From Gemmatimonadota bacterium (GTDB lineage Bacteria > Gemmatimonadota > Gemmatimonadetes > Longimicrobiales > Gaopeijiaceae), in the NCBI GenBank assembly GCA_007130605.1, contig SLSF01000145.1, positions 1-35,489 of the forward strand: a stretch of DNA of 35,489 nucleotides, given 5' to 3'. This document shows, in pieces, positions 1-35,489 of this stretch. The translations under genes and the position numbers were made by a program. Positions within the stretch are counted from its first letter, which is position 1; each line of letters begins with the position of its first letter. The notes beneath the pieces were generated by a model that was not told the DNA's origin, ran no database searches, and worked only from the letters and a program-made list of their open reading frames with translations.

Positions 1-333
1 CCCGGTGCCCGGGGGTTCCGCCTCTGAGCTCTCCACCTCCGTCGCTCCGGCCACCGCCTCCATCCCCGCCTCGGGTGGGAGGGGAGCGGGAGCACTCCAG
101 CGGCCGATGACGAGGCCGGCGATTCCCGCCGCCATGAGGGCCGGCACCCAGACGATCCCGGGCATGGTCCGCACCCGGGCCCGACGACGCCCCGGCGTCG
201 GCAGCTCCGTCCGGATCGCCTCCCACATGGCCTCCACCGGTGGCTCCGGGGGAGGGGATCCGTCCTCCAGCTCCTCCAGCGCTTGCTTGAGTTCCCAGTC
301 GGCATGGGTTCGATCCATTTCGTCGCCACTCAT
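1..333 (-). CDS. Probable anti-sigma factor, membrane-anchored (3' end outside window)
   Basis: The visible 111 residues start with ATG at 333, which overlaps the TGA of the ECF sigma gene by 4 bp (ATGA). The N-terminal ~55 residues are charged and would be cytoplasmic. A single hydrophobic segment at about residues 58-78 (IVWVPALMAAGIAGLVIG) is followed by a Pro/Glu-rich stretch, so the rest should lie outside the membrane. Known context: a small single-pass protein translated with an ECF sigma factor is usually its anti-sigma factor. The HxxxCxxC zinc motif of ZAS-type anti-sigma factors is not present in the part seen. The role is inferred from position and topology; the C-terminus is missing. 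Confidence 0.6.
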   Translation of the reverse strand, partial: MSGDEMDRTHADWELKQALEELEDGSPPPEPPVEAMWEAIRTELPTPGRRRARVRTMPGIVWVPALMAAGIAGLVIGRWSAPAPLPPEAGMEAVAGATEVESSEAEPPGTG

Positions 334-884
334 CCTGCCTCCTCCCTCAGTTCGGCTCCCAACTCATCGCGCAACCGGGCCCGCGCCCTGGAAAGACGGG
401 CCTTCGAGGTTCCCACCTCCACTTCGAGGGCCTCGGCGATCTCCCTGTGAGTCCACCCCTCCAGGTCGTGAAGGAGAAGGACGCTCCGATAGATGTCGGG
501 CAGGGCCGACACCGCCTCCCGAAGCCGCTCCCGCAGCGCGAACGCCAGCGGCTCGGGGCTGTCGCTCCCCACCAGTTCCGGAGTGAAGGGCTCCCGCCCG
601 TTACGGTGTCGGCCTCGACTCCGAAGTCCGTTCAGCACCGTCCGCACACAGATCCGGTGGAGCCAGCTCCCGAAGGCCGCGTCCCCCCGAAAATCCCCGA
701 TGCTCCGGAAGGCACGGATGAAGGACTCCTGAGTGAGATCTCTCGCCAGCTCCTCGTCTCGGCACATCCGCCACGCCAGGCGATGGACCCGCTCCACATG
801 CCGGTCGTAGAGCTGGCGAAAAGCCACCTCGTCGCCGGATTGGGCCCGGGCGATCCACTCTTCGACTGGGGATTCGTTATCCAT
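330..884 (-). CDS. ECF-family RNA polymerase sigma factor
   Basis: A 184-residue sigma-70 family protein. Region 2 spans about residues 10-80 (DLTQESFIRAFRSIGDFRG, then FGSWLHRICVRTVLN), and region 4 spans about residues 125-175 (ALPDIYRSVLLLHDLEG, then REIAEALEVEVGTSKARLSRAR), with its helix-turn-helix. There is no region 1 or 3, as expected for an ECF factor. The frame is open further upstream to 1121, but the start at 884 (MDNESPVEEW) fits the family length and begins where conservation starts. It is co-transcribed with the membrane protein downstream, which probably holds it inactive. An inverted repeat lies 40 bp upstream. The inducing signal cannot be read from the sequence. Confidence 0.92.
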   Translation of the reverse strand: MDNESPVEEWIARAQSGDEVAFRQLYDRHVERVHRLAWRMCRDEELARDLTQESFIRAFRSIGDFRGDAAFGSWLHRICVRTVLNGLRSRGRHRNGREPFTPELVGSDSPEPLAFALRERLREAVSALPDIYRSVLLLHDLEGWTHREIAEALEVEVGTSKARLSRARARLRDELGAELREEAG

Positions 885-923
885 TCTGCCCCTGAGACAC
901 GGGATTGGGTGAGAGGGTTGCGA

Positions 924-941
924 AAGGAGGGATTCCTCCTT
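924..941. repeat. Perfect inverted repeat between divergent genes
   Basis: AAGGAGG-GATT-CCTCCTT: two 7-bp arms separated by 4 bp, in the 212-bp divergent spacer between the sigma factor and the M3 peptidase. It is a candidate operator, or a hairpin in the sigma-factor leader. No clear -35/-10 pair was recognised in this spacer for either gene. Confidence 0.4.
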
Positions 942-1096
942 CAATTGCAGTTGTCGTTCACGCTCCCCGGAAGTCAGCCTTCTCCACCCAGCAGGAGGCT
1001 GCCGGCGTTCAGCGAAGCGATGCCCATCCGGCTTCACATGGATGTTCGACACCTCTCGGCGCCCTCCATCCTCGGGCGCACGTTGAGGGGCTCCCC

Positions 1097-3217
1097 ATGA
1101 CGAGCCCCCCCCTGATCCCACCGCATTTGATGCCCATGGCCCCCACCACCCCGACCGGCTCCACCCCGCGTCCCGACGAGAACCCCGTCCAGGACCGCAA
1201 TTTCGCCATCCCCTTCCACAGGATCCGGCCGGAGCATGTGGTGCCGGGGATCCGTGCGGTCCTCGACGAAGCGAGGGAAGAAGTGGAGTCCATCGCCTCC
1301 ACCCCGGAGGCCCCCACCTGGGACACCACCGTCGGCCGTTTCGATGGCCTCACCCGCCGCGTGCGCCGGGCCACGACCCCGGTGCAGCACCTCCTGGGGG
1401 TGAAAGAGTCGCCGGCGCTGCGCGAAGCGTGGCGCGAGATCCTTCCCGAGATCTCCGCCTTCTGGTCCCGCCTCTACCTCCATGAGGGCCTCTGGGGCAC
1501 CCTCCGAAGATACGCCGACACCGACGAGGCGCGCGACCTGGACCCGCTCCGCACCCGCCACCTGGAGCGAACCCTCCGCGACTTCCGTCGCGCAGGGGCG
1601 GAACTTGAAGCCGAGGGGCGTGCGAGACTCGAAGCCATCGAAGTGGAACTCTCCCGCCTCGAGCAGTCTTTTTCGGAGCATGTCCTGGACGACACGGCGA
1701 ACTACACCCTCCACCTGGAGGACCCGTCGCGCCTGGAAGGCATTCCTGCCGATGCCCTGGCGCGCTTCAGGGCGCGGGCCGAGGCCGATGACCTCGACGG
1801 CTGGGTCCTCACTCTCGACGCCCCCTCCTACCTGGCGGTGATGAAGCACGCCCACGACCGGGCGCTCCGCCGGACCCTCCATGGCGCCTATCTGGCCAAG
1901 GGAACCGGGGAGGAGACCGACAACCGCCCCCTCATCCCCCGGATCCTCGAGCTCCGGCGGGAGAAGGCGAAGCTCCTGGGCTTCCGGGACTACCCCGACT
2001 ATCGCCTGGCCGAGCAGATGGCGGGCACCGGTGAGCGGGCCCGGAACTTCATCGAGGAGATGATCGACCGGACCCGCCCCTACTGGCTCCGTGACCTCAA
2101 CGTCCTCCAGTCGGCCGCCGAGGCGCGGGGAATGGAGCGCCTCCGCCCCTGGGACACCGGGTACCTCACCGAGCAGCTCCGCAAGGAGGAGTATGATCTG
2201 GACGAAGAGGAACTCCGCCCCTACTTCCCCCTCCCGGGGGTCCTCGACGGCCTCTTCCGCATCGCGCACCGGCTCTTCGGCCTCACCATCCGTGAGATCC
2301 CCAACGAGGCGGTCTGGCACGAGGATGTCCTCTTCTACGAGATCCGCGACGAGGAGGGGCGACATCTCGGCTCCTTCTACGCCGACTTCTTTCCCCGCCC
2401 GGAGAAGCGGCAGGGCGCCTGGATGGCCGACTTCATCTATGGCGACCCGTTCGCCGAAGGAGCGTCCGCAACCCCGTCTCCGCACCTGGGAAACATCTGC
2501 GCCAACTTCCCCCCACCCGGAAAGGACCAGCCGGCGCTCCTCTCCCACCGCGACGTGGAAACCCTCTTCCACGAGTTCGGCCACCTCCTCCACCACTGTG
2601 TGTCCCGGGTCCCCATCGAGGGGCGGGGGGGCATCAATGTAGCCTGGGACTGGGTCGAACTCCCGAGCCAGCTCCTCGAGAACTGGTGCTGGGAGAGGGA
2701 GGCGCTCGAGCTCTTCGCACGACACTGGAAGAGTGGCGAGGTACTTCCCGAGGCAATCCACCAGCGGATGCTCCGGGCCCGGCGCTTCATGGGCGGCTGG
2801 GCTCAGATGCGCCAGCTCGCCCTGGGCACCCTCGATCTCGGCCTCCACACGGAGTACGACCCGGAGGTGGACGAGGACCCGGTGGAGTGGGTGACTGAAC
2901 GACTCATCCCGATCTCCCCCAACCGCGAGTTCGCCGCCGCCCACCCCCTTCCCGCATTCCTCCACCTCTTCTCCGGCGGATACGCGGCGTCGTACTATGC
3001 CTACCTCTGGTCCGAGGTCCTCGAGGCCGACCTCTTTTCCCGCTTCCGCACCGAAGGGGTCTTCAACCGCGAATTGGGACAGGCCTACCTGGACACCATC
3101 CTTTCGCAGGGAGACCGAGAGGACGCCGACATCCTCTTCCGACGCTTCATGGGCCGGGACCCGGACCCCGAAGCGCTGGTCCGTCGGAATCTGGGCGAGC
3201 CCCCCACCGCGGCGTGA
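1097..3217 (+). CDS. M3-family oligopeptidase (oligopeptidase A / PrlC-like)
   Basis: A 706-residue zinc metallopeptidase that cleaves short peptides, probably in the cytoplasm since no signal peptide is seen. The N-terminal two thirds are the alpha-helical M3 lobe. The catalytic motif HEFGHLLHH is at about residues 492-500, and the third zinc ligand is expected in SQLLENW about 28 residues later. The preceding FFPRPEKRQGAW, HLGNICANFPPP and LLSHRDVETLFHEFGH regions, and the later GGYAASYYAYLWSEVLEAD segment, are typical of the OpdA/Dcp family. ATG 1097 was chosen because GAGGGG lies 6 nt upstream; the frame is open further 5' but that stretch is antisense leader of the sigma gene. ATG 1130 is an alternative start. 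It stands alone as a unit. Confidence 0.95.
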   Translation: MTSPPLIPPHLMPMAPTTPTGSTPRPDENPVQDRNFAIPFHRIRPEHVVPGIRAVLDEAREEVESIASTPEAPTWDTTVGRFDGLTRRVRRATTPVQHLLGVKESPALREAWREILPEISAFWSRLYLHEGLWGTLRRYADTDEARDLDPLRTRHLERTLRDFRRAGAELEAEGRARLEAIEVELSRLEQSFSEHVLDDTANYTLHLEDPSRLEGIPADALARFRARAEADDLDGWVLTLDAPSYLAVMKHAHDRALRRTLHGAYLAKGTGEETDNRPLIPRILELRREKAKLLGFRDYPDYRLAEQMAGTGERARNFIEEMIDRTRPYWLRDLNVLQSAAEARGMERLRPWDTGYLTEQLRKEEYDLDEEELRPYFPLPGVLDGLFRIAHRLFGLTIREIPNEAVWHEDVLFYEIRDEEGRHLGSFYADFFPRPEKRQGAWMADFIYGDPFAEGASATPSPHLGNICANFPPPGKDQPALLSHRDVETLFHEFGHLLHHCVSRVPIEGRGGINVAWDWVELPSQLLENWCWEREALELFARHWKSGEVLPEAIHQRMLRARRFMGGWAQMRQLALGTLDLGLHTEYDPEVDEDPVEWVTERLIPISPNREFAAAHPLPAFLHLFSGGYAASYYAYLWSEVLEADLFSRFRTEGVFNRELGQAYLDTILSQGDREDADILFRRFMGRDPDPEALVRRNLGEPPTAA

Positions 3218-3233
3218 CCGACTGTGCACCTTT

Positions 3234-3265
3234 CTGTTACATCGCCGTTACAGGCCACTGATAAC
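3234..3265 (+). promoter_or_regulatory. Candidate Pho box and pst operon promoter
   Basis: Half-sites CTGTTAC (3234-3240) and CCGTTAC (3245-3251) are exactly 11 bp apart, and a weaker CACTGAT (3256-3262) follows at the same 11-bp spacing. This 7-bp repeat plus 4-bp spacer is the architecture of PhoB/PhoP boxes (E. coli CTGTCAT repeats). GATAAC at 3260-3265 can serve as the -10, so the box would take the place of the -35, as at activated pho promoters. The site lies 72 bp upstream of the pstS start, in the only real gap before the operon. Binding is inferred. Confidence 0.65.
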
Positions 3266-3336
3266 TTTTCTCCTCGGTCCCCGGCGGTCCGCTGCCGCCA
3301 TGGGGATTCTCTCACCGCAACGGGCCGGGGAGCCGG

Positions 3337-4539
3337 ATGCCACGACGCATCGCACAGATCAGCAGGGGAGTCCTCCTTCTCTCGCTCATGTTGGCCACCG
3401 GATGCTGGAGCACCGACGGGGGTGAGGGGAACGACAGGACCGACGACTCCGGTCGCCTCACCCTGACGGGGGCAGGGGCCACCTTCCCCTTCCCCATCTA
3501 CTCCCGGTGGTTCTCCATCTACTCGCGGGAGCACCCGGTCCGGATCAACTACCAGTCCATCGGCTCCGGCGGGGGAATCCGCCAGATGATCGAGGGGACC
3601 GTGGACTTCGGCGCCACCGACGCCCCCCTCACCGAAGAGGACCTGGAGCGCATTCCGGGCACCCTCTCGATCCCCACGGTCCTGGGGGCGGTGGTCCTCA
3701 CCTACAACCTTCCGGGGCTCGAGCAAGCCCTCCGTCTCGACGGCGAGATCATCGCCGGGATCTTCCTGGGAGAGATCCGGCGGTGGCGGGACCCCCGGAT
3801 CCTCGCCCTGAACCCGGAAGTCGAGATCCCCGACCGCGACATCATTCCAGTCCACCGCTCCGACGGCTCCGGCACCACCTACGTCTTCACCGACTACCTG
3901 CAGGTGGTGAGCCCAGCGTGGCGGACCCGGGTGGGGCGGGGCAATGCGGTGCGCTGGCCCACCGGACTGGGCGCCCGTGGCAATGAAGGGGTGACCGGCC
4001 AGGTTCGCCAGTCCCCCGGCGCCATCGGTTACGTGGAGCAGGTTTTCGCCCGCCAGAACCGCCTCCCCATGGCCGAGGTGCGGAACCGGAACGGAGAGTT
4101 CGTGGCGCCCTCCATCGATGCCACCACCCGGGCGGCGGAGGGGCTCGCGGAACGGATCGTCGACGACGACTTCCGCCTCTCCATCGTCGATGCGCCCGCC
4201 GAGGGCGCCTACCCCATCGCGGCGTGGACCTACCTCCTCATCAGCCCACACTTCGACGACTGCTCCCGGGGCACCGCCATCCTCGAGCTGATCCGGTGGG
4301 CGCTCCTGGAGCGTGAAGACGATGTGCGCGACCTGAGCTATGCACCGCTGACCCTCGAGATCCGGATCCGGGCCCTCGACGCCATGAAGGGGGTCACCTG
4401 CGGCCCCTCTGCCCGGCTCATCTTCGATCCGGACCGCGACTTCGAGGCGGAGGCACGGGGCGAGGTGCCCCCCCCCGAGGTCGAGATCGACCCCGATACC
4501 CCGAGCGGCGGAGAGGACACCGATGGCGAATCCCGCTGA
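3337..4539 (+). CDS. pstS: Phosphate-binding lipoprotein PstS
   Basis: A 400-residue periplasmic phosphate receptor of the PstSCAB ABC importer. A lipoprotein signal ends in LMLATGC with Cys23 as the lipidated residue, so the protein is probably membrane-tethered. Family motifs include LTGAGATFPFPIYSRW, NYQSIGSGGGIRQM, VDFGATDAPL, VHRSDGSGTTYVFTDYL and GAIGYVEQVF; the SGSGTT loop and GSGGG loop bind phosphate. The C-terminal ~25 residues are an acidic, Pro/Glu-rich tail beyond the normal fold. The start has GGGGAGCC upstream. The 3' end overlaps pstC by 17 bp. It lies behind a Pho-box-like promoter, so phosphate limitation should induce it. Confidence 0.97.
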   Translation: MPRRIAQISRGVLLLSLMLATGCWSTDGGEGNDRTDDSGRLTLTGAGATFPFPIYSRWFSIYSREHPVRINYQSIGSGGGIRQMIEGTVDFGATDAPLTEEDLERIPGTLSIPTVLGAVVLTYNLPGLEQALRLDGEIIAGIFLGEIRRWRDPRILALNPEVEIPDRDIIPVHRSDGSGTTYVFTDYLQVVSPAWRTRVGRGNAVRWPTGLGARGNEGVTGQVRQSPGAIGYVEQVFARQNRLPMAEVRNRNGEFVAPSIDATTRAAEGLAERIVDDDFRLSIVDAPAEGAYPIAAWTYLLISPHFDDCSRGTAILELIRWALLEREDDVRDLSYAPLTLEIRIRALDAMKGVTCGPSARLIFDPDRDFEAEARGEVPPPEVEIDPDTPSGGEDTDGESR

Positions 4540-5491
4540 CGGCGGACTGATGGCTCGACTCCTCCCCTCCCGCTCGAAGGGGAATGTCCAGGACCAGTTC
4601 TACCGGCTGGCCCTCCTCCTCTTCGGAGTGAGCATTCCCCTCCTCTTCCTCTTCATCGTCCTCCGGATCGGCACCGAGGCGTGGCCGGCCATGGAGGCCT
4701 TCGGGTGGGGCTTCATCACCGGTACCGAGTGGAACCCGGTGCTCCGGGAGTTCGGGGCGCTCCCCTTCATCTTCGGCACCGTGGTCTCGTCGGTTCTGGC
4801 CCTGATGATCGCCCTCCCCCTTTCGGTGGGCCTCGCCATCTTCCTCACCGAACTCGCCCCCCGCTGGCTCGCCGCCCCCATCGCCTTCGCCACCGAGCTT
4901 CTGGCGGCGATCCCCTCGGTAGTCTACGGGCTCTGGGGGATCTTCGTCCTGGTCCCCTGGCTCCGCTTCACCATCCAGGAGCCCCTCTCCCGACACTTCG
5001 GCGACGTGATTCCCATCTTCGAGGGGCCGGCGTACGGCTTCAGCATGATGGCGGGGGCGGTGATCCTCTCCATCATGATCATCCCCTTCATTTCGGCGGT
5101 GACCCGCGAGGTCCTCACGGCGGTCCCCCGCGACCAGCGTGAGGCCGCCCTGGCCCTGGGCGCCACCCGCTGGGAAATGACGTGGCAGGTCGCACTTCCC
5201 TACGCCCTGCCGGGGATCATCGGAGGCGCGATCCTGGGGCTCGGCCGCGCCCTGGGCGAGACGATGGCCATCACCATGGTCATCGGGAACCGCCCGGACA
5301 TCGCCGCATCACTCTTCGCGCCGGGCTACACCATGGCCTCGGTTCTGGCCAACGAGTTCGCCGAGGCCACCGGGGCCCTCTACCTCTCGGCCCTCATGGA
5401 GATTGCCCTGATCCTCTTCGGGATCACCATCGTGGTGAACATCTTCGCCCAGCTCCTGGTCTGGCGTGTGGCGAAGCGGGGAGGCCGATGA
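4523..5491 (+). CDS. pstC: Phosphate ABC transporter permease PstC
   Basis: A 322-residue inner-membrane permease with about six transmembrane segments, the first at residues ~28-50. The large loop after TM1 (GFITGTEWNPV, FGALPFIFGTV) and the ABC-docking EAA loop (REAALALGATRWEMTWQVALPYALPGI) are characteristic of PstC. RALGETMAITMVIGN near the end is also a Pst/Cys permease signature. GGAGAGGAC precedes the ATG, which lies inside the 3' end of pstS. It pairs with PstA to form the channel for phosphate. Confidence 0.97.
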   Translation: MANPADGGLMARLLPSRSKGNVQDQFYRLALLLFGVSIPLLFLFIVLRIGTEAWPAMEAFGWGFITGTEWNPVLREFGALPFIFGTVVSSVLALMIALPLSVGLAIFLTELAPRWLAAPIAFATELLAAIPSVVYGLWGIFVLVPWLRFTIQEPLSRHFGDVIPIFEGPAYGFSMMAGAVILSIMIIPFISAVTREVLTAVPRDQREAALALGATRWEMTWQVALPYALPGIIGGAILGLGRALGETMAITMVIGNRPDIAASLFAPGYTMASVLANEFAEATGALYLSALMEIALILFGITIVVNIFAQLLVWRVAKRGGR

Positions 5492-6339
5492 TGGCCGACT
5501 CCCTCTCGCGCCGCCGCCGGTGGACGAACCGGATCATGCTCACCCTCACCGGGGTGGCGTCGGTCCTGATCCTGGTCCCTCTGACCCTCATCCTCTCCTA
5601 CCTGATGACCGCAGGGTCGGGGGCCATCAACATCGACTTCTTCACCCAGCTCCCCGCCCCGGTGGGCGAGGAGGGTGGAGGCATGGTCAATGCCCTCGTG
5701 GGCACCCTCTTCCTGGTGCTCCTGGCGGGAGCGCTGGGGCTCCCCATCGCCGTGGGAGCGGGGATCTACCTGGCCGAGGCCCGCAAGAGCCCCTTCGCGA
5801 ACCTGGTCCGCTTCATCGCCGATGTCATGAATGGGATCCCCTCCATTGTCACCGGCATTTTCGTCTGGGCATGGATCGTCCTCTGGATGGGGCGCTTCTC
5901 CCTGCTGGCGGGATCGGTGGCCCTCGCCGTCATGCTCATCCCCATGGTGACACGAACCACCGAGGAGATGGTCCGGCTCGTCCCCCGCGAGCTCCGGGAG
6001 GGGGGCATCGCCCTGGGCTTCACCCGGTGGCGCACGACCCTGGGGATCGTGATCCCGGCGGCCCGCGGCGGCATCCTCACCGGGATCCTGGTGGCCCTCG
6101 CCCGCATCTCCGGAGAGACCGCACCCCTCCTCTTCACCGCCTTCGGAAATCCCTTCATGGAGTGGCGCCTGAATGAGCCCATCTCGGCCCTTCCGCTCCT
6201 GATCTACCAGTACGCCATCTCTCCCTATGACGAATGGCATCGACTCGCCTGGGCCGCGGCGCTCGTCCTCATCGCCCTTGTGCTCGTCATCAGCCTCCTG
6301 ACACGCTTCCTCATCAAGGATCCCCATCGTGAACGCTGA
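5488..6339 (+). CDS. pstA: Phosphate ABC transporter permease PstA
   Basis: A 283-residue permease, partner of PstC. Six hydrophobic segments are visible, with the family motifs [34 protein letters not shown], the EAA loop ([22 protein letters not shown]) and [19 protein letters not shown]. The gene starts with ATG at 5488, overlapping the pstC stop by 4 bp; a second ATG follows directly at 5491 and could also be used. It ends 11 bp inside pstB. The tight overlaps imply translational coupling across the operon. Confidence 0.97.
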
Positions 6340-7186
6340 ACTCCAGCCCTCCACCATGGCACCTCACCGACCGTCTCGCTCGCCCGGCGCCGAAGCTGAG
6401 GCATCGGCGCTCCCCCCGGCCCGCGAGCTGGAGTCGGCGGTGGAGGCGACGGATTTCTCCTTCTGGTACGGGAGCAACCAGGCCCTCGACTCCATCTCCC
6501 TCACGGTCCCGGCCCGGAAGGTGACCGCCCTCATCGGCCCCTCGGGGTGCGGAAAATCCACCTTCCTCCGCTCCATCAACCGGATGAACGACCTGATCCC
6601 CGGGATCCGCCACGAGGGCGACATCACCCTCCACGGTGACTCGGTCTACCGGAACGACCGCGACGTGGTGCAGCTTCGCAAGTCGGTGGGGATGGTCTTC
6701 CAGAAGTCGAACCCCTTCCCCAAGTCCATCTACCAGAATGTGGCGTATGGGCCCAAGGTGAACCGGCTGGTGCGGGGGCGCGCCGAGATGGATGAGCTGG
6801 TGGAGCGGTCCCTCCGGCGAGCGGCCCTCTGGGACGAGGTCAAGGACCGCCTCGACTCGAGTGCGCTGGGGCTCTCGGGCGGCCAGCAGCAGCGGCTCTG
6901 CATCGCGCGGGCGCTGGCGGTCTCTCCGGAGGTGATCCTCATGGACGAGCCGGCGTCGGCCCTCGATCCCGTCGCCACCCAGAAGATCGAGGAGCTCATC
7001 TACGAACTGAAGCACGAGTACACCATCCTCATCGTGACCCACAACATGCAGCAGGCGGCCCGCGTCTCCGACTACACGGCCTTCTTCTACATGGGCCGGC
7101 TCATCGAGATGGGCCGGACGCAGCAGCTCTTCACCAATCCTCACGAAGAGCAGACAGAAGCCTACATCACGGGACGGTTCGGATGA
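6329..7186 (+). CDS. pstB: Phosphate ABC transporter ATPase PstB
   Basis: A 285-residue ATPase that powers PstCA. Walker [10 protein letters not shown] is at residues 70-78, followed by the Q-loop ([15 protein letters not shown]), signature LSGGQQQR, Walker B VILMDEP with ASALDP, and the H-loop VTHN. MNDLIPG and YGPKVN are specific to PstB. The chosen start is GTG 6329, with AAGGA 8 nt upstream and an 11-bp overlap with pstA. ATG 6356 is an in-frame alternative. Even with the later start the protein carries an N-terminal extension of about 25-35 Pro/Ala-rich residues relative to most PstB proteins. Confidence 0.97.
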
Positions 7187-7884
7187 GCAGAATCGAGTCC
7201 GGGGGTCCCCGGCACTTCCATGAAGAACTCACCCGGTTGAAGGGACTCCTCCTGGAGATGTCGGGCGAAGCCGAGGCCCTGGTCCGCCTCTCGGTGGACT
7301 CCCTCCTGGAGCAGGACCTGGCCAAGGCGCAGGAGGTCATCGATGGCGACGACCGGGTGGACGAGCTCGAACTCGAGATCGACCGGGTCGCCCACGAGAT
7401 CCTCGCCCTCCAGCAGCCCATGGCCGGGGACCTCCGATTCATCACCATGACGATGAAGATCTCCAACGACCTGGAGCGGGTGGGCGACCACTCGGTGAAC
7501 ATCGCCCGTGCCGTGCAGCGTCTGGCCGACCTCCCTCCCTTCGGCCGGGCCCCGGAAGTGGCGGAAATGGCGAGCCTGGCCATCGCAATGCTCTCCGACG
7601 CCCTCGACTCCTTCGTCCGGGGCGACGCCCAGGCCGCCGGAGAGATCGGCCCCCGCGACGACCGGGTGGACCACCTCTACAACTCGATGTTCCGGGTCCT
7701 CCTCACCCACATGATGGAGGACCCCCGCCGGATCGGCCCCGCCATGACGACCCTCCTCATCTCGAAGAACCTCGAGCGGATCGCCGATCTGGCCACCAAT
7801 GTCGCCGAGGATGTCATCTTCATGGTGGAGGGGAGGGTGATCAAGCACGGCACCGGACGGAGCTCCGGTCCAGCCGGGGGCTGA
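7183..7884 (+). CDS. phoU: Phosphate signalling complex protein PhoU
   Basis: A 233-residue cytoplasmic helical protein with two repeated three-helix PhoU bundles. The metal-binding E/DxxxD repeats are visible as [16 protein letters not shown] (first half) and [18 protein letters not shown] (second half), each in the usual place. PhoU links transport by PstSCAB to the PhoR/PhoB system and keeps the regulon off when phosphate is plentiful. It is the last gene of the operon and starts with an ATGA overlap with pstB. No phoR or phoB gene is in this window. Confidence 0.97.
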
Positions 7885-7894
7885 CCCGGGCGGA

Positions 7895-7926
7895 GGGACC
7901 GACCTGTCGATGACAGGCCGCGTCCC
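7895..7926 (+). terminator. Hairpin after phoU, possible terminator
   Basis: An inner stem CCTGTC-GAT-GACAGG is flanked by outer arms GGGAC and GTCCC with a small internal loop. It begins 11 nt after the phoU stop. There is no T-run, so it may be a Rho-assisted end or an mRNA-stabilising hairpin rather than a classical intrinsic terminator. Confidence 0.45.
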
Positions 7927-7930
7927 CTGA

Positions 7931-7943
7931 AAGGATGTTGAAG
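7931..7943 (+). repeat. 13-mer AAGGATGTTGAAG, copy 1
   Basis: This 13-mer occurs again at 18795-18807. Both copies are on the plus strand, in non-coding leaders, about 110-140 bp upstream of a start codon. The function is unknown; it may be a shared regulatory site. Confidence 0.3.
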
Positions 7944-8069
7944 GACGGGGTGGCCAAAGGGAACCGAATGGCTCGGGGCGTGTCTCTTCCATAGTCGGGG
8001 GTGTGCCCCCATGGTGTCCTGACTCAGGATACCGGAACTCGAGAGGCCAGTGCCCGCAGGAGTCCATCC

Positions 8070-9077
8070 GTGCCGTCAACCGCACCCTTTCCCCGTAGGG
8101 CGCGATCCAGAATCCGTTCGGCTCCGGCCGTCCTGATCCTGCTGCTCACCTTCGTCGCGCTTCCCGCATGCGGGTCCGACGGAGAGGAGATGAGCGGGTG
8201 GTCCCCCGAACCCCGTCCCGCCACCCAGGACCGCCCGGTCCTGGCGTCGTCCGACGAGTTCGAGGTGGATCGCGGCGCCACCCTCGCCCAGGTCCGCCAG
8301 GAGGGCGTGGGAGAACTGACGGTGGTCTTCATGGCTTCCGACGGGTGGGCCTACTTCGATGACGAGGGCCACCTCACCGGCGCCTCCGTCGAGATCCTCC
8401 AGGACTTCTTCCGATGGGTCGAATCCACCGAGGACGTCTCCCTCGACGTCACCTGGTCCGAGGATGAGGACTGGATGCGCTTCTACCGCCGGGTCCGTGA
8501 TGCCCAGGGCGGGGTGTTCGGGGCCGGAAATGTCACCATCACCGAGGCCCGCCAGGCCGAGGTGGACTTCTCTCCGCCCTATCTGAGCAATGTGGCGGTG
8601 CTCATCACGCATGAGTCGGTACCTGAACTCGCCTCCTTCGATGAAGCAGCCGAGACCTTCCGGGGCTTCGCAGCCCATCCCTATCGCGGGACCCTGCATG
8701 AGGAACGGGTGAACCGCCTCCGCGAACGCCGGATCCCCGGACTGCGGGTCCTCCCCCTCGGCTCCAACGACGAGATCCTGGAAGCGGTGGCAGGCGAGCC
8801 GGACCGCCTGGCCTGGATCGATGCCCACGCCTTCTGGCGAGGCCTCGTCGAGGGACTGCCTCTGCGCCGGCACCCCATCGGAGATGACAGCTCCGAGAAC
8901 TTCGGCTTCATCCTCCCCCACGACTCCGACTGGACGCCCCTCATGGAGGCCTTCTTCGAGGAGGGGCCGGGCTATCGGAATTCCGAACGGTACCGCGAAA
9001 TCCTCCACGCCCACCTGGGCGCCGGACTGACCGAGCTTCTGGGAGAGGGGGAGCTGCGCGAGGAAATCCTCCGCTGA
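8070..9077 (+). CDS. Orphan solute-binding lipoprotein (family 3, PBP2-like)
   Basis: About 335 residues. A lipoprotein signal with hydrophobic core (VLILLLTFVALPAC) places the lipidated Cys at residue 34. The mature part resembles extracellular solute-binding proteins of family 3: LTVVFMASDGWAYFDDEGHLTGASVEILQDFFRW at the N-lobe, then GNVTITEARQAEVDFSPPYL, the usual TITxxRxxxVDFSxPY signature, and a C-lobe ending ENFGFILPHDSDW. The ligand would be an amino acid or a similar small molecule. The start is GTG 8070, because AGGAG lies 7 nt upstream; the frame is open to 8001. No permease or ATPase gene is adjacent, so it could act as a sensor or serve a distant transporter. Confidence 0.75.
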   Translation: MPSTAPFPRRARSRIRSAPAVLILLLTFVALPACGSDGEEMSGWSPEPRPATQDRPVLASSDEFEVDRGATLAQVRQEGVGELTVVFMASDGWAYFDDEGHLTGASVEILQDFFRWVESTEDVSLDVTWSEDEDWMRFYRRVRDAQGGVFGAGNVTITEARQAEVDFSPPYLSNVAVLITHESVPELASFDEAAETFRGFAAHPYRGTLHEERVNRLRERRIPGLRVLPLGSNDEILEAVAGEPDRLAWIDAHAFWRGLVEGLPLRRHPIGDDSSENFGFILPHDSDWTPLMEAFFEEGPGYRNSERYREILHAHLGAGLTELLGEGELREEILR

Positions 9078-9238
9078 TCCGGACCACCCCCCGGGAGGGA
9101 TGAGCTGCCGGGAAGACGGAGGGAGCTCCGGCGAGCGGGCCGGGACGCTGCCTTGCCGGAGCCACGCCGGCGGGACATCTTCGCTCCCGTGGGGCGCCGA
9201 TCGGGGGCCCTGCACCTGACCTCCACCCGGATGCTTCG

Positions 9239-10489
9239 ATGGCCCGCTTCCCATCCCTGCGACACCCCTCCGTCACACCGGTCCTCGCTGGAGCCGCGCT
9301 CCTGCTCCTGGGGACCTTCCCCCTCTCGGCACAGGACTACTTCCCTCCCAGAGGGGCGTGGGAGGTCCGGACGCCGGCCGAGGTGGGAATGTCGGCCGAG
9401 CTCCTCGAGGAAGCCATCGACTTCGCCCGCGAGGCCGAGAGCACGGCGCCCCGTGACCTGGCCCTGGCCCATCAGCGCTCCTTCGCCCGGGAGCCCTTCG
9501 GCGAGCAGGTGGGTCCCTTCAAGGAGCGGGGAGACCTCACCGGTATGGTCATCCGGAATGGCTACATCGTCGCCGAATGGGGTGAGCCGTACCGGGTCGA
9601 CAACACCTTCAGCGTGACCAAGTCCTTCGTCTCCACCACGGTGGGCCTCGCCTGGGATCGGGGGCTGATCCCCGACCTCTTCGAACCGGTGCGGGCGCGG
9701 ATGGGTCCCGTGATGGTCCAGAACCCCGAGTGCGTCGCCCCCCGGGCGCCCGCCGGGGAATTCCCGCAGGTGGCCGCTCCCTTCGAGCCCTTCGCCAGCG
9801 AGCACAATGCCCGGATCCGGTGGGACGACCTCCTCCGACAGACCTCCGACTGGGAGGGGATGCTCTGGTGCAAGCCCGACTGGGGCGATCGCCCCTCCCA
9901 GGATCCCGACGAGTGGCTCACACGGGAGCGTCACACCCCGGGGACGGTGTACGAGTACAACGACACCCGGGTGAATCTCCTGGCCCTCGCCTCGCTGAAC
10001 ATCTGGCGCACCCCCCTCCCACAGGTCCTCCGGGAGCATGTGATGGACCCCATCGGCGCCTCGCCCACCTGGCGGTGGACCGGGTACGAGAACTCCTGGG
10101 TCCTCATGGATGGCCAGTGGGTGGAGTCGGTGAGTGGCGGGGCCCACTGGGGCGGAGGGATGTTCATCAACGCCCACGACATGGCCCGCTTCGGTCTCCT
10201 CCACCTCCGTGACGGTGTCTGGGATGGGGAGCGGATCCTCTCGGAGGAGTGGCTCGAGCTGGCCCGGACTCCGGGAGTGAACCCCGGCTACGGCTTCATG
10301 AACTACTTCCTGAACCAGGATGGCCGGGGATGGTCACAGGCCTCCGAGGGCTCCCACTACCATGCAGGTGCGGGGTCCAACATCATCTATGTGGACCCGG
10401 AGGCGGACCTGGTGGTGGTGATCCGGTGGATCCGGAATGGAGCGCTGAACGACTTCATCGGGATGGTGCTGGCGGCCATCGAGGAGTGA
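9239..10489 (+). CDS. Secreted serine hydrolase, beta-lactamase/class C family
   Basis: A 416-residue protein with a Sec signal peptide (cleavage near LSAQ-D, residue 32). The nucleophile motif SxxK is S125-V-T-K128 in FSVTKSFVSTTVG, the second motif is in YEYNDTRVN (Y240), and HYHAGAG near the C-terminus stands for the K/H-T/S-G motif. GGAHWGGGMFINAHDMARFG is typical of the family. It probably hydrolyses an ester, amide or peptide bond outside the cytoplasm; the name does not imply antibiotic resistance. The ribosome site is weak. A candidate promoter is TTGCCG-N17-CATCTT at 9153-9181. It converges on the next gene, with only 10 bp between stop codons. Confidence 0.85.
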   Translation: MARFPSLRHPSVTPVLAGAALLLLGTFPLSAQDYFPPRGAWEVRTPAEVGMSAELLEEAIDFAREAESTAPRDLALAHQRSFAREPFGEQVGPFKERGDLTGMVIRNGYIVAEWGEPYRVDNTFSVTKSFVSTTVGLAWDRGLIPDLFEPVRARMGPVMVQNPECVAPRAPAGEFPQVAAPFEPFASEHNARIRWDDLLRQTSDWEGMLWCKPDWGDRPSQDPDEWLTRERHTPGTVYEYNDTRVNLLALASLNIWRTPLPQVLREHVMDPIGASPTWRWTGYENSWVLMDGQWVESVSGGAHWGGGMFINAHDMARFGLLHLRDGVWDGERILSEEWLELARTPGVNPGYGFMNYFLNQDGRGWSQASEGSHYHAGAGSNIIYVDPEADLVVVIRWIRNGALNDFIGMVLAAIEE

Positions 10490-10499
10490 GGGCCGAGCC

Positions 10500-11411
10500 T
10501 CAGGGTGTCGTCGCCCCCCGGTTCCAGTCCCCCCACAGCCAGGCGTTGACAAGGCCGCAGAAGGGGACGTGCTCTCCGCCGTCCGCTCCGGTGTCGCCTC
10601 CGTCCTCGTCGTCCCACTGACTCTCCGGCGGACTGGTATCGAGCACGAATTGATGCAGCTCCTCGGGGACCTCCTCGAAATCCCGGTAGATCTCGAGCGC
10701 ACCGATGTTGCCGCGGCGGTAGTGGTAGTCCAGGTCACCTGCGGAGGAGGGCCACTGGTTTACCAGGAGGATGAGGCAGCGAGATCCTCGGACCGACTGG
10801 ATGATGGCTTCACCCCGGGGGCCAACGCCCGCCTGAAGCCCCTCCACTCGGTTCTCCAGGGCATGAGCCAGGTGGAGCTCGTCGGCGTTCTCCAGGGTGG
10901 CACCGGCGACGAAGGCACCCTTCCCCAGGAGCTGGCGCTGGAGTACCCGTTCCCGGGGTGGCGGGATGTACGACCAGTGGCGCCGCATCTGCACCTGGAT
11001 GGTGTCCAGAAGCATGGGATCGGGCTGGAGAGCGAGATCCGAGACGGTGACGGTGCCCCCGGGGCGCAGGGCGAAGGGCTCACTCAGGGCGGAGCCGTAC
11101 CCCATCGCCGCGCTTTCCACCATCGCCGAGTCCGGAAGCTCGGCGGGATCAGTGGTGAGGGCGATCCGATAGACGCCCTCCCGGTCGCTCGTCGAAGAAC
11201 CGAGGATCTCGCGGCCGTCGAGGGTCACGAGACGAACGGCTACATCCTGCATGGGTTCGCCACTCCGGCCCTCCACCACCCGTCCATCCACGACGGTGAT
11301 CTCCTGCGCACCCAGCGCGCCCACCGAGACGAGGGTGACGAGGGCCAGAGCGGCCCCCGCAAGGATCCAGGGCAGGGAAGAGCCGGGTCTCCGGATCGTC
11401 AAGTCCGACAT
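10500..11411 (-). CDS. Carboxypeptidase-regulatory-like and TonB plug-like protein, no barrel
   Basis: A 303-residue exported protein with a long N-terminal signal (ILAGAALALVTLVSVGALGAQ, cleavage near residue 36). Residues ~38-125 look like a CarboxypepD_reg-like beta-sandwich (VDGRVVEGRSGEPMQDVAVRL, then STSDREGVYRIAL). Residues ~170-255 resemble the plug of TonB-dependent receptors (IIQSVRGSRCLILLVNQWP, GNIGALEIYRDFEEVP). There is no room for an outer-membrane beta-barrel. Start ATG 11411 was chosen because AAGGTGG lies just upstream; the frame opens at 11465. Standalone proteins of this type are known in Bacteroidota- and Gemmatimonadota-like genomes, with no defined role. Confidence 0.7.
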   Translation of the reverse strand: MSDLTIRRPGSSLPWILAGAALALVTLVSVGALGAQEITVVDGRVVEGRSGEPMQDVAVRLVTLDGREILGSSTSDREGVYRIALTTDPAELPDSAMVESAAMGYGSALSEPFALRPGGTVTVSDLALQPDPMLLDTIQVQMRRHWSYIPPPRERVLQRQLLGKGAFVAGATLENADELHLAHALENRVEGLQAGVGPRGEAIIQSVRGSRCLILLVNQWPSSAGDLDYHYRRGNIGALEIYRDFEEVPEELHQFVLDTSPPESQWDDEDGGDTGADGGEHVPFCGLVNAWLWGDWNRGATTP

Positions 11412-11480
11412 GGTCCACCTTTTCGACAGGGCAATGTTGAGCCCCCCACCCCTCCAACCGAACACCTTCCACCTCGATCT

Positions 11481-11521
11481 GTCAAATACGAAACCCCCGA
11501 CGCCCTGGAGGACGCCGGGGG
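11481..11521 (-). terminator. Intrinsic terminator of the M14 peptidase gene
   Basis: On the minus strand, a 12-bp stem (arms 11510-11521 and 11494-11505, two G-U pairs) with loop TCCA is followed by TTTCGTATTTG. It lies 24 bp past the stop codon of the upstream peptidase gene. The G-U pairs occur only in the minus-strand RNA, which fits this orientation. Confidence 0.8.
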
Positions 11522-11544
11522 CTCGGTCCCGCTCTACCGCAGTC

Positions 11545-13122
11545 TCAGTTGGGAAGCATCAGCGTCGAGAGGGGCGTCGGCTCCATGAGCTTGAGGATGG
11601 GGAAGAGGGGCGCATCGCCCTCGCCATCCTTGAAGGCCTGGACCTCGGGCTTCGGAAGCCACGCATCCATGTGGTTCCAGTAGACGACCCCGTCGGTGGA
11701 CTCGGGCTCCAGCATGTGCCCGATGACCCGGCCCTGCATCTGGCCCATGCGGACGATGTAGGTCCCCTCGGGAAGGGTGACTTCACGGGTCACCTCGTCC
11801 TCCACGTGCACCCGGGTGGATGCGGCGTGGTTGTAGGCCCGCTCGTAGGTGATGTCACCGATGGTATAGCCCTGCACGGTGACCTCGGTGTCGCGCTGCA
11901 GCCGCTCCACCGTGACCGCGTGGCGCTGGAGGAGTTCGATGGCACCCTCGGCATCGCGGGGGACCACGTACGCCCAGGGCCGTGCCCGGCTCAGGGTCGC
12001 CACCGGATCCATGATGATCTCGGCACCGGTGACCTCGATGATCTCGCGATCGTCACCCTGGCCCTGGCCGATGAGGTAGTCCACCGGGTCCGGGCTCGCC
12101 TCGTACTCGGTCTCGATGGCGATCTCGCCGGAGGGAGCCATCCCCATCTCCACCGTCTCCACCCGGGCGTTGCGCACCGTCTCCATCAGGATGTCGGCGT
12201 TGTCCCGGGACCACTCCACCACCGCCTCGTAGGCCAGGACCCCACTCAGGACCCCGTCTTCCATCGACTGGCCCCCGGGCGACTCGAAGAGGATCCCCAC
12301 CGTGTTGGCGAAGCCCCCGTAGTTTCGTCCGATCCGGGGGTCGGTACCCCCGACGTACCAGGCGTCTTCGTCCCCCCGGGCGTAGTACCAGGAGAGGTAG
12401 TCCGCCGCCTCGAGCTTCTCGTCGATGGCGGGGAAGATCGAGGTGTTGCAGAGCTCGGTGATCCGCCGGTCCGGTGCCGCGTGGGTGGGGCACTGGTAAT
12501 TGATGTTGTACGGGAAGGACCCACCATTGTGGCCATCGATGTAGAGATGGGGCGCCCACCGGAGAATCACATTCTGCACATAGCCCTGGATCTCGGGCTG
12601 CTCCAGCTTCATGTAGTCCCGGTTCAGGTCGAGACGCCAGAGGTTGCCCCGCACCGGGCCGTCGGGAGCGGAGAAGCCATCCGGATTGATCTGGGGAACC
12701 ACCACCAGGGTGAGCTCGTCGAGGATGTCATTCATGGGGGTCCCGGGGGTAGCCAGGTCCCGCATCATGATGAGGACCGACTCCCGGAGGGTCCGCTCGG
12801 GCCCGTGGACGCCGGCCGCCAGGACCAGCACCGGCCGATCGAGCGCCCACGCCTCCCAGGGCTGGGTGACCGCCGGACGGGAGAAGACGGCGTAGGGGAG
12901 CTTCCGCCCCTGGTGGGTCTCCCCGTAGAAGCCCATGCGCATTTCGGTGCTCAGCGCCTGAAGCTCGGTCAGGTACGACATCATGTTGTCGTAGGTGGTG
13001 AATTCGGTGAATCCCGACTCCTCGGTCTGGGTCCGGAGGTCCTGCTGGGCCTCCACGGCCATCGAGGCCCCCACCACCAGGAATAGGGCCAGAAACACGC
13101 CCCGCATCGTCCGATCAATCAT
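11545..13122 (-). CDS. Secreted M14-family zinc carboxypeptidase
   Basis: A 525-residue protein with a signal peptide (VFLALFLVVGASMAVEAQ, cleavage near residue 26). The zinc site HxxE is H106-G-P-E109 in GVHGPERTLRES, the third ligand is H198 in YIDGHNGG, the substrate-carboxylate region is NPDGF...LDLNRDY, and the catalytic Glu is E280 in ILFESPGG. All key residues of an active M14 enzyme are present. The C-terminal ~220 residues form an extra domain that I do not recognise. GGAG lies 6 nt before the ATG. It has its own terminator downstream, so it appears to be a separate unit. It probably trims peptides in the periplasm or outside the cell. Confidence 0.9.
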   Translation of the reverse strand: MIDRTMRGVFLALFLVVGASMAVEAQQDLRTQTEESGFTEFTTYDNMMSYLTELQALSTEMRMGFYGETHQGRKLPYAVFSRPAVTQPWEAWALDRPVLVLAAGVHGPERTLRESVLIMMRDLATPGTPMNDILDELTLVVVPQINPDGFSAPDGPVRGNLWRLDLNRDYMKLEQPEIQGYVQNVILRWAPHLYIDGHNGGSFPYNINYQCPTHAAPDRRITELCNTSIFPAIDEKLEAADYLSWYYARGDEDAWYVGGTDPRIGRNYGGFANTVGILFESPGGQSMEDGVLSGVLAYEAVVEWSRDNADILMETVRNARVETVEMGMAPSGEIAIETEYEASPDPVDYLIGQGQGDDREIIEVTGAEIIMDPVATLSRARPWAYVVPRDAEGAIELLQRHAVTVERLQRDTEVTVQGYTIGDITYERAYNHAASTRVHVEDEVTREVTLPEGTYIVRMGQMQGRVIGHMLEPESTDGVVYWNHMDAWLPKPEVQAFKDGEGDAPLFPILKLMEPTPLSTLMLPN

Positions 13123-13151
13123 GCTCCACTCCGTCTTGCTTGAACAGTGAT

Positions 13152-13182
13152 GGCGGGTGGAGGCAGATCACCCCCACCCGCC
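13152..13182 (-). terminator. Hairpin terminator after the large metalloprotease
   Basis: The arms GGCGGGTGGAGG (13152-13163) and CCCCCACCCGCC (13171-13182) pair over 12 bp. The single mismatch on the plus strand becomes a G-U pair in minus-strand RNA. It starts 8 bp beyond the stop of the minus-strand metalloprotease gene. The T-run is poor, so termination strength is uncertain. Confidence 0.6.
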
Positions 13183-13189
13183 TCCGTCA

Positions 13190-15571
13190 TCAGTCGTTTC
13201 CGAGGATCCGGTCGATCTCCACCGCCACATCTTCGAGGTGGAGCTGGGTCATCCGGTCCGAACTCCGGGACGCCGCCTGCGAAACCGCGGTGGCCAGGTC
13301 CCGCATTTCGGCGCGTACCACCGGACGGGCATCCGATCCCCCCGGAGACTCCTCGGGGTTCAGGTAGCCATCCATCGTCTCCAGGTAGACCCGCTGGAGA
13401 TTCCTCCGGTAGACCCCGATGGAGGGGCTGCTCGCCGCGAGTTCACCCCAGATCCCTGATCGCAGGTCGTCCATGAGGTCGGCAACGGTGTAGCTCTCGG
13501 ATCCGTTGGCCATCGCCTCGTACTCGACGAGCCGGTTCAGCCGCTGCGGTGCCATGAGGACCCGCAGGGTGTTGCCCTGCTGGGTTCCGAAGCGGCTCAC
13601 CACCCCTTCGGCCTCGATGCGCCGGAGAATCTCCTGGTCCAGGAACATCTCGGGTACCTGGAAGGCGTTCTCGGCCAGGTACTCGAGTGCGGCCACCTGC
13701 TCCGCCCGGCTCACCGGCTCGAAGCGCTCACCCGTGCCGTACTTGTGCTGGGTGTACGCTCCACCCACCAGCGCCGCCACATGGGAATTGTACCGCCCCC
13801 ACTGGCCCACCACGTTGTTGTACAGTTCCTGGAGCGTCGAGTAGTCCTGCCCCGGCGCCTCCGCCACATCCAGGAGCGACGCCATGACCCGCTCCAGATT
13901 GCGCATCCCCAGGGTCGACGACTGCACCGCGTCGGCATTCCCCACCGCCTCGGTCACCGCCTGGGGGTCGTTGGGCGCCCCCGGGGTGGTGAAGCGGAAC
14001 CAGGGGATGGTGTCCTGCATGCGGGACCACTGGTCCAGGGTCTCCCACTCCTCGTCGGGGGTGGTGGCTCCCGGAATCGGCTTGTGCCCCCACATGACCG
14101 CATACCGGTCGTATGGACCGACCCGCGGAATGAGGAGCTCCGGCGGGATGTTGTCCTCCGGCTGCGCCACGTAGTTGAAGCGCGAGTAGTCCATGAGAGT
14201 CGCCACATGGCCCCCCATCCGCTCCAGGAATTCGGCGGATCGGAGGGAGTCGGCCGGGTACATGGCCGACGCCTTGAAGTTGTGCGGGAAGCCGATGGCG
14301 TGTCCCACCTCGTGGGCCACCACGTACTCCACCAGTTCCCCCATGAGGGAGTCGGGGAGGGGAAGGCTCTGCGCCCGCTCGTCCAGGGGGGAGACCTGCA
14401 CGAAGTACCAGTTCCGGAGGAGGTTCATGACGTTGTGGTACATGTTGACCTCCGCCTTCAGGATCTCTCCAGTGCGGGGGTCGCCGGTGCTTCCACCGGT
14501 GGCGTTGGCCACCGTGGAAGCCCTCCAGTAGATCATGGAGTTCCGGGCGTCATGGCGGGACCAGGTGGGATCCTCCTCCGGCGTGGGAGCGAGCCGGGGG
14601 ACGATGGCGTTTGTGAAGCCGGCCTCCTCATACGCCTCCTGCCACTGGTAGACCCCCGCCTCCACGTACGGGATCAGCCACTCCGGGGTCGCCCGGTCGA
14701 TCCAGAAGACGATGGGCTGCACCGGGTCGGAGAGCTCTGCATTGGGGTCCTCCTTCTCGAGGCGGAAGCGCCGGATGAAGCGACGCTGCTCCGAGCGGTG
14801 CTCCGGCCGGGAGAAGTCGTAGTGGGCCATGGACTGGATCCCCACGCGGGAATCGTGGAGCCGGGGCATCATGGGCTCCTCGGGGAGCTTCAGCATGCTC
14901 CAGTTGATCCGGACGGTGGACGCCGGGGTCCCGGAGGGCACATTGGCTCCCGTCTGGGTGGCCAGGATGTCGATATTGGTGGGGAAGGTGCGAACCTCGT
15001 CCAGGAAGGTCCGGTCGCTCTGGAGCCCCGTCACCTGGACAAATTCGGGAATGTTCGTGGTGTAGAGGCGGGTCACCTCGATGACCGCGGCGGAATCGGC
15101 GCCCAGGGTCTCGATGTCGAAGGAGGCGATAATGCTACCCCGGGTCAGGGCGTGGACCGCCCTGTGGATCGCCGAATCGGGGTCGGCCACCATGGAGTGA
15201 TCCACCGTCCGGAGCTGGATCTGCTTTCCATGGCGCTCCCAGCGCACGGACCGGTTGCCTCTCGAGCCCCAGCCCCCCTCGTCCACGCGGGTCATGATGA
15301 TCATGTCCCGGTCCAGCTCGCTCACCGGGATCTCGAAGTAGAGCTTGTCGTCCACCTCATGGGTCAGGAAGAGCCCCTCCTGCGTCACCGCATCTTCGGT
15401 GATGACATCGGAGTAGTCGGGAAAATCATTGTCGTTCGCTTCGGTGCTCCGGGGCGCCTCGGCGGCCTGGGGCGCCGGCGCGGCCGCAGGGGCCTCCCTG
15501 GAGGTACAGGCGGGGGTCGCCAGGAGCATCACGGCTCCAAGGACCCAGAGGGCGGGGCGGGTCGTACGCAT
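13190..15571 (-). CDS. Large zinc-dependent metalloprotease lipoprotein (DUF5117/DUF4953-type)
   Basis: About 793 residues. The lipoprotein signal ends MLLATPAC with Cys22 lipidated. The metzincin-type site HExxHxxGxxH is H420-EVGHAIGFPH430, and VATLMDYSRFNY further on supplies the Met-turn. The layout, an N-terminal region with FLTHEVDDKLYFEIP and RVDEGGWGSRGNRSVRW, then the zinc domain with NVMNLLRNWYFVQ, fits the family annotated as zinc-dependent metalloprotease with DUF5117/DUF5118 domains, common in Bacteroidota and Gemmatimonadota. ATG 15571 has GAGG 6 nt upstream; ATG 15583 is an alternative. A weak promoter, TGGACG-N17-TACCTT, is visible about 50-90 bp upstream. The substrate is unknown. 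Confidence 0.88.
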   Translation of the reverse strand: MRTTRPALWVLGAVMLLATPACTSREAPAAAPAPQAAEAPRSTEANDNDFPDYSDVITEDAVTQEGLFLTHEVDDKLYFEIPVSELDRDMIIMTRVDEGGWGSRGNRSVRWERHGKQIQLRTVDHSMVADPDSAIHRAVHALTRGSIIASFDIETLGADSAAVIEVTRLYTTNIPEFVQVTGLQSDRTFLDEVRTFPTNIDILATQTGANVPSGTPASTVRINWSMLKLPEEPMMPRLHDSRVGIQSMAHYDFSRPEHRSEQRRFIRRFRLEKEDPNAELSDPVQPIVFWIDRATPEWLIPYVEAGVYQWQEAYEEAGFTNAIVPRLAPTPEEDPTWSRHDARNSMIYWRASTVANATGGSTGDPRTGEILKAEVNMYHNVMNLLRNWYFVQVSPLDERAQSLPLPDSLMGELVEYVVAHEVGHAIGFPHNFKASAMYPADSLRSAEFLERMGGHVATLMDYSRFNYVAQPEDNIPPELLIPRVGPYDRYAVMWGHKPIPGATTPDEEWETLDQWSRMQDTIPWFRFTTPGAPNDPQAVTEAVGNADAVQSSTLGMRNLERVMASLLDVAEAPGQDYSTLQELYNNVVGQWGRYNSHVAALVGGAYTQHKYGTGERFEPVSRAEQVAALEYLAENAFQVPEMFLDQEILRRIEAEGVVSRFGTQQGNTLRVLMAPQRLNRLVEYEAMANGSESYTVADLMDDLRSGIWGELAASSPSIGVYRRNLQRVYLETMDGYLNPEESPGGSDARPVVRAEMRDLATAVSQAASRSSDRMTQLHLEDVAVEIDRILGND

Positions 15572-15728
15572 GGTCTGCCTCATCTCGGATCGGCCCCGAA
15601 TCCCTCCGGAGCGGTTGTTGGGTAGACCGCCAAGGTAGGTGAAGCAGGAGTGCGCGTCCAGAAGGGTGTTCAACAATGGGAGAGGCCTCTGTCGAGAGAC
15701 CCGAACACGGTCCGAAACGATGTCGACG

Positions 15729-16520
15729 TCAGATGAGACCCCGGACCCACCCGCCATCGACGGGGATCGAGGTGCCGGTGATGTAGGAGGCGCGGTCCGA
15801 TGCCAGGAAGGCCACGAGAGCCGCGAACTCCTCCGGCTCCCCCAGGCGACCCATGGGAATCTCCGCCTCCCACGCCGCATAGGCTTCCTCGGGGGTCGTT
15901 CCCTTCGCCTCGGCATTCCGCCGGGCCAGCTCCCCCAGGCGCTCGGTCCGGGTGAATCCGGGGAGGACATTGTTCACCGTCACGCCCTCGCCGGCGACTT
16001 CATTGGCCAGGGTCCGGGCCATTCCCGTGACCGCGGCCCGGATGGAGTTCGAAAGCAGGAGCCCGTCCACCGGCTGCTTCACCGCCACCGACGTCACATT
16101 GATGATGCGCCCCCACCGGCGCTCCCGCATCGCCGGAAGAAGCTCCCGGGTCAGATTCACCACACTGTCCAGATTCTGCTCCACCGCACGGCGCCACACC
16201 TCCGGGCCATGAGCCTCGAAGGGCCCCGCCGGAGGCCCCCCCGTGTTGGTGACCAGGATGTCCACCCGTCCGAACCGCTCCCGGGCGCCCTCCACCACCT
16301 TCCGAACTCCCGCCGGATCGGTGAGATCGGTGGGGATCGCCTTCACCTCGGTCCCATGGGCGCTCCGGATCTCCCCTGCGGCCACCTGGAGGGCATCTGC
16401 TCCCCTCGCACAGAGGACGAGCTTTGCTCCCTCCCCGGCCAGCGTCTCTGCCGCCGCCCGTCCGAGACCCCGGCTCGACCCCCCGACCAGCGCGACCTTG
16501 CCCTCGATTCCCAGATCCAT
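15729..16520 (-). CDS. Atypical short-chain dehydrogenase/reductase (BKR-like, degenerate active site)
   Basis: A 263-residue Rossmann protein. The nucleotide motif is GGSSRGLG (residues 13-20) rather than TGxxxGxG, NNAG is replaced by NTGGPPAG (92-99), and catalytic YxxxK is replaced by S157xxxR161 in LLLSNSIRAAVTG; Ser144 in NVTSVA is kept. The end is GTSIPVDGGWVRGLI, a normal SDR C-terminus. This pattern matches the SDR subgroup described as beta-ketoacyl-ACP-reductase-like with an imperfect catalytic tetrad, so the substitutions are a family trait and not decay. The reaction is unknown. The start has GGGGAG upstream. It is transcribed away from the next SDR gene across a 100-bp spacer. 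Confidence 0.88.
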   Translation of the reverse strand: MDLGIEGKVALVGGSSRGLGRAAAETLAGEGAKLVLCARGADALQVAAGEIRSAHGTEVKAIPTDLTDPAGVRKVVEGARERFGRVDILVTNTGGPPAGPFEAHGPEVWRRAVEQNLDSVVNLTRELLPAMRERRWGRIINVTSVAVKQPVDGLLLSNSIRAAVTGMARTLANEVAGEGVTVNNVLPGFTRTERLGELARRNAEAKGTTPEEAYAAWEAEIPMGRLGEPEEFAALVAFLASDRASYITGTSIPVDGGWVRGLI

Positions 16521-16620
16521 TTTCTCACTCCCCTGTCTTTGGTGTTTTCGTACTCTGGGGAACCCCGACCCGGCCCGGAGGGTTCGAGACGCCTGCCCTT
16601 CCTCCATCCCGAAGCCCCAG

Positions 16621-17415
16621 ATGACGAATCGACTCCAAGGCCGCCGGGTTCTGATCACCGGCGCCTCCGCCGGGATCGGGCGTGCCTGTGCCCGCACCTT
16701 CGCGGCCTCCGGCGCCGACCTCCTCCTCTCCGCTCGCCGCTTCGGCCGGCTCGAGGCCCTCCGTCGCTCCCTCGAGGCCGAGTTCCAGGTCCATGTGGCC
16801 ATCGAGCGCCTCGATGTCCGGGACCGGGCGGGAGTGGAGACCTATGTCTCCCGACTCGCCGTCGAGAACCGCCTCCCCGACATCGTGGTGAACAATGCCG
16901 GCCTCTCCCGGGACCTCCTCCCCTTCCACGAGGGAAAGGTCGAGGGGTGGGAGGAGATGATCGACACCAATGTGAAGGGACTCCTGTACATGTCGCGGGC
17001 CATCCTCCCCCACATGGTCTCCCGGGACTCGGGACACCTCATCCATATCGGGAGCACCGCCGGCGAGACGGTCTATCCCGGGGGGAATGTCTACAACGCC
17101 TCGAAGTTCGCCGTGCGGGCGCTGAACGAGGGGATGAACCTGGACCTGGCAGGCACCCGCATCCGGGTCTCCTCGGTGGATCCGGGCCTCGTCGAGAGCG
17201 AGTTCTCGGAGGTGCGTTTTCGGGGAGACCGGGAGCGGGCGGAAGCCGTCTATCGCGGCTACACCCCCCTTTCCCCCGACGACGTGGCCGAGGTGGTCCG
17301 GTACGTGGCCAATGCGCCGGAGCATGTGAACCTCCACCGGGTCATCCTCTACCCCACAGACCAGCGGAACCCCTACGTCCTCCATCGCACCGGCCCCCCG
17401 GTCGACCCGGAATGA
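16621..17415 (+). CDS. ydfG: YdfG-like NADP-dependent SDR (3-hydroxy acid / serine dehydrogenase type)
   Basis: A 264-residue classical SDR with all motifs: TGASAGIG at 13-20, NNAGL, catalytic Ser in IGSTAG, and Y158-N-A-S-K162. The segments MIDTNVKGLLYMSRAILPHM, GGNVYNASKF and DPGLVESEFSEVRFRGD closely follow E. coli YdfG, which oxidises L-allo-threonine, serine and other 3-hydroxy acids and reduces malonic semialdehyde. ATG 16621 begins the conserved fold; the frame is open upstream but that is antisense to the neighbouring SDR. An MFS transporter follows 25 bp later, probably in the same transcript. Confidence 0.88.
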   Translation: MTNRLQGRRVLITGASAGIGRACARTFAASGADLLLSARRFGRLEALRRSLEAEFQVHVAIERLDVRDRAGVETYVSRLAVENRLPDIVVNNAGLSRDLLPFHEGKVEGWEEMIDTNVKGLLYMSRAILPHMVSRDSGHLIHIGSTAGETVYPGGNVYNASKFAVRALNEGMNLDLAGTRIRVSSVDPGLVESEFSEVRFRGDRERAEAVYRGYTPLSPDDVAEVVRYVANAPEHVNLHRVILYPTDQRNPYVLHRTGPPVDPE

Positions 17416-17440
17416 CCAACCTCTCCGGCGAAGCGGACCG

Positions 17441-18712
17441 GTGACCCTCCTCAGACCCTCCGGACGTCCCCGCCCGGGCCTGGTGGTCTTCACCCTCTGG
17501 CTCCTCGTCTTCTCGGCGAGCAGCCAGATCATGGTGATCGCCCCCATCCTTCCCCTGGTAGGCGATGAGCTCGGGATCCGGGAGGCGCTCCTGGGGACCC
17601 TGGTCTCGGCGTACTCCCTCATGGTGGGAGCCTTTGCCATCATCTCGGGGCCCTTCTCGGACCGCATCGGGCGCCGCCGGATCCTCGCCATCGGGACCGG
17701 GGTCATGACCCTGGCCCTCGCCGCTCATATCTTCGTGGTGGGCTACTGGAGCTTCATCCTCGTCCGCCTCCTGGCGGGCACCGCCGGAGGGGTCCTCTCG
17801 GGAGCGGCGGTATCGTATGTCGGGGACTACTTCCCGTACGAGCGCCGGGGCTGGGCCACGGGATGGGTCATGAGCGGGATGGCGGCGGGCCAGATCGTGG
17901 GGGTGCCCGCCGGAGTGGTCCTGGCCGGCTGGTTCGGCTTCCGGATCCCCTTTCTCTTCTTCGCCCTCTCGATGGCACTGACCTTCTTTCTCGTCCTGTC
18001 ACTCCTCCCGCAGCCGGAGGTGGAGCGGAGCCGGGACCCGGTCACCTTCCGCCGCGCTGCCGACGGGTACCTCGGCCTTTTGCGACAGCCCGAGATCCGC
18101 GCCGCCGCAGGGGCCTTCCTCCTCATGTTCGTGGGAATCTCCTTCTATGTGATCTACCTGCCCACCTGGCTCGAGCGGGGAATCGGGGCCACCGCCAACC
18201 AGATCGCCCTCCTCTTCCTGGTGGGCGGGGTGGCCAATGTCATCGTCGGCCCCCAGGCCGGTCGGATCTCCGACCGGATCGGACGGAAGGGAATCATCCT
18301 CGCCTCCTGTCTGGGCCTCACCGTGGTCATGGCGCTCACCACGGTGGTCATCCGGGAGGTCTGGCACGCCTTTCCGTACTTCTTCGTGGTCATGGCCCTG
18401 GTGGCGATGCGCATCGGCCCCTTCTCGGCACTCCTCACGGCGCTGGTCCCGGGAGACCGACGGGGCTCCCTGCTCAGCATGACGGTGGCGCTGGGCCAGC
18501 TCGGCTTTGCCGCCGGGAGCACTGCGGCCGGGCTCCTCTACGCCACGGCGGGATACGCGTCGACCACCTGGATCGCCTCCCTCTCGGTACTGGGGATGGG
18601 TCTCATGGTCTGGTTCCTCCTTCCGGAGCCCGGGTTCGACGCGCCGGTGGACGCCCGGACCACCTCCCCCGCCGCCATCGTACGAGACGACACCACCCCT
18701 CCCGGTGCCTGA
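17441..18712 (+). CDS. MFS transporter
   Basis: A 423-residue inner-membrane protein with about 12 hydrophobic segments. The MFS motif A appears after TM2 as GPFSDRIGRRRIL and again in the second half as GRISDRIGRKGII, the usual duplicated signature of the 6+6 fold. FPYERRGWATGW and VPGDRRGSLLSM are the loop motifs found in drug/H+ antiporter and aromatic or sugar efflux relatives. The start is GTG 17441, with a poor ribosome site, which fits coupling to the SDR gene 25 bp upstream. The substrate cannot be told from the sequence; an efflux role is likely. Confidence 0.9.
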   Translation: MTLLRPSGRPRPGLVVFTLWLLVFSASSQIMVIAPILPLVGDELGIREALLGTLVSAYSLMVGAFAIISGPFSDRIGRRRILAIGTGVMTLALAAHIFVVGYWSFILVRLLAGTAGGVLSGAAVSYVGDYFPYERRGWATGWVMSGMAAGQIVGVPAGVVLAGWFGFRIPFLFFALSMALTFFLVLSLLPQPEVERSRDPVTFRRAADGYLGLLRQPEIRAAAGAFLLMFVGISFYVIYLPTWLERGIGATANQIALLFLVGGVANVIVGPQAGRISDRIGRKGIILASCLGLTVVMALTTVVIREVWHAFPYFFVVMALVAMRIGPFSALLTALVPGDRRGSLLSMTVALGQLGFAAGSTAAGLLYATAGYASTTWIASLSVLGMGLMVWFLLPEPGFDAPVDARTTSPAAIVRDDTTPPGA

Positions 18713-18794
18713 CCTGGCGTGCCACCCGGGGGGGGCCGTCGAAGAAGGCGAGCCTTGCGGGTTCCGGGCCGGAGGGAACACCTTTCGCATCGTG

Positions 18795-18807
18795 AAGGAT
18801 GTTGAAG
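18795..18807 (+). repeat. 13-mer AAGGATGTTGAAG, copy 2
   Basis: Second copy of the 13-mer found at 7931-7943, here 100 bp upstream of the receiver/PIG-L-like gene. It is followed by the short palindrome GAAGGTCCTTC (18807-18817). A regulatory role is possible but not shown. Confidence 0.3.
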
Positions 18808-18883
18808 AAGGTCCTTCCGAAGGCCCCGACCCACCGGGGTGGCTCCCCCGGGCGCCCGATCTGACTCGCGCCGGAATCCATCG

Positions 18884-18910
18884 ATGACCCGCTCAAGCCC
18901 CATAGAATGA
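18884..18910 (+). other. Possible 8-codon leader cistron
   Basis: An ATG at 18884 opens an 8-codon frame whose TGA (18908-18910) overlaps the ATG of the receiver/PIG-L gene at 18907 in the ATGA arrangement used throughout this window. The main gene itself lacks a clear Shine-Dalgarno sequence, so translation by coupling is possible. It could be chance. Confidence 0.25.
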
Positions 18911-20058
18911 ATCACACCCTTCCCGGCACCTCCGGCAGAGTCCGGATCCTCTTCGTCGAAGACAACCTCGACCAGGCCCACCTGGTCAAGTTTCTTCTCG
19001 AGGCCGGGGGTGACTACTCGGTCACCCTGGCCCAGGACGGAGATCGAGGCATCGAACTCATCCACTCCCACGGATGGGACCTCCTCATCACCGACCTCAA
19101 CCTTCCGGGGGCCGACGGCACCGAGATCGTCGAGGCGGCGCGCACCCGGAATCCCGACCTGCCCATCCTGGCCACCACCGGCTACACCGGACCGGAGTAC
19201 TCCCAGCGGGCCATGGAGCGGGGCGCCGACGCGGTCCTGGTCAAACCGCTGGACCGCGACGAGCTCCTGGAACGGGTCCGGACGCTGGTCTCGGAAGGAC
19301 GACCCAGGCGAACCCGCACCCCTCCTTCGACCCCTCTCATGGAGCCGGCGAGTCCCCGGCCTCGCCGCCCCATCCCGCCGAAGGCAGCCTTGCAGCCCGA
19401 CCGGCAGATATCCCATTCTCCCTTCCAGGTGCTCGCCATCAGCACCCGCCCCGGCGAGGTCGAGGCGGGGATCGGGGGCGCGCTCCTTCGCCACCGGGAG
19501 GCCGGCCACGAGGTGGTCATCCTCTACCTGAGTCCGCGTCTGCACGCGAATGCTCCCTCCGAGGGTCGAGGCCAGGCCCGGGAGTGTGGTCGTCGCCTGG
19601 GCGTCCGGACCTTCGTCGGCGACACCGTCGAGGCCGGCGGAGAGATGAAGGCCCTGACCCGCCTCGCCGCCGGCGCGGTCGACGAGATCTCTCCGGATCT
19701 TCTCTACCTGCCGACCCTTCACCATCGGGACCCCATGAATCGAGCTGCCCATCGAGCCGCGCTCGGCGCTGCCACCGGCGTGAAGCACTGCTTCGCCTAC
19801 GATGCGGGTGCCATCGAGCCGACCTTCTCCCCCGACCTCGTCGTCCCCCTCTCGAATGACCTCCTGGATCGCAAGATCGAGGCACTCCTTCCCTACCAGA
19901 AGACTCCCCTCCTCCACCTCGGCTCGGACTTTGTCCGGAGCGCCGCCCTCTACTGGGGCCGCTTTGCCGAGGGGGTTCCCGCCGAGGCCCTGGAGCGGCT
20001 GACGGGACCGCATCCCATTTCCGACACCGTGAATCTGCACAGCGAGGACGCGCCATGA
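18907..20058 (+). CDS. Response-regulator receiver domain fused to inactive PIG-L/LmbE-like domain
   Basis: A 383-residue soluble fusion. Residues ~10-128 are a complete receiver domain: acidic pair E18-D19, phospho-acceptor D63 in LLITDLNLPGADG, T91 in ATTGYTG and K113 in VLVKPLD. A Pro/Arg-rich linker (131-170) follows. Residues ~173-365 follow the PIG-L/LmbE fold: VLAISTRPGEVEAGIGG aligns with the family's AHPDDExxGxGG, then RECGRRLGV, PDLLYLPT, and KIEALLPYQ near the end. The zinc ligands are lost: His to R181, Asp to G183, and the HPDH motif reads D275-P-M-N278. So it is probably not a deacetylase but a phosphorylation-controlled binding protein. It is coupled to the LOG gene by ATGA. 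Confidence 0.8.
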   Translation: MNHTLPGTSGRVRILFVEDNLDQAHLVKFLLEAGGDYSVTLAQDGDRGIELIHSHGWDLLITDLNLPGADGTEIVEAARTRNPDLPILATTGYTGPEYSQRAMERGADAVLVKPLDRDELLERVRTLVSEGRPRRTRTPPSTPLMEPASPRPRRPIPPKAALQPDRQISHSPFQVLAISTRPGEVEAGIGGALLRHREAGHEVVILYLSPRLHANAPSEGRGQARECGRRLGVRTFVGDTVEAGGEMKALTRLAAGAVDEISPDLLYLPTLHHRDPMNRAAHRAALGAATGVKHCFAYDAGAIEPTFSPDLVVPLSNDLLDRKIEALLPYQKTPLLHLGSDFVRSAALYWGRFAEGVPAEALERLTGPHPISDTVNLHSEDAP

Positions 20059-20657
20059 CCCCCGAGACCTCCCCCCTCGAGAGAATCTGCGTCTTCTGCG
20101 GGTCCAGCGCCGGAGAGGATTCCCGCTACCTCGACGGTGCCACCCGGCTGGGCGAGGAACTCGTGCGAAGGGAGATCGGCCTGGTCTATGGCGGTTCCAG
20201 GATGGGAATGATGGGCCGGCTTGCCGACACCGTCATCGGTGCCGGGGGCGCGGTCATCGGGATCATCCCGGAGCCCCTCACCCACCGCGAAGTGGCGCAC
20301 CACGGCCTCACCGAGCTCGTGGTGACCGATTCCATGCACGAGCGGAAATCCGAGATGGCGCGTCGCGCCGATGGATTCATCGCCGCTCCCGGGGGGCTGG
20401 GTACTCTGGAGGAGTTCCTCGAGGTGGCGACCTGGGCGCAGCTCGGCATGCACAGCAAGCCGTGCGGCCTCCTGAACCTCCACGGCTTCTACGATCCTCT
20501 CATCGCCATGCTCGACCACCAGTCCCACGAGGGATTCCTCCAGGCGGCCCATCGCCAGATGATCCTCGTGGAATCGGACCCGAGCCGACTCCTGGACCGG
20601 ATGGCGGCGTATAAGCCCCCGAAGGTCCCACGGTGGATCGAGGTCGGAGAAACCTGA
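20055..20657 (+). CDS. LOG-family nucleoside-5'-monophosphate phosphoribohydrolase
   Basis: A 200-residue Rossmann-fold protein of the TIGR00730/LOG family, related to cytokinin-activating LOG and to bacterial PpnN-like nucleotide hydrolases. The signature PGGLGTLEE is at residues 112-120, and MHERKSEM (94-101) provides the conserved Arg/Lys of the active site. CVFCGSSAG at the start and YGGSRMGMMG form the nucleotide-binding loops. The expected reaction splits a nucleoside monophosphate into base and ribose 5-phosphate. It overlaps the receiver/PIG-L-like gene by 4 bp (ATGA), which suggests that the two work together. The real substrate is not known. Confidence 0.92.
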   Translation: MTPETSPLERICVFCGSSAGEDSRYLDGATRLGEELVRREIGLVYGGSRMGMMGRLADTVIGAGGAVIGIIPEPLTHREVAHHGLTELVVTDSMHERKSEMARRADGFIAAPGGLGTLEEFLEVATWAQLGMHSKPCGLLNLHGFYDPLIAMLDHQSHEGFLQAAHRQMILVESDPSRLLDRMAAYKPPKVPRWIEVGET

Positions 20658-20664
20658 CCCACCC

Positions 20665-20694
20665 TTCTCCCCCTCCGCGGGGATCCATTACAAT
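20665..20694 (+). promoter_or_regulatory. Candidate promoter of accA
   Basis: A good -10, TACAAT (20689-20694), lies in the only gap before accA. The best -35 is the weak TTCTCC at 20665-20670 with an 18-bp spacer. The predicted start lies about 45-50 bp upstream of the accA ATG. Confidence 0.45.
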
Positions 20695-20748
20695 TGGGAT
20701 GGTACGGTACACCCTTCACTCCGACTCACCCGAACCCTGGAGGCCGTG

Positions 20749-21717
20749 ATGGCCACCGCACCCCACCTCGAATTCGAACGAGACATGGTGGAGGTCCAGG
20801 AGCAGATCGACAAACTTCTCGAGCTGGCCGAAAAGAAGGGCATCGACGTCTCTTCGGAGCTCGGTGAGCTTCGGGGTAAGCTCGAGGTGCTTCGTGAAGA
20901 GACCTACCGGAATCTCACCCCCATCGACCAGGTCCAGGTGGCCCGCCACCCGCGCCGCCCCTACACCGGCGACTACATCGAACGGGTCTTCACCGACTTC
21001 ATCGAGCTTCACGGAGACCGGGCCTATCGAGACGACGCCGCCATCGTCGGGGGATGGGGTCGGCTGGGGGGCGAGACCATCATGTTGATCGGCCACCAGA
21101 AGGGCCGCGACATGAAGGCGAATCTCCACCGGAATTTCGGAATGCCCCACCCCGAGGGCTACCGGAAGGCACTCCGCCTCATGCGGCTGGCCGAGAAGTT
21201 TCGCCGTCCGGTGGTGACCTTCATTGACACCCCGGGTGCGTACCCGGGAATCGGAGCCGAGAAGCGCGGGCAGGCCGAGGCCATTGCCATGAACCTTCGC
21301 GAGATGGCTCGCCTCCGCACGCCCCTTCTCTCGGTGGTCATCGGAGAAGGCGGATCCGGAGGCGCTCTGGCACTCGGAGTCACCGACCGGATCCTCATGC
21401 TCGAGCACTCCATCTACTCGGTGATCTCGCCGGAGGGGTGCGCGGCGATCCTCTGGCGATCGGCCGACCACCGGGACAAGGCCGCCCAAGCCCTCAAGCT
21501 CACCTCGTCGGACCTGCACCGCCTCGGGATCTGTGACGAGGTCATCCCGGAACCGGCAGGGGGCGCCCACACCGACTGGGACGCCATGTCCCGCCGCCTC
21601 GGAGACACCCTCCGCCGCCACCTTGCCGAGCTGACCGAGATGAACGCCGACGACCGTCGCAAGGCCCGCTGGGCCAAGTACGAGGCGATGGGCGCCTGGC
21701 GCGAGGCACAGGGGTAG
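20749..21717 (+). CDS. accA: Acetyl-CoA carboxylase carboxyltransferase subunit alpha
   Basis: A 322-residue cytoplasmic subunit. With AccD it transfers the carboxyl group from biotin-AccB to acetyl-CoA to give malonyl-CoA, the first step of fatty acid synthesis. The sequence follows AccA throughout: an N-terminal helical region, then DRAYRDDAAIVGGWGRLGG, GRDMKANLHRNFGMPHPEGY, FIDTPGAYPGIGAEKRGQAEA, GEGGSGGALALGVTDR and SVISPEGCAAILWR. Family length is about 315-325. ATG 20749 was chosen over the adjacent GTG 20746 because GGAGG then sits 5 nt upstream. ricT follows after 13 bp. No accD, accB or accC is in the window. Confidence 0.97.
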   Translation: MATAPHLEFERDMVEVQEQIDKLLELAEKKGIDVSSELGELRGKLEVLREETYRNLTPIDQVQVARHPRRPYTGDYIERVFTDFIELHGDRAYRDDAAIVGGWGRLGGETIMLIGHQKGRDMKANLHRNFGMPHPEGYRKALRLMRLAEKFRRPVVTFIDTPGAYPGIGAEKRGQAEAIAMNLREMARLRTPLLSVVIGEGGSGGALALGVTDRILMLEHSIYSVISPEGCAAILWRSADHRDKAAQALKLTSSDLHRLGICDEVIPEPAGGAHTDWDAMSRRLGDTLRRHLAELTEMNADDRRKARWAKYEAMGAWREAQG

Positions 21718-21730
21718 GGGAGAACGCCCC

Positions 21731-22609
21731 ATGTCGACTTTCGCAGAGGTGGGATTCAAGGGACGTCGGAAGGAGTACTTCACCACGACCTCCCTCGACC
21801 TCCAGCCGGGACACCATGTGATCGTCGAGGCCGACCGGGGCCAGGACCTGGGGCGTCTCCTCGCTCTCGGCGCCGTGGCGGAACGAACCTGCTCGGCATC
21901 GGAAGGCGGGTGCGCCACGCCCCTCCCCGAACGGAAGGTGATCCGTGAGGCCCGCGACGAGGAGCTGCGACTCCTGGAGGACCTCCGCCGGGATGAGGAG
22001 CGGGTACGGGCCCGGACCCGCGAGCTGGTGCACGATCACGGCCTCCGAATGAAGGTCACCGAGGCGGAGTGGCAGTTCGACCGGCGCAAGCTCACCATCT
22101 TCTTCACGGCGGAGCGCCGGGTGGACTTTCGGGCGCTCGTCCGCGACCTGGCCCGCACCTTCCGGACCCGCATCGAGCTCCGTCAGATCGGGGTCCGCGA
22201 CGAGTCGGCCCTCCTGGGCGGGGTGGGCCGCTGCGGACGGGAGCTCTGCTGCTCGAGCTGGCTTCCCGACCTGAAGCCCGTCTCCCTCCAACTCGCCAAA
22301 GACCAGAAGCTCTCGCTCAACCCAGCCCAGATCTCCGGGTGCTGCGGCCGTCTCATGTGCTGCCTCATGTATGAGCACGACACCTATGTGCAGGCCCGCC
22401 GACGCTTCCCCCGAGAGGGAAAGGTCCTCCGGACCGGCCTTGGCCAGGAGCGCGTGGTGGACGTGGACATCTGGGGTGAGCGGGTCACCCTGCGCGACGA
22501 GGAGGGGAGCCGCCGCACCGTCGAACTCGAGGCCCTCAAGGAGGAGGTTCGGAGTCGACCCCGCGACCGGCACTCCCCAACGGAACGAACCCCGGAGACC
22601 GATTCTTGA
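21731..22609 (+). CDS. ricT: RicT/YaaT-like PSP1-domain iron-sulfur protein
   Basis: A 292-residue PSP1-family protein. The conserved C-terminal domain carries seven cysteines in the arrangement GRCGRELCC (C168, C173, C174) and SGCCGRLMCC (C204, C205, C210, C211). In B. subtilis, RicT forms a complex with RicA and RicF that binds Fe-S clusters and guides mRNA processing with RNase Y, affecting competence, sporulation and biofilm. No ricA or ricF is seen here, so the role in this organism is inferred. GGGGAG precedes the ATG. The stop overlaps the metG start (TTGA); ricT-metG linkage is common in other phyla. Confidence 0.9.
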   Translation: MSTFAEVGFKGRRKEYFTTTSLDLQPGHHVIVEADRGQDLGRLLALGAVAERTCSASEGGCATPLPERKVIREARDEELRLLEDLRRDEERVRARTRELVHDHGLRMKVTEAEWQFDRRKLTIFFTAERRVDFRALVRDLARTFRTRIELRQIGVRDESALLGGVGRCGRELCCSSWLPDLKPVSLQLAKDQKLSLNPAQISGCCGRLMCCLMYEHDTYVQARRRFPREGKVLRTGLGQERVVDVDIWGERVTLRDEEGSRRTVELEALKEEVRSRPRDRHSPTERTPETDS

Positions 22610-24156
22610 CGCCGAAGTCCAGGGTCTACCTGACGACCCCCATCTACTACGCCACCGGCGCACCCCACATCGGGCACGCCTACACCACCCTCCTCGCCGA
22701 CGCCCTGGCACGCTACCACCGTCAGCGGGGGGCGGAGGTCCACTTCCTTACCGGAACCGACGAGCACGGCCAGAAGATCCAGGAGGAGGCTTCCCGCCGG
22801 GAGATTCGACCCATCGAACTCTGCGACGAGATGGCCGAACGCTTTCGGCAGGCGTGGTCGGACCTGGAGGTCGGTCACGACCGCTTCATCCGCACCACCG
22901 AGCCGGAGCATGTGGCGGTGGTCCGTGCGCTACTCGAACGCCTCCACGCCCGGGACCTCATTTACGAGGACCTCTACCGCGGCTGGTACTGCGTCCACGA
23001 GGAACGCTACTGGACCACGAAGGACCTGACCCCCGAGGGGAACTGCCCCGACTGCAACCGACCGGTGCGCGAGATCGAGGAGAAGAACTGGTTCTTCCGC
23101 ATGAGCCGCTTCCAGGACGACCTCATCCGGCACATCGAGGAGAACCCCGGGTGGATCCATCCGGAGAACCGCCGCAACGAGGTCCTTGGCTTTCTCCGGC
23201 AGCCCCTGGGCGACCTCTCCATCTCCCGTCCCCGCACCCGACTCGACTGGGGGATCCCCATCCCCTGGGACGAGGAGCATGTGACCTATGTCTGGGTCGA
23301 CGCCCTCACCAACTACCTGACCGCGTCGGGACGAATCCATCCGGGAGCCCCCGAGGGAGAACAGGGATTCGAGGCCGGCGCCGACGAGAGCTGGTGGCCG
23401 GCCGACCTCCATATCATCGGAAAGGACATCCTCACCACCCACGCAGTCTACTGGCCCACCCTCCTCATGGGCGCGGGGCTCCCCCTCCCCCAAAGGATCC
23501 TGGCCCATGGATGGTGGGTCGTGGGCGATGCGAAGATGTCGAAATCCATCGGAAATGTGGTGGACCCGCTGGAACTCCGCTCCGAATTCGGAGTCGATGC
23601 AGTCCGCTGGTACCTCCTTCGTGAGATGCCCACCGGTGGCGACGCCTCGTACACGCGGGAACGCTTCCTCACCCGCTACGACGAGCTCGCCAACATTCTG
23701 GGGAACCTCGCTTCCAGGGTCACCTCCATGGTGGTCCGGTACCGCGACGGCGCCCTGTCGAAGGACGCGCCCTCGCACGCCCTCGACGACGCCATCGACC
23801 GAACCCTCGCGGTCTACCACGAGAAGATGGAGGCCCTCCGGGTGCACGAGGCCTTCGCCGCCGCCATGGAGCTCGCCCGCGAGGCCAACGGCTTCGTGGA
23901 GGCCCGGGAGCCCTGGGCACAGGCGCGGGACCCGAAGCAGGCGGAGGCCCTCGACGAGACCCTCGCCTCGCTCCTTCGAGTCCTCGGGGTCCTGGCCGCC
24001 CTCTTCCATCCGACGATCCCCGCCAAGGCGGAGTTGCTCGCGGAGGCAGTGGGCTTCGCGAGGACCCCCACACTCGACGAAGCACGGGGGACCTCTCCCG
24101 GAGGACGCAGTGTAACGAAGCTGTCGCCGCTCTTCCCCAAACCGGAGCGCGGATGA
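22606..24156 (+). CDS. metG: Methionine--tRNA ligase
   Basis: A 516-residue class I synthetase that charges tRNA-Met. The HIGH motif is at residues 21-24 (GAPHIGHAY) and KMSKS at 310-314 (DAKMSKSIGNVVDP). The core includes TGTDEHGQKIQ and WVDALTNYLTA. It ends soon after the anticodon-binding helical domain, so it lacks the C-terminal EMAP-like tRNA-binding domain found in longer MetG forms. In the connective peptide, CPDC is present but the partner knuckle reads CVHEE rather than CxxCE, so a full four-Cys zinc site is doubtful. The start is TTG 22606, overlapping the ricT stop, with GGAG 9 nt upstream. Confidence 0.96.
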   Translation: MTPKSRVYLTTPIYYATGAPHIGHAYTTLLADALARYHRQRGAEVHFLTGTDEHGQKIQEEASRREIRPIELCDEMAERFRQAWSDLEVGHDRFIRTTEPEHVAVVRALLERLHARDLIYEDLYRGWYCVHEERYWTTKDLTPEGNCPDCNRPVREIEEKNWFFRMSRFQDDLIRHIEENPGWIHPENRRNEVLGFLRQPLGDLSISRPRTRLDWGIPIPWDEEHVTYVWVDALTNYLTASGRIHPGAPEGEQGFEAGADESWWPADLHIIGKDILTTHAVYWPTLLMGAGLPLPQRILAHGWWVVGDAKMSKSIGNVVDPLELRSEFGVDAVRWYLLREMPTGGDASYTRERFLTRYDELANILGNLASRVTSMVVRYRDGALSKDAPSHALDDAIDRTLAVYHEKMEALRVHEAFAAAMELAREANGFVEAREPWAQARDPKQAEALDETLASLLRVLGVLAALFHPTIPAKAELLAEAVGFARTPTLDEARGTSPGGRSVTKLSPLFPKPERG

Positions 24157-24175
24157 GGGGTCGCCCGCTCATCCC

Positions 24176-24203
24176 TTGTATTTCCGGCCCGATCGCCTAC
24201 ATT
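24176..24203 (+). promoter_or_regulatory. Candidate promoter of the M23 peptidase gene
   Basis: TTGTAT (24176-24181), a 16-bp spacer, then TACATT (24198-24203). The predicted transcription start is near 24210, about 28 nt upstream of ATG 24238, in the gap after metG. Confidence 0.6.
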
Positions 24204-24237
24204 TCGGGGCTTGCGTCCATCGTACCAGCAGGGGTTC

Positions 24238-25167
24238 ATGTTCGGAGAAAAATGGACCGTCCAGCTCGTCTCTGACGAGCGCGACGAGTTTCGACAGTTC
24301 ACACTCAGGGGGCGTGCCCTCGGTGCCATCGCCGGGGGAGCGGGATTCTTTGGAATCTCACTCCTCGTGCTCATGGTGATCTTCAGCGTGCGAGCGACTC
24401 CCGCCTATGAGAATGCGCAGCTGCAGAAGGAGAACGCCCTTCTGCAGGAGGAACTCCGGGCAATCCGGGATCAGGTCGCCGGACTGGAGGAATCTCTCGA
24501 CGGACTCGCTCGCAAGGACTCGGAGCTCAGGATCCTCGCCGGGCTCGACTCCATCGACGAGGAGGTCCTGCAGGTGGGCGTCGGGGGACCAGGCTCCCCC
24601 TCTCTCGAAGACGAGGCCCTCTACGCGCTGAACCCCGAGACCGGCTCCGAGGCCTTTGCGGCCCGCTACGACCTGCACGCCCTCGAACGACGCTCCCGTC
24701 TGCTCCGTGAGAGCATGACCGAGGCGGCCGACTCCCTGACAGCGCACCGGGACCTGCTGGAGTCGACGCCGTCGATCCTTCCCACGGCGGGAATGCTTAC
24801 CTCGGGATTCACCCAGGCCCGGATGCACCCGATTCACAACCGGGCGCTCCCCCACGAGGGGATCGACATCTCCGCACCCCATGGCACGGCGATCATGGCT
24901 GCGGCGAACGGACGGATCTCCTTCGCAGGACGCCGCTCGGGCTATGGCCTGGTGGTGGAGATCGACCATGGCTACGGCTTCAGCACCCTGTACGGACACG
25001 CCTCACAGCTCCTGGTTCGTGCGGGCCAGGAGGTGAAGCGAGGCGATGTCATCGCCCAGGTGGGCTCCACCGGCCTCGCCACTTCGCCCCACCTCCACTA
25101 CGAGGTCCGGATCAATGGTCGCCCGGTGAATCCCATGAACTATGTGATCACCGGGGCGATCCCCTGA
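24238..25167 (+). CDS. Membrane-anchored M23-family peptidoglycan endopeptidase
   Basis: A 309-residue protein with a short cytoplasmic start, one transmembrane segment at residues ~30-51 and a periplasmic coiled coil at ~57-100. The LytM/M23 domain covers the last ~125 residues. Zinc ligands are H206 and D210 in PHEGIDIS and H287 in SPHLHYEV, with H285 as the catalytic partner, so the site is complete. It resembles cell-division or shape-related M23 enzymes (MepM/NlpD-like layout). ATG 24238 fits the promoter above; an upstream in-frame TTG at 24211 would sit right at the predicted transcription start. Two M16-like genes follow, the first after 16 bp. Confidence 0.92.
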   Translation: MFGEKWTVQLVSDERDEFRQFTLRGRALGAIAGGAGFFGISLLVLMVIFSVRATPAYENAQLQKENALLQEELRAIRDQVAGLEESLDGLARKDSELRILAGLDSIDEEVLQVGVGGPGSPSLEDEALYALNPETGSEAFAARYDLHALERRSRLLRESMTEAADSLTAHRDLLESTPSILPTAGMLTSGFTQARMHPIHNRALPHEGIDISAPHGTAIMAAANGRISFAGRRSGYGLVVEIDHGYGFSTLYGHASQLLVRAGQEVKRGDVIAQVGSTGLATSPHLHYEVRINGRPVNPMNYVITGAIP

Positions 25168-25183
25168 AGTCTCCGGTCCAGAC

Positions 25184-26386
25184 GTGACCCAGATCCTCTC
25201 CCTCTTCGCCGTCCTCTTCGCCCTCGGCACCCAGTCGACGCAGGTGGAGGACCCCCGTCCCTTCGCCCCCGACGCGGTCCTCGAGCCCCCCGGGGGACCG
25301 ACCCTCTACCTCTACACCACCGGGACATCCGACGTGGTGGCGCTCCGGGTCTCGGTTCCCCTGGAGGAAAGGGCGGACGAAGCGGGTGCCGCCCAGATTC
25401 TCCGTGCCCTCGCCGCAGAGCGAATGGAGTCGGTGGCCTCGCGAGTGGGAGCCCGCGTTCGCGCCACCCGGACCCCCGATGCCCTCGTCTACGAGGTCGC
25501 CGGCCCGGCGTCCGACATGGACTTCCTGGCCTGGATCCTCCGCGAGGGGATGCGGGAGCCCGACGCCTCCCGCTTCAACCAGCTCCGTCGGGACGCACTC
25601 GCCCAGGTGGCGCGGCGCCTCGAGACCCCCGAAGGGGCCCTGGCACTCCGACTCCGCCAGGCCCTCGAGCCTGCCACGCCCCCGCTGCATGGCACCGTGC
25701 CGGCCCTGGAGCGGATGGGGCCACAGCAGGTGGTGGACCTCTGGCGCCGAAGCCATGGTCGGGACCGGGTGAGGATCGTGGTCGTGGGGAATGTCCAGCC
25801 TGAAATCGTCCTCGCCTCCCTCACCGATCTCGGGATCCCTTCGTCAGCGCCGGGATCCACCGCGAGCCCCGGTACTCCTTCGGGCCAGCCCCTCCCCACC
25901 CCGGAACTGATCCGGCACTGGCGTGCCGAGGCGCGCCTCCTCCCTGCGGGTCGGGATGCCCGAGCACTCGTGGCCACCCGCCTCATGGCGGAGATGGTCC
26001 GCGAGAACCCCGGCGACTACGAGGTCGGCATCGAACTCTGGGAGGTGGACCGGAACTGGGTCGTCGTCCTCTCGGGTGCCGCCTACCCCCGGAGCCGCCA
26101 GGCGATGGACTCCCGTATCGACGGGCTCGTCCGGGAAGCCGCAGGCCGGGTGAGCGATGATGGAGTCCGAAGGCACGCCGCCGATCTCCGCGCAGAGCTC
26201 CTGAGTTCGGCGAGGACCCCCTGGGGGCTCGCCGACGTGGTGGGCCACGCCATGGACGCAGGCGAACCCCCCGACCGGGTGGAGGACCTCCTGGACGAGC
26301 TGGCCCGACTCCGTGGCCCCGACCTCACCCGCTTCCTCGAGTCGCTGGACGAGGGCTCGGTGATCCGCGAGGCGATGAACCCATGA
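25184..26386 (+). CDS. Exported M16-like protein without zinc motif (first of pair)
   Basis: A 400-residue protein with a signal peptide (ILSLFAVLFALGTQSTQ). The fold follows M16 (insulinase / mitochondrial processing peptidase-like) half-domains: an N-terminal region where GAAQILRALAAERMES occupies the place of the HxxEH helix, VGARVRATRTPDALVYEVAGP after it, and DRVRIVVVGNVQPE as the link to the second half. The HxxEH zinc motif is absent, so it cannot be a classical peptidase. The start is GTG 25184, with a weak ribosome site, 16 bp after the M23 gene. It overlaps the next M16-like gene by ATGA, so the two probably form a complex. Confidence 0.72.
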   Translation: MTQILSLFAVLFALGTQSTQVEDPRPFAPDAVLEPPGGPTLYLYTTGTSDVVALRVSVPLEERADEAGAAQILRALAAERMESVASRVGARVRATRTPDALVYEVAGPASDMDFLAWILREGMREPDASRFNQLRRDALAQVARRLETPEGALALRLRQALEPATPPLHGTVPALERMGPQQVVDLWRRSHGRDRVRIVVVGNVQPEIVLASLTDLGIPSSAPGSTASPGTPSGQPLPTPELIRHWRAEARLLPAGRDARALVATRLMAEMVRENPGDYEVGIELWEVDRNWVVVLSGAAYPRSRQAMDSRIDGLVREAAGRVSDDGVRRHAADLRAELLSSARTPWGLADVVGHAMDAGEPPDRVEDLLDELARLRGPDLTRFLESLDEGSVIREAMNP

Positions 26387-27735
26387 TCCGGATCGGCGCC
26401 CTCCTGCTTATCGCTCTTCTCCTCGCCCCGGTCTCCGACCTGGACGGCCAGACAGTCTCGCACCTGGTCCTGCACCCCCGCGCCGAGGACCCGGTAGTGG
26501 CGGTGACCGCCCGGTTCCCCCGGGGGAGCGAATCGGATCCCGCAGGGCAGGAGGGCGCGGCATTCCTCCTCAGCCGGGTCCTGGAAGAGGAGGGAACCCG
26601 GCTCCTGGCCGAACTGAGTGGATGGGTGGAGGTGGAGCTGGGTCCCCGGGAGTTCCTCGTGACCATGGTTGCGCCCCCGGCGGACTGGACCGAGGGGTGG
26701 CGTCGAACCGAGGCGCTCATCACCGGGGGGCCGCTTCCCGCCGACGGTGTGGAGCGAGTGCGTACGGCACACATGGACCGGCTTCTCTTCGAGGAGGGTG
26801 CCCCGGGCCGCCGCTTCGACACCGAAGTGGCCACCTACCTCCTTGGCGCCTCACACCCCGGGTCGCGGCCTCCGTCCGGCACCCGTGAGAGCGTCAGAGG
26901 GATCGATGGAGCGGCCCTGGAATCGCTCCGCGACGAGATCCTGGACTGGAGTCAGGCGGTGGTCGCACTCGTGGGACGGGTGGACGAAGAGAGCACACAG
27001 CAACTCATGCAGGGTCCCACCACGACCTTCGCCCCTCCCATCCTCCCCGATCCCACTCGTCCCGCCATCGACACCACCACCGCACCCGGGGACACGATCC
27101 CGGTGGAGGAGCCGCTCCTCCCGCCGGGCGCCCCCCGCGTCGTCACCACCGAGCGCTCTCCCCCTCTCCGCGCCCCTGCGGCGACACCGGACCGATACCC
27201 CTGGAGCACCGAGGGCCGACGGATCCTCGACGAAGAGGTAACCAGCACCTGGATCCTGGTCGGCTGGCCCCTCCCGGAGGGCGCCCCGCTGGTGCTGGAG
27301 GACTTCATGGTCCACCTGATCCGCGAAGCGCTGAACCCGAGTCCCCCCGACCCGGGCATCTACTCTGCCCAGGTGGAGATCCGGGAGAGGGATGATGCCC
27401 CCCTCCTTGTGGTGACGGCGAGTGTGGATCCACGCCACGCATACCGCTGGGAGGAACGGATCCTTCAGTCGGTGGCCGGCCTCGCGGACACTCCCCCGGA
27501 CGGCGCATTCTTCGAACTCGCCCGCCGCCGGTATCGTGCCACCCGTCTCCTGGAGCACGCGGCGCCCGAAGAGCGGGCCCGGTGGCTTGCACGGACCCAG
27601 GCCTCCACGGGTACGATTCCCCGGATCACCAGCGACGTGTGGGGGCTGACCCGAGAAGGGGTCGCGGACCTCGCTTCCAGCCGAGGAGAACCCCGTATCC
27701 TCCTCTTCGGACCCGTCTCGGTGATGGATCCCTGA
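26383..27735 (+). CDS. Exported M16-like protein without zinc motif (second of pair)
   Basis: A 450-residue protein with a signal peptide (IGALLLIALLLAPVSDLDGQ). It has M16-like features: VAVTARFPRGSESDPAGQEGAAFLLSRVLEEEG at the start of the first half, VVALVGRVDEES before a Pro/Thr-rich linker (~205-270), and a second half with STWILVGWPLPEG and YSAQVEIRERDDAPLLVV. There is no HxxEH motif where it should be (FLLSRVLEEE). M16B enzymes usually pair one active subunit with one inactive; here both halves of the pair lack the active site. It is translationally coupled to the gene before it. Function unknown. Confidence 0.7.
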   Translation: MIRIGALLLIALLLAPVSDLDGQTVSHLVLHPRAEDPVVAVTARFPRGSESDPAGQEGAAFLLSRVLEEEGTRLLAELSGWVEVELGPREFLVTMVAPPADWTEGWRRTEALITGGPLPADGVERVRTAHMDRLLFEEGAPGRRFDTEVATYLLGASHPGSRPPSGTRESVRGIDGAALESLRDEILDWSQAVVALVGRVDEESTQQLMQGPTTTFAPPILPDPTRPAIDTTTAPGDTIPVEEPLLPPGAPRVVTTERSPPLRAPAATPDRYPWSTEGRRILDEEVTSTWILVGWPLPEGAPLVLEDFMVHLIREALNPSPPDPGIYSAQVEIRERDDAPLLVVTASVDPRHAYRWEERILQSVAGLADTPPDGAFFELARRRYRATRLLEHAAPEERARWLARTQASTGTIPRITSDVWGLTREGVADLASSRGEPRILLFGPVSVMDP

Positions 27736-27791
27736 GGCCGTTGGGCGGGTTGAAAGGCTTGAGGGACGACGGCCCACTTCCCGGCACGTCC

Positions 27792-27820
27792 TTGATGATC
27801 CGGGATCGAGATGGTACCTT
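27792..27820 (+). promoter_or_regulatory. Candidate promoter of the coiled-coil lipoprotein gene
   Basis: TTGATG (27792-27797), a 17-bp spacer, then TACCTT (27815-27820). The predicted start is near 27827, about 33 nt upstream of ATG 27860. It is the best sigma-70-like promoter in the window. Confidence 0.65.
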
Positions 27821-27859
27821 CGCCCCACTTTTCACGATCAAACCTCGGAGCGATACGAG

Positions 27860-28639
27860 ATGAAGCGAGTGCTGAACTGGCCGCTGGCCGGACTTCTCCT
27901 TCTGGTGACGGCTGCATGCGGCCCCGGAGAGCTGATTGTCACCGCCGAAATCGACCGGCACAATACGGAGACCGGCGAACTCGAGATCCGTCCCCTGGGC
28001 GATCTCGAGGTGCAGTTCCTCCCCTTCGACCGGGATGCGATCTTCGACTCACTGGCGCAGGCCGCCCCCACCCCGGAGCCCGAGCTCTCCACCGAACTCG
28101 AAGAGATGCGCACCGAGTACATCGAGGTCCAGGCCGCAGCACGTGACGCCGAGATCGAGTGGCTCACCGCCCGCGAGCGCCTCCAGGAGATCAGCCAGGA
28201 GATCGCCCAGTACTCCGAGGGCGAGAGCCGGTACCGGGAACTCTTCAACGAGTTCGAGGACCAGGAGGACCGAGTGATCGCCGCCGAGAATCGGATGGAC
28301 GACTACTTTGCGGAGCTCGAGGAGCTGCAGGCAACGGTGCTCGACCAGCTGCAGCAGGCCCGCGCCCTGCAGGAGAACTGGGAGGACGAGGCCTTCGCCG
28401 ACTACCCCGACATCGTCGATGCCCGCCTCTCCGAGGCCCGCCGTGACATCGCGGTGGACACCACCGATGCCACCGGGATGCTTCGGGTCCGTCTCGATCC
28501 CGGCGAGTGGTGGGTCTACACCCGGCACCGCCTCCCCACCGAGGAACTTTACTGGAACGTGCGTGTCGAGGTGGAACGAGGTGAGCCCACCGAGATTCTC
28601 CTGAACCGGGAGAACGCCCAGGCCCGCCCGGTCCTCTAA
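27860..28639 (+). CDS. Coiled-coil lipoprotein of unknown function
   Basis: A 259-residue protein with a lipoprotein signal (LAGLLLLVTAAC; lipidated Cys20). A short beta region follows (LIVTAEIDRHNTETGELEIRPL), then a long acidic coiled coil at about residues 75-185 rich in Glu, Arg and Ala. The last ~70 residues (TDATGMLRVRLDPGEWWVYTRHRLP) look like a small beta domain of the kind that follows D-A-T-G in carboxypeptidase-regulatory folds. I do not recognise the family. It has its own promoter and a strong terminator, so it is a single-gene unit. An envelope structural or tethering role is only a guess. Confidence 0.85.
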   Translation: MKRVLNWPLAGLLLLVTAACGPGELIVTAEIDRHNTETGELEIRPLGDLEVQFLPFDRDAIFDSLAQAAPTPEPELSTELEEMRTEYIEVQAAARDAEIEWLTARERLQEISQEIAQYSEGESRYRELFNEFEDQEDRVIAAENRMDDYFAELEELQATVLDQLQQARALQENWEDEAFADYPDIVDARLSEARRDIAVDTTDATGMLRVRLDPGEWWVYTRHRLPTEELYWNVRVEVERGEPTEILLNRENAQARPVL

Positions 28640-28681
28640 TCCTTCGCTCCCCTCGGGGAGTCCAGGTACGGGGCCGATGGA

Positions 28682-28717
28682 CGCCCCGGGGACCTCACCG
28701 GGTCCCCGGGGCGTTTT
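28682..28717 (+). terminator. Intrinsic terminator of the lipoprotein gene
   Basis: A perfect 13-bp GC-rich stem (28682-28694 with 28701-28713), loop TCACCG, then TTTT. It starts about 40 bp after the lipoprotein stop and separates it from the fadJ-like operon. Confidence 0.9.
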
Positions 28718-28756
28718 GCGATTCCACCGACATCCTCCCTGCGGAGGGACGACGCC

Positions 28757-30922
28757 ATGGCCGAATCAACGACCCCCGACATCCGAATCGACGACTCCGG
28801 GATCGCCCACGTCATCTTCGAAGACCCCGATCGCTCGGCGAACGTCCTCACCGAGTCGGTCATGCGGCGACTCGACCAGGTGGTGGGCGAAGTGGAGATC
28901 GCGAGCCGGAGCGGCGAGGTCCGTGGCGTCCTCTTCCGCAGTACCCGGAAGAGCTTCATCGTCGGGGCCGATGTGGAGGCCATCGCCGAAATCGAGAGCC
29001 CCGAGGAGGGCGCCGAAGCCGCCCGTGAAGGTCAGCGGGTCTACCTCCGGATCGAACGTCTTCCCGTTCCCACCCTGGCGGCCATCGGGGGCACCTGCAT
29101 GGGAGGCGGAACCGAACTCGCCCTCGCCTGCTCCTACCGGGTCGCCTCCGACGACCCGGGCACGAAGATCGGACTCCCCGAGGTGCAGCTCGGCATCCTC
29201 CCGGCGTGGGGTGGCACCACCCGACTCCCCCGCCTCATCGGGTTGCAGCAGGCCCTCGACCTCCTCCTCACGGGCAAGACCGTCTCCCCGTCGAAGGCGA
29301 AGCGGATCGGCCTCGTGGAGGCCGTCCTCCCCCACACCGGATTCCAGGAGACCGCCGAGGACTTCCTCCTGGCACGTATCGAGGAGGGGAAGCTCCGAAC
29401 CGGCGCACGCCGGAGCTTCTTCACCCGGCTGGTGGAGGACACCGCGCCGGGACGCAAGGTGATCCTCCGCACGGCGCGCAAGCGGGTCCTCGATCGCACC
29501 GGGGGCCACTACCCGGCCCCCCTCCGGATCCTCGACGTCGTGGGTCGCTCCATGGGACGCTCGGTGGAGAAGGCGCTGGAGCACGAGGCCTCCGCTGCCG
29601 GCGAGCTCCTGGCGTCGCGGGTGACCAAGTCACTGATCCATGTCTTCCATCTGCGGGAGGGCGCTCGAAAGGGCACCGGGATCGAGGGCGAAGCGGATCC
29701 CCGCGAGATCTCGGAGATGGGGGTGCTGGGCGCCGGCGTCATGGGCGGCGGTATCGCTCAACTCGCCGCCTACAATGGCATCCGCGTACGGCTGAAGGAC
29801 ATCGATCACGACCAGGTGGCTTCGGGCCTTCGTCACGCCCGAAAGCTCATGGATCGCGCGGTGTCGCGACGCAAGATGACGGAGCTCGAAGCCGACCAGG
29901 CGATGGATCGGATCTCCGGCGGCATCGAGTACACCGGGTTCGGACAGCTCGACCTGGTGGTGGAGGCGGTGGTGGAGCGGATGAAGGTGAAGAGGACCGT
30001 CCTGCGCGAGACCGAGGAACGGGTCCCCGAGGGGTGCGTCCTCACCACCAACACCTCGACCCTCTCGGTGGACGAGATGGCGTCGGTACTGGACCGCCCG
30101 CAAGATTTCTGCGGGATGCACTTCTTCAATCCAGTACACAAGATGCCCCTGGTGGAGGTGATCCGGGGCTCTGCAGCGAGCGATCGGGCCATCGCCACCG
30201 TCTACGCCCTCGCCCTGCGCCTGGGGAAGGTCCCGGTGGTGGTGGGCGACGGACCCGGCTTCCTCGTCAACCGGATCCTCGGTCCCTACCTGAACGAAGC
30301 CGGACACCTCCTGGCGGAGGGCGCGTCGGTGAAGGCCATCGATCGGGCCGCCACCGCCTTCGGCATGCCCATGGGCCCCGTCCGACTCATCGACGAGGTG
30401 GGCATCGATATCGCACGCCATGCCGGCGAGATCCTCCACGAAGCCTTCGGGGAGCGGATGACGCCCTCCGATCCTCTGGTGTCCATCGGCGAGACCGATC
30501 GACTGGGGGCGAAGGGTGACCGGGGCTTCTACCTGTATGAGGACGGTCGCGAGAAGGAAGTGGATCCGGAGATCTACAGGGCTCTGGGGTCCTCGGTCCC
30601 CTCCGAGCGGCGGACGATACCGGAAGAGGACATCCGTGCCCGGCTCATCCTGGTCATGATGAACGAGGCCGCTCGGGTCCTGGAGGACGGGATCGCGGCG
30701 TCGGCCGCCGATGTGGACCTGGCCATGATCATGGGAACCGGCTTCCCCCCCTTCCGGGGCGGCCTCCTCCGCTTCGCCGACGAGCTCCACCCGCGGCTGG
30801 TGGTGGATCGGCTCCGGGACTACGAGGCCGACCATGGCAATCGGTTCGCTCCGGCCCCCCTCCTCCTCCGCCTTGCCGCCACCGACCGCGGCTTCTACGA
30901 GGCGTTCCCGAAGGACCCATGA
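28757..30922 (+). CDS. fadJ: Bifunctional enoyl-CoA hydratase / 3-hydroxyacyl-CoA dehydrogenase (FadJ/FadB type)
   Basis: A 721-residue multifunctional fatty-acid oxidation protein. Residues ~1-190 are the crotonase domain, with SFIVGADV, the oxyanion-hole loop GGTCMGGGTE and both catalytic Glu residues (E120, and E142 in GLPEVQLGI). Residues ~320-500 are the NAD-binding dehydrogenase domain with GxGxxG at 325-330 (GAGVMG), catalytic His in MHFFNPVHKMPLVEVI, and the C-terminal helical domains follow (GFLVNRILGPYLNEA). Length and order match FadJ/FadB. The usual thiolase partner (FadI/FadA) is not in the window. GGAGG lies ~9 nt before ATG. The 3' end overlaps the nucleotidyltransferase gene (ATGA). 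Confidence 0.95.
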   Translation: MAESTTPDIRIDDSGIAHVIFEDPDRSANVLTESVMRRLDQVVGEVEIASRSGEVRGVLFRSTRKSFIVGADVEAIAEIESPEEGAEAAREGQRVYLRIERLPVPTLAAIGGTCMGGGTELALACSYRVASDDPGTKIGLPEVQLGILPAWGGTTRLPRLIGLQQALDLLLTGKTVSPSKAKRIGLVEAVLPHTGFQETAEDFLLARIEEGKLRTGARRSFFTRLVEDTAPGRKVILRTARKRVLDRTGGHYPAPLRILDVVGRSMGRSVEKALEHEASAAGELLASRVTKSLIHVFHLREGARKGTGIEGEADPREISEMGVLGAGVMGGGIAQLAAYNGIRVRLKDIDHDQVASGLRHARKLMDRAVSRRKMTELEADQAMDRISGGIEYTGFGQLDLVVEAVVERMKVKRTVLRETEERVPEGCVLTTNTSTLSVDEMASVLDRPQDFCGMHFFNPVHKMPLVEVIRGSAASDRAIATVYALALRLGKVPVVVGDGPGFLVNRILGPYLNEAGHLLAEGASVKAIDRAATAFGMPMGPVRLIDEVGIDIARHAGEILHEAFGERMTPSDPLVSIGETDRLGAKGDRGFYLYEDGREKEVDPEIYRALGSSVPSERRTIPEEDIRARLILVMMNEAARVLEDGIAASAADVDLAMIMGTGFPPFRGGLLRFADELHPRLVVDRLRDYEADHGNRFAPAPLLLRLAATDRGFYEAFPKDP

Positions 30923-31536
30923 TCGGCATCATCCCTGCCGCCGGTCGCTCCACCCGCATCGGAGGGGGGCCGAAGCCCCTCCTCGCCACGGGGGACGGGA
31001 CCTTCCTGGAGCGGGCCATCCGGGCCCTGCAGGCGGCCGAGCCCGACTCCATCCATGTGGGCGTGCGCCATGACCCCGGACCGGTGGCGGCGGCCGCCCG
31101 CCGGGCAGGTGCCCGGACCCACATCCCCGAAGAGGTGGACGACGGGCCCATCGCCACCATCCGGACGGTGCTCCGGACCTTGCGGGACGAGGGCACCCCA
31201 CCCAATGCCATCCTTCTCCTTCCCGTGGACTTCCCCCTCCTGCAGCCGGAGACGGTAGCCGCCCTGTCCCGGGAGTGGCGGGAGTCGGACGCCCACCTCG
31301 TCCTCCCCCGGATGAAGGGCCGAACCGGACACCCGGCCCTCCTGGGAGGCCCCCTCCTGGACGAACTCCTCGAGCCAGACCTCTCCGAAGGCGCCAAGAG
31401 CGTGGTGAAACGCCATGCCGACGCTGCCATCCACCTGGAGGTGGACGACCGGGGAATCCTCATCGACATCGACACCCTCCCCGAGTACCGCCGCCACTTT
31501 CCGCAGGCGTACCGGAAGCGATTCCAGAAGTGGTGA
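30919..31536 (+). CDS. MobA/MocA-like nucleotidyltransferase
   Basis: A 205-residue NTP transferase. The nucleotide-binding start PAAGRSTRIGGGPKPLL matches the GxxxRxG...KPLL pattern of MobA/MocA/IspD-type enzymes. LLPVDFPLL (D104) holds the metal-binding Asp, and GRTGHPALLGGPLLDELL matches the MocA region that recognises the second substrate. MocA relatives attach CMP to molybdopterin to make the cytosine dinucleotide cofactor of xanthine-dehydrogenase-type enzymes. The two XdhC-related genes directly downstream, with 4-bp overlaps, support a molybdenum-cofactor role, but other sugar- or cofactor-nucleotidyl activities remain possible. Confidence 0.8.
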   Translation: MIGIIPAAGRSTRIGGGPKPLLATGDGTFLERAIRALQAAEPDSIHVGVRHDPGPVAAAARRAGARTHIPEEVDDGPIATIRTVLRTLRDEGTPPNAILLLPVDFPLLQPETVAALSREWRESDAHLVLPRMKGRTGHPALLGGPLLDELLEPDLSEGAKSVVKRHADAAIHLEVDDRGILIDIDTLPEYRRHFPQAYRKRFQKW

Positions 31537-32357
31537 CCCTGCGCCGGGCCGCCCGGCTCCTCCTCGACGCCCGGGAGCGGGGGGCCTCCACCGTTCTCGC
31601 ACTGGTCCTGGAGGGCCCCGCCGAGGGAGAACGCCGTCTCCTGGTCCGGGAGCCTGACGGGACCCTCCACTCTCCGACCCGCCTCTCGGTGGCCCACCTG
31701 GACCGGGCGGTGGACCTGGTGCAGCGGGATGCCATGGAGGCCCGCCCCCATGCGCCGTCGGGGGTCCGGGTGGTGGAGCACTCCGGGGGGCCGACCCGGA
31801 TTTACCTGGAGCACCACCGTCCTCCTCCCGGGCTCCTCATCGTGGGAGCCGGCCACATTGCCGAGCCCCTCCACCTGCAGGGCGCCCTCCTGGGCTTCGA
31901 CGTCACCGTGGTGGACGACCGGCCCGACTTCGTCGATGGCGAGCGCTTCCCCCATGCGCGCCGGGTGGTCCAGGTGGATTTTTCCGATCCCTTCGCCACC
32001 CTTCCCCCGCCAACCCGCAGCCATGTGGTCCTGGTCACCCGGGGGCACAAGTACGACTACGAATGCCTCCGCCGGCTCCTCCGACTCGACCTGCCCCCCG
32101 AGTACATCGGGATGATCGGAAGTCGGCGACGGGTCCGGGCCACCTTCCATCAGCTCCTGGAGGAGGGGATCCCCACCGAAGCCCTGGCGCGCATCCATGC
32201 CCCCGTGGGTCTCGACATCGGCGCCGAGACTCCCTCCGAGATCGCGGTGGCGGTGGCGGCCGAGTGGGTCCGGCTCCGGCGGGGTGGGAGCGGTCGCTCA
32301 CTGGTGGAGGTGGAGCGGATCGCCGAGCGTTTCTTTCCCGAGGAGGCCCTCCCGTGA
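31533..32357 (+). CDS. XdhC-like protein with intact Rossmann domain and degenerate CoxI domain
   Basis: A 274-residue protein starting with GTG 31533 (GTGA overlap). The C-terminal XdhC Rossmann domain (residues ~98-250) is canonical: LLIVGAGHIAEPL, VTVVDDRPDFV, YIGMIGSRRRV and HAPVGLDIGAETPSEIAVAVAAE. The N-terminal ~95 residues follow the XdhC/CoxI domain in outline but lack its SxPRxxGxxM and GGGCxE motifs (they read ALVLEGPAEGERRLLV and SPTRLSVAHLDRAV). XdhC proteins bind molybdenum cofactor and mediate its sulfuration and insertion into xanthine dehydrogenase-type enzymes. The missing motif set is found in the next gene, so the two products may act as one. Confidence 0.87.
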   Translation: MTLRRAARLLLDARERGASTVLALVLEGPAEGERRLLVREPDGTLHSPTRLSVAHLDRAVDLVQRDAMEARPHAPSGVRVVEHSGGPTRIYLEHHRPPPGLLIVGAGHIAEPLHLQGALLGFDVTVVDDRPDFVDGERFPHARRVVQVDFSDPFATLPPPTRSHVVLVTRGHKYDYECLRRLLRLDLPPEYIGMIGSRRRVRATFHQLLEEGIPTEALARIHAPVGLDIGAETPSEIAVAVAAEWVRLRRGGSGRSLVEVERIAERFFPEEALP

Positions 32358-33274
32358 TCCCCACTGACGAGGACCTCGAACTCCTCCGGACCCTCGTGGA
32401 GGGGGCGGAGCGAGGAGAGTTCCAGGCGCTGGCCACCATCGTCCACTCCCGGGGCTCGACCCCCCGGAAGGAAGGGGCACGGATGGTGGTGGGGCCCGAC
32501 GGCCGGGTTCGGGCCGGAACGGTGGGAGGGGGCTGCGGCGAAGGCGAGGTCCTGGAAGCGGCACGGAGAACCCTGGTCGACGGACGGACCCGCCAGGTCA
32601 CCGTCGACCTCACCGAGGACCTCCTGACCCTCTCGCCGGCAGTCTGCGGGGGCATCATGGAGATCCGGGTCGAACGGGTCGCTCCGGCGGTGACCTTTCC
32701 CGGCCTGCCCCGACCCATCCGGATCCGCTACCACCGCCCCCCCGACCGGACCACGATCTATCGGCAGTCGCTGGTCCACGACGACGGGCGGGTGAAGGTC
32801 ACCTTCGCCCGGGATCTCGATTTCGATGCCCCCATCCAGGTCGATGGCGAGCCGATCCTCGAACCGGGGGCGGACGCCGTCTGGTTCACCTTTCCCGGCG
32901 CCTGGCACGATATCGGCCGCTTCCACCGGGCCGACGGCACCTTCACCGGGGTCTACGCCAATGTGATCACCCCGTGCGTCTTCGAGCCGGGAGGTGAGTG
33001 GGAGACCACCGATCTCTTCCTGGACCTCTGGATCCCGGCGGGTGGCGGCCCTCCGCAGCTCCTGGACGAGGCGGAACTCCAGGAGGCGGAGGATGCCGGT
33101 GCCCTGTCCCCCCGACTCGCCTCCCGAGCGCGGAAGGAGGCCGCCCGACTCCTGGAAGAGGCGCGGCAGGGACAGTGGCCCCCACCCATCGTCCATGAAT
33201 GGACCCGCGAGCGGATTACTCTTCGAAAACGTGGGCCGAGCAGAGCCGGTCCAGGTCGACAAAGCTCCGCTTGA
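32354..33274 (+). CDS. Fusion of XdhC/CoxI domain with DUF402 (FomD-like) domain
   Basis: A 306-residue protein starting with GTG 32354 (GTGA overlap, GAGGAGG upstream). Residues ~5-110 are an intact XdhC/CoxI N-domain: HSRGSTPRKEGARMVV, GTVGGGCGEGEVLEAA with C61, and AVCGGIMEIRVERV with C98. Residues ~125-280 are a DUF402/FomD-like domain: VWFTFPGAWHDIGRFHRADG, GVYANVITP, TTDLFLDLWIP and LLDEAELQEAE. DUF402 proteins such as FomD and Ntdp are metal-dependent hydrolases of nucleotide diphosphates or CMP-conjugates, and the acidic residues are kept here. I do not know of this fusion. The last ~20 residues overlap the opposite-strand small gene. Confidence 0.85.
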   Translation: MIPTDEDLELLRTLVEGAERGEFQALATIVHSRGSTPRKEGARMVVGPDGRVRAGTVGGGCGEGEVLEAARRTLVDGRTRQVTVDLTEDLLTLSPAVCGGIMEIRVERVAPAVTFPGLPRPIRIRYHRPPDRTTIYRQSLVHDDGRVKVTFARDLDFDAPIQVDGEPILEPGADAVWFTFPGAWHDIGRFHRADGTFTGVYANVITPCVFEPGGEWETTDLFLDLWIPAGGGPPQLLDEAELQEAEDAGALSPRLASRARKEAARLLEEARQGQWPPPIVHEWTRERITLRKRGPSRAGPGRQSSA

Positions 33275-33413
33275 GGACTTCGGGCTCCTCCTGAAGGAGG
33301 TCGATGAGCCGGTCGTGGCGATCGAGCGCGGCGGCGGGCACCACCAGGTCCTCGTGGTGATACTGCCCCTCGTCGACGAAGAGGAGGCGGAGCGTTACCG
33401 TGGACTCACTCAT
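33216..33413 (-). CDS. Small protein of unknown function (65 residues)
   Basis: A 65-residue acidic protein starting MSESTVTLRLLFVDEGQ and ending HVFEE. It has a predicted beta strand, then AAALDRHDRLIDLLQEEPEVLKR, which looks helical, and a single Cys. The start overlaps the stop of the DsbA-like gene by 4 bp (ATGA), the same arrangement as the real gene pairs around it, which is the main reason to accept it. The 3' 59 bp run antisense to the end of the CoxI-DUF402 gene. No signal peptide or membrane segment is present. I do not recognise the family. Confidence 0.6.
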   Translation of the reverse strand: MSESTVTLRLLFVDEGQYHHEDLVVPAAALDRHDRLIDLLQEEPEVLKRSFVDLDRLCSAHVFEE

Positions 33414-34192
33414 CCGTCATCCTCCTCGTTGGCCTCGATGTGCCCACCCCGCTCGAGCGCGGCGTCGATGGCGCTCCGAACGGCGTCCACATCATTCCAC
33501 TGGTTGATCCGGACGGGAGCACCTTCGCCGGTGTTCAGCATCACCGTGGGGGTCCCGGTCACCCCGAGCTGCTGGCCCAGCATGAAATTCGCCGTCACCG
33601 TCTCCGCATGGCGATCCCCACGGAGGCAGTCCCGGAAATCGCCCCGATCGACCCCGATCTCTTCGGCGTATCCCTCGAAGGTCCGAACCGGGTCCGAGAG
33701 GGTCGACCACCTGGACTGGTTCTGGTAGAGGCGGTCATGGAAGGCCCAGTAGGCGTCCTGATCCCCCGCGCACCGTGCCGCGCGAGAGGCGGTGTAGGAG
33801 TTGGGAAACATCCCCGGAGGGGGAAAATCGTAGTACTCGAAGCGGAGGAGCCCCGTGTCGACATAGACCCGGTTCAGGGTCGGCTTCACCCGGCTGGCAA
33901 AATCCCGGCAGGCGGGGCACGAGTAGTCGGAGAAATCCATCAGGGTGATGGGGGCATCCGGGTCCCCACGGACCACCGGCGTGGCCATCTCCAGGAGCTC
34001 GCCCGGGGAGTCGAAGTCAATTTCCACATGACTCCGGACCGTCCGATCGGTGACACCCGAGACGACGTTCCAGATCACCACCGCCAGGGCCAGGACCGCC
34101 ACACCACCCAGGACCAGCACCATGGTGCTGGGTCCCTGCTTCTCCTGGACCGCCTGCTTTCCTCTCTTCGATTTCCGTGTGCGTTGCGCCAC
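33410..34192 (-). CDS. Membrane-anchored DsbA-like thioredoxin-fold protein
   Basis: A 260-residue protein with a basic N-terminus, a transmembrane anchor at residues ~23-45 and a periplasmic thioredoxin_4/DsbA domain. The redox motif is C92-P-A-C95 in SDYSCPACRDF, and the cis-Pro loop is VTGTPTVML (P215). It also carries C141 and C189, which could form a second disulfide, as in DsbA-like proteins of actinobacteria. It probably makes or isomerises disulfides outside the cytoplasm. The start is GTG 34192, with GGGAG 7 nt upstream; the frame is open to 34363 but that is antiparallel coding of the HAD gene. It is 29 bp after the HAD gene. Confidence 0.9.
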   Translation of the reverse strand: MAQRTRKSKRGKQAVQEKQGPSTMVLVLGGVAVLALAVVIWNVVSGVTDRTVRSHVEIDFDSPGELLEMATPVVRGDPDAPITLMDFSDYSCPACRDFASRVKPTLNRVYVDTGLLRFEYYDFPPPGMFPNSYTASRAARCAGDQDAYWAFHDRLYQNQSRWSTLSDPVRTFEGYAEEIGVDRGDFRDCLRGDRHAETVTANFMLGQQLGVTGTPTVMLNTGEGAPVRINQWNDVDAVRSAIDAALERGGHIEANEEDDG

Positions 34193-34221
34193 GCTGCTGC
34201 TCCCTGTTGTCCGTTCGGTTG

Positions 34222-34926
34222 TCAGTCCAGCAGGAGTCGAAGCACCTGCTCCGTCTCCGAGAAGTCTTCCATGACGATGTCGGCCCCCGTCTCCCGGAGC
34301 GCCTCGACCCCGAAGCTTCCGGTGGCGACGGCCACGGTCCGGGTCCCATGGGCCCGCCCGCACTCGACATCGCGTGGTGTGTCTCCGATGACCACTACAT
34401 TGTCGGCCTCGAAGTCGATCCGCCAGTGCTCCCGGGCACGCCGGAGTGCGATGGCCGGAAGCTCATTCCGGAACTCGTGGTCCGAGCCGAAGCCGCCGAT
34501 GGCCTGGCCACCCACGAAAAAGAACCGGTCATACCCGGCGGAGCCCAGCTTGAGGGCCGCGCCCCGCACATGGTTCCCCGTCACCAGCCCGAGGCCCACC
34601 TCGCCGGCCCGGACCCGCCCCTCCAGGTCTCCAAGAAGGCGATCCACGCCGGGGAGACGATCCACCGGCATCTCCGGAAGGCGGGCTTCCATCCCTCCCA
34701 GGTAATGGTCGAAGAGGTCCTCCAGGCTCTCATCGATGCGCGCCGCGGAAAAACCCGCCGCCGCCATGAGTTCGCGGGCGATCTGGGGGTCGGTCTTCCC
34801 CGAGAAGTCCCAGTCGTCGATGGGACCGGTGGTCCCGAAGATCGCCACCAGGGCCTCGGCGAAGGCGTCGCGGGCGGGGCCTCCGGCGATGAGGGTGCCA
34901 TCGATATCGAAGAGAAGGAGGCGCAT
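34222..34926 (-). CDS. HAD-family hydrolase, phosphoglycolate-phosphatase-like
   Basis: A 234-residue cytoplasmic phosphatase. Motif I is FDIDGT (D7 nucleophile, D9 acid), motif II LVTGN, motif III a Lys or Arg in the RNELPAIALRRAREH region, and motif IV VVVIGDTPRDVECGRAHG. An alpha-helical C1 cap lies between motif I and motif II (GKTDPQIARELMAAAG), as in the Gph/PGMB group. The substrate is not determined; 2-phosphoglycolate or a similar small phosphate ester is likely. The ATG overlaps the stop of the P1-peptidase gene upstream (ATGA). Confidence 0.88.
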   Translation of the reverse strand: MRLLLFDIDGTLIAGGPARDAFAEALVAIFGTTGPIDDWDFSGKTDPQIARELMAAAGFSAARIDESLEDLFDHYLGGMEARLPEMPVDRLPGVDRLLGDLEGRVRAGEVGLGLVTGNHVRGAALKLGSAGYDRFFFVGGQAIGGFGSDHEFRNELPAIALRRAREHWRIDFEADNVVVIGDTPRDVECGRAHGTRTVAVATGSFGVEALRETGADIVMEDFSETEQVLRLLLD

Positions 34927-35489
34927 CAGCTCGCTCCACCCACGGCGGCGAGGATGGCGTCCTCGAGGACCCGGGTGGCCCCCAGCCCCAGTGACATGAC
35001 CTCGGGCGACTCCCAGGGTCGGATATCCTCCGCAGTGGTCACCCCGAAAACGACATCGCCATCGAAGGGGGTGTGGACCGGCACGATCCGACGGGCGAGG
35101 GCGGTCTGTGCCATGGTCAGCACCCGTCCCAGGTCCACCGGAGAGAGGGGCGCGTCGGTGCCCACCACGCAGAGGGTCGTGTTCTGGCCCTCTCTCGAGG
35201 GGATCGCCAGGGGCGTCCTGTCGGGGTCGGGGCCCGCCATAACCTTGCCGTCACGACCGACCACGCTCCCCAGGGCATTCACCGCGGCGAGCGCGCCCAC
35301 CGTGTAGCCATCCACCTGGCATGACGCCGACCCGATCCCCCCGGGGACCGCATGATCGAAGCCGGCGAACTTCCCCACGGTGGCACCCGCCCCCGCTCCC
35401 ACCTGTCCTTCCGGCACGGGTCCGTCGGACGCCGCATCACACGCCGCCCGTCCCTCCTCCGGCCCCGGCCGCGGCTTCCCCACGGCCAG
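34926..35489 (-). CDS. P1-family peptidase / DmpA-like aminopeptidase (5' end outside window)
   Basis: The last 187 residues of a protein whose start lies beyond the window edge; the reading frame is open to the last base. GQVGAGAGATVGKFAG, GGIGSASCQVDGYTVGALAAVNALG and NTTLCVVGTDAPLSPVDLGRV follow the L-aminopeptidase/D-esterase DmpA family (P1/S58), which self-cleaves at a conserved Ser or Thr. Here the cleavage site should be in the NTT segment just before LCVVGTDAPL. It is followed by the HAD gene with a 4-bp overlap and heads a four-gene minus-strand cluster. Confidence 0.88.
   Translation of the reverse strand: MAVGKPRPGPEEGRAACDAASDGPVPEGQVGAGAGATVGKFAGFDHAVPGGIGSASCQVDGYTVGALAAVNALGSVVGRDGKVMAGPDPDRTPLAIPSREGQNTTLCVVGTDAPLSPVDLGRVLTMAQTALARRIVPVHTPFDGDVVFGVTTAEDIRPWESPEVMSLGLGATRVLEDAILAAVGGAS

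Follow-up and report, generated by a model that had tools for sequence, protein, structure and literature searches.

Enzymes of the PIG-L/LmbE superfamily carry the LmbE-like motif HxD1D2...H, in which the first His, D2 and the last His are the metal ligands and D1 is the general base (PMC4101496). In MshB the metal is bound by His13, Asp16 and His147, and the general base is Asp15 (PMC4101496). Among response regulators PorX is known as an enzymatic member in which a receiver is combined with an alkaline-phosphatase-superfamily domain that has kept its zinc-dependent activity (PMC11320123). Here, we describe a receiver (REC) joined to a PIG-L-like domain. The window, which means the whole stretch of 35,489 nucleotides that was analysed, encodes a regulator that we consider, on sequence grounds, to be a descendant of a REC-PIG-L family; its own PIG-L-fold output is probably non-catalytic and would bind a partner or ligand depending on phosphorylation of Asp63, and the LOG gene located downstream would be separate from it.

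The regulator gene is an open reading frame with ATG start (positions 18907..20058, 383 amino acids; as all features given below for the window it lies on the forward strand). Its receiver comprises residues 12-130 (18940..19296), of which 14-125 are spanned by Pfam Response_reg (PF00072) with an E value of 3.3e-23, and its model matches solved receiver structures at TM 0.9 (Foldseek, target-length normalised). The first-pass annotation described a complete receiver with E18, D19, D63, T91 and K113, and all five residues are indeed found at these positions. They are invariant or conservatively replaced in nearly all relatives, and Asp63 (codon 19093..19095), the predicted phosphorylation site, is present in all scorable ones. 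A Pro/Arg-rich linker (residues 131-171, 19297..19419), disordered in the model with pLDDT mostly below 50, connects the receiver with the PIG-L/LmbE-fold domain (residues 172-366, 19420..20004).

This second domain has no match to Pfam PIG-L in the window protein and, searched alone, resembles BC1534/BshB only weakly in sequence (E 0.0076); PF02585 is matched by 13 of 14 family members. The AlphaFold model of the regulator, built from ten sequences (window and fetched loci), has a mean pLDDT of 81. Its best Foldseek match is BshB (2ixd, TM 0.72), the target-length normalised values for 2ixd and TT1542 (1uan) are 0.70-0.72, and the probability is 1.00 for 2ixd, 1uan and 6p2t, i.e. for the LmbE-like Rossmann-type fold. 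As modelled, the second domain is thus of PIG-L/LmbE fold. Both zinc motifs are degenerate: the first reads R181-P-G-E184 (19447..19458) in place of H-P-D-D in intact relatives and the second D275-P-M-N278 (19729..19740) in place of H-P/Q-D-H. Compared with the catalytic motif, His is replaced by Arg, the general base Asp by Gly, the ligand Asp by Glu and the second His by Asn, which leaves neither the metal site nor the base. The first-pass annotation had located R181, G183 and N278 correctly and, with the fold match to solved PIG-L structures, its description of a PIG-L-like domain devoid of a catalytic site stands; its assignment of Gly183 to a zinc position does not, since according to PMC4101496 this is the position of the general base and the zinc-binding Asp corresponds to Glu184. 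H272 and H273, which it had named as possible substitutes in a zinc site, can be rejected as ligands because neither is conserved even within the same genus, where two relatives carry Arg/Trp and Glu at these positions.

A contig scan with the second domain alone as query gave no match, and a scan with an alignment of three close sequences returned relatives. Those with a name are Gemmatimonadota metagenome assemblies, the Myxococcales genome UBA1660 and one contig labelled Gammaproteobacteria; the latter (L134, JAHEKL010000161.1) carries its family member beside accA and is probably mis-binned or mislabelled. When 121 genomes belonging to the GTDB family of the window were searched with a profile, receiver-fused proteins separated from ordinary PIG-L proteins and occurred in about 50 of the 121. 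Of the 154 genomes of the order, 50 have a hit to the full-length profile at E <= 1e-30, and these all fall within this one Gemmatimonadota family; the class-level search adds one genome (G289); these larger searches scored few candidates per genome and weaker members may be missed. Many genomes of this family lack the regulator gene, which is therefore dispensable. The genome of the window itself contains a separate PIG-L-type match elsewhere (G000:C268:1952-2308), and a catalytic deacetylase may therefore be encoded away from the regulator locus. In two loci, L078 (G117) and L105 (G007), the regulator is split over frames by frameshift, decay or assembly error, and in L098 (G022) a long insert splits the match of the PIG-L-like domain within a single frame.

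Motif states were counted in the 42 degenerate members of scorable quality. His181 is kept in none of them and His278 in four, Gly183 is found in 40, and position 184 is acidic throughout (Asp in 33 members). Arg or Lys occupies position 181 in 29 members and position 278 in 27, and at least one of the two positions in 41 of 42. For the co-occurrence of Arg at 181 or 278 a P of about 0.01 is obtained under independence, a value that is only suggestive because it ignores phylogeny. Outside the motifs G188, P309, K323 and E360 are invariant (42/42). Because this pattern recurs across the family, the loss of the motif in the window protein is not a matter of chance. Loss of the classical site is compatible with a different chemistry, and the PIG-L fold does host other reactions, e.g. 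in the hydratase GalB (5cgz), which is among the fold matches. The domain could accordingly still be an enzyme, either metal-free or with a metal held by Glu/Asp184, Glu186 (kept in 37/42) and other residues. We regard this as improbable: the invariable acid at 184 and the frequent Glu186 speak for it, but the two His ligands and the base have been replaced, and the other His residues near the old motif are as little conserved as H272 and H273.

In a phylogenetic reconstruction with ordinary PIG-L proteins as outgroups, the intact members and the outgroups fall on one side of a branch with support 99/92. When the motif columns are removed, the 41 degenerate rows still lie on one side of a branch, with moderate support (92/86). 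Support is weak (64/36) for the branch on which the intact member from G012 groups with the remaining intact ones. The simplest reading of these trees, though not a proof, is that the zinc site was lost once in the ancestor of the degenerate clade. Eight close degenerate pairs were compared by dN/dS (Nei-Gojobori) of the PIG-L-like domain: seven have values of 0.09-0.19, similar to the intact G131 pair (0.13); the exception is the pair G008/G104, whose domain value is 0.39 and for which dN/dS lies at 0.39-0.53. As judged from these substitution rates, the degenerate domain is maintained under purifying selection. Chance decay or a pseudogene can be dismissed for most members by the low dN/dS together with the common substitution pattern.

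Intact motifs (HPDD and HPDH/HQDH) are present in G012, both copies of G131, G289 and UBA1660 as well as in the Myxococcota relatives G540, G541, G542 and G588. In G012 the intact regulator is located about 8.5 kb downstream of an MFS and a short-chain dehydrogenase (SDR) gene and is followed by an M1 peptidase gene at the contig end; the start of accA lies on another contig, 56 bases in, so that the link of the locus to accA crosses a contig break. This arrangement suggests, without proving it, that the regulator locus once held an active enzyme. Close homologs with intact motifs had been named in the first-pass annotation as an argument against its reading: such homologs exist, one of them apparently at the same locus, but they likely represent the ancestral state and not that of the close relatives. 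The control by a phosphorelay that it had assumed is in line with the surroundings of several intact genes. In G131 (two loci), UBA1660, G540 and G542 a hybrid histidine kinase with receiver and Hpt domain is adjacent or within two genes; its architecture is HisKA-HATPase-REC-REC-Hpt. Pfam confirms the kinase for UBA1660, G542 and one of the G131 loci, and in the other two it was recognised by sequence only. In the loci concerned (L072, L074, L140, L203 and L206) these kinases contain two receivers, and proteins with PHP domains or TPRs recur near several of the intact genes (Pfam-confirmed in G542 only). A family 2 glycosyltransferase is encoded close to the intact gene of G289 (L129, 3976-5673) and a GlmS-like protein close to that of G540 (L203, 9772-11703). 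Such neighbours suggest a link of intact REC-PIG-L proteins to amino-sugar polymers, and we infer that these proteins may be phosphorelay-controlled deacetylases, perhaps acting on a polymer of this kind.

The position of the degenerate members on one side of the tree, the purifying selection and the occurrence of intact relatives beside Hpt kinases together place the window protein, as far as sequences can tell, on a pseudoenzyme branch within a REC-PIG-L family that is linked to phosphorelays. Since the zinc site was lost and the dead form is nevertheless kept by dozens of related species, the output is probably binding rather than catalysis. Alternatively, the regulator may function like a single-domain receiver, i.e. 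as phosphate sink or as phosphorelay intermediate comparable to Spo0F, with the PIG-L-like domain as structural or dimerising remnant. Conservation is higher in its receiver than in the second domain (mean column entropy 1.61 vs 2.10), which, like the Hpt-containing kinases next to intact-type relatives, would fit this role. It is nevertheless a rather unlikely one, as the second domain is kept in nearly all scorable loci, shows low dN/dS and has invariant residues of its own.

The neighbourhood of the regulator is conserved to a large extent. Downstream accA (20749..21717, Pfam ACCA) is found in 44 of 47 loci, the remaining three being located at contig ends, and it is followed by a gene of the ricT/PSP1 family (21731..22609, Pfam and NCBIfam) and by metG for methionyl-tRNA synthetase (22606..24156, Pfam) in nearly all loci with a contig reaching that far. 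Upstream an MFS transporter gene (17441..18712, Pfam) is present in 43 of 47 loci, usually preceded by an open reading frame with C-terminal short-chain dehydrogenase (16243..17415, homology from residue ~126). These constant partners could suggest that the target of the regulator is acetyl-CoA carboxylase, RicT or the MFS exporter, which it might for instance bind in a phosphorylation-gated manner. The same order of MFS gene and accA-ricT-metG, however, occurs in genomes that do not possess the regulator, as MFS-accA in G114 and G025 and as MFS-LOG-accA in G017, so the adjacency may be just old synteny and we give little credence to such a target. No kinase gene adjoins the regulator at the accA locus. 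An M1 peptidase gene is detected by tblastn in 16 of 47 loci, once inside the open frame of the regulator: in L097 (G133, 4411-7302, minus strand) both form one frame of 963 codons, possibly because a stop codon was lost or the assembly is wrong. This read-through is not counted as a functional fusion because the M1 part keeps a signal-peptide-like start.

The LOG-type gene directly downstream of the regulator (20055..20657, 200 amino acids) encodes a nucleotide phosphoribohydrolase. It matches Pfam Lysine_decarbox (E 4.6e-42) and TIGR00730 (195.1 bits vs a curated cut-off of 96.35 in NCBIfam), and its APGGLGTLEEF segment fits the PGGxGTxxE motif; the cytokinin-specific LOG cut-off of NCBIfam is not reached. 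The first-pass annotation proposed that the two proteins form one signalling pair, and the ATGA overlap on which this was based does exist between the frames 18907-20058 and 20055-20657. An overlap is otherwise seen only in G018 (3 bases); LOG is present in 12 of 47 loci: in 11 it adjoins the regulator, and in G004 another gene lies between the two. Against a pair stand the 35 loci in which LOG is missing at this place, 15-16 of all loci having the M1 peptidase instead, the order MFS-LOG-accA in G017, where LOG is kept and the regulator is absent, and the at least four gains or losses of LOG required on the tree. Synteny thus does not support a two-gene system, and we consider a functional coupling most unlikely. 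From its distribution LOG looks like a separate, optional neighbour that is incidental to the regulator.

For the preferred reading, that of a binding regulator, the following evolution and mechanism can be proposed. The ancestor would have belonged to the REC-PIG-L family, whose members are presumably deacetylases and in several genomes have a gene for a hybrid, Hpt-containing histidine kinase next to them. In one Gemmatimonadota family the member at the accA locus apparently lost its zinc site through replacement of both His ligands and the general base; the acidic ligand was kept, Arg often took the place of a zinc-binding His, and the dead domain would then have been retained under selection. 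The degenerate domain should be incapable of deacetylation. A kinase or Hpt protein encoded elsewhere would phosphorylate Asp63, the PIG-L-like domain would in consequence change its position or dimerisation, and the output would consist in binding of a partner protein or a sugar-like ligand. The analysis identified neither a kinase nor a ligand or partner for the degenerate form. Where zinc was formerly bound, a salt bridge may now connect the arginine with Glu/Asp184. In a more far-reaching version the replacement of zinc by Arg would have converted a phosphorelay-controlled deacetylase family-wide into a receptor that is gated by phosphorylation and recognises an amino-sugar-like ligand or a partner protein, and hence into a new type of output; this we put forward as a tentative idea with a modest chance of being correct.

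A literature search for the REC-PIG-L architecture, the arrangement with hybrid kinases or inactive PIG-L proteins returned no relevant paper within a coverage that leaves out most subscription journals. Intact relatives occur in two phyla, one intact copy at the same locus is apparently orthologous, and the dead clade extends over dozens of species; the family thereby offers an evolutionary series from enzyme to pseudoenzyme within a two-component regulator, which makes it testable how a signalling output moves from catalysis to binding. The intact members beside hybrid Hpt kinases, some of them near polysaccharide-type genes, represent a little-described and probably phosphorelay-controlled deacetylase family. 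With the PIG-L/LmbE superfamily (PF02585; BshB/BC1534, 2ixd, and TT1542, 1uan) the regulator has the fold and many structural residues in common, but its domain possesses neither the HxDD...H metal site nor the general base and is fused behind a receiver. The downstream gene is a member of the LOG/TIGR00730 phosphoribohydrolases above the cut-off. Intact REC-PIG-L proteins of Gemmatimonadota and Myxococcota, among which that of G012 apparently occupies the same locus, exhibit the same domain order and C-terminal YWGRF...EPxEV pattern as the regulator; in contrast with it they keep HPDD and HPDH/HQDH, and several are encoded beside hybrid Hpt kinases and PHP/TPR genes and not beside accA. In PorX (PMC11320123), as in the regulator, the partner of the receiver is a metal-hydrolase fold and not a DNA-binding domain, but the folds differ and zinc-dependent activity is kept in PorX.
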